DNA of 58,232 bases from Candidatus Woesearchaeota archaeon (GTDB taxonomy: Archaea > Nanobdellota > Nanobdellia > Woesearchaeales > GW2011-AR9): the NCBI GenBank assembly GCA_018696595.1, contig JABHQW010000006.1:1-58232 (forward strand), given 5' to 3'. The position numbers were made by a program, and so were the translations under genes. Below the pieces are notes generated by a model. It was not told where the DNA came from and ran no database searches. It saw only the letters and a program-made list of their open reading frames with translations. Position 1 is the stretch's first letter. Every line of letters begins with the position of its first letter. This document shows, one piece after another, positions 1-58,232 of this stretch.

Positions 1-436
1 ATTTCAAATCAACAACATAAGATGGCCCTTTCTTCCCATCTTTACCAAGCCAAGCAACTTCTACTTGATCTTCTGCTAAAGACTCCAAACTAACATCAGG
101 AAATTTATCAATCAGATCTTTCCTATCTCTATGAAAATAACGTGGATCTTTAACTTTTATTTTCTCAGGAACCACTACTTTTAATTCCCCTTCATCACTA
201 AGAAAATATGCTGCAACGAACTCCGCAATTTCAGATCTCCCATAAGCAAAACACTCTTGCTGCCATTTTGCTGCTACCACTTTATGTCCTCCCGTTTCTA
301 AATATTCCACACCTGTAACATCAAATTGGTAACCACCACCAATAGTCTTAATAAATTCCGATTTCAGTCGATCTCCAACTCCTGGCAGATGTTCTTCTGC
401 TTCAGCAATCTTTTCTTCTAATTTTTTTTCAGTCAT
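1..436 (-). CDS. Hypothetical protein, 3' end outside window
   Basis: This reading frame is open from an ATG at 434-436 to the left window edge, giving 145 residues and no stop, so the C-terminus is missing. It begins two bases after the stop of the 281-residue gene upstream on the same strand, and a strong ribosome binding site (GGAGGTGA) lies just before the start inside the end of that gene, so the two are an operon. The protein is charged, without signal peptide or membrane segment, and has a glycine-rich stretch (TIGGGYQFDVTGVEY) near residue 31. I do not recognise the family. Confidence 0.75.
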   Translation of the reverse strand, partial: MTEKKLEEKIAEAEEHLPGVGDRLKSEFIKTIGGGYQFDVTGVEYLETGGHKVVAAKWQQECFAYGRSEIAEFVAAYFLSDEGELKVVVPEKIKVKDPRYFHRDRKDLIDKFPDVSLESLAEDQVEVAWLGKDGKKGPSYVVDLK

Positions 437-438
437 TT

Positions 439-1284
439 TTATTTCACCTCCTTTTCTTTAATTAATTCAACAAAATCCATCCAAGCATCAATCCACAATA
501 ATTTTTCAGGGGCATCCCTACGAGATTCAATTTTTGCTTCCAAATCATCAGCTACACCCAACTCACTAAATTTATTAGCTAATGCATCTGCAGCTTTTTG
601 TCTAATAGCAAGTGGCACATGTCCAAAACTTCCTGAAGTATCATATAACATTAAATGTCCTTCTTCTACAGAACCTGTAATCCAACCCCCACCAAACACA
701 CCATAAAGTCCAATTTCTTGAGGCAAACTACGGTGCTCATAATATGAAGGGGGATGAGCAATAAAATCTTCATCTTTATGGATTTTTTCGAGTAATCCTT
801 TCAATCCTTCTTTCAGTTCAGGATGTTCTTCAATTATGTCTTCATGTTTGTAAGTCAAATAAGTTACAGTATCTCTCAAAGTAAGAGTTTTACCTAGTTC
901 TTCTTTTTTCTGAATATAACTTTCCATTACATGTAAGACATAATCTCTTACGGATTCAATACCATGCTTTTCTTTAACACTAGTTCTGAAATCCTCAGAA
1001 TCTAAATATGCAGCTTCAATAGTTTCAATAGAATCCCCACAATCAGAACTTGGAAAAGGAGTACTAGTTCTAAATCTATCACGAAGTTTAGAATCTTCGG
1101 CGATAGTAACATGTGCAGCATTCTCTTCTTTCGCTAAAATTAATCCAATTTCATCAAAATGTTCTCCATCCAAAAAAACAATATATTTTCTACGCGTTAA
1201 TGGATCATCAATTGTTCCACCATACATACCTCTAACTTCAAGTAAACCTTCTTCACTAACATTTATTTTATATTCTCTTGTCAT
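439..1284 (-). CDS. Hypothetical protein (281 aa), divergent from TrmB-type regulator
   Basis: A soluble acidic protein of 281 residues without signal peptide or membrane helix; I do not recognise the family. The C-terminal part has a glycine-rich loop (GVFGGGWITGS) near residue 195, followed by a helical tail. It heads a two-gene operon with the partial gene at 1-436. Its promoter region is shared with the divergent regulator at 1424: a TATA-like stretch at 1351-1360 would start its transcript near 1329, and a nearly perfect dyad at 1302-1322 lies between that start and the ATG, as expected for repression by the neighbouring regulator. The ribosome binding site is weak (AGAGGGAA). Confidence 0.7.
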   Translation of the reverse strand: MTREYKINVSEEGLLEVRGMYGGTIDDPLTRRKYIVFLDGEHFDEIGLILAKEENAAHVTIAEDSKLRDRFRTSTPFPSSDCGDSIETIEAAYLDSEDFRTSVKEKHGIESVRDYVLHVMESYIQKKEELGKTLTLRDTVTYLTYKHEDIIEEHPELKEGLKGLLEKIHKDEDFIAHPPSYYEHRSLPQEIGLYGVFGGGWITGSVEEGHLMLYDTSGSFGHVPLAIRQKAADALANKFSELGVADDLEAKIESRRDAPEKLLWIDAWMDFVELIKEKEVK

Positions 1285-1301
1285 TTTTTATTCCCTCTTT
1301 T

Positions 1302-1322
1302 AACACCTACTTTGTAAGTGTT
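1302..1322. promoter_or_regulatory. Imperfect dyad, candidate operator
   Basis: AACACCTAC-ttt-GTAAGTGTT is an inverted repeat with 8 of 9 positions matching around a 3-base centre. It lies between the predicted transcription start (about 1329) and start codon (1284) of the leftward gene. Operator function is inferred from position next to a regulator gene. Confidence 0.4.
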
Positions 1323-1363
1323 TGTTATACAATAGTAGTAACCACGGAGCATATAAATATTTA

Positions 1364-1381
1364 TTCTCCAAAAATGGAGAA
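1364..1381. promoter_or_regulatory. Perfect dyad between divergent TATA boxes
   Basis: TTCTCCA-aaaa-TGGAGAA is a perfect 7-base inverted repeat. It sits between the TATA-like element of the leftward gene (1351-1360) and that of the TrmB-type gene (1393-1400), a position from which a bound protein could affect both promoters. Confidence 0.4.
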
Positions 1382-1392
1382 CAACAGCAAAG

Positions 1393-1400
1393 TTTAAATA
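1393..1400 (+). promoter_or_regulatory. TATA box of TrmB-type regulator
   Basis: tttaaata centred about 27 bases before the ATG at 1424, the spacing expected for a leaderless archaeal transcript. Confidence 0.5.
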
Positions 1401-1423
1401 AAACAAACAATTAAGAAGTAAAC

Positions 1424-2146
1424 ATGGACACAAAAATTTTAGAAGATATTGGACTAACAAATGCAGAAATCAAAATATACCTAGCATTATTAGAACTCGG
1501 AACATCAACAGCAGGACCAATCTTAGAAAAATCGGGCTTGCAAAATTCTGTGGTTCACATGACTCTTAAAAAACTAGTAGATAAAGGCCTAGTTACATTT
1601 GTTAAAGAAGGAAAAGTCAACCATTATCAAGCCGCTAATCCGAATCATATTATTGAGTTTATCAACGACAAAAAAGAACGATTTCAAGAGATTCTCCCAG
1701 AATTATTGTTAAAACAACAAACAGCTAAACAAAAGCCAGAAATTATTACTTTCCGAGGGATTAGAGGAATAAAAGAATTACTTTTAGAACTATTAGATGC
1801 AGGTGGAAAAGAACATCACACTTTTGGTTCTACAAAAGAATCTTTAATGCTCGGAGAAGCTTGGTGGATAAGTTATCATAAAAAAAGAGCAAGTAAGAAT
1901 ATTAAAGCAAAACTAATCTTTAATGAATCTTTACAATTCTGGAAAGCTGAAGCAAAATATCCAAAATCAACAATAAGATATACAAATCAAGGTTTTGAAC
2001 CTTTAACAGAAACAATTATCAGAAATGATAAGATAGGTATTATTATCTGGACTAAGAAACCGATGGGCGTTCTAATACACAACAAGATTGCTGCTGATTC
2101 TTACGAGCATTTCTTTAAGATGATCTGGAAAGGATCATTTGAATAA
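1424..2146 (+). CDS. TrmB-family transcriptional regulator
   Basis: A 240-residue DNA-binding regulator. Residues about 5-75 form a winged helix of the TrmB type (LEDIGLTNAEIKIYLALLELG, then a recognition region with VVHMTLKKLVDKGLV). A short coiled linker leads to a C-terminal domain (about 90-235) like the PLD-related effector domain of short TrmB proteins. TrmB proteins in archaea usually sense sugars and act on nearby promoters. Here the gene is divergent from a two-gene operon of unknown proteins, and two dyads lie between them. The TATA box position suggests a leaderless mRNA starting at the ATG. The ligand cannot be told from the sequence. Confidence 0.85.
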   Translation: MDTKILEDIGLTNAEIKIYLALLELGTSTAGPILEKSGLQNSVVHMTLKKLVDKGLVTFVKEGKVNHYQAANPNHIIEFINDKKERFQEILPELLLKQQTAKQKPEIITFRGIRGIKELLLELLDAGGKEHHTFGSTKESLMLGEAWWISYHKKRASKNIKAKLIFNESLQFWKAEAKYPKSTIRYTNQGFEPLTETIIRNDKIGIIIWTKKPMGVLIHNKIAADSYEHFFKMIWKGSFE

Positions 2147-2157
2147 AAAAAGAAAAA

Positions 2158-2448
2158 TTATTTCTCTTTCCAACCAGAATCATGTAAGTCAGTTATAATC
2201 TTATCTAAATCTTGGTGTGTACAATGTATACCCCCAACAAGACTTACTCCTTCAGTACTTCCATCTGGTCTCATTTGTAACGCCATAACTGAATAAACAC
2301 CACCTCTGCCCACTCCAGTATGTCTTTGACCAATTGTACTAAACCCAGTCGCCAATTCAGGATCACCCATTGCTTCCATATTAGGTTTAACATCATATGA
2401 CCCCTCTGACCTACCTATTGAATATGTTTTTAATTCTCTATCATCCAT
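2158..2448 (-). CDS. Small hypothetical protein (96 aa)
   Basis: A soluble 96-residue protein without signal peptide. It has its own promoter: TATA-like ctttttata around 2495-2502 (read on the minus strand) and a ribosome binding site GGAGGT just before the ATG, so the start is well supported. The gene runs towards and ends 12 bases from the TrmB-type gene. A short stretch YSIGRS near the N-terminus also occurs in the unknown protein at 42825-43208; one shared hexapeptide is too little to claim homology. I do not recognise the family. Confidence 0.65.
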   Translation of the reverse strand: MDDRELKTYSIGRSEGSYDVKPNMEAMGDPELATGFSTIGQRHTGVGRGGVYSVMALQMRPDGSTEGVSLVGGIHCTHQDLDKIITDLHDSGWKEK

Positions 2449-2561
2449 TTTATTTTACCTCCATTTGTTCAATTTAATATTAAGAGAACAAGAGAGATAT
2501 AAAAGTTGGGAAGTATTTTTAGGTCAAAATAAGAAAAAATACAACTAAAAAAATAAAAAAA

Positions 2562-3053
2562 CTAATCACCAATAATTTTCAGTCCAATATCATAATATTT
2601 TTTATAAGGTCCACGGTTTAATTGGCCCACCCACTCATTTATTTCTTTCCAGAATGTTTCTTCTAAAGCAATCAAACCATTTATTTCTTTAATAATTGGA
2701 GCCAAAACTTCCTCTTTTTTTTCTTTTGGCATATTTAATATTTGGAACGGTTTATCTCCTTTAGTTAATTGTTTAACAATATCATTCCATAATTGCTTTA
2801 TTCTTTTTGTATGATCATCAATATTAACCTTAAATCTAAGAACTTTTTTATCATCTTTATGTTCTGTTAAAAAACCAGTAACAACCCACCGAGTACGGAC
2901 AGAATGTCCCACTAATAATTGAACATAATCACGAGCTTGATAAACAAAGTCCCTACTATGCCCGGGATCAGTAATTGTGCCTTCAAGTTTATCTCTAGCT
3001 TTTCCCAGTAAAAATCCAGGAATATTAATTCCACCACTAGTCACATTTACCAT
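2562..3053 (-). CDS. Hypothetical protein (163 aa)
   Basis: A soluble, mostly helical, basic protein of 163 residues, with no recognised motif, signal or membrane segment. It is divergent from the ribosomal protein eL21 gene. A TATA-like element (ttttataaac on the minus strand, about 3079-3088) lies some 30 bases before the ATG, consistent with a nearly leaderless transcript. Family unknown. Confidence 0.65.
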   Translation of the reverse strand: MVNVTSGGINIPGFLLGKARDKLEGTITDPGHSRDFVYQARDYVQLLVGHSVRTRWVVTGFLTEHKDDKKVLRFKVNIDDHTKRIKQLWNDIVKQLTKGDKPFQILNMPKEKKEEVLAPIIKEINGLIALEETFWKEINEWVGQLNRGPYKKYYDIGLKIIGD

Positions 3054-3142
3054 ATTATCATTTAGGAAAATATTAAAGTTTATAAAATTACCTAAGAGGT
3101 TAATTCTTCTTAATCACTGATTTTCCTGGATTCTCCAAAACA

Positions 3143-3150
3143 TTTATAAA
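3143..3150 (+). promoter_or_regulatory. TATA box of eL21-rpoF-DUF655 operon
   Basis: tttataaa, centre 27-28 bases before the ATG at 3174; implies a leaderless transcript. Confidence 0.65.
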
Positions 3151-3173
3151 CCATTAACGAAAATAACCTCAAC

Positions 3174-3461
3174 ATGGTAACTAGAACAGGAACTAAACAA
3201 AGGAAAACAAGACACAAGTATACCCAAACATTAAGAAGTAAAGGTAAAATCCCGTTAAGTAAATATTTTCAAAAATTTGTAAACGGAGATAAAGTTAACT
3301 TAAAAGTTTACGCTGGTGTACAAAAAGGACGATTCTTTCCAAGATTTCACGGAATGACTGGGACAGTTTCAGGCCAAAAAGGTTCTTGTTACGAAGTTAC
3401 AATTAAAGATGGTGGAAAAACAAAAAGATTATTCATCCATCCAATACATTTAAGTAAGTAA
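3174..3461 (+). CDS. rpl21e: 50S ribosomal protein L21e (eL21)
   Basis: A 95-residue protein of the large ribosomal subunit, shared by archaea and eukaryotes. The sequence is typical: a basic N-terminus with TRxKYTQ-like residues, a KVYAGVQKGRFFPRFHGMTG core and the C-terminal RLFIHPIHLS. Length matches the family. It is the first gene of eL21 - rpoF - DUF655, the usual archaeal order, with 17 bases to the next gene. The promoter is directly upstream and no ribosome binding site is visible, fitting leaderless translation. Confidence 0.97.
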   Translation: MVTRTGTKQRKTRHKYTQTLRSKGKIPLSKYFQKFVNGDKVNLKVYAGVQKGRFFPRFHGMTGTVSGQKGSCYEVTIKDGGKTKRLFIHPIHLSK

Positions 3462-3478
3462 ATTATTTAACAATTAAA

Positions 3479-3823
3479 ATGGCAAACCCACAATTTATTG
3501 AACAAACATCACTTTCTTTAGCAGATTTAAAGGAAGAACTGATTAGAATTGAAAAAAGAGATAAAGAATTAAATTATCTTTCAAACAAAACTAAAGAATA
3601 TTTAGACAATTTTGTTAAACTTGATAGTAAACAACAGGAAGAATTGAAAAAGAAGTTATTAGGTCTTAATTTAACTCGATTAAAAGACGAACACGTTGCT
3701 AAAATAATTGATTTCTTACCAAAAACAATTGACGAATTAAAAGTGATTTTGCAAGCGTACCCATTAAGTATGCCCAAAGGAGATCAAGAATCAATTGTTA
3801 AAACGGTTAAGGGATTTATTTAA
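3479..3823 (+). CDS. rpoF: DNA-directed RNA polymerase subunit F (Rpb4)
   Basis: 114 residues, the archaeal Rpb4 homologue. With RpoE (Rpb7) it forms the stalk of RNA polymerase, which helps promoter opening and binds the emerging RNA. The N-terminal half is a long helix rich in Lys and Glu that packs against Rpb7; the C-terminal HRDC-like part contains HVAKIIDFLPKTIDELKVIL. It lies 17 bases after eL21 and ahead of the DUF655 gene, a conserved archaeal neighbourhood, which supports the assignment. Confidence 0.93.
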   Translation: MANPQFIEQTSLSLADLKEELIRIEKRDKELNYLSNKTKEYLDNFVKLDSKQQEELKKKLLGLNLTRLKDEHVAKIIDFLPKTIDELKVILQAYPLSMPKGDQESIVKTVKGFI

Positions 3824-3898
3824 GTTCTTAATTTATTACACATAAAAAAACGCAATTTTTATTAACTCCAACAGATACACTACTAACTTGAATAGAAA

Positions 3899-4462
3899 AT
3901 GAACCCAATTGATAAACCACAAACAAGAGAAGAAAGAGCAATCGTCTTAGATTTCCTTGAACACGGATATCCGTTTGACCAAGGATCCATGAAGACACCA
4001 ATAGTGCAAGCTCTTGGATTAACTCATTTAACATTATTAGAACTTATTCCAAAAAAAGGAGTCCATTTACAACCACACCAAGAAGTTTACATTGGCGAGG
4101 GTAAAAGAGATGAGATCCACCACATTAAAGGCAGAATCTTGATTGATAAATTAACAAATTCTGCAGGAAAAGAGTTACCACATGTGGTAGAAGAAGTAAT
4201 TAGTAAAGACAATGATAGATTTATTAGTTTCTTTAACAAAGCTCAACCATTAACGATGAGAATGCACCAGTTAGAATTACTCCCTGGATTAGGAAAAAAG
4301 CACATGTGGGAAGTAATTAATGCTAGAAAAGCAAAACCATTCGAAAACTTTGAAGATTTAAAGAGTAGAGTGAAGTTAATTCCAGACCCAACAGGGATGG
4401 TAGTAAAAAGAATTCTTTCTGAATTAAAAGGAAAAGAGAAGTATAACCTTTTTGTAGGGTAA
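3899..4462 (+). CDS. DUF655 family protein (OB fold / helix-hairpin-helix)
   Basis: 187 residues. The N-terminal part carries the DUF655 signature (EVYIGEGKRDEIHHIKGRI, residues about 60-80), an OB-like fold. Residues about 115-180 hold two helix-hairpin-helix elements (LLPGLGKKHMWEVINARK), which bind nucleic acid backbone. The family occurs across archaea next to rpoF and the rRNA dimethyltransferase ksgA, and a role in RNA binding during ribosome biogenesis is usually assumed. Here ksgA does not follow. A T-rich TATA-like element about 11 bases upstream of a possible start (3857-3866) might give it an extra promoter. Confidence 0.9.
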   Translation: MNPIDKPQTREERAIVLDFLEHGYPFDQGSMKTPIVQALGLTHLTLLELIPKKGVHLQPHQEVYIGEGKRDEIHHIKGRILIDKLTNSAGKELPHVVEEVISKDNDRFISFFNKAQPLTMRMHQLELLPGLGKKHMWEVINARKAKPFENFEDLKSRVKLIPDPTGMVVKRILSELKGKEKYNLFVG

Positions 4463-4557
4463 AATACTGCACTTATTTTGTTAGTTACACGAACTCGCCC
4501 GTAAATTAGTACTAATAACAAAACCAGACTTTTTATAACTACAACCTAAGAGAAATG

Positions 4558-4566
4558 TTTATAAAT
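4558..4566 (+). promoter_or_regulatory. TATA box of uL16/L10e gene
   Basis: tttataaat centred 27 bases before the ATG at 4589; leaderless transcript expected. Confidence 0.6.
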
Positions 4567-4588
4567 AAACCCCATTTCTAAGATAAAC

Positions 4589-5104
4589 ATGGCGAAATTA
4601 AGAAAGTTTGCAGCGTATCAAGGACTAGAAAGACCATACACAAGAATTAGTAAATATACTAAGAAAAATTACGTTCGTGGTGGATTCCCACACATGAAAG
4701 TTATTAAGTTTGATATGGGTAACCCTAGAAAAGAGTATGATACTGTAATTAAGTTAAATTCTACAAAAGCTATGAATTTCCGTCATAACGCTTTAGAATC
4801 TGCAAGAATGACTTCTAACAGATTGCTAGAAAAAAAAATTGGTAAAGAATACCATCTAAGAATCAAAGTTTATCCGTTCCATGTACTAAGAGAAAACCCC
4901 TTAGCAAGTGGAGCAGGAGCAGACAGAATGAGTACTGGGATGAAGAAGTCTTATGGTAAATCAATTGGTTGTGCAGCAAGAGTTAAAGAAGGCCAAACTG
5001 TAATGGAACTAAGAATTGATAGTGCAAACTTAAAGTTGGGCAAAGAAGCATTAAGTAGAGCAGCAAAGAAATTTCCTTGCACATGTAAAGTAGTTGCTCA
5101 GTAA
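4589..5104 (+). CDS. rpl10e: 50S ribosomal protein L10e (uL16)
   Basis: 171 residues, the archaeal uL16 (L16/L10ae), which sits near the peptidyl transferase centre and contacts the elbow of the tRNA. Diagnostic stretches are KKNYVRGGFPHMKV near residue 26, RHNALESARM near 70 and the loop ENPLASGAGADRMSTGM near 105-120. Length fits archaeal members. It is a single gene with its own promoter, and it converges on the giant surface-protein gene that follows. Confidence 0.97.
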   Translation: MAKLRKFAAYQGLERPYTRISKYTKKNYVRGGFPHMKVIKFDMGNPRKEYDTVIKLNSTKAMNFRHNALESARMTSNRLLEKKIGKEYHLRIKVYPFHVLRENPLASGAGADRMSTGMKKSYGKSIGCAARVKEGQTVMELRIDSANLKLGKEALSRAAKKFPCTCKVVAQ

Positions 5105-5146
5105 ATATTTTATTTCTTTAATGCAATATAAAAAGATTAGATAATA

Positions 5147-8100
5147 TTATCTCAACCAACTCAACTTCTTCTCAATCTTTCCCAACTCCATCTCAAGTTT
5201 CTGTTCTCTTTTAGTTTCCAATAAATGTTTCCGATCAATTTTATTAATTATCCGGACGGCTTCATTCATTGCTTTCTGATCATTAGAATTTAGTTCTTTA
5301 TTATCTAATGACCGAACTTTCCCTTTATATTTAGAAACTTTAGTAATAATTCTTTTTCGACCCACAACAAAATCAACGTTAGACAACCTCATTTCTACAG
5401 CAGACAATTCTTTATTTAACTGAGCTAATCTTTGCAATTCTAAACGTTTCTTTTCTTCCAGCTTTTTACTAACCTTAATGATCTTAATTTTAGTTTTCTT
5501 TTCTTCAATAAGTTTTCTGGGAGTAACCCGTACAATTTTCTTAACAACAGGTTCATCCAACCGAGCTAATGAACGATTAACTTTTTCTAAGTCTTTAGTT
5601 AACTTATCAACTTTAACATCTTTAACGCGATGTTTCATCTCCAGTTTCTTAGATATTTTCTTAACTTCAGCAATTGCCCTTCTATCTGCCGCAGATATTT
5701 TCTTAACATTATTAAAAGACGTAACCTTACGATCAATCTCTTTAAACCTAATTCCAAAATTCTCTTTACTTAACTTCTCAGTTACCTGTCCTAGTTCTCT
5801 ATTCAGTTTCAATAACTCTGGAGACGGTTCTAAGATTGTAGCTTTTGGTAAAGGTTTCTCTTTTAATTTCTTAAACCCTTTCTTCTCTTCTGCGAATCCT
5901 ATCTTTCTTTCTTTGCTAACTACTGGACGGAATCTAGCTCTAAATTTATGAGGTATTGGTTCATCAATTGTTTTAAGTCTTAAATCAATTTGTTCCAACT
6001 CTTCCATCAATTTTGGTTTTCTTTTATTGCCAATCTCTTTGATTGGTTTCTTCTTTAGTGGAGTTAAAGTAATTGTTGGAATAGCCGAACCTTTAATCTT
6101 AACCTGTGGGAAAGATTTCTTTTGCCAGATATAACTTATTAACCAAGATCTAAACCTAGCCAAATGAGTTCTAGTCCAAACAATAAATAATTGGATCTCT
6201 TTGAAGACAAACTTGAAACCACGAATCAATGCCCTAAAAGGAGTAACAACCATGATTCCCAATCCTAAAGTCATTGCTTTAATCAATAATACCAATCCCT
6301 TTCCAATTTCCAAGATTACTTTCCCAATAAAAGTAAAAGTTCTTTTAATAGCAATAAATAACATCAAGAACAATGCTTTAAACAGATACAACATTCCAGC
6401 AATAGTCCAATGATAATGCTTCTTAGCCAGCTTCTTAGTTTCCTTACCAGCCATCACAGTTGACTCTTTAACATCAAGTAAAGCCTCACTAGTTTTCGTT
6501 ACAGATTTGTTAACATTCTTCTTAACGGCCTTATGGGTCTCCCACAATGCATCAGAGGCGGCATCTGAGACCCGGGTGGAATGCTTAACGGTTCTTCTGA
6601 ATAACTTTCTTAACTGTCGTGCGATGTAATTTCGAACAGATCTCTTAACAAAGATTATCCCTCCAACAAAAGTAAGAGTATATTTAACAATTCTTCGAAC
6701 TAACTTCCTCAATTGACGCATAATGTAATTTCTGATGGAACGCTTAGTCTTTACTGAAGTTTCTCCAAACTCCATTGCTGCTTGAGCAGTTCCACGAACA
6801 GATTTCCTAACTGCCCTCTTAGTGTCTAATGCAGCATCTGAGGTGACATCTGAAACTCGAGTAGAATGCCTAACAATTCTTCGAACTAACTTCCTTAACT
6901 GACGCATGATATAATTTCTAATGGAACGCTTAGTCTTTACAGTACTTTCCCCAATTCCTACTGCTAACTTACCAGTCTCACGCACAGATTTACGAACATT
7001 TCTTTTAATAGCTTTGTGAGTGTCCCATAATGCATCTGAAGAAGCATCTGCCGCCCTAGTTGAATGTCTAACAGTCTTCTTAACAAATTTCCTAAACATA
7101 CGACCAATAAATAACACAACAGCAGCCACCGCAAAAACAACTTTCTTAAAAGGATAAGCAATAACAAATCCAACAATCTTAAAAGACTTGACAATAGTTC
7201 TCTTAACCCTTACTTTAATTGAGAACCTACTTTCACTCTTCTTCTTACTGTACCACTTTCTCAGCTTTGGAACAGTGTAAACAACCACAATTAATAATAC
7301 AATAAATATAGCAAAAGCAATTAGATATAAAGAATAATTATTAAACAATACCTTAGCTTGATTAAAGAAAGCAAAACCAGTAGCCACAGGTAGGCCCTCA
7401 GAAGGTTCATTAAATACTTCATCCTTTTCTTCTTTTTCTTCTACCTCGCTGCTCCCAGATTCTTCCTCAATTGGAACTTCTTCAATTTCCCCTTCTTCAA
7501 CAATCTGTACACACTTCCCAGACTTTAATTGAGTGTCAGGGGGACAACTTATTCCAGAAGACGACCCACTAGAAGAAGTTTCTTCAGTAGTACCAGGAGC
7601 CGCATAATTCAAAATAATGGTCCTGTTCACATCACCCCAATCTTTATTGTTAGCAATATCTTGGGCTAAACAATTCCAAGTATATGCCCCTACACCTAAT
7701 TCAAATGTCCAATTGCTACTGTTAATCTTTCCATTAATGTTAGTTGTTTGATTACGAATAAAATTAGTGTTGCTAGAATCAGTCAAATATAAGGACAAAT
7801 TAACCAGCGCAAGATCATCAGTAACATTACAAACAAAGGAGACATTTGTAAGAGCAGCCGAACTATTAGAATAACTTGCTGCAGGAGATGTTAAAGTTAC
7901 ATTTGATTTCTGATCAGTTACATTAACAAAGAACACACTAGAGTTAGTATTACTAGAGCTATCATTAATACTAACGTTTAGATTGTAAATTCCAATTGAT
8001 AAATTAGTAGCGTTCTCTAAATAACCACTATTGTTAATTTTAAAATGAGTAGTATCATTAATGGTATAGTTACTTATATTGTAATTGTCGCTTGCACTAA

Positions 8101-11100
8101 TTTGGTAAGCAAAAGAAATATTATAACCAGCGGCTTGGTCCTGTGGAAGATTAACGAAATAAGGGGAAGTAATATCAGTTACATTAACAAAGAACACACT
8201 AGAGTTAGTATTACTAGAGCTATCATTGATAGTAATGTTAAGCCAGTAAAGTGTTAAACTTAAAGCAGTAACATTTTCCAAATAACCACTACCATTAATC
8301 ACAAAACTAGTTGTATCATTAACAGAATAATTACTTACATTATGGTTGTCACTAGCATTTATTTGATAAGCAAAAGAATCACCATAATTTATTGTTTGAT
8401 TCTGGGATCGATTAACAAAGTTAGGGACAATACTATCAGTTACATTGACAAAAAATATCGAAGAGTTAGTGTTATTAAAGGTATCATTAATAGTAATGTT
8501 AAGCCAATAAAGTGCCAAAGGCAATGAAGTAGCATTCTCCAAATAACCACTGCTATTAATCTTAAAGTTAGTTGTATCATTAACAGTATAACTGCTTACA
8601 TTATGATTATCACTAGCATTTATTTGATAAGCAAATAGATCACTATAACCAAGAGTTTGATTTTGAGGAATGTTGACAAAGTATGGAGACGTAGTATCTG
8701 TTACGTTAACAAAGATAACACTATGATTTAAGTTGTTAGAAGTATCATTAATGGTAATATTGATCCAGTAAAGTGTTAAACTTAAAGCAGTAACATTTTC
8801 TATGTACCCACTATTATTAATTACAAACCTAGTTGTATCATTAATAGAATAATTCCCTAATGCAACATCATCAGTGGCATTAATGTCATAACTAAATAAA
8901 CTTCCATACTGAACAGTTTGGTTCTGTGGGGTGGGATTAAAAACAGGAAACTCCTTTTCTTCAATAGTAGTATAGTTACTAAAAGCAGAAACTGTTGCTA
9001 TTACTATACCACCAGAGTCTGTAGTAATGTTACAAGTATCAAGATTATCGCAGCGCACTCCACTTTTATATAATAGGTGAGTAGTAGAATTTAATCCCTT
9101 AAATGTAAGCTGAGCAGTAGAGTTAAGATTAGACAGGTTCACATGGTTTGTTAATCCCAAATTATTACTTTCAACAAAAACATTAGTTCCAATTGCAAGA
9201 TTCAAATAGGTTGTTAAATTTGTTTTATTCCAATTAATTTCTCCAAGAGAATTGTTATACACTAAACTATTGAAGTAAGAGTTGCCTGTGGTATCAAGAA
9301 TACTTTTGTTTATGGTAGTAGAAAAGTTATTGTTAATTATAACATTGTTTTCTGAAGTGCCATAAACATAAAATGCAGAGCTTAATGTCCCAGTAGAAGT
9401 AGTGATAAAAGTATTATTTGTAAAAAGATTTGAATCAGAACTACTGACGCTAGCACTAATAGAACTTGTCCCAGTAACTTGCACAAAGTTATCTAAGAAA
9501 CTATTAGAATTGGAACTAGAAAGAGCAAACCCATTTCTTTGAGAAGCAACACTTGTTGAAACATTACAATTTACAATCGTGTTATTATTCGAAGAAGTAA
9601 GTTCAATACCTCTAGAATCGGTGGTTGTTATTGTAACGTTAGTTACATTGACAGAGTTCGCAGTAGATAAGAATATTCCCGAACTGTGTGCCCCTATAGC
9701 ATTAATAGTAATATTTTGAATAGTTCCGTTGCTCATGCCACCAAAATAAATTGGATATTTAGCACTAGTTGTAACATTTCCTTCGTAAACCTTACAATTT
9801 TTAACAGTCACATTATCAAAACCAGTATTGTTCACACCATAACCCAAAGTTCCACCAATAGAATAATTGACTAAGTTATTTGCACAATCTAAAACCACAT
9901 GAGAAGCATTAATTGTAAAACAATGATCAGTTGCATTTACATTTGAAGTTAAAGTAACATCACCATTAACATAACCGCAGCTAGTTGAATTAGCGATTGG
10001 CAGACCTTGTGCAGTAGTAGTATAATTACTAAATGAAGTGATATTAGCATATAAGATTCCGTTAGTAACATCATAACTAACATTACAAAGGTTACCGTTA
10101 TCACATCTAATCCCATCTTTATAAAGCCAAGGAGTTGCTGCATAAGCCAGCCCATAAAATGTAATTTTAGCAGTAGTGTTTAACTGCCCCACGTTTGGAT
10201 GATTAACGACACCAACTAAATTATCTTTTAAGAAAATGGTAGTGTTGATTGAAAGATTAATTGAAGTTGTAAGATTACTAGAATTCCAGAAAATTTTCCC
10301 CATGGAATTATTGTAAGTTAAAGAGTTTAAAGTAGTAAGTACAGATTCATCAAAGATAGGGGCAGATTGTACTGTGGTAACATTATTATTAATTAGTGAA
10401 TTATTAGCAGAATCTTCTTGGATCCAGATACCATAACTAGTTGCTCCACTTGTTTTAACTATGTTGTTTTGGATCGTACAGTTGTAAACATCACCAAAAG
10501 CATTTGATTCTAAGTTGATTCCATAACCATTATCTGTGGAGGTAGTAATATTATTATTACTAACCATAATCGCGTGACTTCTTGTTAAATAAATCCCGTC
10601 TTTATTGGAGATGAAAGTATTATTCTCAATCCTACCAAAGTCGCTTTCAAAGAAATGAAGCCCATCTGCACCACTAGCGTTAACAAAGTTATTTGTAACA
10701 TTAAGGTTGTGTGAACTCCAGTAAAGAGACAACCCACGATTTAAAGCATAAATCGTATTGTTATCAATAATCCAACGAGAACAACCATTTGTACTAATAC
10801 CAAATCCAGTGGTGGTGTTAATCTTATTATGATTCACAATACCATTATTAGAGGTGGTACTACAATCAACACCATATCCTGCAACCAATAACATGGTATT
10901 CCAAGTAACATTGTTATTATTAGAAGAACTAGCAACATCGACAGCGTGGCCATTAGATGCACTGGTGATAAAAGTGTTATTATAGATCTCATTAGTATTC
11001 GAACTACTTACTAATCCAACACCATAACTTGTACTTCCAATAGTGATAAGAGTATTGTTACTTATTTTTGAATTAGTTCCACCACTAAAGTAAATATCGT

Positions 11101-12745
11101 GTTTAGAGCTAGTAGTTACATTTCCTTCAGCAATTTTACAATTTTTTATTGTTAAACTATCATAACCGCCACTATTATCAATACCATATCCCAATGATCC
11201 ATTAATTGAATGGTTAATTAAATAATTATTACAGTCAATAGTAACACTATTAGCGCCAACAACAAGTCCTGTCCCCCGACAAATTAAGTTATCATTTAAA
11301 GTTAAAGAACTAGTAACTATTTTTCCACAGTTAGAGATATTAATACTAGCATTATTCCAATCAGTTTCGTAATCAATCCCATCATATGCTTTTATTGAAC
11401 AAGTCCAATTTTCCCCCGCAGAAGTATTAACATAATTCAAAGTGGAAACTAATATCCGATTATTCTCAGTAAAAATAGCACTTTGTCCAGTTAGATTTTG
11501 AACACCATCTTTATGCCAAGTATAATTAGCATAAACAGTTCCACCGTCTGGGTCCGTTATATTTGCGTAACAAGTTAAGTCGTCTGTAGAGTAATTGTAA
11601 AGCGAAGTAGCATTAAGAATTATTTGAGAGGTACTAGGTGGATTATTTAAAACAATTGTCAGACTATTTGAACAAACTTCTACACCATTGACAACACCAT
11701 CATTCGGAGTCACACAAGCTTGCCAAACATTATCAACAATAGTTTCTTGTGAAACAATTAAATCAGTTCTGTTGTTGTAAAGAGCAGAGATTTGTTCTGC
11801 AGATAAAGAATGGTTATATATTCTCAATTCATCAACTGTTCCATTAAAGTTAATATTAGAAGACTTTCTCTTTCCAATAGATAATGTAGTCTTAGCAGGA
11901 ACAGCGGTATCTGCTAGAGTCCCCTCTTTCTGCCCATTAATATAAATTATTTTGTGAGAATCATTTTGTACAGCAACAATATGGTACCATTGCCCAACAG
12001 TTGGAAGAGTATTAGAACTTACATCTCTCCAACTACCTGAATATGTACCAAAAGTAATATTTGGACCATCAAAATCAGTGTTATCTATTCCTATAAGCAA
12101 ATCATCAGATGTAAAAGGAGTATTTAATGCCAAGATTGGTTGCCGTAAAGTATTATCATTAAACTTAGCCCAAACTTCAATAGAATAGTTAACATGATTC
12201 AGATTGACATTACTAAAGTTAATTTGATCTGCTTCTACTGCCCCTCCATCAAATTCATAAGCCCCTTTACCATCATAACCACCAGTAAGATTATAGATAC
12301 CCCCCTGATGGGTACCACTTGCCCCTGTTGCATAATTAGTAGCATTCTCTGCGCCATCTGGTTCAAAAGGAACATTCAATAATGTCAAAGATTTCCCATC
12401 AACTTTCCAATTAATGATGGTTTTATTCCCAACCCCCTCATGATAATAAACAGTTAGGTTCTCGTTGGTTTTATTTGCCAAAGAAGATGAGTTTAAGATT
12501 GGAGTTGACCCAGATGCCAAACCAGAACCAAAGATTACAATTGAAGAACTTTCGGAAACAACTGATTCACCTTGTATTCCAATAGCGGCTCCAGTTAACA
12601 TATTCTCAGATGACAAACTATTCAATGAGAATCCACTTTCTCTATAAGCAGATAGGCCAATCAACAAGAAAGCAGCCAAGACTACAAATAGTCCTAAGAA
12701 CAACTTCTCTTTCCTCTTGCAGCCCTCTTTCTTCTTATAGTTCAT
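5147..12745 (-). CDS. Giant membrane-anchored surface protein: LamG, beta-helices, cadherin-like repeats, basic cytoplasmic part
   Basis: A 2532-residue protein. An N-terminal membrane helix (about 14-35) is followed by MLTGAAIG, a motif shared with other exported proteins of this window. Then come a LamG/concanavalin-like domain (about 150-325), an Ig-like region, two right-handed beta-helix units (about 470-920 and 920-1265) each closed by a module with an RCD...C motif and ending SNYTT, four cadherin-like repeats of 86-89 residues (about 1268-1610), an Ig-like domain, a short Cys/Glu-rich stalk and a transmembrane helix (about 1801-1825). The remaining ~700 residues are strongly basic, with three ~66-residue repeats (HSTRxxDxxSDA, KTKRSIRNYIMRQLRKL), hydrophobic segments (about 2109-2175) and a Lys/Glu-rich coiled-coil tail. 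NxS/T glycosylation sites are dense outside. The start overlaps the upstream ArsR-type gene by ATGA. Adhesion or cell contact is inferred from the domains. Confidence 0.85.
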   Translation of the reverse strand: MNYKKKEGCKRKEKLFLGLFVVLAAFLLIGLSAYRESGFSLNSLSSENMLTGAAIGIQGESVVSESSSIVIFGSGLASGSTPILNSSSLANKTNENLTVYYHEGVGNKTIINWKVDGKSLTLLNVPFEPDGAENATNYATGASGTHQGGIYNLTGGYDGKGAYEFDGGAVEADQINFSNVNLNHVNYSIEVWAKFNDNTLRQPILALNTPFTSDDLLIGIDNTDFDGPNITFGTYSGSWRDVSSNTLPTVGQWYHIVAVQNDSHKIIYINGQKEGTLADTAVPAKTTLSIGKRKSSNINFNGTVDELRIYNHSLSAEQISALYNNRTDLIVSQETIVDNVWQACVTPNDGVVNGVEVCSNSLTIVLNNPPSTSQIILNATSLYNYSTDDLTCYANITDPDGGTVYANYTWHKDGVQNLTGQSAIFTENNRILVSTLNYVNTSAGENWTCSIKAYDGIDYETDWNNASINISNCGKIVTSSLTLNDNLICRGTGLVVGANSVTIDCNNYLINHSINGSLGYGIDNSGGYDSLTIKNCKIAEGNVTTSSKHDIYFSGGTNSKISNNTLITIGSTSYGVGLVSSSNTNEIYNNTFITSASNGHAVDVASSSNNNNVTWNTMLLVAGYGVDCSTTSNNGIVNHNKINTTTGFGISTNGCSRWIIDNNTIYALNRGLSLYWSSHNLNVTNNFVNASGADGLHFFESDFGRIENNTFISNKDGIYLTRSHAIMVSNNNITTSTDNGYGINLESNAFGDVYNCTIQNNIVKTSGATSYGIWIQEDSANNSLINNNVTTVQSAPIFDESVLTTLNSLTYNNSMGKIFWNSSNLTTSINLSINTTIFLKDNLVGVVNHPNVGQLNTTAKITFYGLAYAATPWLYKDGIRCDNGNLCNVSYDVTNGILYANITSFSNYTTTAQGLPIANSTSCGYVNGDVTLTSNVNATDHCFTINASHVVLDCANNLVNYSIGGTLGYGVNNTGFDNVTVKNCKVYEGNVTTSAKYPIYFGGMSNGTIQNITINAIGAHSSGIFLSTANSVNVTNVTITTTDSRGIELTSSNNNTIVNCNVSTSVASQRNGFALSSSNSNSFLDNFVQVTGTSSISASVSSSDSNLFTNNTFITTSTGTLSSAFYVYGTSENNVIINNNFSTTINKSILDTTGNSYFNSLVYNNSLGEINWNKTNLTTYLNLAIGTNVFVESNNLGLTNHVNLSNLNSTAQLTFKGLNSTTHLLYKSGVRCDNLDTCNITTDSGGIVIATVSAFSNYTTIEEKEFPVFNPTPQNQTVQYGSLFSYDINATDDVALGNYSINDTTRFVINNSGYIENVTALSLTLYWINITINDTSNNLNHSVIFVNVTDTTSPYFVNIPQNQTLGYSDLFAYQINASDNHNVSSYTVNDTTNFKINSSGYLENATSLPLALYWLNITINDTFNNTNSSIFFVNVTDSIVPNFVNRSQNQTINYGDSFAYQINASDNHNVSNYSVNDTTSFVINGSGYLENVTALSLTLYWLNITINDSSSNTNSSVFFVNVTDITSPYFVNLPQDQAAGYNISFAYQISASDNYNISNYTINDTTHFKINNSGYLENATNLSIGIYNLNVSINDSSSNTNSSVFFVNVTDQKSNVTLTSPAASYSNSSAALTNVSFVCNVTDDLALVNLSLYLTDSSNTNFIRNQTTNINGKINSSNWTFELGVGAYTWNCLAQDIANNKDWGDVNRTIILNYAAPGTTEETSSSGSSSGISCPPDTQLKSGKCVQIVEEGEIEEVPIEEESGSSEVEEKEEKDEVFNEPSEGLPVATGFAFFNQAKVLFNNYSLYLIAFAIFIVLLIVVVYTVPKLRKWYSKKKSESRFSIKVRVKRTIVKSFKIVGFVIAYPFKKVVFAVAAVVLFIGRMFRKFVKKTVRHSTRAADASSDALWDTHKAIKRNVRKSVRETGKLAVGIGESTVKTKRSIRNYIMRQLRKLVRRIVRHSTRVSDVTSDAALDTKRAVRKSVRGTAQAAMEFGETSVKTKRSIRNYIMRQLRKLVRRIVKYTLTFVGGIIFVKRSVRNYIARQLRKLFRRTVKHSTRVSDAASDALWETHKAVKKNVNKSVTKTSEALLDVKESTVMAGKETKKLAKKHYHWTIAGMLYLFKALFLMLFIAIKRTFTFIGKVILEIGKGLVLLIKAMTLGLGIMVVTPFRALIRGFKFVFKEIQLFIVWTRTHLARFRSWLISYIWQKKSFPQVKIKGSAIPTITLTPLKKKPIKEIGNKRKPKLMEELEQIDLRLKTIDEPIPHKFRARFRPVVSKERKIGFAEEKKGFKKLKEKPLPKATILEPSPELLKLNRELGQVTEKLSKENFGIRFKEIDRKVTSFNNVKKISAADRRAIAEVKKISKKLEMKHRVKDVKVDKLTKDLEKVNRSLARLDEPVVKKIVRVTPRKLIEEKKTKIKIIKVSKKLEEKKRLELQRLAQLNKELSAVEMRLSNVDFVVGRKRIITKVSKYKGKVRSLDNKELNSNDQKAMNEAVRIINKIDRKHLLETKREQKLEMELGKIEKKLSWLR
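6530..7110 (-). repeat. Three in-frame repeats coding the basic cytoplasmic segment
   Basis: Related segments begin near 7030, 6833 and 6548 on the plus-strand numbering, each coding HSTRxxDxxSDA followed by KxVRKSVR and KTKRSIRNYIMRQLRKL. The first two are about 197 bases apart; the next is 285 bases away because a hydrophobic stretch (YTLTFVGGIIFV) has been inserted. Confidence 0.75.
7900..8960 (-). repeat. Four tandem cadherin-like repeats (258-266 bases each)
   Basis: Unit ends (coding FFVNVTD or similar) fall near 7912, 8173, 8439 and 8695. Each unit codes a pattern PxNQTxxYxxxFxYxINA, NDTTxFxINxSGYLEN and LYxLNITINDxxxN. Units 1 and 2 from the left share an identical stretch of about 54 bases (7913-7966 and 8174-8227). 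Confidence 0.8.
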
Positions 12746-13014
12746 ATTTTCTTTATCACCTTGTCATAAAGCTCTAATAGGCCTTTCAGTTCTTTCACTT
12801 TAAGCGAATAGAACTTGTTGGGAAACTCTTTACGAACGTTCAAAAAACCTAAGTCGTAAAGCAGTTTTAAGTGGCGAGAGGCTAAAGAAACGGACATTTC
12901 TGTTGATTCAGCAATATCTTTTACAGTCATTTCTGTATCTGCAATTAATCTTAGAATCTGTCTTCTAGAAAAAGCACTTATTGCTCTAGATAGCTTCTCT
13001 TCTTTAAATTCCAT
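12742..13014 (-). CDS. ArsR-type winged-helix regulator, translationally coupled to surface protein
   Basis: About 90 residues with a typical ArsR fold: SRRQILRLIADTEMTVKDIAEST, the recognition helix SVSLASRHLKLLYDLGFLNVRKE, and a short C-terminal helix. The metal-binding ELCVCDL box of metal-sensing ArsR proteins is missing, so the signal is unknown. A TTG three codons upstream (13021-13023) could also start translation, but the TATA box at 13041-13048 places the transcript start near 13018, so I choose the ATG at 13012-13014. The stop codon overlaps the start of the 7.6-kb surface-protein gene (ATGA), so the regulator is made together with the protein whose expression it most likely controls. 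Two dyads upstream of the TATA box are candidate autoregulatory sites. Confidence 0.85.
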   Translation of the reverse strand: MEFKEEKLSRAISAFSRRQILRLIADTEMTVKDIAESTEMSVSLASRHLKLLYDLGFLNVRKEFPNKFYSLKVKELKGLLELYDKVIKKI

Positions 13015-13040
13015 GGATAACAATTAGAATAATCTTCTCC

Positions 13041-13083
13041 TTTATAAAGTTTACGAGTTGTGAAGTTTCGTAACTATGAAACT
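13041..13083 (-). promoter_or_regulatory. TATA box and two upstream dyads of the ArsR/surface-protein operon
   Basis: The TATA box is tttataaa at 13041-13048. Upstream of it, TTACGA (13051-13056) and TCGTAA (13068-13073) form one perfect 6-base dyad, and AGTTTC (13064-13069) and GAAACT (13078-13083) form another that overlaps it. Regulator binding here is inferred. Confidence 0.4.
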
Positions 13084-13103
13084 CTAAACTACAAAAAAAA
13101 GAA

Positions 13104-14117
13104 TTAATCTGAACTAACTTTAGGAACAGCTTTTTTTTCAGAATCTTCTGTTTCTTCAGAAACTTCAATTATCTCTGGAATTAAAGACCCAATTTTCTCC
13201 TTAATTTCATCAGCAGAGTAATACTTTAAATCAAAATCACCTAACGCTTCTTGAGTTTCTTTGTTTTCCAATTTACTTAAGTAAATTAAGATTTCTTTCT
13301 TATTACCCAGAGTTTTGTAAAGCTGCATCTGTTTCTTAACAGAAAAACCACAATACTCACTCAAATCAAAAACATAAATTACAATATCGGCAACTTCTTT
13401 TAAGACCAACTCTGCAACAAATTCAATGTCGTTCATCTTTTCTTTCCTAGCTAATGTTCCAGGGACATCTAAAACTTGAACTTTTTTATCATTAATTTTA
13501 AAATAACCCGCGTTAACACTTTTTGTAGTAAAAGCATAAGCAGCAACCTCTGCTTTTGTTCCCGTTATTTTGTTAAGCAAAGTAGTCTTTCCAACATTAG
13601 GAAACCCATAAACACAAATAGTGAACATTTCCTTAATATCAGGATAATCCTTCATAATCTTCCTACACTGATCCAAATATACCAAATTAGAATCAATCTG
13701 CTTAAGTATAGAAGAAATTCGGCCATAAAATTGCTTAGATAATTCTTTAATATCGTCTCTACCTTTGGTCTTAACAACTTTAGAAACATATTTTTTATGT
13801 AAAAGACGAGTTTTTTCAATTGCCCAATTAACAGCACCCAAAGATTTTTTATAATTGGGATAATCAAGAGTTAATTTCATTAATTTAGTATAGAATTCTG
13901 AAAGATCTTTTGTGCTAGGAAAGGATTTTAAAGATTTATCCAAACGAGTAACAATTGTATTCTTAACAACATCTAATTTTAACCCTTCTTTCTGCCTAAT
14001 TATTTGTAACCAGTTGCCTTTAAGTTTCTTCATCTTGCCTTTCTGTCTAGCTTTACCAAAGGCTAGATCAAGGATAGCCGTACTGGTTTCAACTGGTGCA
14101 ATATTTTGGAAATTCAT
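13104..14117 (-). CDS. NOG1-like GTPase
   Basis: 337 residues. The first ~160 residues are a helical domain with the NOG1 start (FQNIAPVETSTAILDLAFGKARQK). The GTPase domain follows with G1 GFPNVGKTTL (about 173), a G2-type threonine in FTTKS, and G3 DVPG (about 219). Archaeal NOG1 proteins act in large-subunit ribosome assembly. The G4 motif, normally NKxD, reads SKLE here (ILIYLSKLENK), so guanine recognition may be altered; the C-terminal tail is short and acidic. The gene lies between two surface-protein genes on the same strand, with no obvious functional link. Confidence 0.85.
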   Translation of the reverse strand: MNFQNIAPVETSTAILDLAFGKARQKGKMKKLKGNWLQIIRQKEGLKLDVVKNTIVTRLDKSLKSFPSTKDLSEFYTKLMKLTLDYPNYKKSLGAVNWAIEKTRLLHKKYVSKVVKTKGRDDIKELSKQFYGRISSILKQIDSNLVYLDQCRKIMKDYPDIKEMFTICVYGFPNVGKTTLLNKITGTKAEVAAYAFTTKSVNAGYFKINDKKVQVLDVPGTLARKEKMNDIEFVAELVLKEVADIVIYVFDLSEYCGFSVKKQMQLYKTLGNKKEILIYLSKLENKETQEALGDFDLKYYSADEIKEKIGSLIPEIIEVSEETEDSEKKAVPKVSSD

Positions 14118-14228
14118 TTTTAAATCTTGTTAAAAATGAAGGACAAAAACTCGTCAAAGTTTTTGAAAATTCACTTTAAACAAAGAAAAGAGTATCGTTA
14201 TTTTAAATGTTTCTTATTTATTAGTCAC

Positions 14229-17200
14229 TTATCTTTTTCCCTTCAAAGATTTCCGATGATATGCCAGTGAACTCATCCAACCAATCAAAACCACAATTGC
14301 CAAAGTAACCCATAACCAACCAAGATTAACAAATGAACCTACAAATCCACTTGCTTGACCAGCAAGGTTTGATTTTCCTTTTTCTAATTGAACATCCCCT
14401 TCTTCAAGAACAGAGCTTGCTGATGTATCTTCATCAGCACTTGTTGATTCTTTCTCATCACTTACTACTTTTGCACATAATCCACAATCTTTGTAACAAG
14501 CACCACCATCTTCGTTTGTTTCTTTATCAGGGGCACAAGTTAGTCCATCATTACAGTTACCATCACCACACAATCCCCATGATGACGTTCCACCACTTGA
14601 TGAAGAACTACTACTACTAGAAGAACTATCTGAACTTGAAGCCGCAACCGCCGTTTGTTCAGCAATAACAAATGTACTTAGATGAGTTAGGTTTGCTTCA
14701 ATGAAATTGGAAACAGTATTTACACTCACTACACTTTCTTCAACCCAAGCAGCAGTAGCAGGATTATAATAATAAAACTTAAGATTTGCTTCAGTAATAC
14801 TGTTAGTGGTTAATATAGTTTCATTATACGCCACTCTAACAGTAACCTTATTAATATAATCACTAACTGCAGGGGCAGAAAAGGTGTAATACTTATACTC
14901 GCTAATGTTATAATCAGTAACACTTAATGCTGTACTTTCAGGAGTAGCGTTAAATTCTTGAGCGACAACTGTAAAGTTGTTAGCAAAGGTTTTAGAAACA
15001 TTAAAAGTAAGATTTACTCCAAAAGTATTGTTAACCTTAAAAGTGGAATTACCAGTTAAATTAATGTAAGTAGTATTAGTAAATGCTGCACTAACATTAG
15101 TAATTAATGCGTATATTGTTTTGGTAACCTCGTTTCCAAAACTATCATTACATAAAAAGTCAAACCTTCTATTCCCAACACTTAAATTAGTAACATTCTG
15201 TTGATGAGTTGTAACGCTACTGGTTACATTCATCATAGTGTAATTGATTGTTGTATTTTTATAATAACAAGTAGCACTTTCATCTGTAGTAATATTAAGT
15301 ATTACAAGAGTACCATTACTTGAACCAACTGGGCTTTGTACAAAGATTATTGGACTAACATTATCAGCCGCTGCAGTAGTATAATTACTAAAACTAGAAA
15401 CTCTGGCCACTACTATTCCACCAGCGTCCGAAGTAATGTTACAATAGTTCCCATTATCACACCTAACCCCATCTTTAAGAAGTTGGTGAGTTGTTGAATT
15501 TAATCCCTTAAATGTAAGCTGTGCAGTTTCATTAATTTTCAAAGTATTAGCATCATTCACTAAACCAATCTTATTACTTTGAACATAAGCAGAAACATTC
15601 CTAGCCAAAGAAACGTTAGTACTAAGATTAAGTTTCTCCCACTTGATTTCACTCATAGTATTATTATAAATCAAAGTGTTGTTGTAAGAACCATTATCAT
15701 ATATTGCAAACTGTAAACTATTACTAAAATTATTATTTAGAAGAGTATTATTATAAATGTGGGTTTGTAACTTAATCCCCTGGGTTGCTCGATCAAAAGT
15801 GTTATTCTCAATCCAACTATGATTCATTCTTGTACTCTGGCCCGATGAGTTAAGAGTACCAATTCCAGTAGTTAAAATACCAAAATAATTATGAGTAATC
15901 CTTAAAGAGGCCCTATCAGCAATTAACCCCACCCCTAAATGAGTTAAGTTATTCTTAGTTAAATTTACGTTTGTACCAGAGGTAATCCTAATTCCAACTC
16001 CCCCAACAACTGCACAAGCAGTTCCTCCAACTGAAGCAGTACAATTCATATTATTAATAGTGTTATTCTCAACTCTCAAACGATCAAGGCTAAGAATACT
16101 ATTATCACCAATAATAATACCAACAGGATTGAAACTATTAAGGCCATAAACACGATAGATGTTATTATTATAAATAACAGATTGATTAACAACATTCCCG
16201 GTATTTTCTACAAAAGTAATACCATAAGGACTAGCAGTATCATCGGCCGAAAAGTTTGTGATTGTATTATAAGAAATATTTGCTTGAGTACTATTATAAA
16301 AAGCAATTCCTCCACCAGTTTCGCCAGTTATATTGGCATGACCAGCAGTATTATTCCAAACAGTACCGTTAGGGCTATGTTGGAATATTATTCCCGCACC
16401 AAAGTTCCTAACAACACAATTCTTAACAGTAATGTTAGTATAAACCCCAGTATTAATTACACCCGTATCATCAGAACCGCCATCACCGACAATAGAATAA
16501 CCAGCACAATCTAGGATAATATTGTTAGCACCAATAACGATACCATTACCAGTACAACCAGTAACAGCCGCAGTTAAATTGGTATTAGTAGTTATTGTTG
16601 AACCACAAGCTTCTTGAGTAGTATAGTTACTAAAACTAGAAACCTTTGCAACAACTAACCCACCAGTGTCTGTAGTAATGTTACAAAGAACACCCCCATC
16701 ACACCGGACGCCATCTTTTAAAAGCCAATGAACTGTTGAGTTTAAACCCTTAAATGTCAACTGTGCAGTATCATTAATCTTTAAAGTATTAGCATCATTC
16801 ACTAAACCAATTTTATTACTTTGAACATAAACAGAAACATTAGTATAAATGGAAACATTCATAGTAAGATTAGTCTTTTCCCACTTAATTTCCCCCTCAG
16901 AATTATTGTAAATCAATGTGTTATTATTAGTACCATTATCTAAGATAGCATACGCTAAACTACCACTGAAATTATTGTTCAAGAAAGTGTTGTTAAAGTT
17001 TGGTCCAAGTAAATACACCGCTCTTGTTAACCCACTAAACGTATTTCCCTCAACCCAAGTACTGTTAAAAGGAACCGTTTGATCACCTGGAATGTCCCGG
17101 GCATATATACCATAAATGCTATCAGAGATAGTATTATTAACAATCTTCATGTAACTTAGTTTTGGAAGTATTCCAGTTCCAACATTTAAGATAGTATTAT

Positions 17201-19412
17201 TAGCAATACTAACATTAGTACCCGAAGTCATTGCAATCCCAATTCCTCCCTGAAAAAATTCACAAGCAGTACCAGCAGCCAAAGAAGTACAAGTTATATT
17301 TCTAATAGAATTATTAGAGATTTTCAAACCAGTTAATAATAACTTTGTAACATCTCCTTCTTGTATGCCCACTGGCACAATAGCATCAGTACCAAAAATA
17401 TAAGAGATATTGTTATTAGCAATCGCTCCCGCAATCTGTCCATTAACGGAATCTAATAATTTTATTCCAATTGGGCCAGCAGCTAAAAGAGCATTAGATA
17501 AGTTTGTAATTTTATTATTAGAAATATTAATTCCAGAACAATTGGTAAAATCAATTCCAATCATGGTGGCTGGAGCAGCAATATTATCAACGTGTCCAAT
17601 AGTGTTATTTAAGAAAGTATGGTTATTTGAATGAGACATTGTAACCCCAACTTCAAATCCACGAATAACACAATTTTTAATAGTAACGTTATTAAATTGA
17701 CTTCCAGGAGGAGCACTATTAATAATTCCAAGGCTTCCCGAATTTTGAACACCAATTATTGAATAACCAGCACAATCTAAAACAACATTACTTGCACCAA
17801 TTGAAAGCCCAGTACTGCCACAATCAACAATATCACTTACTAAAGTATTACTAGCATCAACAAGAGAAGTCCCACAATTAAACTCACTAGTAGTATAATT
17901 ACTAAAACTAGTAACTCTAGCAACAACTAACCCACCAGTATCAGTAGTGATATTACAAAGATCACCATTATCACAACGAATGCCATCTTTAAATAATTGG
18001 TGAACTGAATTGTTTAATCCCTTAAAAGTAATTTGTGCAGTTTCATTTAATTTTAAAGTATTAGCATCATTAACTAAACCAACCAGATTACTTTGAACAG
18101 AAGCAGAAACATTCCTAGCCAAAGAAACATTAGTACTAATATTAATTTTTTCCCACTTGATTTCACTCATAGTATTATTATAAATCAAAGTGTTATTGTA
18201 AGCACTATAATCTAAGATTGCAAATTGTAAACTATTAGTGAAATTGTTATTAATAAAAGTGTTGTTAAAAATGTTAGTGCTCAAATAAAAAGCTTGAGTC
18301 AAACCATCAAAAGTATTATTTTCAACCCAACTATGATTAAAACGAGTATTTGTACCACCAGTGTTTAATGTGTAAATACCGTAAGTGCCGTTACTGAAAA
18401 GATTACCAGTAATTCGTAAACCAAATTGATCAACAATAAGCCCAGTATTAACACTAGAAATTTTGTTATTAGTTAAGTTTACATTGATTCCAGACCGAAT
18501 CGAGACCCCAATACTACCAACAATATCACAAATTGTTCCAGCAGCTGCACTAGTACAAGTAAGATTGGTAATAGTATTATTCACAACCTCTAAGCCAGTA
18601 AGATCTAAGACACCAGAATCACCAATACTAAGAGCAACAGGAGTAGCATTATCTACACCATAAATACGCGAGATATTGTTATGAGCAATTATAGAACCAG
18701 AAAGACCACTCCCGAGAGCTTCAGCATACATCATACCAAAAGCACTATCTATATTAGTAGAAGTCAGATTGGTAATTATATTATTAGAAATATTTGCATC
18801 AGAACAATTAGTAAAACTAATTCCCCAATTGGGTTCAGTCAGATTAATATGACCAAGAGTATTGTTCCAAATTGTAGAATTAGGTGAATGCATAAAATTT
18901 ATTCCCGTACCAAAATTCTTGATTACACAATTTTTAATAGTAATGTCAGACCATGTAGAACCGGGAGGCGGAGAATTCTTAATACCACTATCAAAAGCAT
19001 CACCATCTCCAATGATAGAAAATCCTGCGCAATCAATAGTAACACTTGATGCACCAACGCTAAGTCCGTCAATAGTACAGGCCAGATTACTATTCATAGT
19101 TATAGATCCAGTAACCTCATCACCACAATTACAGGGCCAAGAAGAACAAGGAGCTTGTGGGATTAAATCTCCTTCAACAACAATATTTTCAGAATCTTCA
19201 AAATCTACAGAACTTTCCAAGTTAAGATAATCTCCTGAACCAATCCCAATCACAGCACCAGTAAGATATTCTCCACTGTTAGAAAAAAGACTTTCCATCC
19301 CTAATTTCATAGAATCAGAAGGAGAAGAATAATCAAAATTATTAATAAGTCCAAAACCAATTAGCATAACTGCTACAGATAAAAACAAAAATGTATAATT
19401 CTTAGTTCGCAA
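14229..19412 (-). CDS. Large surface protein with three beta-helix units and C-terminal membrane anchor
   Basis: 1727 residues. Start is a TTG (19410-19412) with GGGTGA eight bases upstream. An N-terminal hydrophobic segment (about 7-25) is followed by EYLTGAVIG. Three homologous units of about 424 residues start near 88, 511 and 935; each opens with a Cys-rich strand and VxLDCAGxSIIG, continues as a right-handed beta-helix with NITNLT-like strands, and ends in a module with KDGxRCDxGxLCNITxDxGG and SFSNYTT. Then come an Ig-like domain (about 1350-1435), a region like the PGF-pre-PGF domain (about 1440-1590), a serine run, a Cys-rich stretch with eight cysteines, and a C-terminal membrane helix (about 1695-1718) with a basic end. 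NxS/T sites are abundant. Most likely a glycosylated stalk or adhesin on the cell surface. Confidence 0.85.
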   Translation of the reverse strand: MRTKNYTFLFLSVAVMLIGFGLINNFDYSSPSDSMKLGMESLFSNSGEYLTGAVIGIGSGDYLNLESSVDFEDSENIVVEGDLIPQAPCSSWPCNCGDEVTGSITMNSNLACTIDGLSVGASSVTIDCAGFSIIGDGDAFDSGIKNSPPPGSTWSDITIKNCVIKNFGTGINFMHSPNSTIWNNTLGHINLTEPNWGISFTNCSDANISNNIITNLTSTNIDSAFGMMYAEALGSGLSGSIIAHNNISRIYGVDNATPVALSIGDSGVLDLTGLEVVNNTITNLTCTSAAAGTICDIVGSIGVSIRSGINVNLTNNKISSVNTGLIVDQFGLRITGNLFSNGTYGIYTLNTGGTNTRFNHSWVENNTFDGLTQAFYLSTNIFNNTFINNNFTNSLQFAILDYSAYNNTLIYNNTMSEIKWEKINISTNVSLARNVSASVQSNLVGLVNDANTLKLNETAQITFKGLNNSVHQLFKDGIRCDNGDLCNITTDTGGLVVARVTSFSNYTTSEFNCGTSLVDASNTLVSDIVDCGSTGLSIGASNVVLDCAGYSIIGVQNSGSLGIINSAPPGSQFNNVTIKNCVIRGFEVGVTMSHSNNHTFLNNTIGHVDNIAAPATMIGIDFTNCSGINISNNKITNLSNALLAAGPIGIKLLDSVNGQIAGAIANNNISYIFGTDAIVPVGIQEGDVTKLLLTGLKISNNSIRNITCTSLAAGTACEFFQGGIGIAMTSGTNVSIANNTILNVGTGILPKLSYMKIVNNTISDSIYGIYARDIPGDQTVPFNSTWVEGNTFSGLTRAVYLLGPNFNNTFLNNNFSGSLAYAILDNGTNNNTLIYNNSEGEIKWEKTNLTMNVSIYTNVSVYVQSNKIGLVNDANTLKINDTAQLTFKGLNSTVHWLLKDGVRCDGGVLCNITTDTGGLVVAKVSSFSNYTTQEACGSTITTNTNLTAAVTGCTGNGIVIGANNIILDCAGYSIVGDGGSDDTGVINTGVYTNITVKNCVVRNFGAGIIFQHSPNGTVWNNTAGHANITGETGGGIAFYNSTQANISYNTITNFSADDTASPYGITFVENTGNVVNQSVIYNNNIYRVYGLNSFNPVGIIIGDNSILSLDRLRVENNTINNMNCTASVGGTACAVVGGVGIRITSGTNVNLTKNNLTHLGVGLIADRASLRITHNYFGILTTGIGTLNSSGQSTRMNHSWIENNTFDRATQGIKLQTHIYNNTLLNNNFSNSLQFAIYDNGSYNNTLIYNNTMSEIKWEKLNLSTNVSLARNVSAYVQSNKIGLVNDANTLKINETAQLTFKGLNSTTHQLLKDGVRCDNGNYCNITSDAGGIVVARVSSFSNYTTAAADNVSPIIFVQSPVGSSNGTLVILNITTDESATCYYKNTTINYTMMNVTSSVTTHQQNVTNLSVGNRRFDFLCNDSFGNEVTKTIYALITNVSAAFTNTTYINLTGNSTFKVNNTFGVNLTFNVSKTFANNFTVVAQEFNATPESTALSVTDYNISEYKYYTFSAPAVSDYINKVTVRVAYNETILTTNSITEANLKFYYYNPATAAWVEESVVSVNTVSNFIEANLTHLSTFVIAEQTAVAASSSDSSSSSSSSSSSGGTSSWGLCGDGNCNDGLTCAPDKETNEDGGACYKDCGLCAKVVSDEKESTSADEDTSASSVLEEGDVQLEKGKSNLAGQASGFVGSFVNLGWLWVTLAIVVLIGWMSSLAYHRKSLKGKR
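15370..19160 (-). repeat. Three ~1270-base in-frame units within the 1727-aa surface protein
   Basis: Unit borders fall near 19150, 17880, 16608 and 15375. Units 1 and 3 are closest in their last part: 15587-15686 and 18101-18200 differ at only about five positions, whereas the matching part of unit 2 (around 16830) differs much more. Confidence 0.75.
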
Positions 19413-19530
19413 CTTTACTTTTCACCCTTTTTTTATTAATAATAGTAAAACTTTTTTATTTATAAATGTTTTTATTTATATAAAGAGAAGAAATAGTAAA
19501 TAATATAAACAATAAAATAATGGTTAAAAC

Positions 19531-20493
19531 TTGGTGATAGATTTGAAAAGAACAAAAGATAAAAATATCTATGTGGTTGGCCATTTAAATCCAGACACAG
19601 ATTCTATTTGTTCCGCAATTGCTTACGCACATTTCTTAACGGAGAAACATAAAAAGAACGTCATTCCTGCTAGGGCAGGAGAATTAAATTCTGAAACTAA
19701 GTTTGTTTTAAAAAAATGGGGCTTTAAAGTTCCAATAAGATTAAGTAACGCTTCTGGTAAAAACATAATTATTGTTGACCATAATGAGATCGATCAATCA
19801 GTAAGAAATATTCGAGAAGCAAAGATCCTAGAGATTATTGACCATCATCGTATTGGAGATGTGGAAACAATCCACCCTATTCCTTTTGAAAACGAACCAA
19901 GAGGAGCAACTTGTGCAATTATTGCAGATAGGTATAGTTGGTTCAGAATTCCAATCAAAAGAAAACTTGCCGGGTTAATGCTTTCAGCAATTCTTTCAGA
20001 CACATTATTGTTAAAAAGCCCAACCACAATACCAAAAGATCGAGTTTTGGCTAAAAAACTTGCTAAGGTTGCTAAAGTTAGTTTGCAAAAATATGGCAAT
20101 GAAATGTTAGAAGCAGGTTGTGATGCCATTAAACATAGTGCGAACAAAATTATTCTAACTGATTTCAAGACTTACAGAAAAGAAAGAAGGAAGATTGGAA
20201 TTTCTCAAGCGCCAGTCATTGGCTTCAAGAAGATCATGGAAAGAAAAGAAGAACTACTTAAAGAATTATCAAGATTACAGAAAAAGAACAATTATGTGGC
20301 TATGTTTCTAATGATTACTGATATTATTGCCGGAGATAGTTACTTGTTCTTTGCTGGAAATGAAAGTAAGATTAAACCCCTTTTCAAAAAGAAAGTTGAA
20401 AGAATAGGAGATTTAAAAGGTGGAATAATATTCTTAAAGAAAGTTGTTTCTAGAAAAAAACAAGTACAACTTAAAGTTTTAGAATTATTGTAG
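19531..20493 (+). CDS. ppaC: Manganese-dependent inorganic pyrophosphatase (family II, DHH)
   Basis: Hydrolyses pyrophosphate to phosphate in the cytoplasm and so pulls biosynthetic reactions forward. The DHH motifs are clear: GHLNPDTDS near residue 17, IIVDHNE near 74, EIIDHHRIGD near 95, SAILSDTLLLKSPTT near 152. The C-terminal DHHA2 domain ends with the SRKKQ motif that binds substrate. About 320 residues is normal length. The frame opens with TTG, but GGTGAT at 19533-19538 is a good ribosome binding site for a TTG at 19543, which gives an N-terminus closer to the family; I consider 19543 the likely start. A TATA box (about 19475-19484) precedes it. Confidence 0.92.
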   Translation: MVIDLKRTKDKNIYVVGHLNPDTDSICSAIAYAHFLTEKHKKNVIPARAGELNSETKFVLKKWGFKVPIRLSNASGKNIIIVDHNEIDQSVRNIREAKILEIIDHHRIGDVETIHPIPFENEPRGATCAIIADRYSWFRIPIKRKLAGLMLSAILSDTLLLKSPTTIPKDRVLAKKLAKVAKVSLQKYGNEMLEAGCDAIKHSANKIILTDFKTYRKERRKIGISQAPVIGFKKIMERKEELLKELSRLQKKNNYVAMFLMITDIIAGDSYLFFAGNESKIKPLFKKKVERIGDLKGGIIFLKKVVSRKKQVQLKVLELL

Positions 20494-20543
20494 TAAAAAA
20501 ATTAAGAATTAAAATAAAATCTTAAAAATAAAAACCCCACTAA

Positions 20544-23500
20544 TTATATCTTCAGACTAGTAACTTTACTAATCCCATGATCGTTCATTGAAACACCATA
20601 AAGATTATCTGCTTCTGAGATAATTGAATCATTGTGCGAAATTAAAACATACTGTGCCTTACCAGAATAATTCTTTATCAACTTAGCTAAAGTTTCAGAA
20701 TTGTGTTTATCCAATGCAGCATCAATCTCATCTAAGACATAAAATGTTGCAGGTTGATACTCTTGAATCGCAAAAATAAACGATAAAGCAGTAAGAGTTT
20801 TCTCTCCACCAGATAAAGATTTAATGTCCATAAATCTGTTACCAGTTAACTTAACCCTAATACTTAATCCATCCTCAAATGGTTTGTTAGGATTATCTAA
20901 CTGTAAGTAAGCTTTCCCTTTCTTAAACAAACTAGCGAAAATGGTCTGGAAATTTTCATTGGCTTGATTATAAGTAGTCATAAAATGTTCTTTCTTCTTA
21001 GTTTCAATTTCATTCATTAATGTTAAAACATCAGTCTTTTCTGTTGCCAAAGAATCTTTCTTCTCAACAAGATTATTATATTCTGTTTCAACTTCTTCAT
21101 AAACTTCTAACGCTTTCATGTTAACTGCCGACATTTGTGAAATCATAACTTCAAATCGATTAATTTCACGTTGCAATTCTTTTAAATCCTTATTCTTAAG
21201 AATCTCAGCATCTTTATACTTCTCAAATTCTTCCTTCAACCCAGCAAGTCTAGCTTTTACTTCTGCATTTCTTAAAGAAACTAAATTAATCTCTCTTTCA
21301 TTAGTTCTAACTTTCTCACGGAAGTTTTCCATCTCATTTTCTGCTTTCGTAACTTCTGAAGCAAGCTTTTCTCGAGTGTTAAATAATTCTTTATATTTTG
21401 AGTAAAACACTTTACTTTCTTTCTCTTTTTGAACAAGATCTTTATCTCTTTTCTGAATATTTTCAGTTAACTCTTTAATCTCTTTATTAAATTCACTTTC
21501 TTCTTTGTCATGCTGCTTAATAATTTCCTTGATTTTTTCAGTCTCAGGAGCAATTAGTTGGTCAACCTGTTCAGATTTGTTTTTAAGTTCATTCTCTAAC
21601 CGAATCAAATCCTCTTTACATGATTGTTTAGATTCTTCAAAAGCACTTAACTGCGCTAATAATCTTGGATTCCTTAATTCATTAATTTGAGATCGTAATA
21701 TTTGTTTTCCTGATTTTAAAGAAGCAAGATCACGATTAATAGAAGAAACGTTCTTTTGTATCTCAGAAAGATCACCAGTAACTTTCTTCAACCGATCAAT
21801 TAACTCTTTCTTTAAATCAGAACTAGCACTTAAATCAGAATCATCTAAATGTAATGTTCGTTCTAACTTAATAATTTCTCCTTCCATTTCTCCACGCAGA
21901 TTTCTTAATGAAGAAATTTCAGTTTCATTGGCAGACCTTTTATCTTCTAAACTTGAAACAACGTTTTGTAATTGTTGCATTTCCTCTTCTAATCTTTCTA
22001 AAGCTTCCAAAGAATCTTTTTCTTTAAAGCCCATACTTGCTCGCTTAGCCCTGAATCCACCACGCATAACCCCACTTGCTTCAGCAATGTTCCCATCAAT
22101 TGTACTCATCTTAACTCTTCCGATTCCAACTTTACGAGCCACATCAAGATCATCAACAACTAGAGTATTACCAAAAACATAAGAAAATGCTTTTTTGTAT
22201 TGCGATTTATAACTAACTAAGTTAAGAGCAAAATCATGAACCCCTGATTGAGAAGATAATTTTTTATTCTCGGTATAAATTTCCTGATAGCGGATTTTAT
22301 TTAAAGGAATAAATGAGGCAGAACCCAGTTTATTATTTCTAAGATATTTGATACAATCAGCTGCAACGTGTTCATTCTCAACAACAATGTGTTGCATTCT
22401 TCCACCGGCTGCAGTTTCTAAAGCAGTAGCAAACTTTCTTTTAACTTGTCCTAATTCAGAAATTGTTCCATGTACGCCTTTAAACTTATTTTTATTTTGA
22501 ACAATAGAACTAACCGCCTTATTACTAGATAATCCTGCTTGAATTGTTAATGTTTTAGCATTCAATTGAGCGTGCCTTTCTTGCAAATCTACCAACTTTT
22601 TTCGTGCATTAGCAATCTGAGCAGCAAAACTACTATCTTCTTCTAAGCAACGGTTCAATCTTAATGTAGATTCTTTAAAATTAGTTTTCTTTCCTTGTAA
22701 ATCTTTAATTTGATCTTTATTTTCTTTTTCAACTTCTCTAACTTTCTTAATCTTTTCATCCAAAGTTTCAAGTTGGTATTCAATTTTATCTTTTTCCCTT
22801 AACAATTCCTGTTGAGATTGACGAATCTTTTGAACTTCTTCTTGTTTCTGTTCAATAAGTTTGTCTTTACTATCTAAATCTTGTTCAATCTCTGTTGAAG
22901 ATTCAATTTTGTGTTTCTTTTTGAAAGCAGCAATACTTTTTTCTAAATCTTCTTTTTCCTTATTCTTAAGTCGGATTTCTTTCTGTAAATCTTTTTGCCT
23001 TTCTGAAGAAGAAGAAGATTTTTCTTGTAAATCTTTTAATTCTTGACCAAATTGATCTTTTCTTTGTTGAATTTTATTAATTTCATCTTTAAGAGCAGAA
23101 ACTCGAGCTTTATCTTTTGCTAGTGTAACTTTAAGATCTTCAATTTGGCGATGAATTTTTAATTGATCTTTTTCTCCTTTTTGTTCAATCTCTTTATTCA
23201 AATCACTAATTTTATTTTTGTTGCCACGAATTGTGTTCAGCAAATCTTCGATCTTCTTTTCAGCAGAACCAATTTTCCCTTGATTATTCTCTGTTTCTTT
23301 GTCATATTTAGTTTTTATTGCTTCTTTTTCTTGAATTTGTAAATGTAAATTTGTTGCTTTATAAGAATCAATTTGATCTTTCAATTCTTTAAATTTAAGT
23401 GCTTGATCACGATCTTTTTTCAGTTCTCTAAGATAAGTCTTTCTTTCTTTTAAAATAATTTCAGCATTGTTTAGTTTGTCATCAACCTTGTTTAATTCTA

Positions 23501-24038
23501 AGTTTGCTTTGTGTTTCTTTTCTTCATAAATCGAAACATCACTAATCTCTTCAATAACTTTTCTTCTTTCAACTGGAGACATATCTACAAAGTGCGTAAT
23601 TGATCCCTGTAAGATAATATTATATCCATCAGGATTAATTTTAGCAGAAGATAATAAATCAACAACTTCCGAACGGGTATGTTTTTTATTGTTTATTCTA
23701 TATGTACTGCCGCCTTTCTTATTAATAGTTCTATTAACGATAATTTCCTTATCTTCGTGAGGGAATACTTTATTTTGATTACAAAAAGCGATTTCTACGT
23801 ACGCTTTAGTAGCGGGAGTTTTTTTCTTGCCACCATTAAAAATTAAGTTAGCTGCTTTTTCTGCCCGCATAGATTTTGCAGAAATTCTTCCTAGAACGAA
23901 ACAGATTGCGTCCCCAACATTACTCTTCCCAGAACCATTCGGCCCAAGAATACAATTGAATTTATTGTCAAGAGGGATATCTGTTTTGTGAGCAAAACTC
24001 TTAAAACCGTGAATTGTAATTCTATTTATCTTAGTCAT
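20544..24038 (-). CDS. smc: Chromosome segregation protein SMC
   Basis: 1164 residues, the archaeal SMC ATPase that loads on DNA and organises the chromosome. Walker A is GPNGSGKS at 32-39; a long coiled coil (about 170-510) leads to the hinge (about 515-665, with GVHGTISELGQV and the glycine-rich AEASGVMRGGFR), then a returning coiled coil; the C-terminal head has the signature LSGGEKTLTALSFIFA near 1072 and Walker B FYVLDEIDAALD near 1100. It has its own promoter (TATA about 24081-24088) and a ribosome binding site AGAGGAT. ScpA is not adjacent in this window. Confidence 0.97.
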   Translation of the reverse strand: MTKINRITIHGFKSFAHKTDIPLDNKFNCILGPNGSGKSNVGDAICFVLGRISAKSMRAEKAANLIFNGGKKKTPATKAYVEIAFCNQNKVFPHEDKEIIVNRTINKKGGSTYRINNKKHTRSEVVDLLSSAKINPDGYNIILQGSITHFVDMSPVERRKVIEEISDVSIYEEKKHKANLELNKVDDKLNNAEIILKERKTYLRELKKDRDQALKFKELKDQIDSYKATNLHLQIQEKEAIKTKYDKETENNQGKIGSAEKKIEDLLNTIRGNKNKISDLNKEIEQKGEKDQLKIHRQIEDLKVTLAKDKARVSALKDEINKIQQRKDQFGQELKDLQEKSSSSSERQKDLQKEIRLKNKEKEDLEKSIAAFKKKHKIESSTEIEQDLDSKDKLIEQKQEEVQKIRQSQQELLREKDKIEYQLETLDEKIKKVREVEKENKDQIKDLQGKKTNFKESTLRLNRCLEEDSSFAAQIANARKKLVDLQERHAQLNAKTLTIQAGLSSNKAVSSIVQNKNKFKGVHGTISELGQVKRKFATALETAAGGRMQHIVVENEHVAADCIKYLRNNKLGSASFIPLNKIRYQEIYTENKKLSSQSGVHDFALNLVSYKSQYKKAFSYVFGNTLVVDDLDVARKVGIGRVKMSTIDGNIAEASGVMRGGFRAKRASMGFKEKDSLEALERLEEEMQQLQNVVSSLEDKRSANETEISSLRNLRGEMEGEIIKLERTLHLDDSDLSASSDLKKELIDRLKKVTGDLSEIQKNVSSINRDLASLKSGKQILRSQINELRNPRLLAQLSAFEESKQSCKEDLIRLENELKNKSEQVDQLIAPETEKIKEIIKQHDKEESEFNKEIKELTENIQKRDKDLVQKEKESKVFYSKYKELFNTREKLASEVTKAENEMENFREKVRTNEREINLVSLRNAEVKARLAGLKEEFEKYKDAEILKNKDLKELQREINRFEVMISQMSAVNMKALEVYEEVETEYNNLVEKKDSLATEKTDVLTLMNEIETKKKEHFMTTYNQANENFQTIFASLFKKGKAYLQLDNPNKPFEDGLSIRVKLTGNRFMDIKSLSGGEKTLTALSFIFAIQEYQPATFYVLDEIDAALDKHNSETLAKLIKNYSGKAQYVLISHNDSIISEADNLYGVSMNDHGISKVTSLKI

Positions 24039-24167
24039 AATGAACCATCCTCTTTCTTCTTAATAACGTTTTATTTTTGATTTATAAATGTTACTATTCT
24101 GGGTTCATAAGTTACAGCTATAGTAGAATTATTTAATGCTATAAGAATCTAAAATAAAAATAAGAAT

Positions 24168-24887
24168 TTAACTAAACAATTCTCTTAACCAAACAAAGAA
24201 CCCTTCATCATCTTCTCCAACTTCTTCAACAACAGGTAAAGGAGCTGGTTCCTGAACTTCTGGTTCAACTGGTTCTTCAACTACTTCTTCTACAATTGGT
24301 TTTTTAATCACTTCACCAACAATCGCTTTCTGTTCCGCTTTTCCAATTACGAATTCACCCATATCTTGAGAGATTGCAGTAAAGTAAATATAATTCCCTT
24401 CTTTTTTCTGAAATTCAGTTTCTAAAGGTTCACCATTAAGGAAAAGTTTCAAGGTAGAAGTTTTCAGGCCTAATTCTAACATTTTACTTTCTTCTAATTT
24501 CAAATCAAAGACAATATCGCCAATCTTTTCTTCATCTACAGAAGTCATATGAAATTGAGAATATTTTACTCCGTCAAATTCCCAACCGAGAACTTCAAGT
24601 TCCTCAGTAGTAATTTTAGAATTTTTAATTCCTTCAACAAAATAAACAGTTGCGTATTGAACACCTGCTTCGTCAACTTCAAAGAAAAGTTCAGTACCCT
24701 CTTGCATATAAGCAATAGTCATAATTGCATTTCCAGATAGGTTACTTTCAGAATTGTAATTTAGAAATCCCACAATTGGTAAAACTACTACTAATGCAAT
24801 GAAAAACCAAAAAAATTGATGTTCGTGATGACTCCCCATTTTAGTATGGTGTGATTTACTTTTTTTTACTATCCTCTTTTTTGCCAT
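24168..24887 (-). CDS. Membrane-anchored hypothetical protein with NLSGNAIM motif
   Basis: 239 residues. A basic, His-containing N-terminus is followed by one membrane helix (about 26-43), then SNLSGNAIM, the same post-membrane motif as in the two giant surface proteins. The outer domain (about 60-185) looks like a beta-rich sandwich whose end (YFTAISQDMGEFVIGKA) resembles the close of PGF-pre-PGF domains. The last ~50 residues are rich in Pro, Glu and Val, a likely extended linker, ending in a hydrophobic-aromatic tip (EGFFVWLRELFS). TATA box about 24915-24923, almost leaderless. Function unknown. Confidence 0.7.
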   Translation of the reverse strand: MAKKRIVKKSKSHHTKMGSHHEHQFFWFFIALVVVLPIVGFLNYNSESNLSGNAIMTIAYMQEGTELFFEVDEAGVQYATVYFVEGIKNSKITTEELEVLGWEFDGVKYSQFHMTSVDEEKIGDIVFDLKLEESKMLELGLKTSTLKLFLNGEPLETEFQKKEGNYIYFTAISQDMGEFVIGKAEQKAIVGEVIKKPIVEEVVEEPVEPEVQEPAPLPVVEEVGEDDEGFFVWLRELFS

Positions 24888-24987
24888 TATGCCTATAAGT
24901 AATTTGTATGAGTATATAAATTTAACTTTAAAAGAAAGTTAAGAAAAGATGTGGGGCTGCGGGGATTTGAACCCCGAACACCTAGAT

Positions 24988-25009
24988 TTCAATTACGACA
25001 TAATCATAT
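24988..25009 (-). other. Canonical-position intron (37/38) of tRNA-Phe
   Basis: 22 bases inserted after G37. It can form a short internal hairpin (GATTA/TAATT around TGTCG). The exact cut is inferred from the need for a 7-base loop; neighbouring cuts give the same anticodon. Confidence 0.75.
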
Positions 25010-25026
25010 CTTCAGTCTAGTGCTCT

Positions 25027-25054
25027 CTTTTCCTTGCCCTTTAAGAAAAAGACA
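25027..25054 (-). other. D-loop intron of tRNA-Phe
   Basis: 28 bases inserted after GGAT of the D-loop. It folds into a strong hairpin: CTTTTTCTT pairs with AAGGAAAAG (9 pairs, one G-U) around a 7-base loop. Removing it restores GCTC-AATCTGGATA-GAGC. The border is uncertain by a base or two. Confidence 0.75.
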
Positions 25055-25100
25055 ATCCAGATTGAGCTACAGCCCCAAGTAACAATCAAAATCCAGCCAC

Positions 25101-25110
25101 TATTTATAAA
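25101..25110 (-). promoter_or_regulatory. TATA box of tRNA-Phe
   Basis: atttataaat on the minus strand, about 30 bases before the first tRNA base; transcription would start a few bases upstream of G1. Confidence 0.6.
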
Positions 25111-25205
25111 TGTTTTTACGAACAAAGTGAGAAAAAACGTCTAAAAATCCGATGATTTTTAAGAATGTTTTTGGTTTTAAGAATTCAGATTCTAACTTTA
25201 TTCAT

Positions 25206-27413
25206 TCATACACCTAAACTATTCTTCATGATTGCCATTGCAAAGACGTTAAACAGTAACATCACAGTTCCCGCTAAAAAGCAAAATAACAGAGTAGAAT
25301 TAATAAGATTCTTCCCTAAAGAATATCTTTCTCCAAGTTTATCTGCACCATTTTCAATCCCATTACTAAGCACGGTTAGAATATAAGCAATTTGAACGAT
25401 GTAAAGACCGACAATAATTTGAAAATGAAATGTAGGAATACCAATACCAAAGATTTCCATCATATCTCCCCAACCACCAACAGATTCACCAGTAGATGCA
25501 AATGAAGTTAACTTTGCACTTAACTGAGTCAGTATAGTCGAAATCATTGAGGTGATTCCAATAACAACTCCAGAAATTGCTGGTGTTAGAAACTTAACTT
25601 GTGCTTTCATTGAAGAAATAACATCTGCCATCAAATCTTTTAATCTTTCTTCAACTCGGTGAATCTCTTTAATATAACGAGACATTGATAATAAAGCCTG
25701 AGCAGCAATTCTTGGCCCTTTCTTAATACTCTCCAGAAGAACTTTCATTGAACTCTCAATAACTTTGGAAGGAAAAGTAACAACAGCACCAACTTTTTGA
25801 TCAAACAATGATTCTTCCAATCCTACCCCTAATTTAGTCATATTTCTTTCTGCTAAACTAAAAAATTCTCCAGAAGTTGTACCTTGCATATTCTCAGCAA
25901 CTTTAGCAAAAGCAATCTCTGCAGGAATCCCATCACCTAAACGGTTACCTAACTGAAACAAAGCAGAAGAAAATTCATCTTCTAATTGTTTTGTTTTTTC
26001 TCGAACTTTAATTACGTTCTTAGAGCGTAAAGCAAAAAACAATCCAACAGAAACACCAATCCCCGCAGTAACAACTAAAGATAATAACGAAGAACCAATC
26101 CCATAAGGTCCCACCCTTTCAGCATGTTCACAACCAGGAATCCCAGGAGGACAAATATAATCTAAAAATTTATATTTCCCAGCAGCATCTTGAATTTCAA
26201 AATCGGGACTTAAATTGTGTAAAATAATTGGGCTAAAACCAATCAATAACATCACTACAAAAATCATCACACAAAAATAAAAAGGATTAACACTAATTAC
26301 TAACTTTTTTCCAAGAGGGATATTAACATTTCTTAATTTCTTAAATCCTTTCTGTTCACTAATATCAACAGCACCATAACCCGCGGGGCGTTTAGATAAA
26401 ATAGTTTTTCCAAGATAAAAAACACCGATAGGTAAGCTGACATTGTAAAGCATAGAAATATAAACGGCAGTTTTTATTGTGCTTGTCCCATCACCACTCA
26501 TAAAACTAACAACTAAAGGCAAGATAACTAGCCCCAAAATTGGCAAGATAATACCCAACATGTGCAACATAGTCATTGGAGATTTTAAATTATGAGCATA
26601 ATGTAACATGTTTTCGTAAGTTCCGTTTAGAATAACATCTAAAGATTTGTCTAACAATGCCAATCTACGATCTTCAGAAGTTTCAAATAATGAAGATTCA
26701 ATCAAATGGAATGCTTCCACAAATTCTTTATTCCATTCTTTCCAAGTCTCAAGATAAGAGTCAGCAGATTCTCTAATGTTACTATACTTCTGAGTTTCAA
26801 CATCCCATAATATTTTCCTAAAATCTAAAGACAACGGAGGAGATAAATGATCTGCTGCGAATTCGATCGCTCTCTCTAAATTAGAAGTGTGACGCATGTA
26901 AGTAACAACATAAAATATGGATTGGACCATCTGATTAGATGCCTTCATTCGCCAAGTGTTAGCCATAAAACCAGGAAATTTCTGTAAAGCAGGAATTAAT
27001 AATCCCCCTAGAACCAAAAAAAAGAACACAAAGAAAAAGCTAGGTTGACCAACAGTCCCCATAAGTGTTATACCTAAAAGATAACCAAAAAAGCTCCCAA
27101 ACAATATTACTGCAATTGGTAAAAGTATTGCTAATGATTGTACACCAGAAGGTGTAACATTCAGATGACAAACATCTAAATCTTTTTGAATAATTGGTGC
27201 TTTCTTTTTATCTGCAGTAAGTTTAAGTAATTTTTCTGAAAAGTTACAAGCTTTTTCATATAATGAGTAACGAGTTGGATAAAGTTCTCTTTTAAATTCA
27301 GAATATTCTTTAGTAGTGAACTGAGTTGCGGGCTTACTAGCTCCTTCGCCAAATTCCTTTTTTACTTTAGCCTTATATTTTTCTAAAAGCTGTTGATAAT
27401 CTTCTTCCTTCAT
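25206..27413 (-). CDS. Type II/IV secretion system F-like membrane protein (TadC/FlaJ type)
   Basis: 735 residues, an integral membrane platform protein of archaeal pilus or secretion machines. After a ~100-residue cytoplasmic N-terminus come two membrane helices, a cytoplasmic helical T2SSF domain (about 165-290, with MVQSIFYVVTYMRHTSNLERAIEFAA), more helices, a second T2SSF domain (about 470-600, with FSSALFQLGNRLGDGIPAEIAFAKVAE) and C-terminal helices; nine or so hydrophobic segments in all. Two T2SSF domains in one chain are usual for archaeal members. The partner ATPase and pilins are not in this window. The 163-residue gene upstream is on the same strand, 61 bases away. Confidence 0.88.
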   Translation of the reverse strand: MKEEDYQQLLEKYKAKVKKEFGEGASKPATQFTTKEYSEFKRELYPTRYSLYEKACNFSEKLLKLTADKKKAPIIQKDLDVCHLNVTPSGVQSLAILLPIAVILFGSFFGYLLGITLMGTVGQPSFFFVFFFLVLGGLLIPALQKFPGFMANTWRMKASNQMVQSIFYVVTYMRHTSNLERAIEFAADHLSPPLSLDFRKILWDVETQKYSNIRESADSYLETWKEWNKEFVEAFHLIESSLFETSEDRRLALLDKSLDVILNGTYENMLHYAHNLKSPMTMLHMLGIILPILGLVILPLVVSFMSGDGTSTIKTAVYISMLYNVSLPIGVFYLGKTILSKRPAGYGAVDISEQKGFKKLRNVNIPLGKKLVISVNPFYFCVMIFVVMLLIGFSPIILHNLSPDFEIQDAAGKYKFLDYICPPGIPGCEHAERVGPYGIGSSLLSLVVTAGIGVSVGLFFALRSKNVIKVREKTKQLEDEFSSALFQLGNRLGDGIPAEIAFAKVAENMQGTTSGEFFSLAERNMTKLGVGLEESLFDQKVGAVVTFPSKVIESSMKVLLESIKKGPRIAAQALLSMSRYIKEIHRVEERLKDLMADVISSMKAQVKFLTPAISGVVIGITSMISTILTQLSAKLTSFASTGESVGGWGDMMEIFGIGIPTFHFQIIVGLYIVQIAYILTVLSNGIENGADKLGERYSLGKNLINSTLLFCFLAGTVMLLFNVFAMAIMKNSLGV

Positions 27414-27474
27414 CTTCCCTCTTTTTAATAGGGGTTATTTTATCTGTTTAAAAATATTACTAAGAAAGAAACAT

Positions 27475-27966
27475 TCATTCTAAATTAAATGAATAAACAT
27501 TTTCATCGGGATTTACAGGAATGTTGATTAAAGCCAAGTATGTGTCAGTGAATTTTTCTTTAATATTTTCTTTATCATCATCAAAATCATCATCAAAATT
27601 CTGTTCTTCTTCATAAGCTAAAAAATTTAATGATGAAACAAAATATCCTTTCATTTTAGCTGTTAAACGATGAACTTCAGGAAAAGATGTAATTCCAGTT
27701 ACTTTCGTTCCTTTAACACCAATTGTTTGATTCAATCTTCTAAAAATGGTTCCCCCATCAAGATGATAACTATTTTGATAATAACAATTAACCTTACCAT
27801 GACCATCATAAACTAAGATTGCACCCAAAAAACCATCAAGTCCCAAATTCTGGTTTAATTCTTCACTTAAAGGCATAAAAGCTTCTTTCAATTCTTTAAT
27901 TGTTGCTAGCCTTGTTCGAACCATAACTTTTTTTACAATTTTTTCTAAAGGAACAAGATCTGCCAT
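27475..27966 (-). CDS. Hypothetical protein (163 aa) upstream of secretion protein
   Basis: A soluble protein of 163 residues with an acidic insert (a run of Asp near residue 130). No family recognised. It shares a symmetric TATA box with the divergent tgt gene and would be leaderless. It lies upstream of the F-like membrane protein and may be co-transcribed, so a role at the cytoplasmic face of that machine is possible but unproven. Confidence 0.65.
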   Translation of the reverse strand: MADLVPLEKIVKKVMVRTRLATIKELKEAFMPLSEELNQNLGLDGFLGAILVYDGHGKVNCYYQNSYHLDGGTIFRRLNQTIGVKGTKVTGITSFPEVHRLTAKMKGYFVSSLNFLAYEEEQNFDDDFDDDKENIKEKFTDTYLALINIPVNPDENVYSFNLE

Positions 27967-27987
27967 TTACTAGTTTTAATGCGAAGA

Positions 27988-27997
27988 TTTTTAAAAA
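27988..27997. promoter_or_regulatory. Symmetric TATA box shared by two divergent leaderless genes
   Basis: TTTTTAAAAA, a perfect palindrome. Its centre lies 27.5 bases from the ATG at 28020 (tgt) and 26.5 bases from the ATG at 27966 on the other strand, so one box is correctly spaced for both leaderless genes and no other TATA-like element is closer for either. Confidence 0.6.
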
Positions 27998-28019
27998 TGT
28001 TATGTAATAAAACAAAAGT

Positions 28020-29153
28020 ATGTTTTCATTCACCATAAACAAGAAACTTGGACAAGCAAGAACAGGAATAATTAAAACAGCTCATGGAGATATTAGAACT
28101 CCTGCGTTCATCCCAGTAGCTACTAAAGCAACGGTTAAATCATTAACTCCAAAACAGCTTAATGAAATTGGTTTTGATGCAATTCTTTCAAATACTTATC
28201 ATCTTTACTTGCAACCAGGAGCAGATGTTGTTGAGAAACTTGGTGGTTTGCAAAAAGTTTCTGCTTGGCATAAACCAATGTTTACAGATTCCGGTGGATT
28301 TCAAGTTATGAGTTTAAATGAAAGTTTGTGTAAAGTTGATGATGAAGGAGTAGACTTTCGATCTTGTATTGACGATTCTAAACACAGATTTACTCCAGAA
28401 AAATCTATGCAAATCCAAAGAAAATTAGGTGCAGATTTAATTTTCTCATTTGACCAATGTTTAGATATTAATGCTGATTATGAGACTACAAAAGAATCTC
28501 TTGCTAGAACTCATGCATGGGAAGAAAGAAGTCTTGTTGAATTTAAGAAATTGAACATTGACAACAAGCAAGCACTTTATGGTATCGTACAAGGCGGAAG
28601 ATTTAAAGATCTCCGTGAAGAGAGTGCCAAGTTCATTGCTTCACTTGATTTCGATGCTTTATCTATTGGCAGTATCTTTGGTGATCCTAAAGAAGAAAGT
28701 TTTGCTTTAGTTAAACATGCAATGAAATTCCTTCCAGAAGAAAAAACCAAACATCTTCTGGGAATTGGAACCGTTGAAGATATTTTTAATTACGTTTCTT
28801 TAGGATTAGACACTTTTGATTGTGTCCTAGCTACTAGATTAGCTAGACAAGGGAGTATCTTCTTGCGACCAGAATCTGGAGGAAATGAAGAAAATAAGTT
28901 CCGTTACAGAATAACAAACGTTAAATTCAAAGAAAGTTTAGAACCCCTTGATAATAATTGTGAGTGTTATGTTTGTAAAAACTTTTCTCAAGGTTATATT
29001 AATCATTTATTCAAAGCAAAAGAAATATTATCAAATACTTTAGCAACTTATCACAATCTTTATTTCTTTAAGAAAATGATGGATGAGATCCGAGAAAGTA
29101 TTGAAGATGGAGGCTTTGTTGAATTGAAAAAAAAGTGGTTGGAAAGAAACTGA
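28020..29153 (+). CDS. tgt: Bacterial-type tRNA-guanine transglycosylase
   Basis: 377 residues. Exchanges a guanine in tRNA for a 7-deazaguanine. Motifs: FIPVATKATVKSLTP near 32, TDSGGFQ with catalytic Asp near 90, GIVQGG near 190, TFDCVLATRLAR with the nucleophile Asp near 266, and a zinc site CxCxxC plus His near 314-330. Length and the direct N-terminal barrel match bacterial Tgt (anticodon position 34, queuosine pathway); the archaeal archaeosine enzyme is longer and has a PUA domain, absent here. The base-recognition loop, GGLAVGEPK in bacterial enzymes, reads GSIFGDPK, one residue shorter, so the base used is uncertain. Leaderless, from the shared TATA box. Confidence 0.92.
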   Translation: MFSFTINKKLGQARTGIIKTAHGDIRTPAFIPVATKATVKSLTPKQLNEIGFDAILSNTYHLYLQPGADVVEKLGGLQKVSAWHKPMFTDSGGFQVMSLNESLCKVDDEGVDFRSCIDDSKHRFTPEKSMQIQRKLGADLIFSFDQCLDINADYETTKESLARTHAWEERSLVEFKKLNIDNKQALYGIVQGGRFKDLREESAKFIASLDFDALSIGSIFGDPKEESFALVKHAMKFLPEEKTKHLLGIGTVEDIFNYVSLGLDTFDCVLATRLARQGSIFLRPESGGNEENKFRYRITNVKFKESLEPLDNNCECYVCKNFSQGYINHLFKAKEILSNTLATYHNLYFFKKMMDEIRESIEDGGFVELKKKWLERN

Positions 29154-29155
29154 TT

Positions 29156-29575
29156 TTAATAAGAACCTATATTTTCAAATCCTTCAAGAATTGCTCTCTT
29201 TTCGTTAGGGTCAATTTTGTATTGATCTAATTCATTCTTGTCAACCCAAACATATTTACTATGTTCTGAACTTAAAGAAATTGAAATTGGATCTTCTTGA
29301 GCTTTTACAAAAAACGAATATTCTGTATATTGTGTTTCATCAATAGGATGGGTGTACTCAAAATATTGAGAACCAACAATTATTGAAAGACCTGTTTCTT
29401 CTAAGAATTCTCTTATTATTGCTGTTTCTAAATCTTCATCTACTTCTTGGTGTCCACCTGGTCGTTCATAAAAATCAGGTAAAAAAGTTTTGGAACTTAC
29501 CCTTCGTAACAAAAGAACTTTGTCCTGATGGTACAAAAACCCAGCAACAAGAGTTTTCTGAGTTAATTTATCCAT
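29156..29575 (-). CDS. Nudix hydrolase
   Basis: 139 residues with a complete Nudix box (GHQEVDEDLETAIIREFLEE then TGL, residues about 41-63: G x5 E x7 REU x EE x GU), which binds Mg and cleaves nucleoside diphosphate-X substrates. The substrate cannot be read from the sequence. It starts six bases after the thrS stop on the same strand, so the two are probably one transcript; it converges on tgt with only two bases between the stops. Confidence 0.93.
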   Translation of the reverse strand: MDKLTQKTLVAGFLYHQDKVLLLRRVSSKTFLPDFYERPGGHQEVDEDLETAIIREFLEETGLSIIVGSQYFEYTHPIDETQYTEYSFFVKAQEDPISISLSSEHSKYVWVDKNELDQYKIDPNEKRAILEGFENIGSY

Positions 29576-29581
29576 CTTTAA

Positions 29582-31309
29582 TCAAACCTTCTTCTCTTTA
29601 ATCTCTTTCAGAAGATCTTCAATAAACTGATCAACTTTAACATCAAACTTAGTCTTTCCAGCTCTATCCCGAACAGCTAAAGTTTTCTTCTCAACTTCCT
29701 TATCACCAATAGTTAAGATGTAATTAACTTTCTGCATCTGAGCATCTCTAACCTTCTTACCCATAGATTCTGAACGATCATCTAATTCAACCCTAATACC
29801 AGCATCAACCATCTGCTTGATAACTTTCTTAGCGAAAGGAACATTATTGTCAGTAATTGTAACAATCTTAACTTGTGTAGGACTTAACCAAGCAGGAAAC
29901 TTCCCATTCAGATGTTCTGTTAAGATTCCAATAAATCGTTCTATAGCTCCGTAAATTACTCGATGAAGAATAACTGGCCGTTTTTCTTTACCATCTTTAT
30001 TAGTATAATTTAAATCAAACCGTTCAGGAAGAGACATGTCTAATTGAATTGTTGAACATTGCCAAGTTCTGTCAAGAGAATCTTTCAAATGGAAATCAAT
30101 TTTTGGACCATAGAAAGCACCGTCTCCTTCATTAACCTTAAATTTAATCTTCTTCTTTTTCAAAACTTTTTCCAAAGCCTTTTCTGTAAAGTCCCACGTT
30201 TTATCATCACCAATTCTTTTCTCTGGCCTAGTAGACAATTCAATATGATGGAAATCTAAATTAAAAGTAGCAAACATTTCTTTAATAATATCAATAATGT
30301 AACCAACTTCATCTTCTAATTGTTCTTCAGTACAAAAGATATGTGCATCATCTTGTGTGAACTGAATAACTCTAAACAAACCTGCTAAAACACCAGACAA
30401 TTCTTGTCGATGAACTAAACCAAGTTCACCCACTCTTAACGGAAGATCTTTGTAAGATTTAGATGAAGCTTTGTAAACTAACATCCCCCCAGGACAGTTC
30501 ATTGGCTTAACAGCAAATTCTCTTTTCTCATATTCGCTAATGAACATGTTTTCATGATATTTAGCCCAATGTCCTGAAAGTAACCAAAGTTTCTTATCCA
30601 AAATTTGCGGAGTAGAAATTTCTTCATAACCATTTTCCTGATGAACTTCTCTCCAATAATCAGTCAATTTGTTTTTAATAATTAATCCTTTGTTGTGCCA
30701 GAAAACCATTCCAGGAGCAACTTCATTAAAACTCCATAAATCTAAATCTTTTCCAATAATTCGGTGATCATTATCTTTTAATTTTAAAGTATCCAACCGA
30801 GAACGAGAAATTTGTTTTAATAAATGAGCAACCTCTTCTTTACTTAGCTCTTTCTCAACAACTTTCTTTTCTTTACCTGCATTTCCTTCTTCAACAGAGA
30901 ACTCCCTACTCAATTCTGATAAAGGATGACCTTTACAACTTACATCAAATGATTTATACCAACCAAATGGCGCCCGAGAAACTTTGTATCCTTTAAGTTG
31001 CTTCTCTGCTTCTTTCATTACTTCCTCTGCAACTTTTGGATTAGATAAACTAGAACTTAGGTGTGCATAAGGATAAAGAACAATTGTTTTGGTATTAACT
31101 TTTTCGGAAATATCTTTAATCTCTTTCAAATATTTCTTCACAATTTCTTTAACATTATTTTCATCTCGCTTTTCTACTGCTGTAAAAACAACTAGACATT
31201 CTTCAACTCTTTCTTTCTTGCCTTTCTCAACGCCTTCTTCAGCACCTTTGAAAGCTTTCTTCTTTGCTTGAAATTCAATAAAGTCCGCATGGATTGTTAG
31301 GATTTTCAT
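29582..31309 (-). CDS. thrS: Threonyl-tRNA synthetase, archaeal type
   Basis: 575 residues. Residues 1 to about 140 are the archaea-specific editing domain (MKILTIHADFIEFQ; related to D-aminoacyl-tRNA deacylase), which removes serine from mischarged tRNA. The class II catalytic core (about 195-480) has motif 2 (HRQELSGVLAGLFRV, then FTQDDAHIFC) and zinc-site residues including KPMNCPGG; the C-terminal anticodon-binding domain (about 480-570) has VDAGIRVELDDRSESMGKKVRDA. Somewhat shorter than many archaeal homologues but complete. TGAGGTTATT before the ATG serves as ribosome binding site. Confidence 0.97.
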   Translation of the reverse strand: MKILTIHADFIEFQAKKKAFKGAEEGVEKGKKERVEECLVVFTAVEKRDENNVKEIVKKYLKEIKDISEKVNTKTIVLYPYAHLSSSLSNPKVAEEVMKEAEKQLKGYKVSRAPFGWYKSFDVSCKGHPLSELSREFSVEEGNAGKEKKVVEKELSKEEVAHLLKQISRSRLDTLKLKDNDHRIIGKDLDLWSFNEVAPGMVFWHNKGLIIKNKLTDYWREVHQENGYEEISTPQILDKKLWLLSGHWAKYHENMFISEYEKREFAVKPMNCPGGMLVYKASSKSYKDLPLRVGELGLVHRQELSGVLAGLFRVIQFTQDDAHIFCTEEQLEDEVGYIIDIIKEMFATFNLDFHHIELSTRPEKRIGDDKTWDFTEKALEKVLKKKKIKFKVNEGDGAFYGPKIDFHLKDSLDRTWQCSTIQLDMSLPERFDLNYTNKDGKEKRPVILHRVIYGAIERFIGILTEHLNGKFPAWLSPTQVKIVTITDNNVPFAKKVIKQMVDAGIRVELDDRSESMGKKVRDAQMQKVNYILTIGDKEVEKKTLAVRDRAGKTKFDVKVDQFIEDLLKEIKEKKV

Positions 31310-31376
31310 GATAATAACCTCATTTTCTTAGTGATTTTTTCTTTATTTAAAAAACATTCTAAAATTAACCTAAACA

Positions 31377-31503
31377 TTTATAAACCAATCACGCAATTAA
31401 AGCAATACTTTGAGAGATACAGCGGTTCATTGCTTCTGTATACTGGAAGGGTGAGATAACTCTTATTCTTCATACAAATGTAAATTAAAAAGGTAAAAAT
31501 AAA
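31377..31503 (+). promoter_or_regulatory. TATA box and long structured leader of rps15
   Basis: TATA box tttataaa at 31377-31384 places the transcript start near 31407, about 97 bases before the ATG, unusual here where most first genes are leaderless. Two interleaved complementary pairs are present: AAGCAAT (31400-31406) with ATTGCTT (31429-31435), and ATACAG (31417-31422) with CTGTAT (31436-31441). They cannot easily form together and may be alternatives; the first arm may lie partly upstream of the transcript start. A weak ribosome binding site (AAGGT) precedes the gene. Confidence 0.45.
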
Positions 31504-31956
31504 ATGGCTAGAATGCATAGTAGGAAAAAAGGAAAGTCTGGTTCAAAGAGACCAGAAAGTAAAACCCCATCATGGGCACCATATAAAGAGAAAGAAGTCG
31601 AGAAATTAGTAATCAAGTTTGCTAAAGCAGGTAAAACAACTTCAGAAATTGGAATCATATTAAGAGATAGTTATGGGATCCATAGCGTAAAAACATTAAC
31701 TCAAAAAAGAATTGGTCAAGTCTTAGAAGAAAACAATCTTAGTAAAGAATTACCTGAAGATTTGTTAAACTTAATTGGGAAGTTAGTTAATGTTAAAGCA
31801 CATCATGAGAAAAATAATCATGATCAAACTTCTAAAAGAGGCGTGCAATTAACAATTTCAAAAATTAACAGATTGGTTAAATATTACAAGAAATCTAAAA
31901 AACTTCCAGCGGATTGGAAATTTAATCAAGACAGAATGAAGATGTATCTAGAATAG
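31504..31956 (+). CDS. rps15: 30S ribosomal protein S15 (uS15)
   Basis: 150 residues, a primary binding protein of the small subunit. The archaeal N-terminal extension MARMHSRKKGKSGSKRP is followed by the four-helix fold, with GIHSVKTLTQKRIGQVLEE and the rRNA-contacting HHEKNNHDQTSKRGVQLTISKI near 100-120. Length is typical. The gene stands alone with its own promoter and an unusually long leader. The structured intergenic element at 31983 follows. Confidence 0.97.
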   Translation: MARMHSRKKGKSGSKRPESKTPSWAPYKEKEVEKLVIKFAKAGKTTSEIGIILRDSYGIHSVKTLTQKRIGQVLEENNLSKELPEDLLNLIGKLVNVKAHHEKNNHDQTSKRGVQLTISKINRLVKYYKKSKKLPADWKFNQDRMKMYLE

Positions 31957-31982
31957 ATACACTTTTTTTATTTCTTATTTTT

Positions 31983-32117
31983 TTATTTGTGAGCAGAGCC
32001 GGCTCGTTTTGTTTATATTGTTTATGGGTGCGGTCCCTCCCGTATGGAGCGTCCCCAACCGCAGACTTATGTCTTCTCAGATAAACACTCGCAAATTGGC
32101 GTTGCTCACACAAATAA
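31983..32117. ncRNA. Candidate structured non-coding RNA
   Basis: A GC-rich island in an AT-rich intergenic region. The ends pair: TTATTTGTGAGCA (31983-31995) with TGCTCAC-ac-AAATAA (32103-32117), 13 pairs with a 2-base bulge. Inside, TGTTTAT pairs with ATAAACA, enclosing two hairpins: GCGGT...ACCGC with an inner CTCC-CGTAT-GGAG, and AGAC-TTAT-GTCT. GAGCCGGCTC is a perfect palindrome near the left end. It does not match 5S rRNA, SRP RNA or RNase P RNA landmarks that I can recall. The strand is undecided; an inserted element with inverted ends is an alternative. Confidence 0.45.
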
Positions 32118-32182
32118 TAAGGTATGAATAATAGAAACATTTTTATTCTCTTTTTCTTTTCTTTTATTATTAAAGGTAAATT

Positions 32183-32416
32183 ATGGAAACCGAGCCAATT
32201 AAACAAAATCGCACAATTCTAATTATTGCTATTGTTATCGCTGTAATTGCTATAGTAAGCTTAACAGTTAGTACTACAATAACTGGTGGGACAATTATCA
32301 AGAAAGTCTCTTGTTACGACAAAGATGATTGTAATGACCATAATGAAGCAACTGAAGACTCTTGTAAGAATCCAGCAACAGAATATTCTTTATGTATTAA
32401 CAAACCAGTAAATTAA
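32183..32416 (+). CDS. Small membrane-anchored Cys-rich protein
   Basis: 77 residues: a polar N-terminus, one membrane helix (about 11-31), the motif TTITGGTII just after it, and a short outer domain with four cysteines in the pattern CxxxxxC...C...C (CYDKDDCNDHNEATEDSC). That pattern resembles single units of small Cys-rich, Asp/Asn-rich repeats seen in archaeal surface proteins, probably with two disulfides. No ribosome binding site is obvious beyond AAAGGT. Function unknown. Confidence 0.65.
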   Translation: METEPIKQNRTILIIAIVIAVIAIVSLTVSTTITGGTIIKKVSCYDKDDCNDHNEATEDSCKNPATEYSLCINKPVN

Positions 32417-32445
32417 ATTAATAAATAAGAAAAAATAAAAAGAAA

Positions 32446-32748
32446 TCATAACATAGTTCTTATGCTTTCTATGTTAGAAGCAATGTCATGACCTTTCTTA
32501 GTTAACTCTAAAAGTTTTAACCGACCTTCTTTCTTGAACTTAATCAAATCAGATTTCTGCATTTCTTGCAAAATCTTAACCACATGTGAATAGGTGCAGT
32601 CAATTTGTTTTGCTAATACTGATGCGTAAACATTAGCATTTGCATTTTTTAGTTCTACCAACATCATGGCTGGTTTCTCTCGGAAAAATACTTCAAAGAT
32701 GGATTTCTCTGTTTTAATCAATTTGCCACCCCGCAATTTAGTTTCCAT
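32446..32748 (-). CDS. Winged-helix transcriptional regulator (MarR-like)
   Basis: 100 residues with a winged helix: ASVLAKQIDCTYSHVVKILQEM is the helix-turn-helix and SDLIKFKKEGRLKLLELTKKG the wing. No ligand domain follows. It is divergent from the XPD-like helicase gene. A perfect dyad at 32791-32814 covers a TATA-like sequence of its own promoter, so it probably represses itself and perhaps the helicase. GAGGGGTGG before the ATG can act as ribosome binding site. Confidence 0.82.
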   Translation of the reverse strand: METKLRGGKLIKTEKSIFEVFFREKPAMMLVELKNANANVYASVLAKQIDCTYSHVVKILQEMQKSDLIKFKKEGRLKLLELTKKGHDIASNIESIRTML

Positions 32749-32790
32749 CTTCCACCCCTCAAATTAAATTTAAAATCTTAAGCATTGTTC

Positions 32791-32814
32791 GCTTGCAAAA
32801 TATACATTGCAAGC
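32791..32814. promoter_or_regulatory. Perfect dyad over a TATA-like element, candidate operator
   Basis: GCTTGCAA (32791-32798) and TTGCAAGC (32807-32814) flank 8 bases, aatataca, which read on the minus strand as TGTATATT, a possible TATA box of the regulator at 32748. Binding here would block TBP. Confidence 0.5.
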
Positions 32815-32851
32815 ACTTATATTTAAAGCTTTTGCTTGTGTTTCAGTAATG

Positions 32852-32860
32852 TTTTTAAAG
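32852..32860 (+). promoter_or_regulatory. TATA box of XPD-like helicase gene
   Basis: tttttaaag centred 26 bases before the ATG at 32882; leaderless transcript expected. Confidence 0.5.
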
Positions 32861-32881
32861 GGTTAATCAATAAAGAAACTT

Positions 32882-34756
32882 ATGTCTTCTGAATTTAAAA
32901 ACGAATTTTTTCCTCATCAAGAAGTTAGAAAAGGACAAGATGAATTAATAGAAGATATTGAAAAAGCATTTTCTGAAAAGAAAATTTTATTGGCACATGC
33001 CCCGACAGGACTTGGAAAAACTGCCAGTGCTTTAGCAGTAGCAATGAAGTATGCCTTAGAACATAAGAAAAAAGTTTTTTTTCTAACTAACAGACATACT
33101 CAACATAAGATTGCTATCGATACTTTAAAACTAATCAATGAAAAAAGTCAAAAAGAAATCTCTTGCGCAGATTTAATTGGAAAAAGATGGATGTGTAACC
33201 AAAAGATTGCGGGCCTGTTTGGAACAGAATTTAACGAGTTTTGTAAAAGTGTTGTAGAGAAAGGTGAATGTGAATTTTATAATAATGTTAAACAAAAAAA
33301 AGAATTAACTGTAACAGCAAAAAAACTATTAACAGACCTAAGAAGAAAAGGACCGTTACATAACGAAGAATTAATTGTAATTTGTAAAGATGAAAAGAAA
33401 TGTAGTTATGAAATTGCTTTGGCTCTTGCTAAAGAGTCAAACGTTTTAATTGGAGATTATTATTATTTGTTTAATCCTTTTGTTCAATCAACAATATTTA
33501 AGAAACTAGACATTGAAATGGAAGATGTAATTTTAGTTGTTGATGAAGGCCATAATCTTCCTGGAAGAGTTACAGAAATGTTAAGTTCTAATCTTAGTAG
33601 TTATATTATCAAAAACGCAATTATGGAAGCCAAGAAATATAATTATCGAGGCATGATAATTTGGTTACAAGGATTAAACACAATTATTAATAAAATGGCT
33701 GAATTCGATCAAGCAAATAGTTTTTCTAAAGAAATGTTAGTAGAAAAAGAAGAATTCTTGGATGAAGTAAAAAAAGTAGTTGACTATGATCAATTTATTG
33801 AAGAGTTAGAATTAGCAGCAGATGAAATCAGAAAGAAACAAAGAAAAAGTTATTTGGGGGGAATTGCCCATTTCTTAGAAGAATGGAAAGGAGAAGATGA
33901 TGGGTTTACTAGAATTATTTCTGAGAAAGGAAGTAAGTATGGACCAATAACAACTTTAAGTTATTCTTGTTTAGATCCGAGTATTATTACTAAAACTGTT
34001 TTTGACAGAATCCATTCAGGATTAATAATGAGTGGAACTCTGAAACCAACTTTTATGTATAAAGATATTTTAGGAATTACAAATGGAGTGGAACGAGAAT
34101 ATTTTTCACCATTTCCACCAGAAAATCAATTAAGTTTAGTTGTTCCAGAAACAAGTACAAAATATAATTTAAGAAATGAAACCATGTTTAGTTTGATGGG
34201 CCAGAAATGTTCAGAATTCTCTTCGTTAATCCCAGGAAACATAGCCTTGTTTTTCCCTTCGTATCACCTAAGAGATCAAGTTGCCCAATTTATTCAATCC
34301 AGTAAAAAATTATTTTGGGAAAAAAGTGATATGAATAAAGAAGAAAAGGAAGGTCTTTTGAATTCTTTTCGAGCAGAAAAAGATGAAGGTGGAATTTTAT
34401 TAGGAGTTTCAGGAGCAAATTTTGCTGAAGGGGTTGATTTACCTGGCGACTTGTTAAATGGCGTTGTGGTTATTGGATTACCATTAGCTAAACCAGATCT
34501 TAAAACTAGAGAAATTATTAAATATTATGATCAAGAATTTGGTCGCGGCTGGAATTATGGTTACATTTTCCCGGCAATGAGTAAATGTATCCAATCAGCA
34601 GGAAGATGTATTCGTTCAGAAACAGATAAAGGTGTAGTCATCTATTTAGATGAACGCTTTGCTTGGCAAAATTATTATTCATGTTTGCCTCGAGAAGGTT
34701 TAATTGTTTCTAAGGATTACGAAAAACGATTGAAAGAATTCTTTAAGGAGGAGTAA
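32882..34756 (+). CDS. XPD/Rad3-like (DEAD_2) DNA helicase
   Basis: 624 residues, a superfamily 2 helicase with an iron-sulfur domain, 5'-3' on DNA, acting in repair or replication fork maintenance. Walker A is APTGLGKTAS near 40-48. The cluster cysteines are WMC near 104, EFC near 120, GEC near 129 and KKCSYE near 174. Walker B is VVDEGHN near 221, where DEAH is usual. C-terminal motifs: FFPSYHLRD, GVSGANFAEGVDLPGD, and QSAGRCIRSETDKG (motif VI). The last 14 bases overlap the convergent gene at 34743. Divergent from a small regulator. Confidence 0.93.
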   Translation: MSSEFKNEFFPHQEVRKGQDELIEDIEKAFSEKKILLAHAPTGLGKTASALAVAMKYALEHKKKVFFLTNRHTQHKIAIDTLKLINEKSQKEISCADLIGKRWMCNQKIAGLFGTEFNEFCKSVVEKGECEFYNNVKQKKELTVTAKKLLTDLRRKGPLHNEELIVICKDEKKCSYEIALALAKESNVLIGDYYYLFNPFVQSTIFKKLDIEMEDVILVVDEGHNLPGRVTEMLSSNLSSYIIKNAIMEAKKYNYRGMIIWLQGLNTIINKMAEFDQANSFSKEMLVEKEEFLDEVKKVVDYDQFIEELELAADEIRKKQRKSYLGGIAHFLEEWKGEDDGFTRIISEKGSKYGPITTLSYSCLDPSIITKTVFDRIHSGLIMSGTLKPTFMYKDILGITNGVEREYFSPFPPENQLSLVVPETSTKYNLRNETMFSLMGQKCSEFSSLIPGNIALFFPSYHLRDQVAQFIQSSKKLFWEKSDMNKEEKEGLLNSFRAEKDEGGILLGVSGANFAEGVDLPGDLLNGVVVIGLPLAKPDLKTREIIKYYDQEFGRGWNYGYIFPAMSKCIQSAGRCIRSETDKGVVIYLDERFAWQNYYSCLPREGLIVSKDYEKRLKEFFKEE

Positions 34757-35075
34757 GCCCTCTTTTTTTACGGTAATGCCTTACTTCTTGATGAAGACCA
34801 AAATAATCAGTTAAATCCCTTACACAATTATGTTGTTGGCACCAAAAAGGCCTATTTTCTTCCAATTTACATAATAAAGTTTCTTCATTCAATAAAACAC
34901 AAGTGCCAAAATTATCCTTGCTCCTAATGTAGTAACCCTCATCTTTTTTTATCACATTCTCTTCTCCCACTAAATCTATCTCAACTTCAAATATTGCCCT
35001 ACCATCAACATAGCAACAAGCACTAAGGCAGCTCTGGTCTCTTCTATTACTCCAAAGAATAGAACAAATAGTCAT
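34743..35075 (-). CDS. Cys-rich YkgJ-like (zinc/iron-chelating) protein
   Basis: About 110 residues. Cysteines follow the pattern of the YkgJ/PF03692 family: CLSACC near the N-terminus, then GYYIRSKDNFGTCVLLNEETLLCKLEE, RPFWCQQHNC. Such proteins bind a metal cluster or zinc; the reaction is generally unknown. The frame has an ATG at 35087, but a TATA box (CTTTTATAG, 35097-35105 on the minus strand) lies 27 bases before the ATG at 35075, so that start is chosen. It converges on and overlaps the helicase gene by 14 bases. Confidence 0.7.
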   Translation of the reverse strand: MTICSILWSNRRDQSCLSACCYVDGRAIFEVEIDLVGEENVIKKDEGYYIRSKDNFGTCVLLNEETLLCKLEENRPFWCQQHNCVRDLTDYFGLHQEVRHYRKKRGLTPP

Positions 35076-35221
35076 ATTTAATGGCATATTTCCAAACTAT
35101 AAAAGAATTTAGGCACAAAATTAGGCACTCCCTGATTTAGCTATTAATTTACAGTTTGTAGCTTATAAGTAACCAGTATACAAAAACGTAACATTTATAT
35201 ACCTGTTGTACTTTCCTACTA

Positions 35222-35291
35222 ATATCACGATAGCTGGGTTCCAAGAATTCTACCACCCTCACCCCCTCTTCGGAACCCGCTTTTTATTTTT
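35222..35291 (+). ncRNA. Candidate small RNA with own promoter and terminator
   Basis: A TATA box (tttatata, 35194-35201) predicts a start near 35222. The RNA would contain one stem, GC-t-GGGTTCC (35233-35242) with GGAACCCGC (35272-35280), nine pairs and a bulged T, closing a 29-base C-rich loop (CCACCCTCACCCCC), and end at TTTTTATTTTT (35281-35291). No reading frame fits. The C-rich loop could pair with G-rich ribosome binding sites; this is only a suggestion. Confidence 0.5.
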
Positions 35292-35296
35292 CTTAA
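35281..35296 (+). terminator. Hairpin plus T-tract terminator
   Basis: TTTTTATTTTTCTT directly after the GC-rich stem ending at 35280; T-tracts of this kind end archaeal transcripts. Confidence 0.5.
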
Positions 35297-35299
35297 GAA

Positions 35300-35950
35300 T
35301 TAATTTGAATAAGATTTCTTACTTCCCGAATAACTATAATGTAGCTCAGCGAATTCACAGTTAGAGCAAGTAGCGTCTAAGTTCACCCAATCTCCCTCAG
35401 ATTTATATCGAGAAATTGCTTCTTTTAGTTTAACTTGCACAAACACGTGGCCAGGCACAAAAACAAATCTTGTCTGTAAACCAATAGATTGTAATAAAGA
35501 AGATAAAAGAATAGAAGCATCATCACAATCCCCAGAGTTAGAATTAAAAGATTCTTGAGGGGTTTTATAATATTCAAAAGCTAACGGATCGTTAAGATAA
35601 TTAAAATTCTTCTGTACGAAATAAAATATCGCTTTAGAATTACAAACTTTACTTGTTTCTTCACAAGATAACGTTACAATTTTATCCGCAATTTGTTTGA
35701 TTTCAGGAGTTACTTGCACATAAGCAGTTATTTTTTCTGAGTTCGTTTCAGGAATAGTCATTTCAGGAACATTTAAATTTTCCAATGTCGGCAAATAATT
35801 AGGTTCTGGATTCTGTTTAATTCCGTAATAAGGAATCAGCCACATTACTAACAATAAAATCAAGAATAGTCCTATAATAACTTTGATTGGTCCTTTATAC
35901 CAAGGTTCGTGATCGTCTTCATGTTGTTCTAAAGTGTTATGTTCATGCAT
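35300..35950 (-). CDS. Membrane-anchored transglutaminase-like protein
   Basis: 216 residues. A short His/Glu-rich N-terminus, one membrane helix (about 23-44), then an outer transglutaminase-like (papain fold) domain. The catalytic triad is visible: Cys in NSGDCDDASILLSSLL near 137, His in PGHVFVQV near 166 and Asp in WVNLDATC near 191. Members act as proteases, amidases or cross-linking enzymes on surface proteins; the substrate is unknown. Four extra cysteines (two in TCSNC) may form disulfides. It lies directly upstream (on its strand) of the small RNA candidate and downstream of tRNA-Leu. Confidence 0.85.
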   Translation of the reverse strand: MHEHNTLEQHEDDHEPWYKGPIKVIIGLFLILLLVMWLIPYYGIKQNPEPNYLPTLENLNVPEMTIPETNSEKITAYVQVTPEIKQIADKIVTLSCEETSKVCNSKAIFYFVQKNFNYLNDPLAFEYYKTPQESFNSNSGDCDDASILLSSLLQSIGLQTRFVFVPGHVFVQVKLKEAISRYKSEGDWVNLDATCSNCEFAELHYSYSGSKKSYSN

Positions 35951-35996
35951 AAATAAAAGAATAAATTTAGAGTATATAATTGTTTAGAAAAAAAAG

Positions 35997-36113
35997 TGCG
36001 GGGGAGGAGATTTGAACTCCCGAACCCACTAAGAGACAGGATCTTAAGTCCTGCGCATTTGACCAGACTTTGCTCAAAGGATCTAAAAGCAATTGCTTAA
36101 AGGTAACCCCCGC
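35997..36113 (-). tRNA. tRNA-Leu(UAA) with non-canonical intron
   Basis: Minus strand. Acceptor GCGGGGG/CCCCCGC, discriminator A at 35997, no CCA encoded. Anticodon arm CAGGA-CTTAAGA-TCCTG gives anticodon UAA and is uninterrupted. T-arm GGGAG-TTCAAAT-CTCCT; long class II variable arm. The D-stem GCA/TGC with loop AAGTCTGGTCAAA only forms if a 31-base insertion after base 9 is removed, giving an 86-base tRNA. TATA box atttataaat at 36172-36181. Confidence 0.9.
36074..36104 (-). other. Intron between positions 9 and 10 of tRNA-Leu
   Basis: 31 bases inserted between U8-U9 and the D-stem. It contains the palindrome AAGCAATTGCTT and can also pair TTGCTT with GAGCAA across the 3' border. I could not draw a convincing bulge-helix-bulge, so the border may shift by a base or two. 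Confidence 0.7.
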
Positions 36114-36137
36114 AGATCTGGTTATCGCAGGTGTCTC

Positions 36138-36154
36138 TTAACTTAGTAAGTTAA
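36138..36154. repeat. Perfect 7-base inverted repeat in tRNA-Leu leader
   Basis: TTAACTT-agt-AAGTTAA, between the TATA box (36172-36181) and the tRNA, near the expected transcript start. Function not evident. Confidence 0.4.
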
Positions 36155-36190
36155 AAAGAAAATCTAACCCTTATTTATAAATTCTTCCTT

Positions 36191-36796
36191 TTATTTTCTT
36201 AGTTTTGGAAGTTTAGAAATGGGGTTGATTTCTTCTAAAAAACGAATTTGATCTTTTCGACTTAATTGTAACACATAATGAGGTTTTCTCTTTGGTCTAA
36301 TTATTGGACCTTGGATTGTATGTTTATAATTTAAGTTTGATAATAAGAAAGAAAGTTGATCAATTCCTTTTTTATTAGTAGAGAACATTCTTACAATGTT
36401 TATGGCAGTACCATCCCCATCAAAGAATCCTCTTAGGAAAAAAACTTTAATTTCTTTATTAGAATCAATTACTGAATTTGGAACCTGCCATTTTAAGTGT
36501 CCTAAAGGAGTCTGATTAATAATACTTTTAATAATAGCATGATTACCAATGTTAATTTTTCCATGTTTAGTAATTTTAAAAGTAAAACCAAATTCTTTAT
36601 TCAAAAGAGAAATGTAATGATTGGCTAAGTTGATATCTTTACTATAAAATTCAATTCGTTCTGATCTCTTATCTTTACGATAACGTTTTTTAAGTCCATT
36701 AATTTCCCAATAACTAGAATAAGAGATAATATGGCTACCTTCAGCACATAAAAGTCCCAATATCTCAGCAAATTCTTTACTTATTTTATTATTCAT
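36191..36796 (-). CDS. LAGLIDADG homing endonuclease-like protein
   Basis: 201 residues with two LAGLIDADG helices: ILGLLCAEGS near residue 13 and FLRGFFDGDGT near 120, each ending in the acidic residue that binds the catalytic metal. Two motifs in one chain means it can cut as a monomer. It is freestanding, not inside an intron or an intein, but it lies directly upstream of the intron-bearing tRNA-Leu gene on the same strand, 77 bases away. The archaeal tRNA/rRNA intron link of this family makes that neighbourhood suggestive. The ribosome binding site GAGGTGA is partly held in a perfect 10-base hairpin. Confidence 0.88.
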   Translation of the reverse strand: MNNKISKEFAEILGLLCAEGSHIISYSSYWEINGLKKRYRKDKRSERIEFYSKDINLANHYISLLNKEFGFTFKITKHGKINIGNHAIIKSIINQTPLGHLKWQVPNSVIDSNKEIKVFFLRGFFDGDGTAINIVRMFSTNKKGIDQLSFLLSNLNYKHTIQGPIIRPKRKPHYVLQLSRKDQIRFLEEINPISKLPKLRK

Positions 36797-36801
36797 TTAA
36801 G

Positions 36802-36835
36802 TCACCTCTTTGTTTCTACTCATTAAAACAAAGAG
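36802..36835 (-). promoter_or_regulatory. Hairpin covering the ribosome binding site of the LAGLIDADG gene
   Basis: On the minus strand CTCTTTGTTT (36835-36826) and AAACAAAGAG (36815-36806) pair perfectly over 10 bases around a 10-base loop; the second arm includes the first GAG of the ribosome binding site GAGGTGA (36808-36802), five bases before the ATG. Confidence 0.55.
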
Positions 36836-37062
36836 TTTTTCAAAAAAGAGTAAGTCTAGCGAAACCCATTAAATTTCTTCTTGGTTTCAGACAGAAAGAC
36901 AAAGATCTTTTTGGCGTCCTAAAAATGTTTTTTGTTCATTTTTATGATACCAAAATAATTTTATTAAGGGTTTTGCGTTAGCTCTTTTTCATTATCCTTA
37001 CAGAACTAATCATTAATAAATATTATCCAAACCTGTCGAGTGTGTCTAGTGGCTTTTAGAAT
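36836..37062. other. Intergenic stretch with one bulged stem
   Basis: No gene seen on either strand. GTCT-agc-GAAACC (36854-36866) can pair with GGTTTC-AGAC (36883-36892), ten pairs with a 3-base bulge around a 16-base loop. It does not show the tandem G-A pairs of a kink-turn, and no box C/D or H/ACA landmarks were found. Confidence 0.3.
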
Positions 37063-37497
37063 TTACTTTCTCTTCTTCTCTTTTAACAATCGAAGAATCT
37101 TATTCATATCTTTCTGTAATAACTGATTTTCACGTTCAGCTTTTCGATTAATCGCATGATCATAACTAGCATCAATTCTATCTCTTTCAGCCTGCCTATT
37201 TTGAGTCATTAAAATAATCGGTGCTTGAACTGCTGCCAAACAAGATAAAACTAAGTTAAGAAGAATAAATGGGTAAGGATCAAATGGTTTGTTTAATAAA
37301 ATCCAACTGTTAATTCCCATCCAAACAATTAACAATCCAAAAAAGAGTATGATAAAAGTCCAACTACCACCAAACTTAGCAATAATATCTGCTGCTTTCT
37401 GCCCAACACTTAACTTTTGTCTAAAAACGGGATGATGTTTATGTTTAGTAGGATGATGATTCTTAGAACTATCCTTCTTAGACCTCTTTTTTGCCAT
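37063..37497 (-). CDS. DUF1003 membrane protein
   Basis: 144 residues. A basic, His/Lys-rich N-terminus is followed by the DUF1003 domain: ADIIAKFGGSWTFIILFFGLLIVWMGIN, a second helix in FDPYPFILLNLVLSCLAAVQAPIILM, and the hallmark TQNRQAERDR near 103, then a coiled C-terminus. Two membrane helices. The family is widespread and of unknown function. TATA box ttatataaatc (37516-37526) predicts a leaderless mRNA. Confidence 0.92.
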   Translation of the reverse strand: MAKKRSKKDSSKNHHPTKHKHHPVFRQKLSVGQKAADIIAKFGGSWTFIILFFGLLIVWMGINSWILLNKPFDPYPFILLNLVLSCLAAVQAPIILMTQNRQAERDRIDASYDHAINRKAERENQLLQKDMNKILRLLKEKKRK

Positions 37498-37595
37498 GGA
37501 AGAAAATGAATATTTTATGATTTATATAACTTTTGTTCATCTCAAGTTAAAAACAAACAGAATAATTTATAAGTAAAAAAGTAATTATTAAGAAT

Positions 37596-37784
37596 ATGAA
37601 TGTTGCTTTACCCGTAATCTTAATTATAATTGCTAATCTGGTTATTTACTGGATTTTTTTTGGTAACAAGGATCCAAGAAAAAAATCAGGATTAGAATTA
37701 TTTGGTAATTCAAATCAGCCAACTTTTTATAAAAAGAAATTTGAAGATAAACTAGAAAAGGAGGTCAAGAAAAATGTCAGATAG
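37596..37784 (+). CDS. Small single-pass membrane protein (62 aa)
   Basis: 62 residues: an N-terminal membrane helix (about 4-22) and a basic, charged C-terminal tail on the cytoplasmic side. It opens an operon with two paralogous proteins and overlaps the first of them by 11 bases; AGGAGGTCA near its end is the ribosome binding site of that next gene. TATA box atttataag (37565-37573) lies 27 bases before the ATG. Function unknown; it may anchor the following proteins to the membrane (inference). Confidence 0.7.
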   Translation: MNVALPVILIIIANLVIYWIFFGNKDPRKKSGLELFGNSNQPTFYKKKFEDKLEKEVKKNVR

Positions 37785-38292
37785 AGCATTAGTAATTGAC
37801 CATTTAAAATTTAGTTATGAAGGGATATTTAATGCAACCGAATTCTATGCTTTGATCCCAGAATTCTTTTACAATAGAAATTGGGATTGGCACGAGAAAC
37901 TAAATGAAGAGATTATTACTCAGAAAGGTAAACAGATCAAATTAGTCTTTGAACCATGGAAAAGTGTCAGTGATTATTACAAAATGAATCTAAGGGTCCA
38001 AGTAATCATTTCAGATTTAAAAGATGTAGAAATAGAACACGATGGTGAACAATTAAGATTAAATCAGGGATTGATGAAAATAACAATTGATGGGTTCATT
38101 ATCAATGATCGAAACGGACTTTGGCACGTCAAAGACAAACCGTTTTATTGGTTCTTAACAGTAATATTTGATCGGTATTTATTCAAAAGAAATTTTGAGA
38201 AGTTTGAACGATGGGTCAAACATGATGTAGACGAATTGTTATATCAAATGAAAACTTTCCTTAATGTTTACAAATATTCAGAACACGTATAA
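37774..38292 (+). CDS. Hypothetical protein, paralogue A of a tandem pair
   Basis: 172 residues, soluble, rich in aromatic residues. Shared with the next gene: LKFSYEGIFNATEFY near the N-terminus, an EEIITQKGKQ...LxPWKSVSDYY region near 45-70, a VxISDLKDVEIE strand, and DGFIINDRNGLWHVKDKPFYWFLTVIFDRYLFK near 110-145. I know the pattern as an archaeal family without assigned function but cannot name it. It starts within the end of the small membrane protein gene and ends three bases before paralogue B. Confidence 0.75.
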   Translation: MSDRALVIDHLKFSYEGIFNATEFYALIPEFFYNRNWDWHEKLNEEIITQKGKQIKLVFEPWKSVSDYYKMNLRVQVIISDLKDVEIEHDGEQLRLNQGLMKITIDGFIINDRNGLWHVKDKPFYWFLTVIFDRYLFKRNFEKFERWVKHDVDELLYQMKTFLNVYKYSEHV

Positions 38293-38294
38293 AA

Positions 38295-38909
38295 ATGATT
38301 AGTGAAATTAATTATGAAAAACTATTGCTGATTAATAATCGGCAATTAAAGTATAAAGGAATTTTTATAGCTAGTGAATTATTTAACGCAGTCAATAAAG
38401 CAATTGAAGAACAAGGGTATACAAAAAGAGAAAAGAAAAGTGAAGAAACAGTTACAAATGAAGGAAGAAGTACGTATATTGAGCTAAGACCCTTCAAGGA
38501 GATTACTAATTATTTAACTCTAATGATTAAAATTAAGATTCGCTTAGATGGGATCACAGAAACAACTGAAGAAGTAAAAAATGAGAAAAGAGTATTTCAA
38601 CAAGGAGACATTCTAGTTTCATTTGATGCTTGGTTAATGGCAGATTATAAAGACAGATGGGGAATGAAACCATTATTTTACTTTCTTAAAGGCATGGCCA
38701 ACAAATATTTAATTAAAGGGGACATAGAAGTCAATGCCCCAGGACAACTTGCCCAAGATACCGCAATAATTTATGCAAGGATCAAAACACAATTGAATTC
38801 TTATTTAGGCGCAGAAACAAAAGAAATTAAAGAAGAAGAGATTGTTAAACAAGTTGAATCTGAATTAAAAAAAGAAATGGAAAATGAAAAGAAGGTATTA
38901 GATTCTTAA
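38295..38909 (+). CDS. Hypothetical protein, paralogue B of a tandem pair
   Basis: 204 residues, homologous to the preceding protein over most of its length (LKYKGIFIASELF, EETVTNEGRSTYIELRPFKEITNYL, DAWLMADYKDRWGMKPLFYFL...KYLIK) and extended by a Lys/Glu-rich coiled C-terminal tail of about 35 residues. No known motif. The three-gene unit (membrane peptide, A, B) suggests a membrane-bound A/B complex, which is inference. Its end overlaps the convergent MtaB-like gene by four bases. Confidence 0.75.
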   Translation: MISEINYEKLLLINNRQLKYKGIFIASELFNAVNKAIEEQGYTKREKKSEETVTNEGRSTYIELRPFKEITNYLTLMIKIKIRLDGITETTEEVKNEKRVFQQGDILVSFDAWLMADYKDRWGMKPLFYFLKGMANKYLIKGDIEVNAPGQLAQDTAIIYARIKTQLNSYLGAETKEIKEEEIVKQVESELKKEMENEKKVLDS

Positions 38910-40180
38910 TTTAATAATTCTCCCCTTAAATCATAAGTAGTAGTTTTCTTAACTTTAATGATTAGCACTTGACCAAGTTTATAATCTCCAGTAACTAAAG
39001 TGGGTTTGTAAGAATTATTTCTTCCAATCCATTGGTTTTCTTCTTTACCTTTTTCATCAATTAAAATTTCTCCTTCCCAATCCATCCAACGTTCATTTTG
39101 TAACCGGAATATATTTTGACAAATGTCTGTAACGATTTTTGACCGATGTTTAATTACTTCTGAAGGGAGTTGTTTCATCTTTGCTGCTTTTGTTTTCGGC
39201 CGAGCCCAGAACTTAGAAATGTTAATCACATCAAAAGACAATTCCCTAATAGTGTTTAAAGTTTCCCAGTTTTGTTCTTCTGTCTCCCCTGGAAAACCAA
39301 CAATAACATCAGTTGCAATTGTCATCCGGGGATATTTTAGTTTAATATCTTTCACTAATTGTTTATACTCCTCAACAGAATATTCTCGGTTCATCGCTTT
39401 AAGAACTTCATTGCTCCCAGATTGTAAAGGTAAATGTAAAAACTTGAAAATTTTATTTGATTTTAATAATTCTAAAAATTCATCTTTAAACTTTAATAAA
39501 TGATTGGGGTTCATCATTCCAATCCGAATCTTAAACTGACCAGGAAGAGCAATTAGTTCTTTCAATAAATGTACTAAGTTTGTATTAATATCAAAACCAT
39601 AACAACCAGTATCTTGAGAAGTTAGCCAAATTTCTTTAACATCATCTCTTAATGCTAAAAGAAACTCATTCTTGATTTCCTCAATTGAATAAGATTGTAA
39701 GTTTCCTCTTGCCGCTTTAGTTTTACAAAAAGTACATGCACCTAAACAGCCCCTAGAGATCGGAATGATCTCAATCACCGGGTTTTTCCTAACTCTTGGC
39801 AAATTAAGAGGAGGCATTTCATTAGTGTCTAACATCTGAATAACATTATCATTAAGTGCTTCTTCTACAACTTCAACAATGTTATGGATCTGTTTAGTTC
39901 CCACTAAAGGATACTTTTTTATTTTTTGAGGGTCAGTTTGAGCAATACAACCAGCCACAATAACAATTTTGTAAGGATATTGTTCTTTAATTTCTTTTAA
40001 CCTTCTATGAAAAGCATTCTCACTTTTTGTTTTAACTGTACAAGTGTTTAAAATAACCACATCTGCTTCTTCGATTTCGTTAATTATTTCAAACTTGGCT
40101 TGTTTTAATAGTCCGGCCATCTGTTCTGAATCAGCAAAGTTATGTGAGCATCCTTGCGTTTCAATGTAGATTTTAGTCAT
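38906..40180 (-). CDS. tRNA methylthiotransferase, MtaB/CDKAL1 type
   Basis: 424 residues, a radical SAM enzyme that adds a methylthio group to t6A37 of tRNAs reading ANN codons. N-terminal UPF0004 domain with cysteines in TQGCSHNFADSEQM (near 10), LNTCTVK (near 47) and VAGCIAQ (near 80) binds the second cluster; the radical SAM site is SRGCLGACTFCKTK near 144-152; the C-terminal TRAM domain (about 365-424) binds tRNA. This is the archaeal/eukaryotic e-MtaB form. TATA-like tttttaaag at 40203-40211 predicts a leaderless mRNA. Confidence 0.93.
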   Translation of the reverse strand: MTKIYIETQGCSHNFADSEQMAGLLKQAKFEIINEIEEADVVILNTCTVKTKSENAFHRRLKEIKEQYPYKIVIVAGCIAQTDPQKIKKYPLVGTKQIHNIVEVVEEALNDNVIQMLDTNEMPPLNLPRVRKNPVIEIIPISRGCLGACTFCKTKAARGNLQSYSIEEIKNEFLLALRDDVKEIWLTSQDTGCYGFDINTNLVHLLKELIALPGQFKIRIGMMNPNHLLKFKDEFLELLKSNKIFKFLHLPLQSGSNEVLKAMNREYSVEEYKQLVKDIKLKYPRMTIATDVIVGFPGETEEQNWETLNTIRELSFDVINISKFWARPKTKAAKMKQLPSEVIKHRSKIVTDICQNIFRLQNERWMDWEGEILIDEKGKEENQWIGRNNSYKPTLVTGDYKLGQVLIIKVKKTTTYDLRGELLN

Positions 40181-40222
40181 TTTGTATTCGGAGAGAATTG
40201 GCTTTAAAAATGTTTGGGATAA

Positions 40223-42127
40223 TTAGAACCCTAATCTGTCAAGAATAACTTTCTTATCAAACTCCTCTAGGTCTTTATACTCTTGACCCATTCCTAAAAA
40301 TAAAATTGGTTTCTTGATAGTGTATGCAATACTTAATGGAGCACCGCCTTTCTCATCAATGTCTGCTTTAGTTAATACAGCGCCATCCATTTCAACTAAT
40401 TCATTGAATTTTCTTGCCTGCTCAATACAATCATTCCCCGTAATAGATTCCCCGACAAAGATTTTTAGGTCAGGATTAGTTACTCGAATAATCTTTTCCA
40501 ATTCAGCCATTAAGTTAGTATTGGAATGTAAACGTCCAGCAGTATCAATTAAAACCACATCAATACCTTTCTTTTCTGCATACTTAACAGCATCAAAAGC
40601 AACTGCTGCGGCATCTGAACCATAATCGTGCTTAATCATCTTTACTTCTAACTTGTTAGCATGTTCTTCTAACTGTTGAATTGCTGCTGCTCTAAAAGTA
40701 TCGCAAGCTGCAAGAACTACAGACAAATTGTTTTCTTTAAAGTAATTAGCTAATTTAGCAATAGAAGTTGTTTTCCCTGTACCATTAATTCCAAAGAAAG
40801 TGATAATAAGTGGTTTTTTTCCTTTAGCTTTCTCTAAAAGATCAATTTTGTCAAATGTAAGGATTTCGTTTAAAGTCTTGCTTAAAGTTTCTTCAATTTT
40901 TTTCGGAACGTCTCTAGGCAGAGGCTTGTCAACCAATTCTTTACTTAAGTCTTCCTTAATCTTTTCAATAACTTCTACAGAAACATTGTTCTCTAATAAT
41001 GCCATTTCTAATTCCCAGAACAAAGTTTCAAATTTCTCTGCAGAGATTGTTTTTGTGGTTAATGTTTGTTTGACTTTACCGAAGAAACCTTTCTTCTCTG
41101 GTTCTTTAAGTTCTTCAGTTTTAGGTTCTTCTTCAACAATAGTTTCTTTTGTTTCAGATTCCTTTTCTTCTTCTGGTTTTAATTCTTCAACTTTTTCTTC
41201 AATAACTATTTCTTTCTCAGTTTCTTTAACTTTAGATTCTTCAGGAGTTTCTTCAATAACTTTTTCTTTTCGCTTAAACAAACCAAATAACTTTTTTTCT
41301 TTTTTAGGTTCTTCTTCAGTTGGTGGAATCTTGATCTCCTTTGTTTCTTCTGTTACTTTTGGAGTTGTTCCCTCAGATTCTTCTTTCTTTTCTTCTACAA
41401 CTGGCTCTTTAATCTTTTCTTCTTCAATAATTAGTTTAGGTTCTTCTTTTTCTTCTTCAGCAACTTCTTCCAATAATTCTGTCGCGGTAGGTTGTCTTTC
41501 CGCTTCCTTGATTCTTTCTTGTTCTTCTTGAGGTAATTCTTCAACAGCAAACTTTTCTTTAGTCGCTTCAATGAGTGATTCCGCAGAAGGGATCTCTCTA
41601 TTATCGGACTCTTCGGGGATCGGAACAAATTCTCCCTCTTCTTTTTTATTAGTTTCTTCAATAAGTTTATCTGCTTTCTCAAGTTCTTCTTCTGTAATTT
41701 CTGGAGCGGGTTCTTCAGGCAGAATTTTTTTTTCTTCTTCAGCAGGTTTCTCTTCAACAATAGGTTTTTCTTCAGTAACTTCTGGTTCTTCTTTAGCTTC
41801 TTTCTCTTCAATAACTTCTTTTTCTTCAGCAACTTCTTCTTTATTAGCTTCTTCAATAAGTTTGTCTGCTTTCTCAAGTTCTTCTTCTGTAATTTCTTCT
41901 CCTCTTTTAGGTAGAACTTCTTTCTCTTCAATAACTTCTTCAGCTGGTTCTTCTTTAGCTTCTTCCTTCTCTTCTTTAATTTCTTCTTTAGGTTCCTCAG
42001 CAACTTCTTCAACAGACTCTTCTACTTCTTTCTCAACAATCTCTTCCTTAACTTCAGCCTCTTCTTCAGCTTTCTTAGAAAAAACGTTCATTGCTCCCTT
42101 AAGCTTGTCTTTAAGTTTGCCGAACAT
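40223..42127 (-). CDS. ftsY: Signal recognition particle receptor FtsY with very long acidic N-terminus
   Basis: 634 residues. The NG domain (about 345-634) is standard: a four-helix N domain, G1 GINGTGKTTS near 446, DTFRAAA, G3 DTAGRLHSN and G4 TKADIDEKGG, ending in DRLGF. It binds SRP and delivers ribosomes to the membrane. The first ~335 residues are almost only Glu, Lys, Pro and Val, far longer than the usual acidic A domain, with internal repeats such as ITEEELEKADKLIEE at two places. Last gene of the 68-aa protein - prefoldin alpha - ftsY operon, five bases after pfdA, with AGAGGTT as ribosome binding site. Confidence 0.96.
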   Translation of the reverse strand: MFGKLKDKLKGAMNVFSKKAEEEAEVKEEIVEKEVEESVEEVAEEPKEEIKEEKEEAKEEPAEEVIEEKEVLPKRGEEITEEELEKADKLIEEANKEEVAEEKEVIEEKEAKEEPEVTEEKPIVEEKPAEEEKKILPEEPAPEITEEELEKADKLIEETNKKEEGEFVPIPEESDNREIPSAESLIEATKEKFAVEELPQEEQERIKEAERQPTATELLEEVAEEEKEEPKLIIEEEKIKEPVVEEKKEESEGTTPKVTEETKEIKIPPTEEEPKKEKKLFGLFKRKEKVIEETPEESKVKETEKEIVIEEKVEELKPEEEKESETKETIVEEEPKTEELKEPEKKGFFGKVKQTLTTKTISAEKFETLFWELEMALLENNVSVEVIEKIKEDLSKELVDKPLPRDVPKKIEETLSKTLNEILTFDKIDLLEKAKGKKPLIITFFGINGTGKTTSIAKLANYFKENNLSVVLAACDTFRAAAIQQLEEHANKLEVKMIKHDYGSDAAAVAFDAVKYAEKKGIDVVLIDTAGRLHSNTNLMAELEKIIRVTNPDLKIFVGESITGNDCIEQARKFNELVEMDGAVLTKADIDEKGGAPLSIAYTIKKPILFLGMGQEYKDLEEFDKKVILDRLGF

Positions 42128-42132
42128 TTTAA

Positions 42133-42540
42133 TTATTGAACCTCTTCTTCAACTTCTTTAAAAAGTTTCATTGCTTCAGAATTCATCTTCATCATCATTG
42201 AATCAGTTTCAATAATTCTTCCCATGATGTCTTTCTTCTGCTCCTCTAATAACTCAACCACTTCAGGAATAGTTTTCTCAACAGTAGTATTCATTCCCAC
42301 ATTAACTACTAACTTCTGATTCTCTTTTAGTTCTCCTTTAATGAAAATACCATTAGCGACAGGAGCCAAGAATTCATTATCTAGTTTCGTCTTAGCAATT
42401 TCTTTAACTGCTTCGATAGAAATGTCTAATTCACTACTCTGTTCGTTAAGCATTCCTAAATGTTGATTAACTTCTTCCAGCTGTTGTTGAATCATCTGGA
42501 ATTGCATGTACTTTTGTTGTATTTGTTCTTCGTTCGTCAT
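42133..42540 (-). CDS. pfdA: Prefoldin subunit alpha
   Basis: 135 residues; a chaperone subunit with two long coiled coils (about 5-50 and 95-135) joined by a beta-hairpin region (FLAPVANGIFIKGELKENQKLVVNVGMNTTVEKT), as expected for the alpha type. Two alpha and four beta subunits form a jellyfish-shaped holder for unfolded proteins. The order prefoldin alpha - ftsY is conserved in archaea; the L18a/LX gene that usually precedes it is missing here and a 68-residue gene takes its place. Confidence 0.93.
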   Translation of the reverse strand: MTNEEQIQQKYMQFQMIQQQLEEVNQHLGMLNEQSSELDISIEAVKEIAKTKLDNEFLAPVANGIFIKGELKENQKLVVNVGMNTTVEKTIPEVVELLEEQKKDIMGRIIETDSMMMKMNSEAMKLFKEVEEEVQ

Positions 42541-42548
42541 TTTTCAGA

Positions 42549-42755
42549 TTAAAGTTTTTGTTTTAGTGCAATTAAAAATTCTTGGTAAGCTTTCTCTGCT
42601 TTTAGAAACTTCATGTCCCCGGATTCTAATCGAGAGATACCACTTAAGAAAGGAGAGTTAATAATCATAACTTCTTCTCCATCTTTCTCTAAATTATCCA
42701 GTTCTTTTTCTACCAAAATCCTTAAAACAGCCATATCTTCGTTTGTTAATGTCAT
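42549..42755 (-). CDS. Small hypothetical protein (68 aa), first gene of pfdA-ftsY operon
   Basis: 68 residues, acidic and helical, without known motif (contains VMIINSPFLSGISRLES in the middle). It is eight bases ahead of pfdA on the same strand and has the operon promoter, a TATA-like element at about 42774-42785, 26-27 bases before its ATG. The position is that of ribosomal protein L18a in other archaea, but the sequence does not look like it. Confidence 0.65.
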   Translation of the reverse strand: MTLTNEDMAVLRILVEKELDNLEKDGEEVMIINSPFLSGISRLESGDMKFLKAEKAYQEFLIALKQKL

Positions 42756-42824
42756 AGAAGTCTAAATAACTGATTCCTTTTATAATCTTTTTGGAAATTA
42801 TAAATTAGTGCTATAACCAATTAA

Positions 42825-43208
42825 TTATCGATACTTAGAATCTAACATCTCTGTCAATGCATTAGTAGCTTTTTGTCGGTTAAAATATTGAGAAAATCCT
42901 TCTCTTCCAAAATTGTCTTTCTCCAAGTGATTAACAAGAGCATCAACCGTTCCTTCAATATCTCCAGTAACTAAAACTTGATGACTCCTTCCTATACTAT
43001 AACTCGCAATAGGATCTGGGCCCAACCTTGGGGGAATTGTTGAAATATCTCTTTCATATACATCCATACCTAAAGCAGAATAATGTACAAGCCCTTCCAA
43101 TGGATTAACACAATAGCTTAAAGTAACTAAATGTCCAGTATCTGCAACATAAGCTGCAAAATCATCTGCCTTCAACTCTTTTTTAGAATTATCAATCTCG
43201 TCGTTCAT
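42825..43208 (-). CDS. Hypothetical protein (127 aa)
   Basis: A soluble protein of unknown family. The frame opens with an ATG at 43223, but GGAGGT within its first codons is an ideal ribosome binding site for the ATG at 43206-43208, so I use that start. TATA-like sequence at about 43263-43271. The middle has PDPIASYSIGRSHQVLVTGD; the hexapeptide YSIGRS recurs in the 96-residue protein at 2158-2448. It is divergent from taw1. Confidence 0.65.
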   Translation of the reverse strand: MNDEIDNSKKELKADDFAAYVADTGHLVTLSYCVNPLEGLVHYSALGMDVYERDISTIPPRLGPDPIASYSIGRSHQVLVTGDIEGTVDALVNHLEKDNFGREGFSQYFNRQKATNALTEMLDSKYR

Positions 43209-43331
43209 TTTAATAACCTCCAAATCTATCTACCTCAATCAAAGTTAACAATAGTTAATTATTATAAAGGTATTGGAGAACATTGTTTTTTTCTATTAAA
43301 AACACACTACTGTACCAAAAATAGCCATAAA

Positions 43332-43339
43332 TTTTTAAA
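43332..43339 (+). promoter_or_regulatory. TATA box of taw1
   Basis: tttttaaa centred 26-27 bases before the ATG at 43362; leaderless. Confidence 0.55.
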
Positions 43340-43361
43340 TCCCCCCAAGAAATAACAACAT

Positions 43362-44297
43362 ATGCTTACAGAACAACAAAAAGAACGCCTGTACAAACAA
43401 CAGTATAGACTAGTAGGAGATCATTCAGCCGTAAAGATTTGTTTTTGGACAAAAGAATGTGTAAGAGAAAAAAATAAAGTTTGTTACAAAGAACATTTCT
43501 ACAATATTCATTGCGGAAATTGTTTAGAAATGTCTCCAGCTATTACTTGTAACCATAGATGTTTACATTGCTGGCGAGACACATCCGTATTTTCAAAAAA
43601 TTGGCAAGGGGAAGCAGATGATCCAAAAGAGATCATCCAAGGTTGTATTGAAGCTCGGAAAAAATTAATGATTGGTTTCAAGGGTCATGAGAATGTAGAT
43701 TTAAAGAAGTTTGAGAATTATGTGATTCCTGACCATGCCGCTATTTCGTTAACAGGAGAACCTTGTTTGTATCCAAAATTACATTTATTAATTGATTCGT
43801 TCTTTGACGATTTTAATTTTAGAACAGTATTTTTGGTAACTAACGGAACCGTTCCAGAAATGCTAAAAAAGTTTGGAACAGAAAGTAAACATTTTCCAAC
43901 AAATCTTTATATGTCCTTAGAGGCATTTGATCAAGAGTCATACCAAAAATTCAATAACCCTGTAGATCCAGAAACTTGGAACAAAGTTCAAGAGAGTATG
44001 AAATATTTGTCAACTGTTAAAAATAAAACAAAAACAATTCTTAGAATTACTGCAGTCAAGGATTTCAATATGGACAAAGCGAAAGAGTTTGTTAAATATA
44101 TTGAATTAATGCAACCGACGCACATTGAGATTAAAGGATATGGTTTTCTTGGCTATTCTCGTAAGAGATTGAAAGAAGAGAACGTTCCTGAATGGGAAGA
44201 AGTAAAAGAGTTTTCTAAAGAACTGACTAAATTAACTGGATACAAAGTTACTGAGGAACATGAACCAAGTACGGTTATTCAGTTAAGTTTAAAATAA
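43362..44297 (+). CDS. taw1: 4-demethylwyosine synthase Taw1
   Basis: 311 residues. A radical SAM enzyme that condenses pyruvate with N1-methylguanosine-37 of tRNA-Phe to build the tricyclic wyosine core. The SAM cluster motif is CNHRCLHCW at 63-71; a second set of cysteines (CFWTKEC, VCYKEHFY, CGNC) near 28-53 binds the additional cluster. Further family residues: SLTGEPCLYP, LYMSLEAFD, IEIKGYGFLG. Length is typical. The tRNA-Phe gene in this window has G37, the substrate base. A short NMD3-like gene follows by 21 bases. Confidence 0.95.
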   Translation: MLTEQQKERLYKQQYRLVGDHSAVKICFWTKECVREKNKVCYKEHFYNIHCGNCLEMSPAITCNHRCLHCWRDTSVFSKNWQGEADDPKEIIQGCIEARKKLMIGFKGHENVDLKKFENYVIPDHAAISLTGEPCLYPKLHLLIDSFFDDFNFRTVFLVTNGTVPEMLKKFGTESKHFPTNLYMSLEAFDQESYQKFNNPVDPETWNKVQESMKYLSTVKNKTKTILRITAVKDFNMDKAKEFVKYIELMQPTHIEIKGYGFLGYSRKRLKEENVPEWEEVKEFSKELTKLTGYKVTEEHEPSTVIQLSLK

Positions 44298-44318
44298 ACA
44301 AATCATTTATTAACTAAA

Positions 44319-44774
44319 ATGGCACATGACACAGATCAAAAACATGGACTTTACTTCGAATCAATTCTTCAACTTAGAGATGTTGATAAAGAGGTAATAG
44401 ATTTTACAGAAGATGAAATCTTTAGAGTTAAGTTAAAAATAGCTAAGACTGTGGCATTGAAAAACGGAATTGATTATTACTTATCAGATAATTCTTTAAC
44501 AAGAGCGTTAGGAAAAAGATTGAAAGATAAATTTGGTGGAGATATAAAAGTAACCTCCAGTTTATGGGGAGTTAAGAAAGATCGAGAAGTTTATCGAGTA
44601 ACAGTCTTATTTAGAGGAGTTCCATTCAAAAAGAATGAGATTGTAACTTACGATGGAGAAGATTACAAAGTTGTTTCTTTAAGTAAAGATATTTTCTTAC
44701 AAGCGGTTAAGCATGGTAAGAAAGTTCATATCAGATATCACAGAATGAATCAAATTCGGAAAAAAGTAGATTAA
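44319..44774 (+). CDS. NMD3-like protein lacking the zinc-ribbon region
   Basis: 151 residues. HGLYFESILQLRD at the start and the following helix (EDEIFRVKLKIAKTVALKNGIDYYLSDN), then TSSLWGVKKDREVYRVTVLFRG, correspond to the part of archaeal NMD3 just after the zinc-binding cysteines. The N-terminal CxxC motifs are absent and the C-terminus is short, so it is either a reduced NMD3 or a related family. NMD3 acts in export and maturation of the large subunit in eukaryotes. It follows taw1, and the stop overlaps that of the convergent gene by four bases. Confidence 0.65.
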   Translation: MAHDTDQKHGLYFESILQLRDVDKEVIDFTEDEIFRVKLKIAKTVALKNGIDYYLSDNSLTRALGKRLKDKFGGDIKVTSSLWGVKKDREVYRVTVLFRGVPFKKNEIVTYDGEDYKVVSLSKDIFLQAVKHGKKVHIRYHRMNQIRKKVD

Positions 44775-45733
44775 CTTTTACCCAACTTCTTCTTCAACAA
44801 AGCCAATTTATTTTCCATAGAAGTTTCCCCAATCTTAACCAATTCGTCAACTTTGCCAAAATCTCCCCAACCTAAATGTCTGAAACTAGGAATTACTTTA
44901 ACATCTACCCGAGAATGCCTTAATCTTTCCCTAGCCAGATTCTCAAAAAGAACACTCATTGTTTCATCCATAACCTTAGCAATGGTTGGCAATTCTTTTC
45001 CAGCCATGATTCTTAAAATTTTTGCAGGATAAAGAAGTTTGTCGAAAATCAAATATAAGATTTTCTTAAAAAACTTTGGCCACCTAGTGGGAATAATGTA
45101 ATTCTTGATATTAAGCAACTCTTCTGCAATAAATATTTTTCTCAGTTCTGTAAGAAACGTAGTTTCCTTCACTATGGGCCCTTCAATAACTTTTTTCTTA
45201 CCAGAATAAAGATCCACTGCAATAACCAAATCTGCCCCCATATGCTTAACAACATTAAAAGGAGTAGGATCAGTTACTGCACCATCAATAAAACGATCAG
45301 CCCCAATTTTCAAAGGAGCAAAGATTCCTGGAACAGACATAGAAGCTCTTACTGCTTTAGCAACATTTCCTTCAGAGATAACGGCCTTTTCATGTTTATC
45401 CAGATTATAAGAAACAACCCTTAAAGGGATAGACAAATCGGAAAATTCTTTATTAGAAACTAACTTTCTAATTTTATTCTCAATCATCCGGCCTTCAATC
45501 AGACCTGCTTTAGGGATAGTAAAGTCGACCATCTTTTTCCATTTAGTAGTTTTGGCAATCTCTTCAATTTCATCAGGAGAATGACCCGCCGCGTATAAAG
45601 AACCAATAACTGCACCAATAGAAGTTCCAGCAATATAATCAGGATAAATTTTATGTTTGTGTAAAACTTTAAGAACACCAATGTGGGCCAAACCTCTAGC
45701 AGAACCACCACCAAGAGCCAATCCTATCTTCAA
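44771..45733 (-). CDS. Patatin-like phospholipase (RssA type)
   Basis: 320 residues. Ser-Asp dyad lipase: oxyanion loop GGGSARGLAHIG near residue 8, nucleophile elbow GTSIG near 36, catalytic Asp in FIDGAVTDPTP near 150. The second half holds a hydrophobic stretch (FFKKILYLIFDKLLYPAKIL) that may contact membrane. Likely hydrolyses acyl esters of lipids; the substrate in an archaeon with ether lipids is open. The start chosen is TTG (45731-45733). The frame stays open further upstream over a basic stretch, and a ribosome binding site (AGAGGGAAG) lies about 45 bases ahead, so the true start may be different. Confidence 0.85.
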   Translation of the reverse strand: MKIGLALGGGSARGLAHIGVLKVLHKHKIYPDYIAGTSIGAVIGSLYAAGHSPDEIEEIAKTTKWKKMVDFTIPKAGLIEGRMIENKIRKLVSNKEFSDLSIPLRVVSYNLDKHEKAVISEGNVAKAVRASMSVPGIFAPLKIGADRFIDGAVTDPTPFNVVKHMGADLVIAVDLYSGKKKVIEGPIVKETTFLTELRKIFIAEELLNIKNYIIPTRWPKFFKKILYLIFDKLLYPAKILRIMAGKELPTIAKVMDETMSVLFENLARERLRHSRVDVKVIPSFRHLGWGDFGKVDELVKIGETSMENKLALLKKKLGKS

Positions 45734-45861
45734 AGAATTCTTTTTCCGTCTTACTTGTTTCTTTTTTATTTTACTTCCCTCTTTTTAATCAAGCAATATT
45801 TCAAGCTATAAAACCTTTTTGGTTAAGTAACCTTATCAACAGAAACAATTTGCTTATAATT

Positions 45862-46416
45862 TTATTGCCCTAACTTGTAAATTAATTTATTCGTTGTAAT
45901 TAATGAACCAATCATTAACTTGAAAGCATCACAGGTATTTTTATGCCAATCTTTATCAACCAATGAAATTTTAGGTCCTCCGGCTGCATCTGTTACTAAG
46001 TATGGTTGAATATGTCTATATGCTGCATCCACAGCAGAAAAAGTAACACAACATCCTGAAAAAACCCCAGTAAAATACAATTTATCAATTTTATTTCTTT
46101 TACAATATTTCTCAAAATCAGTATCATAAAATAAACTATATTCATGCTTTTTCACAATTTTATCATACTTAAACCCAGATAATTCTTTGATTAATTTTCT
46201 TCCCGAAGGGTCATCTTTAAATTCTTCTCCCCATAACTTAATCATCACTGGGTTTTTTATTGAATAATTAAAATCAGGAACAGAAATAATAACTTTCTTT
46301 TTTCTTTTCTTAAATTCTTTAACCAATTTAATAATATTCTTAATTATTTTTTTAGGGTTCTGTGTGTCTTTCATATATCCTTCCAACATATCAATAACAA
46401 TCAATGCTTCAACCAT
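45862..46416 (-). CDS. Isochorismatase-like cysteine hydrolase (nicotinamidase family)
   Basis: 184 residues. Catalytic triad of the family: Asp in LIVIDMLEG near the N-terminus, Lys in IVKKHEYSLFY near 95 and Cys in GVFSGCCVTFSAVDA near 122. Members hydrolyse nicotinamide, isochorismate or related amides; zinc-site residues of nicotinamidases are not clearly present, so the substrate is open. A GTG at 46437 also opens the frame, but TATA-like tatttaaat (46439-46447) lies 27 bases before the ATG at 46416, and the family starts here. Divergent from the Lon-type protease. Confidence 0.85.
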   Translation of the reverse strand: MVEALIVIDMLEGYMKDTQNPKKIIKNIIKLVKEFKKRKKKVIISVPDFNYSIKNPVMIKLWGEEFKDDPSGRKLIKELSGFKYDKIVKKHEYSLFYDTDFEKYCKRNKIDKLYFTGVFSGCCVTFSAVDAAYRHIQPYLVTDAAGGPKISLVDKDWHKNTCDAFKLMIGSLITTNKLIYKLGQ

Positions 46417-46513
46417 AAATAGAAACAAAATAAACACCTATTTAAATTATTCGGACAACAACAATCCTACAAAACAACAAACTTTAATAATAAACCACCC
46501 CATTCATTAAACT

Positions 46514-48322
46514 ATGAATATAAAAAAAATTGTTTGCTTGTTAATGTTCATCATCCTAATAATTACAATTTCAAACACAGTTCTAGCTGTTAACACAGAA
46601 CCCTACCATATGAAACTTCTTGCAGTACAAGAGAACGGGGAAATTTACATTGGAAGTGATGCAGATTTATATTTAGAACTTAAAGAAGGTTCTGGCAGAG
46701 TTTTCTTAGAAACATTTCCATTAACAAAAATGGACACACAAATATCTACAAGATTCGCTAAAGATATTGCTTGTAATCATTTCAAGTTAGATTGTAACAA
46801 TTATGATTTCATTTACACAATCAAATCAAAATCTAACATCATTGGCGGACCATCTGCAGGGGCAGCGATATCTGCTTTAACTACAATCGCACTAATGGAT
46901 TTAGAATATGATAAAGATGTAACCATTACTGGAACAATTAATTCTGGCGGAATTGTTGGCATGGTTGGTGGAGTGAAAGAAAAATTAGAAGCCGCATCCC
47001 AGGTTAACCTAAAGAAAGTGTTGATTGCTAAAGGTAACAGCAAACAGAAACCGCTTGCCATAAACAACGAAACTTCCGAGGAACAATTGGATTTATTAAA
47101 TTATGCCAAAGAAAATCTAAGTTTAGAAGTTATAGAAGTTGTTGATTTAGATGAAGTACTATTCCATCTGACAGGCGTAAATTTCAATGATAAAGAATTC
47201 GAAGTTTATGAAGATGACCAATACAAAGAGATCATGCAGTCTTTACAAAATATTCTTTGTGACAGAACAAAAAGTCTGATTCAAGAAGTTAAAGAAGAAG
47301 GAGTACAATTAAACCAAACAGAAGTTAATAAAAGAATTGAAAAATCAATTAATGCAACCCAGAAAGGAGATTATTATTCTGCCGCAAGTTTTTGTTTTGG
47401 TAACAATATTTACATCAAGAGTAATTATTATGAAGAGATGATTGTTTCTAAAGGAAAATTAACTACCCTGTTCAAAACGTTAGAGAAAAAAACATTATTA
47501 TTAGAAAGTAAGATTGAAGAAGAGGAAATTAAAACAATTTCTGATTTACAAACATTCATGGTAGTTAAAGAAAGATTAAATGATGTTAAGCAACAGATTA
47601 AAATATTTAATGAAGAAAAAGAACAAGCCTTACTAACAGACTTATATTCTTTATTGGGATATGCTGAAGAGAGATATTTTTCTGCCTTATCTTGGACACA
47701 ATTTTTTTCTATGGATGGAAAAAAGTTAATTGTTGATCAACAACGGCTAGAACAATCTTGTTTACAAAAAGTTTCTGAAGCCGAAGAAAGACACCAATAT
47801 GTAAGTTTATTTTTAGGGGATTTTCATATTGTTGGCATAAAAGAAAAAATTGAGATTGCTAAACAATCCCAATTAAACCAAGAATTTGAATTGTGTTTGA
47901 TTATGGCGGCTCAAGCAAAAGCAGAATCAAACGCAATCTTAAGTTCAATGGGTTTAAGTGATGAAACGATTGTAGAATTCTTAGATAGTAAAATCAAAGC
48001 AGTAGAAAGAATTATTTCTGAAAACAGTGCCGAAGAAACATTTCCAATTTTGGGATATTCATACTACCAATATGCTAATAATTTAAAAGAAGAACAACCT
48101 TACACTGGATTAATTTATTTAGAATATGCTTTAGAAATGAGTGATTTAGGGATTTATTTCCCTGAAGAGAAAGAATTTAATGCTCAAAGTTTTAAGATTA
48201 AAAGAGATTGGATGTTAATTTTAGTAGGTTTCTTAGTAGGAGTTTTAGTAACAATAATTATCTTTGTTATTGAGAGAGGTTGGTTTAGAAGAGTTCCTAA
48301 ATTGAAGTTTGTTAAGAAGTAA
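46514..48322 (+). CDS. Exported membrane-anchored Lon-type (S16) protease without ATPase
   Basis: 602 residues. An N-terminal signal or anchor helix (about 5-25) is followed directly by a Lon proteolytic domain: IIGGPSAGAAIS with catalytic Ser near 115 and MVGGVKEKLEAAS with catalytic Lys near 155. There is no AAA domain. Then come ~400 mostly helical residues rich in Glu and Lys with TPR-like character (YYSAASFCF, LIYLEYALEMSDLGIYF) and a C-terminal membrane helix (about 569-590) with a basic end. The protease should thus face the outside. Related exported S16 proteins act in archaeal and bacterial envelopes. TATA-like element at 46483-46494, leaderless. Confidence 0.87.
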   Translation: MNIKKIVCLLMFIILIITISNTVLAVNTEPYHMKLLAVQENGEIYIGSDADLYLELKEGSGRVFLETFPLTKMDTQISTRFAKDIACNHFKLDCNNYDFIYTIKSKSNIIGGPSAGAAISALTTIALMDLEYDKDVTITGTINSGGIVGMVGGVKEKLEAASQVNLKKVLIAKGNSKQKPLAINNETSEEQLDLLNYAKENLSLEVIEVVDLDEVLFHLTGVNFNDKEFEVYEDDQYKEIMQSLQNILCDRTKSLIQEVKEEGVQLNQTEVNKRIEKSINATQKGDYYSAASFCFGNNIYIKSNYYEEMIVSKGKLTTLFKTLEKKTLLLESKIEEEEIKTISDLQTFMVVKERLNDVKQQIKIFNEEKEQALLTDLYSLLGYAEERYFSALSWTQFFSMDGKKLIVDQQRLEQSCLQKVSEAEERHQYVSLFLGDFHIVGIKEKIEIAKQSQLNQEFELCLIMAAQAKAESNAILSSMGLSDETIVEFLDSKIKAVERIISENSAEETFPILGYSYYQYANNLKEEQPYTGLIYLEYALEMSDLGIYFPEEKEFNAQSFKIKRDWMLILVGFLVGVLVTIIIFVIERGWFRRVPKLKFVKK

Positions 48323-48367
48323 GCTCAAAACAAAATAATTGATTCTAGAACATTAAGTAAATATAAA

Positions 48368-48400
48368 CCCCGGGCAAACCTTCGAAAAGGTTTGCTGGGG
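48368..48400. other. Strong hairpin in intergenic region
   Basis: CCCC-gg-GCAAACC (48368-48380), an 8-base loop and GGTTTGC-t-GGGG (48389-48400). It is followed by AAAAA, then GAGGTGAT and ATG TTT AAT ACT TGA (48416-48430), a four-codon frame with an excellent ribosome binding site. The region 48323-48610 otherwise holds only the small ORF at 48530. Confidence 0.45.
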
Positions 48401-48529
48401 AAAAAGAGGTGATAGATGTTTAATACTTGAGAGTAGCAACCCATATATAAAGGTTTCGGTTATTTTAGTATTCCAAAGTAGTGAATAACCACATGGAAAG
48501 GTTTATTAAATTATAACTTATTCAAGAAT

Positions 48530-48601
48530 ATGATTTTAATAAAAGAGGTAAACAAAGGAACAAGTTCCTTTTTACTTTTTTTAAATCTAAGTTCAAAATA
48601 G
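48530..48601 (+). CDS. Possible leader peptide (23 aa) with internal hairpin and T-tract
   Basis: An ATG at 48530 is preceded by a TATA-like element (tttattaaa, 48502-48510) at leaderless spacing and opens 23 codons, hydrophobic at the end. The stop (48599-48601) runs into the ribosome binding site of the next gene (TAGAGGTG). Within the frame, AAAGGAAC (48554-48561) and GTTCCTTT (48564-48571) pair over 8 bases, followed by TTTTTACTTTTTTT, like a terminator. Together it resembles an attenuator, but the protein product is unproven. Confidence 0.35.
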   Translation: MILIKEVNKGTSSFLLFLNLSSK

Positions 48602-48610
48602 AGGTGTTAT

Positions 48611-49474
48611 ATGATGAAGAAAATAATTATTTTTAGTTTAATCCTAGCAATCATGTTTAGTTTCTCAGCCATAGGGGCAAGTAATATTGATGGCCTAACG
48701 AACGAATTAGAAGGAAAAGAGATCCCGGCCCCACTAGGGACTTTGTTTGGAGATGAAAGGATTAATTTACATTTTGCATTAGATAATGGAGAAGAATTAG
48801 TTTTAGGATTAATAACAGAAGATGATAAGTTTAAAAGTCTTGAAGTTGGAGAACTAGAAAAACCTTCATTAAATGTTTACACTACAGAAACGGTAGTTAA
48901 AGCAATAGAGAATTCTGATAATCCCCCTTCAGTATTAAAAAATGCTCTTGAAAATGGAGAGATCACATATAAAGCAGTTGGTTTTATGAATAAAATTAAA
49001 TTTGCAGTGCTTTCAGTAGTAATGAAATTCCTTGATGGTGCAGAAGAAAAAGCAGAAAAAGAAACCAAAGAGGATGAACCCGTTAAAGAAGAAGTTCCAG
49101 AAACAGAAGAAACAGTAGATGAAACAGAAACCGTCGCAATGGTTGAAGAAGAAACAACTGAAGAAGTGAAAATAGAAGAACCCGTTGTTGTAGAACCAAG
49201 TGGACCAAAAACCCATATTGTAAAATTAATTGATGGTGGTTTTGGAAATGCATCAATCACAATTAAAGTAGGAGACACTGTTGAATGGCACAATGAAAGA
49301 GACGGAAACACAAAGAAAGCATTAATTATAGGGTCACAACAATGTTTCAAAATTAAAAGTAGTATATTTGAATGGGGAGATTACTACTCGTGGACATTTG
49401 AGAAAGCAGAAACTTGTACAATTATTGATGGAATATTTACAACAGCATCAATGAAAATAATTGTTAAGGAGTGA
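48611..49474 (+). CDS. Secreted protein with SCP2-like and cupredoxin-like domains
   Basis: 287 residues. Signal peptide 1 to about 23 (IIIFSLILAIMFSFSAIGAS). Residues about 35-140 resemble an SCP2-like lipid-carrier domain (INLHFALDNGEELVLGL, then ENGEITYKAVG); a Glu/Thr-rich linker (about 145-195) follows; the C-terminal 95 residues are cupredoxin-like (IVKLIDGGFGNASITIKVGDTVEWHNE). The usual C-terminal Cys-His-Met copper loop is not present; two cysteines (QQCFK and ETCTI) may instead form a disulfide, so metal binding is doubtful. GAGGTG at 48601-48606 is the ribosome binding site. Confidence 0.75.
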   Translation: MMKKIIIFSLILAIMFSFSAIGASNIDGLTNELEGKEIPAPLGTLFGDERINLHFALDNGEELVLGLITEDDKFKSLEVGELEKPSLNVYTTETVVKAIENSDNPPSVLKNALENGEITYKAVGFMNKIKFAVLSVVMKFLDGAEEKAEKETKEDEPVKEEVPETEETVDETETVAMVEEETTEEVKIEEPVVVEPSGPKTHIVKLIDGGFGNASITIKVGDTVEWHNERDGNTKKALIIGSQQCFKIKSSIFEWGDYYSWTFEKAETCTIIDGIFTTASMKIIVKE

Positions 49475-49476
49475 TA

Positions 49477-50478
49477 ATGAAAATTGGCTTTTTTGAATTA
49501 GAACCTTGGGAAAAGAAAGAGATTAGAAAAGTTTTTTCCAAGGACAAATTATTTTTCTCAGAAAAAAGATTAACATTAAGAAACGTAAGGAGGTATAAAG
49601 AGTTAGAAGCAATTGCAATCTTTGTACATTCTGAGATTGATAAAGAAGTTCTTAAAAAGTTACCAAAACTAAAATATATTACAACAATGAGTACTGGTTT
49701 TAATCATATTGACCTAGAAGAATGTAAAAAAAGAAGAATTTCTGTTAGTAATGTTCCAACATACGGAGAAAACACAGTAGCCGAACATACATTTGCTTTA
49801 ATCTTAGCATTAAGTAGAAAAATTGTTGATTGTGTTAATAGAACCCACTTAGGAAGTTTTCGTTTAGAAGGATTAAGAGGATTTGATTTAAAAGATAAAA
49901 CCATTGGGGTTGTTGGCGGAGGAAATATTGGCAAACATGTTATTCGCATGGCTAAAGGGTTTGAAATGAATGTTTTAGTATTTGATATTTACAAAGACAT
50001 AAAATTAGCAAAAAAGCTAGGATACAAATATGCAAGTATGGAAAAAATGCTTAAAGAATCAGATGTAATTACACTTCATGTTCCAGAAAACAAACACACC
50101 CATCATTTAATTGATAAAGATAAATTAACATTAATGAAAAAGTCTGCGGTTCTAATTAATACTTCTCGTGGTGGTATTGTTGACACAAAAGCTTTAGTTA
50201 ATGCTTTGAAAAAGAAAAAGATTGCAGGGGCAGCTTTAGATGTTTTAGAGGATGAATGTAAAATAATTGAAGAAACTCAATTATTGAAAAAAGAGTTTGG
50301 TGGCAGGTGCGATTTACATAAAATTGTAGAAAAGCATGCTTTACTTAAAATGAAGAACGTTATTGTCACACCCCATAATGCTTTCAATACACATGAAGCT
50401 TTAATGCGGATATTACAAACAACTATTAAGAATCTTGCTAGTTTTAAGAATGGAAGAAAGATTAATGAGGTCAAGTAA
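49477..50478 (+). CDS. D-isomer 2-hydroxyacid dehydrogenase
   Basis: 334 residues, NAD-dependent oxidoreductase of the D-lactate/glycerate dehydrogenase family. The nucleotide-binding motif is VVGGGNIGKHV near 146; catalytic Arg is in NTSRGGIVDT near 230, catalytic Glu in DVLEDE near 255 and catalytic His in VTPHNAFNTHEA near 303. An insert after DVLEDE with a Cys (GGRCDLHKIVEKH) is typical of the D-lactate dehydrogenase branch. The frame also opens with GTG at 49471, but AAGGAG overlaps that codon and serves the ATG at 49477. Overlap or close coupling with the preceding gene. Confidence 0.93.
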   Translation: MKIGFFELEPWEKKEIRKVFSKDKLFFSEKRLTLRNVRRYKELEAIAIFVHSEIDKEVLKKLPKLKYITTMSTGFNHIDLEECKKRRISVSNVPTYGENTVAEHTFALILALSRKIVDCVNRTHLGSFRLEGLRGFDLKDKTIGVVGGGNIGKHVIRMAKGFEMNVLVFDIYKDIKLAKKLGYKYASMEKMLKESDVITLHVPENKHTHHLIDKDKLTLMKKSAVLINTSRGGIVDTKALVNALKKKKIAGAALDVLEDECKIIEETQLLKKEFGGRCDLHKIVEKHALLKMKNVIVTPHNAFNTHEALMRILQTTIKNLASFKNGRKINEVK

Positions 50479-50481
50479 AGT

Positions 50482-50874
50482 TTATTCCCTACAATGACTT
50501 TGTTGTTGTATACCCATTTTAAAAGTCTCAACTTCTCCCCTCAAAGTTTCATACCCAGGAGTTTGTTTACGTTTATCAGATAAAGCATCTAAGTTATCTA
50601 AAGCATCACCACAAAGTTGTTCTGCAAGCAAATAATTCCCTTGAGAACAATCTGTTTGTGCCCATTGGTAAAGTGCCTCAGCACAACGATAAAGTCCAAA
50701 ATCAGAAAGAGGCTTATCTTCTTCTGGAGATAAAGTTTTTTCTCCAATACAAGAACTTAATTCCCTTGGTAAAGGATGTTTGAATCCACTATAAGTCCCA
50801 TTTTCTAAGTAACGAACACAACCTGCAGTAAACAAAGTAGCTGCAAGAGTAACCATAGTTAATCCGTTTCTCAT
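50482..50874 (-). CDS. Putative lipoprotein with lipobox
   Basis: 130 residues. Starting from the ATG at 50874, the N-terminus is a short signal peptide with LFTAGC, a lipobox, so the Cys near residue 18 may be lipid-modified. The mature part has five or more cysteines and a TPR-like helix pair (YQWAQTDCSQGNYLLAEQLCGDALDNLDAL). Upstream in-frame Met codons would add a non-signal stretch; a TATA-like element (50898-50907) sits 27 bases before 50874 and decides the start. Function unknown. Confidence 0.7.
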   Translation of the reverse strand: MRNGLTMVTLAATLFTAGCVRYLENGTYSGFKHPLPRELSSCIGEKTLSPEEDKPLSDFGLYRCAEALYQWAQTDCSQGNYLLAEQLCGDALDNLDALSDKRKQTPGYETLRGEVETFKMGIQQQSHCRE

Positions 50875-50967
50875 TTTAAGTAAAATAAGCCCAGAGTTAA
50901 TAAATTTTGTTGAATTGAGGCACAAAAACACACAAATAATTTAAAATGCAAAATAATCAAGTAAAAT

Positions 50968-51558
50968 ATGGTGAAAGATTTAGCATTGATTTTCGGTAGC
51001 AAGAGTAAAGCACAAGAGATATTTTATTTGTTAAGTAAAGCAAAATCTGTAGTTAGACAAGGATTCTATGAACACGAATTACCAAAAGTAGAAAAGTTCT
51101 GCCAAGAAAATAATATCCATTTAGTAAGATCAAGATTTAAAGTTCTTCTAGCAGATGAAACCAGTTTTTCAAATAAAGGCATCAGAGTTCCATATCAAGA
51201 TAAAAGAGAAGGGATGTATTTTGTATATTTATCTAAAGATCAACAAAAATCTTGGTTAGCCGCATATTATGAAATCATGAAAAATGATGCAGATCTGGGA
51301 ATGTTATTAGGATACCCAAAATGTTGTATAGAATTCTTTCTTAAACGTTTTAGCTCCAATAATCCTAATCTACAACTGCAACCAACAAATATGTACACGA
51401 ACATTTCCAAAAGAGATAAAGATCATGTTCTAATCTCACATTTCCCTTGTAGTTCTGATTGTCAAGAAAGTATTCAGTTAGGAAGACAATATCTAGCTAT
51501 AATCAACGAATGTGATAAAGAAAGATATAAAGAATTAATTAAAGAACTTAAAATCTAA
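50968..51558 (+). CDS. DUF483 family protein
   Basis: 196 residues, an archaeal family of unknown function. The hallmark LGYPKCCIEFFLKRF is near residue 112, with further cysteines in HFPCSSDCQESIQLG near 158, so a metal site is likely. The N-terminal part looks like a small alpha/beta domain. TATA-like sequence about 27 bases before the ATG suggests leaderless translation. Its stop overlaps that of the convergent eL41 gene. Confidence 0.82.
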   Translation: MVKDLALIFGSKSKAQEIFYLLSKAKSVVRQGFYEHELPKVEKFCQENNIHLVRSRFKVLLADETSFSNKGIRVPYQDKREGMYFVYLSKDQQKSWLAAYYEIMKNDADLGMLLGYPKCCIEFFLKRFSSNNPNLQLQPTNMYTNISKRDKDHVLISHFPCSSDCQESIQLGRQYLAIINECDKERYKELIKELKI

Positions 51559-51662
51559 CCAGACTGGATTCTTCTCTTACGTTTAGCCTTTTTCATTTTC
51601 TTACGTTGCCACTTCCAACGCATTTGTCCTTTCTTTTTCCAACGTCTTGAACTTCTTTTCAT
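51555..51662 (-). CDS. rpl41e: 50S ribosomal protein L41e (eL41), 35 codons
   Basis: A very short gene: ATG at 51660-51662, stop TAG at 51555-51557, 35 residues with 19 Lys/Arg and three Trp. The part MRWKWQRKKMKKAKRKRR lines up with eL41 (MRAKWRKKRM...KRKRRK), the single-helix protein of the archaeal and eukaryotic ribosome. The TATA box tttataaa at 51686-51693 lies 27-28 bases before the first ATG, so the longer 35-residue form is supported over a start at the inner Met. It overlaps the end of the DUF483 gene by four bases. Confidence 0.85.
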   Translation of the reverse strand: MKRSSRRWKKKGQMRWKWQRKKMKKAKRKRRIQSG

Positions 51663-51685
51663 CTAATTGCTTGAGATGTGGTTTA

Positions 51686-51693
51686 TTTATAAA
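51686..51693 (-). promoter_or_regulatory. TATA box of eL41 gene
   Basis: tttataaa, 27-28 bases before the ATG at 51662 on the minus strand. Confidence 0.6.
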
Positions 51694-51714
51694 GGTTTTG
51701 GTGGAGTTAAAGGA

Positions 51715-51760
51715 AATAGTAGTGTCAATTTGTGAATGATATCAGCCCGACACTACTATT
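51715..51760. repeat. Perfect 12-base inverted repeat between divergent promoters
   Basis: AATAGTAGTGTC (51715-51726) and GACACTACTATT (51749-51760) around 22 bases. It lies between the TATA boxes of eL41 (51686-51693, leftward) and prs (about 51782-51790, rightward), outside both predicted transcripts, so a protein-binding site is likelier than an RNA hairpin. Confidence 0.55.
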
Positions 51761-51830
51761 TTAAGAAACTAACAGGAGTTACTTTTATAAACAAAAAAAC
51801 ATTCCTAAACTAAAAAGAGGTTGATAAAAG

Positions 51831-52715
51831 ATGATAATAACTAGTTTAAGCAATTCTAAAAGTATAGCTAAAAGTCTGGCTAGAAAACTTAAATGCAAAT
51901 ATTCAGGAACTACTATCTCAAGTTTTCCAGATGGAGATTTATACTTAAAGTTCAATACAAATCTAAAAAAGAAAAAATTAGTTATTGTTCAATCATTTCA
52001 ACCACATTCTGATATGTCTCTTTTTGATATTGTTTTTGCTGCAGAAACTGCAAAAAGTTTAGGGGCAAAGAAAGTAATTCTTGTTGCACCATATCTTGCT
52101 TACATGAGGCAGGACAAAAGATTTAATTCAGGGGAATGTATTTCTAGTAGAGTTATGGCTAAAATGCTTAACAATTCAATTGACAAATTAATTACAATTG
52201 ACCCACATATCCACAGATACAAATCATTAAAAGATATTTTTACGATTTCTGCAAAAAAGTTAACAGCTAATCCTTTAATCGCAGAATATATTCAAAAGAA
52301 ATTCAAAAATGAAGTTATTATTGGTCCTGATTGGGAATCTTACCAATGGGCAGAAAGTATTGCCAAACATGTTCATGTGCAAGCCACAGTATTAAAGAAA
52401 ACTAGATTTTCTTCTAGACATGTAGAAGTTAAGATGATTAAACCAGTCCCAATTAAAGGAAAAAATGTAATAATTGTTGATGACATTATTTCTACTGGTC
52501 ACACCGTAGCAGAAGCTGCTAAGAAAGCTAGAAAAATGGGGGCGAAATCTGTTTCTGCGATTGGGGTCCACGGATTATTTGTTGAGAATGGTATGGAGAA
52601 ATTGAAAAAAGCAGGTGTTAATAAAATCATTACCACCAACTGCATTGAACACAAAACAAATAAGATTGATGTAACTCCGTTATTGTTTAATGAATTGAAG
52701 CGTGAAAAGAAATAA
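51831..52715 (+). CDS. prs: Ribose-phosphate pyrophosphokinase (PRPP synthetase)
   Basis: 294 residues. Makes PRPP from ribose 5-phosphate and ATP for nucleotide, NAD, His and Trp synthesis. Motifs: FPDGDLYLKF near 28, PYLAYMRQDKRFNSGE near 87 (ATP site), DPHIHRY near 124, GPDWESYQWAE near 164, and the PRPP loop VIIVDDIISTGHT near 213. Length is that of archaeal class members. AAAGAGGTTGAT ahead of the ATG is the ribosome binding site, with a TATA box about 51782-51790. Confidence 0.96.
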   Translation: MIITSLSNSKSIAKSLARKLKCKYSGTTISSFPDGDLYLKFNTNLKKKKLVIVQSFQPHSDMSLFDIVFAAETAKSLGAKKVILVAPYLAYMRQDKRFNSGECISSRVMAKMLNNSIDKLITIDPHIHRYKSLKDIFTISAKKLTANPLIAEYIQKKFKNEVIIGPDWESYQWAESIAKHVHVQATVLKKTRFSSRHVEVKMIKPVPIKGKNVIIVDDIISTGHTVAEAAKKARKMGAKSVSAIGVHGLFVENGMEKLKKAGVNKIITTNCIEHKTNKIDVTPLLFNELKREKK

Positions 52716-52734
52716 ACTTTCTAACACTATAAAA

Positions 52735-52741
52735 TTTATAA
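52735..52741 (+). promoter_or_regulatory. TATA box of first cyclase gene
   Basis: tttataa centred 27 bases before the ATG at 52765; leaderless. Confidence 0.55.
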
Positions 52742-52764
52742 GTAGCTCCACATTCTCTTAATCT

Positions 52765-53400
52765 ATGGAAGAAAAGAGCCATCAATCAGAAATACTGACA
52801 ATCATGTTTACTGATATTGTAGGTTATACTTCCACCACAGCAAGATTAAACAGAAAAGAGTTTAATCAACTGCATGATGTTTTTGATAACATTTCTCTAC
52901 CAATATTTAAGAAACACTCAGGTAACGTAATTAAGAAAATTGGAGATTCTTTCATGGTCACATTTAAATCGGCCACAGAAGGAGTTTTGTGCGGAATAGA
53001 TTTACAAAAATCGTTTCAAAAACATCACAAAGAAAATCAATCAAGAAACCCCCTTAGAATTAGGGTCGCCCTACATTCGGGAGAAGTTCTTTTGAGAGAC
53101 AATGATGTTTATGGAGATGCAGTAAATTTATCTGCCAGAGTTGAAGGCCTAACACAAGCAGGAGAGATTTACTTTACAGAATCAGTTGCCCAATCAATGA
53201 ACAAGAATGAAATTGATTTTTTAGATTTAGGATACACCCCAGTTAAAGGTTTTTCTGAACCAATAAGAATCTTTAAAGTTAAATGGAAAAGAGATCAAAG
53301 AAGAATCCTTTGGGGTTGGATTTTGGAAACATTTCTGATAGTTTTATTAATTAGTGTAATAATTGTCGCCGCTGGTTTTTTGTATAAGACTTATTTTTAA
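52765..53400 (+). CDS. Class III adenylate/guanylate cyclase, tail-anchored (first of pair)
   Basis: 211 residues. A lone cyclase homology domain with all catalytic residues: metal Asp in FTDIVGYT near 14, second metal Asp and substrate Lys in IKKIGDSF near 57, adenine-contact Asp, transition-state Asn and Arg in DVYGDAVNLSARVEG near 114-127. A membrane helix at the very C-terminus (about 186-207) anchors it with the catalytic domain in the cytoplasm. The Lys/Asp pair suggests cAMP rather than cGMP. No sensor domain is fused. It would work as a homodimer or with its neighbour at 53439. Confidence 0.92.
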   Translation: MEEKSHQSEILTIMFTDIVGYTSTTARLNRKEFNQLHDVFDNISLPIFKKHSGNVIKKIGDSFMVTFKSATEGVLCGIDLQKSFQKHHKENQSRNPLRIRVALHSGEVLLRDNDVYGDAVNLSARVEGLTQAGEIYFTESVAQSMNKNEIDFLDLGYTPVKGFSEPIRIFKVKWKRDQRRILWGWILETFLIVLLISVIIVAAGFLYKTYF

Positions 53401-53438
53401 GATAAATTTTTAAGTAACCCCCTATTTTTCATTCTAAA

Positions 53439-54095
53439 TTGGCAAAAAAAAATAAATCAGAAGTATTAACAGTAATGTTTGTGGACATAGTTAGTTACAC
53501 CAAAACTACCGCCAATCTTGATAGAGAGAACTTCAATTATTTACATGATGTCTTTGACACTATTTGCCATAAGTTCTTCAAAGAACATGAAGGAAAAGTA
53601 ATTAAGAAAATAGGGGATGCTTTTTTAGTAACATTCAAATCTGCGACTGAAGCGGTTCTTTGTGGAATAAATTTACAGAATTCCTTTTATGAGTATAATC
53701 AAAAACACAGAAAACAAGACCCATTAAAAATTAGGGTTGCATTACATTCAGGAGAAATTTTGCATAGGCATGGAGATATTTATGGAGATGCAGTAAATAC
53801 TGCTGCCAGAGTTGAAGGAATAACAAAAGCAAATCATGTTGTTTTCAGTGAACCAGTTTATGCTGCCATGAACAAGAATGAAATGGATTATATTTATCTT
53901 GGTGCAAAAAAACTGAAAGGTTTACAACGTCCGTTAAAAGTGTTTAGAGTAAAAACAAAAATGGACGAAATCCTAGATAGAAAAAAGAGGACTAGAAAGT
54001 TTTTCAACAAAATAAAAAGAAAAATTGTTGGGGTTGTTGTTTTAGGGGTTGTTGTAATAGCAATATTTCTTTTAGTAAAGTATTTGTTTGGTTAG
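53439..54095 (+). CDS. Class III adenylate/guanylate cyclase, tail-anchored (second of pair)
   Basis: 218 residues, a clear paralogue of the preceding protein with the same layout: FVDIVSYT, IKKIGDAF, DIYGDAVNTAARVEG and a C-terminal membrane helix (about 193-215) after a basic stretch (RKKRTRKFFNKIKRK). All catalytic residues are present. The start is a TTG (53439-53441); tttttaag at 53407-53414 lies 28 bases ahead, so it would be a leaderless TTG start with its own promoter, 38 bases after the first cyclase. Sequence divergence between the two shows an old duplication. Confidence 0.9.
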   Translation: MAKKNKSEVLTVMFVDIVSYTKTTANLDRENFNYLHDVFDTICHKFFKEHEGKVIKKIGDAFLVTFKSATEAVLCGINLQNSFYEYNQKHRKQDPLKIRVALHSGEILHRHGDIYGDAVNTAARVEGITKANHVVFSEPVYAAMNKNEMDYIYLGAKKLKGLQRPLKVFRVKTKMDEILDRKKRTRKFFNKIKRKIVGVVVLGVVVIAIFLLVKYLFG

Positions 54096-54127
54096 AAAAA
54101 TCAGTTTGGTAACTTCTGAGTAGTAAA

Positions 54128-54136
54128 CTATATAAA
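54128..54136 (+). promoter_or_regulatory. TATA box of bacillithiol-like operon
   Basis: ctatataaa centred 27 bases before the ATG of the small ORF at 54159. Confidence 0.6.
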
Positions 54137-54158
54137 CTGACCCCATTTTTTATTGAAA

Positions 54159-54236
54159 ATGGACAAACTTAACCACAATAACGAAGAAACTAAAAAATAC
54201 GTTTTGTTAATAACAACTTTTAGGAGTAGGTTCTAA
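54159..54236 (+). CDS. Leaderless small ORF (25 aa) overlapping bshA start
   Basis: The ATG at 54159 lies exactly at leaderless distance from a good TATA box, and the 25-codon frame ends in TAA whose last base is the first base of the bshA ATG (TAATG at 54234-54238). The sequence is polar in the first half (Asn, Glu, Lys) and ends in hydrophobic and Arg residues; no cysteine. The ribosome binding site of bshA (AGGAG) lies within its last codons. It could be a leader peptide that couples translation of bshA or a small protein in its own right. Confidence 0.55.
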   Translation: MDKLNHNNEETKKYVLLITTFRSRF

Positions 54237-55399
54237 TGAAATCTAGTTTAGATTTGGCATATCTTTTGTATTGTAGACCCCATTTAGGGGGATCGGGAGT
54301 AATGAGTTTAGAACTAGCAAAACAAATGAGGAGAAAAGGACACAATGTGACCTTAATAAGTTACCCTGGAACGTTTCTTAGTTCAGAAGAACAAGAGATG
54401 GGAATTAATTTGGTTCAAACGCAAGCAATTAATTATCCTTGTTTTAAGTCAGAACCTTTTTCTGAGACCTTTGCTTCAGTAATTGCTAATTTAGGAGAAG
54501 AAAAAAACTTAAACATTATTCATGCAAATTATGCAATTACTCATGGACTTGCAGCAACAACAGCAAAAAGAATATTAGAAAGAAAAGGCAAAGATTTGAA
54601 AGTTTTAGTTACTAGTCACGGATCAGACATTCATACAAATGGGCACCACCATTTATTAGCCCCAACAATTGAACAAATTTTGTGGGAATCAGATGCAATC
54701 TCTTTTGTTTCAGAATCTTTACAAACAGAAGCAGAAGAACTATTTCCTTCAATAAAAAACAAAGGAGAAGCTATTTATAATTTTGTAGACACCGACAGAT
54801 TTCGTTTTAGTGAAGATGAAAGAAGAAGTATTAGATCTGCAGAAAAAATTCCAGATGGCGCCACAGTAATATACCATGCCTCAAATTTTAGAGAACTAAA
54901 AAATGCCCAAGATCTTATAAGTATTGCAATTAATGATAAAGAAGAAGAGGATGCAAGGTTTTACTTTTTAATGGTGGGCGATGGTCCCGAGAAAACTATC
55001 ATGGAAGATAAAGTTAGATCATTAGGACTTGAAAAATATTTTCATTTTGTCGGTAAAAAAGAAAATGTAGTGCCGTATATTAATGCTTCTGACATTGTTG
55101 TTCTCCCTTCAAAAAGGGAATCTTTCGGACTGGTTTTATTAGAAGGAATGGCTTGTGGAAGACCAGTAATTGGATCAAGAGTTGGTGGAATTCCCGAAGT
55201 CATCCAAGATGGAGAAAATGGGTTTTTATTTTCCAAAATTGATGAGCTATATGTCTTTGCAGATCAAATCAGAAGAAATACAGATTTAGGAAAAAGGTTT
55301 GGAGAACAAGGCAAATTAATGGCCAGTTCAAAGTTTTCAGTTGATAAAGTTGTAGGACAGTATGAAAGTATATATTATAAAATGGTGGCGGGCAATTAA
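54236..55399 (+). CDS. bshA: BshA-like GT4 glycosyltransferase (GlcNAc-malate synthase)
   Basis: 387 residues, GT-B fold. It follows bacterial BshA closely: GGSGVMSLELAKQMRRKGH near 18, HANYAITHG near 100, TSHGSDIHTNG near 123, YNFVDTDRF near 181, HASNFRELKNAQD near 212, VGDGPE near 243, the EX7E region KRESFGLVLLEGMACGRPV near 290 and RVGGIPEVIQDGENGFL, and the end QYESIYY. BshA joins GlcNAc from UDP-GlcNAc to L-malate, the first step of bacillithiol synthesis. It is followed two bases later by a PIG-L deacetylase. Assignment to BshA rather than another GT4 enzyme rests on this likeness and the operon. Confidence 0.85.
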   Translation: MKSSLDLAYLLYCRPHLGGSGVMSLELAKQMRRKGHNVTLISYPGTFLSSEEQEMGINLVQTQAINYPCFKSEPFSETFASVIANLGEEKNLNIIHANYAITHGLAATTAKRILERKGKDLKVLVTSHGSDIHTNGHHHLLAPTIEQILWESDAISFVSESLQTEAEELFPSIKNKGEAIYNFVDTDRFRFSEDERRSIRSAEKIPDGATVIYHASNFRELKNAQDLISIAINDKEEEDARFYFLMVGDGPEKTIMEDKVRSLGLEKYFHFVGKKENVVPYINASDIVVLPSKRESFGLVLLEGMACGRPVIGSRVGGIPEVIQDGENGFLFSKIDELYVFADQIRRNTDLGKRFGEQGKLMASSKFSVDKVVGQYESIYYKMVAGN

Positions 55400-55401
55400 A
55401 G

Positions 55402-56064
55402 ATGACAAATTTACAATTACCTTCAAATTTACTTGCAATTATGGCCCATGAAGATGATGAGGTTGGTGGATGTGGTGGCCTTTTAATAAAGAATCAACAA
55501 CTAGAAGGAGATTCACATGTAATTTGTTTTGGTGGTTCTGACCCAAAACGAGCAAAAGAATTTGAAGCTGCTTGTAAATTAATGGGAGTTTCAAGTCATC
55601 AACTGTTGGGTTATAGTGAACAAGATTATGACCAAAACAAATTAGAAAGAATAATTCAGATAAGAGATATTATTCTGAGAATAAAACCAGACTATGTTTT
55701 AACACATCGGTCTGCTGGTGATTATCATTTAAATCACCAAACAGTTTCAGAAATAGTAAAAAGATCCGCAATTATGGCAAATACTGCCAAAGAAGGAGTT
55801 AGAGTTAAAGGAATACTTTATACTGAGACACATTCACTTCATTCAGTAGTGCATGAATTAGTAGATGTAAGTGATGTCCAAGAATCTATTGAACAAGCAC
55901 TTCTATGTCATGAAAGTCAAATTAGTAAAAACGATGGATATTATTTAAAGTTAATTAGCAAAAGAAATAGTTTAAGAGGTTTACAAAACGGAACCCATTT
56001 TGCTGAAGCTTATCAATTTGAACCATTAGAATTAGTGGGGAATTTTCATAAGACTATAAAATGA
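55402..56064 (+). CDS. PIG-L family deacetylase (BshB-like)
   Basis: 220 residues, zinc-dependent N-deacetylase fold. The zinc and base motif is AHEDDEVGGCGG near 14 (AHPDDE is usual) and the third ligand is in SAGDYHLNHQ near 112. Family members remove acetyl from GlcNAc conjugates; in the bacillithiol pathway BshB turns GlcNAc-malate into GlcN-malate. Placed between the BshA-like and BshC-like genes, with two-base spacing before and a four-base overlap (ATGA) after, it is the likely step-two enzyme. Confidence 0.85.
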   Translation: MTNLQLPSNLLAIMAHEDDEVGGCGGLLIKNQQLEGDSHVICFGGSDPKRAKEFEAACKLMGVSSHQLLGYSEQDYDQNKLERIIQIRDIILRIKPDYVLTHRSAGDYHLNHQTVSEIVKRSAIMANTAKEGVRVKGILYTETHSLHSVVHELVDVSDVQESIEQALLCHESQISKNDGYYLKLISKRNSLRGLQNGTHFAEAYQFEPLELVGNFHKTIK

Positions 56065-57179
56065 AACAATTAGCAGATTTATTAAAATCAGAAGAAGGAA
56101 CAGAATTCTTAAGGGAAAATGAAATTTATACTCATCCTGCTCAGTTTACAACCCAATTAAAAAAACCAACAGTTTTGTTTGGTGCAAAACAAGACCCAAT
56201 TGATAAGCCAGTAGTTTATGCAGGACAACAAATATATTTAGATTATACTGCTTCAGTTAGAGATAAAATCCAATTATTAGCAGAACTGGATGGACCAATT
56301 GACAGTTTTTTCTTATGGTTAGACACTGATAGAAGCGGATCAGATAAACTGATTAGTAAAATCATTTGGCCAGTGGATGAAACACAAGTAAGTATTAGTA
56401 TATCGACAGGGAAAAATAAAAATATAGAAACGCGGTTTGTAAAATTAGATCAAAAACAAATAAGAAGTTCTATAGATCGGCTAGGTACATTAATCCGACA
56501 AACCAACCCATCTCAGAAAGCTATTGAAAGTTATTCCGCATTAAGAAAACTATTTTCTGAAACCAATGCGAGTACTTTAGCCGAACTTAATTTAGAGGTC
56601 ACTAGTTTTTTAGTTGAAGATTATCTTCAAGTAAGCATAAATAATATAATTGCTTCTCAATTAATTCAAGACCCTATAGTTCTTGATGCCCTTAAATGTT
56701 TAATATCTCAAAGAGAAGGTGTCATAGAGGCATATAATAATAGTGTTCAAAAATTAGTTGAGTTAGGCATAGACCCACAAGTTAGAAAGCTTCCCCCATT
56801 TTACTTGCCCCTACATTTTTCTTGTGACCAAGACAATACTAGGGTCAATCTAACTTATAATAAAAAGGGAGAAGACCATTATGCCGCGGGCGAATGTAAA
56901 TGTGGTAAAACTTTTGAGTTCTTTATTGGTTCTAATACTAACGTTAATTTAGATGAAGTTGTGTCAACAAACAGATGGAGTCCTGATGTGACTTTGCCCT
57001 TATTACTACGAGAAGGTATTAGTGGTGCAATTGTTGGAAAAAGTTCTGCTTTGTATGGAATTGTTTTAAATCAAGTTCTCAAAGAAGCATTATCTAAAAC
57101 GCCAGTTCCAATGTTAGTGCCAAATTCTTCTGGAGACACAAATCCACAAAGTTTAATACATAATTATATAAATCAATAA
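56061..57179 (+). CDS. BshC-like protein (putative cysteine-adding step)
   Basis: 372 residues. The N-terminal third has VVYAGQQIYLDYTASVRDKI (51-70) followed by FFLWLDTDRSGSDK (about 83-96), matching the BshC core pattern of GQQ and then an Asp-rich motif after a beta strand; the C-terminal part WSPDVTLPLLLREGISGAIVG near 315 matches the BshC stretch before its last helices. A central helical region may be its coiled coil. It is clearly shorter than bacterial BshC (about 540) and has a Cys group, C255, C279, C281 (CKCGK), like a zinc knuckle. BshC adds cysteine to GlcN-malate. Likeness is partial; context carries much of the call. Confidence 0.6.
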   Translation: MKQLADLLKSEEGTEFLRENEIYTHPAQFTTQLKKPTVLFGAKQDPIDKPVVYAGQQIYLDYTASVRDKIQLLAELDGPIDSFFLWLDTDRSGSDKLISKIIWPVDETQVSISISTGKNKNIETRFVKLDQKQIRSSIDRLGTLIRQTNPSQKAIESYSALRKLFSETNASTLAELNLEVTSFLVEDYLQVSINNIIASQLIQDPIVLDALKCLISQREGVIEAYNNSVQKLVELGIDPQVRKLPPFYLPLHFSCDQDNTRVNLTYNKKGEDHYAAGECKCGKTFEFFIGSNTNVNLDEVVSTNRWSPDVTLPLLLREGISGAIVGKSSALYGIVLNQVLKEALSKTPVPMLVPNSSGDTNPQSLIHNYINQ

Positions 57180-57194
57180 ATAATCCTAAATCAA

Positions 57195-57896
57195 ATGAAA
57201 TTACTCTTAATTATAGCGCACCCGGACGATGAAATTTCATGTGCTGGAACAGTTGAAAAACTTAAAAAGGAAAAGGGAACTTGCAAGATTGTATGTTTCA
57301 CTGGAAATCCCATTAGAAATTCTGAATTAAAAGAAAGTTGTAAAAAACTAGGTGCAACATTTGAGACTTTTAATATTAAGGAAAATGAATTAAAAATTAA
57401 GATCCACAATTGTTATGAAAAATTAGTGAAGATTATTAGAGATTTCAAACCAGAGATTATCATTACTCAAGATCCAAAAGATTACCACCCCCACCACAGA
57501 TGGGTTTACAATATTGCAAAAGAAGCTGTAGAGTTTGCATCACATGATAAAAAAGGCCATACCACTCCTCTTTTCTTAAGTATGGAGACAAATAATTTAT
57601 TTCATGCTCCCGACATTTTTGTTGATATTTCAGAGGAGCAAAAGTTTAGAAATGAATTAATAAAAGTATATTCTTCAGAATTACAAAAAGAACATAAGAA
57701 AAATTATTACATAGAGTTTTGTGAAGCAAAATCAAGATTAAGAGGAGTGCAAGTTGGAACAGAACACGCGGAAGCATTCATTGTGAATAAACAACCAATT
57801 CACGGAAACTTTTATTCAAAATCAAGAGTAACAACTAATTTAAAACAATTAAACACTTTATCTTTAAATTCTTCTACAATACAAAATAAAGAATAA
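57195..57896 (+). CDS. Second PIG-L family deacetylase/amidase
   Basis: 233 residues with canonical motifs: AHPDDEISCAG near 8 and QDPKDYHPHHRW near 98. It ends in a Thr/Ser/Asn-rich tail of about 30 residues. In bacillithiol-making bacteria a second PIG-L protein (BshB2 or Bca) serves as spare deacetylase or cleaves bacillithiol conjugates, so this is the likely role here. It lies 15 bases after the BshC-like gene, last of the operon; its end overlaps the convergent transporter gene by 23 bases. Confidence 0.85.
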   Translation: MKLLLIIAHPDDEISCAGTVEKLKKEKGTCKIVCFTGNPIRNSELKESCKKLGATFETFNIKENELKIKIHNCYEKLVKIIRDFKPEIIITQDPKDYHPHHRWVYNIAKEAVEFASHDKKGHTTPLFLSMETNNLFHAPDIFVDISEEQKFRNELIKVYSSELQKEHKKNYYIEFCEAKSRLRGVQVGTEHAEAFIVNKQPIHGNFYSKSRVTTNLKQLNTLSLNSSTIQNKE

Positions 57897-58232
57897 CAGG
57901 CAGTATCAAACAACCCATTAAATGATTCTTACCAACGCCCCAACTAGAAGCAAGTATTCCTACAGCGGTTGCAGTTACTAAAATAGTCAACCCGAGAAAA
58001 CCGTCAAAAAAGAAAGTTAACAAAGTTATGAAACCAACAATACTCCAAACAATGTAATTGTAATTCACTTTAACAATTAGTTTAGAAAAAACTTTAGAAA
58101 GATTAATTGCTAAGAAAGCAGCGATTCCACCAACTATTAAAGCAACCCCAAGAAATAATAAAACTTCTTGTATGCCAATCTCACCAAGCAATTTATTTAC
58201 AGTTAGGATGGCACCATTTCTAGCTTTTTGAA
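57874..58232 (-). CDS. C-terminal part of a multi-pass membrane protein (TctA-like permease), 5' end outside window
   Basis: The frame is open to the right window edge, so the N-terminus is missing; the TTG at 58189-58191 is not a convincing start because coding sequence continues upstream (QKARNGAILTVNK). About 119 residues are visible with three or four membrane helices. The end, GILASSWGVGKNHLMGCLILPVILYF, resembles the close of archaeal TctA/DUF112-type permeases of tricarboxylate carriers. The exact substrate is unknown. Confidence 0.6.
   Translation of the reverse strand, partial: QKARNGAILTVNKLLGEIGIQEVLLFLGVALIVGGIAAFLAINLSKVFSKLIVKVNYNYIVWSIVGFITLLTFFFDGFLGLTILVTATAVGILASSWGVGKNHLMGCLILPVILYFVL

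Follow-up and report, generated by a model that had tools for sequence, protein, structure and literature searches.

A woesearchaeotal genome of 1.2 Mb carries, in one tight operon, genes for a BshA, two PIG-L deacetylases and a remote relative of BshC, and we consider it probable, though well short of certain, that this operon makes a bacillithiol-type molecule through a glucosaminyl-malate pathway in which enzymes of unrelated types have replaced one another at the amide-forming step. The window analysed here is the 58,232-nucleotide stretch of Candidatus Woesearchaeota contig JABHQW010000006.1; the host is a tiny, probably symbiotic member of the DPANN archaea. Four co-directional open reading frames occupy positions 54236–57896 of the forward strand, on which all features below lie, separated by gaps of 2, −4 and 15 bases, exactly as the original prediction had it. 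From the genes, BshA would couple UDP-GlcNAc with L-malate or a similar hydroxy acid; deacetylation by a PIG-L enzyme would then free the glucosamine amine, to which the BshC-like protein would attach an acid, most likely cysteine, through an amide bond. The predicted product is bacillithiol or a close analogue, serving as a cytoplasmic thiol, with the second PIG-L acting as partner deacetylase or conjugate amidase.

The first gene, bshA (54236–55399, 387 aa), encodes a GT4 glycosyltransferase predicted to be a UDP-GlcNAc:L-malate transferase. It is a BshA, as had been proposed: it passes the curated equivalog model TIGR03999 (307 bits, cut-off 273.7), matches the solved BshA structure 3mbo (E 6e-67) and keeps 50 of the 71 near-invariant bacterial BshA residues, whereas two unrelated GT4 enzymes keep 26. 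Mycothiol biosynthesis by MshA, MshB and MshC runs in parallel, with transfer of GlcNAc, a deacetylation and the ligation of cysteine, but the MshA model reaches only 75.9 bits on this protein (cut-off 462.5) and the operon holds no MshC-like protein. In a phylogenetic tree the window BshA groups with seven Woesearchaeales BshAs (support 91/83; 100/99 for seven rows) as sister to all other BshAs. The protein stays within a BshA-like clade, although the root is unsure because the outgroup branches are very long. Malate is its predicted acceptor.

Both PIG-L assignments hold as well. Gene 2 (55402–56064, 220 aa; zinc motif AHEDDE ... YHLNH) and gene 4 (57195–57896, 233 aa; AHPDDE ... YHPHH), both BshB-type, match PF02585 at E 3e-18 (66.8 bits) and E 3e-22 (80.1 bits), respectively, against a cut-off of 28.2, and the HxDD and HxxH zinc ligands are intact in both. 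Their nearest NCBIfam model is BshB1, yet at 62.8 and 76.8 bits they do not reach the BshB cut-offs (TIGR04001 and TIGR04000; 182.5 bits), which counts against a bacillithiol pathway. Gene 4 also matches PDB 2ixd (E 2e-12) and the BshB structure 6p2t (E 3e-11). In the deacetylase tree it lies near PIG-Ls from archaeal operons that encode an ATP-grasp protein (see below), and gene 2 pairs with the second PIG-L of one such locus, G265 (43% identity, support 90/93).

The third gene (56061–57179, 372 aa) is by its profile matches a genuine remote BshC relative, a predicted amide-forming, cysteine-adding enzyme, although neither PF10079 nor TIGR03998 matches it at E 1 or 0.1 and it has no meaningful sequence match in Pfam, NCBIfam or PDB. 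Queried alone, it found no relative by peptide patterns in contigs of 84,980 species, nor any in the 40 nearest genomes. Direct comparison with bacterial BshC (about 0 bits by HMM; P 3e-4 and Prob 40 with a two-sequence profile) is too weak to stand alone, and a bridge through Asgard archaeal BshC, the nearest recognizable relatives, is therefore needed. PF10079 matches occur in 57 of 119 Asgard-phylum genomes, and Asgard BshC in turn matches the solved BshC structure 4wbd (E 4.5e-27). An Asgard BshC HMM scores 48.9 bits on gene 3 (E 1.8e-17 as a single comparison, 4.3e-14 among a 2,421-ORF background), the best of 300 shuffles of the whole protein reaching 5.8 bits, and a 12.2-bit match in the background proved on inspection to be a mini-BshC. 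Profile–profile alignment by hhalign (Prob 96.5, E 7e-10) and blastp to a Heimdall BshC (E 6e-10) agree. Could a shared Cys knuckle alone account for this match? In part we can reject that: the knuckle by itself scores 21.5 bits, but the protein with the knuckle masked still scores 13.1, and residues 156–245 alone score 15.8. Two AlphaFold2 models of gene 3, one from the single sequence and one with five rows of bacterial BshC added, had too low a confidence to inform on the fold (pLDDT 34 and 36).

Comparison with 36 BshCs (26 Asgard and 10 bacterial) shows what this relative has kept and what it has lost. The GQQ motif (residues 55–57; 56223–56231) includes Gln57, a glutamine in all 36; Asp90, Gly326 and Tyr332 are retained, as is Lys69 if a one-residue gap is allowed. 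The full set of invariant residues is not: one invariant Glu is Asp95, and the Glu of the G-P-x-E-x-x-Y motif, present in 36 of 36, is Ser329 within the corresponding GKSSALY (residues 326–332; 57036–57056). Asgard BshC, at about 550 aa, has this Glu together with a coiled-coil region, whereas gene 3 ends before the region of the C-terminal helical coiled-coil dimerization domain described for BshC (PMC4360819) and lacks its conserved Gln–Glu pair. A Cys group (C254 ... C279, C281; 56820–56903) had been taken as a hint of a new substrate, but it is the counterpart of a knuckle common to Asgard BshC, where C314 and C338 are invariant in 16 sequences, and it is missing from the closest homologue of gene 3, that of genome G176. 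The suggested BshC likeness survives as remote homology, in a protein that fails the curated models; with the coiled coil and invariant Glu gone, gene 3 may use an acid other than cysteine or have no activity at all. The operon of a BshA, a pair of BshB-type deacetylases and a relative of BshC upholds part of the prediction that this archaeon makes bacillithiol or a related thiol, but for the reasons just given it does not establish bacillithiol itself.

Inactivity, with gene 3 a degenerate remnant of a decayed pathway, would fit its strong divergence, truncation and Glu-to-Ser change, but we regard it as very improbable. The reading frames are intact with codon use ordinary for the host genome, and a search of other archaeal genomes recovered the same gene set in one further Woesearchaeales genome, G176, from a second family, whose gene 3 homologue retains Gln57, the Glu-to-Ser change and the GKSS motif at an overall identity of 24%. 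A third homologous fragment, in G120, keeps the AGQQxYLDY and DRSGSD motifs; the pattern points to a conserved protein rather than a decaying one.

A further indication of what gene 3 does comes from loci in which something else takes its place, an exchange that the original prediction had missed. Four Woesearchaeales genomes, from four families, have bshA and bshB followed by a gene for an ATP-grasp protein that gives only weak matches to named families, and a further genome, G452, has bshA alongside a PIG-L and a Mur-ligase/cyanophycin-synthetase-type protein; these amide ligases are unrelated in sequence to gene 3. Judged from these gene orders, the third gene has been exchanged among unrelated enzyme types in Woesearchaeales, and the presence of three unrelated C–N bond-forming types in one slot argues that the third step is amide-forming, probably performed in the sister archaea by the ATP-grasp or Mur-type ligase instead. 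Strong ATP-grasp copies were seen only in bshA genomes, but we draw no statistic from this, since the profile itself derives from the same four; none was found in viral contigs. In clustered bacterial bshC–bshB–bshA operons the genes are associated in the same way.

Some of these neighbourhoods raise the alternative that the GT4 enzyme, sugar deacetylases and an acyl-adding enzyme decorate a cell-surface glycan or glycolipid. The G452 cluster is followed by genes for a nucleotidyltransferase, an epimerase and an aminotransferase—the kind of nucleotide-sugar context that was expected to count against a bacillithiol-like pathway—and bshA in L011 and L078 adjoins other glycosyltransferases. The G452 BshA, however, falls outside the window clade; the clusters of the window, G176, G449, G130 and G265 lie outside glycan gene clusters, and that of G476 sits among glycogen-type genes, which concern a storage polymer. 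Since surface decoration would also leave a BshA above its cut-off paired with a BshC relative unexplained, we judge it improbable.

A more serious, if still unlikely, alternative keeps the pathway logic but adds an acid other than cysteine; the aminoacyl- or acyl-glucosaminyl-malate so formed would serve a different purpose, for instance as osmolyte, metallophore or cofactor. The missing coiled coil and Glu of gene 3 would suit this, as would its interchange with ATP-grasp and Mur-type ligases, which elsewhere add various amino acids, and the apparent lack of bacilliredoxin: no BrxA/B (PF06491) was found in the host genome (G000) at E 0.01, and none over cut-off in nine bshA-bearing genomes. 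Against it, BshA and BshC serve bacillithiol beyond this Woesearchaeales group and gene 3 retains the five BshC residues listed above; cysteine is likely the acid added. A malate/lactate dehydrogenase of the Ldh_1 class was not found in the host genome, which, like the missing bacilliredoxin, counts against the main reading. A malic-enzyme-type gene in the genome could supply malate. More tentatively, Woesearchaeales may make a range of glucosaminyl-malate amides, with the ligase a swappable module (minimal BshC, ATP-grasp or Mur-type) through which lineages add different acids, some products being undescribed low-molecular-weight thiols or cofactors.

Compared with bacillithiol biosynthesis in Firmicutes, Bacteroidota, Deinococcota and others, the window has counterparts of BshA, BshB and BshC together in one operon, but with a short BshC relative, two PIG-L genes and a DPANN host. 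Archaeal BshA and BshC homologues have been noted mainly in Asgard archaea, and bacillithiol had been detected in no archaeon as of a 2020 review (PMC7278568); we found no report of a DPANN pathway in the open literature searched, in keeping with the earlier claim. A complete BshA–BshB–BshC-like operon in so small a genome would give reduced cells a route to a redox buffer of known type. According to a 2015 review (PMC4360819), nobody had yet demonstrated BshC activity in vitro or worked out how the enzyme functions. A 372-aa version lacking the coiled coil and an invariant Glu, along with the ATP-grasp and Mur-type proteins that fill its slot elsewhere, offers tractable comparisons: should the ATP-grasp protein carry out this reaction using ATP and cysteine, the logic of the pathway would be confirmed without BshC having to be solved first.

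Position 54159, first taken as the start of the operon, is instead the ATG of a 25-codon putative leader ORF (54159–54236) whose stop overlaps the bshA ATG (TAATG); about 27 bases 5′ of the leader ATG lies a TATA-like element (actatataaac, 54127–54137), both read from the sequence. Composition gives no sign of recent foreign origin, a possibility we rejected: all four genes lie close to the mean of the window, although GC3 is low in the first PIG-L gene (0.14 versus 0.225, s.d. 0.02), the other three deviating less. In line with a DPANN origin, named archaeal relatives recovered via BshA include Ca. Woesearchaeota and Nanoarchaeia, and the window also encodes an archaeal-type TYW1.

The window is a complete contig (C1) of a 1.19 Mb genome with 97% completeness and 0.4% contamination. 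Among named genomes, the closest archaeal BshA relatives lie in assemblies of Candidatus Woesearchaeota and Nanoarchaeia (L020, L021, L022 and L026), and the contig encodes archaeal-type TYW1 and a MiaB-like-B methylthiotransferase; on these grounds the host belongs to the Woesearchaeota group of DPANN archaea. A genome search places four of the genomes compared below (G449, G105, G130 and G476) in the host's family or order. ORF reading reproduced the predicted four-gene run, all in one direction (54236-57896) with intergenic gaps of 2, -4 and 15 bases. The original prediction had begun it at 54159, which is not the bshA start: its ATG opens a leader ORF of 25 codons that runs up to and overlaps the bshA initiation codon. 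In base composition and codon usage the four genes match the remaining contig, except for low GC3 in the first PIG-L gene.

The first gene (54236-55399, 387 aa) scores 307 bits against the curated BshA model TIGR03999 (cut-off 273.7; next family 130 bits), is matched end to end by solved BshA structures in PDB sequence comparison, and keeps 50 of the 71 positions that are near-invariant among 26 bacterial BshAs, as against 26 in two unrelated GT4 proteins. By these measures it is BshA, as had been proposed for this GT4 protein. In our tree it joins seven other Woesearchaeales BshAs as sister to bacterial and other archaeal BshAs, a placement whose root is uncertain, given the very long outgroup branches. 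Genes 2 (55402-56064, 220 aa) and 4 (57195-57896, 233 aa) belong to the PIG-L family, again as expected, with zinc motifs intact; their closest curated model is BshB1, and as both fall well below its cut-off we class them as putative PIG-L deacetylases, not BshB. Gene 2 clusters with a PIG-L of G265 (43% identity, support 90/93) and gene 4 lies closest to those of G476 and G176, and this grouping with different genomes rules out a recent duplication.

Gene 3 (56061-57179, 372 aa) gave no meaningful match to Pfam, NCBIfam or PDB sequences, and the BshC model PF10079 had no hit across the nine Woesearchaeales that carry bshA. Among the 119 genomes of the phylum of a Heimdallarchaeota locus, 57 are PF10079-positive, a divergent Cys-knuckle BshC being common there (L112, L115-L143); two genomes of that phylum have bacterial-type copies (280 and 258 bits). 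A profile built from 26 of these Asgard BshCs, which themselves match bacterial BshC (Prob 99.9) and the solved BshC 4wbd (E 4.5e-27), recognizes residues 156-300 of gene 3 at 48.9 bits (E 1.8e-17 as a single comparison; best of 300 shuffles, 5.8 bits), ranking it second among 2,421 background ORFs and above most true bacterial BshCs. BLASTP against Heimdall BshC gives E 6e-10, and when gene 3 is combined with its G176 homologue, the resulting profile aligns colinearly with Asgard BshC over 328 columns (Prob 96.5, E 7e-10). The similarity draws on the Cys region, though not solely: 13.1 bits persist when it is masked. Two structure predictions (pLDDT 34 and 36) are uninformative on fold. G120 supplies a further relative, a fragment cut by the end of its contig that carries the motifs AGQQxYLDY and DRSGSD.

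The invariant BshC residues Gln57, Asp90, Gly326 and Tyr332 (26 Asgard and 10 bacterial sequences compared) are retained in gene 3 and in its G176 homologue, as is Lys69 if a one-residue gap is allowed. In gene 3 an invariant Glu has become Asp95, and in both proteins Ser replaces the GPxE Glu within a new common motif, GKSS. Unlike Asgard and bacterial BshC, gene 3 also lacks the C-terminal coiled coil, a dimerisation domain (PMC4360819). The predicted likeness to BshC thus stands as remote kinship, traced through Asgard BshC; because defining features that we checked are missing, the protein is BshC-like but outside the family proper. Its extra Cys group had been taken as a hint of another substrate; since C254, C279 and C281 align with Asgard BshC cysteines, two of them invariant there, and the group is absent from the G176 homologue, it was probably inherited from archaeal BshC rather than marking a new substrate.

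bshA is rare in the order (9 of 353 genomes). The gene set of the window, bshA with a BshC-like gene and two PIG-Ls, recurs in G176, while G130, G265, G449 and G476 combine bshA and PIG-L with an ATP-grasp protein of ~380 aa (G265 with a second PIG-L on the opposite strand), and G452 has PIG-L, a Mur-ligase protein closest to cyanophycin synthetase, and bshA, followed by nucleotide-sugar genes. In G105 and G139 bshA has no PIG-L, BshC-like, ATP-grasp or Mur-ligase neighbours. With a single genome sampled for each species and many of the relatives incomplete, a gene's absence carries little weight. ATP-grasp enzymes and Mur ligases form amide bonds, and because they take the place of the BshC-like gene in these clusters we read the third step as amide formation on the deacetylated sugar, this exchange being our best evidence. 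No further copies of the bshA-linked ATP-grasp above 600 bits occur among the 353 genomes; remoter versions, in G144 and G475, adjoin PIG-L genes without bshA. In such distant relatives the protein has PIG-L genes on both sides (L148:689-3422) or on one (L149:708-2610) and no bshA, as if PIG-L and ATP-grasp were a general module that puts an acid on a deacetylated sugar.

The operon most likely works like the bacillithiol pathway. Beyond the directly supported gene identities, operon, recurrence, gene 3 ancestry and third-gene exchange, we infer the activities, the acceptor and the amino acid added: BshA would form GlcNAc-malate, a PIG-L enzyme would free its amine, and the BshC-like enzyme would couple that amine, most likely with cysteine, to yield bacillithiol or a closely similar compound. 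Of these inferences the amino acid is the least secure, because gene 3 has lost the Glu. Counting against the pathway, we found no bacilliredoxin in the bshA genomes and no Ldh_1-type malate dehydrogenase in the window genome, although it does carry a malic-enzyme-type gene. In the open literature that we searched, archaeal BshA and BshC homologues are reported mainly for Asgard, and bacillithiol from no archaeon (PMC7278568); that review is the sole paper found there on bacillithiol and DPANN, and in the passages covered its DPANN remarks concern other thiol genes. The same open literature yielded no paper linking bacillithiol with Woesearchaeota, in keeping with the original prediction's statement that no earlier DPANN report is known.

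Verrucomicrobiota-type genomes and one cyanobacterial genome encode, upstream of bshA, a ~258-aa protein without a Pfam match (L094:8175-8960, L095:7501-8277, L096:1799-2569, L098:853-1620, L099:3405-4214). Its motifs (GQQPCGFFPKRFLxAK, DHDPRET and GAxEQxY) and hhalign match to bacterial BshC (Prob 88, P 2.8e-6) make it look like a mini-BshC; according to PMC6282198, no low-molecular-weight thiol is documented or predicted for Verrucomicrobia.

Upstream of the operon, the short ORF that overlaps the start of bshA with its stop codon has a TATA-like element ~26 bases before its ATG (54127-54236), an arrangement found also before bshA in G449 (L016:790-847), and may encode a leaderless leader peptide. 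In three Woesearchaeales genomes bshA is divergent from a two-part Lrp/AsnC-like regulator gene (L018:6449-7537, L012:5265-6302, L008:6817-7767). Directly 5' of the window operon, two class III adenylate/guanylate cyclase genes lie side by side (52765-53400 and 53439-54095), each product with a C-terminal hydrophobic stretch.
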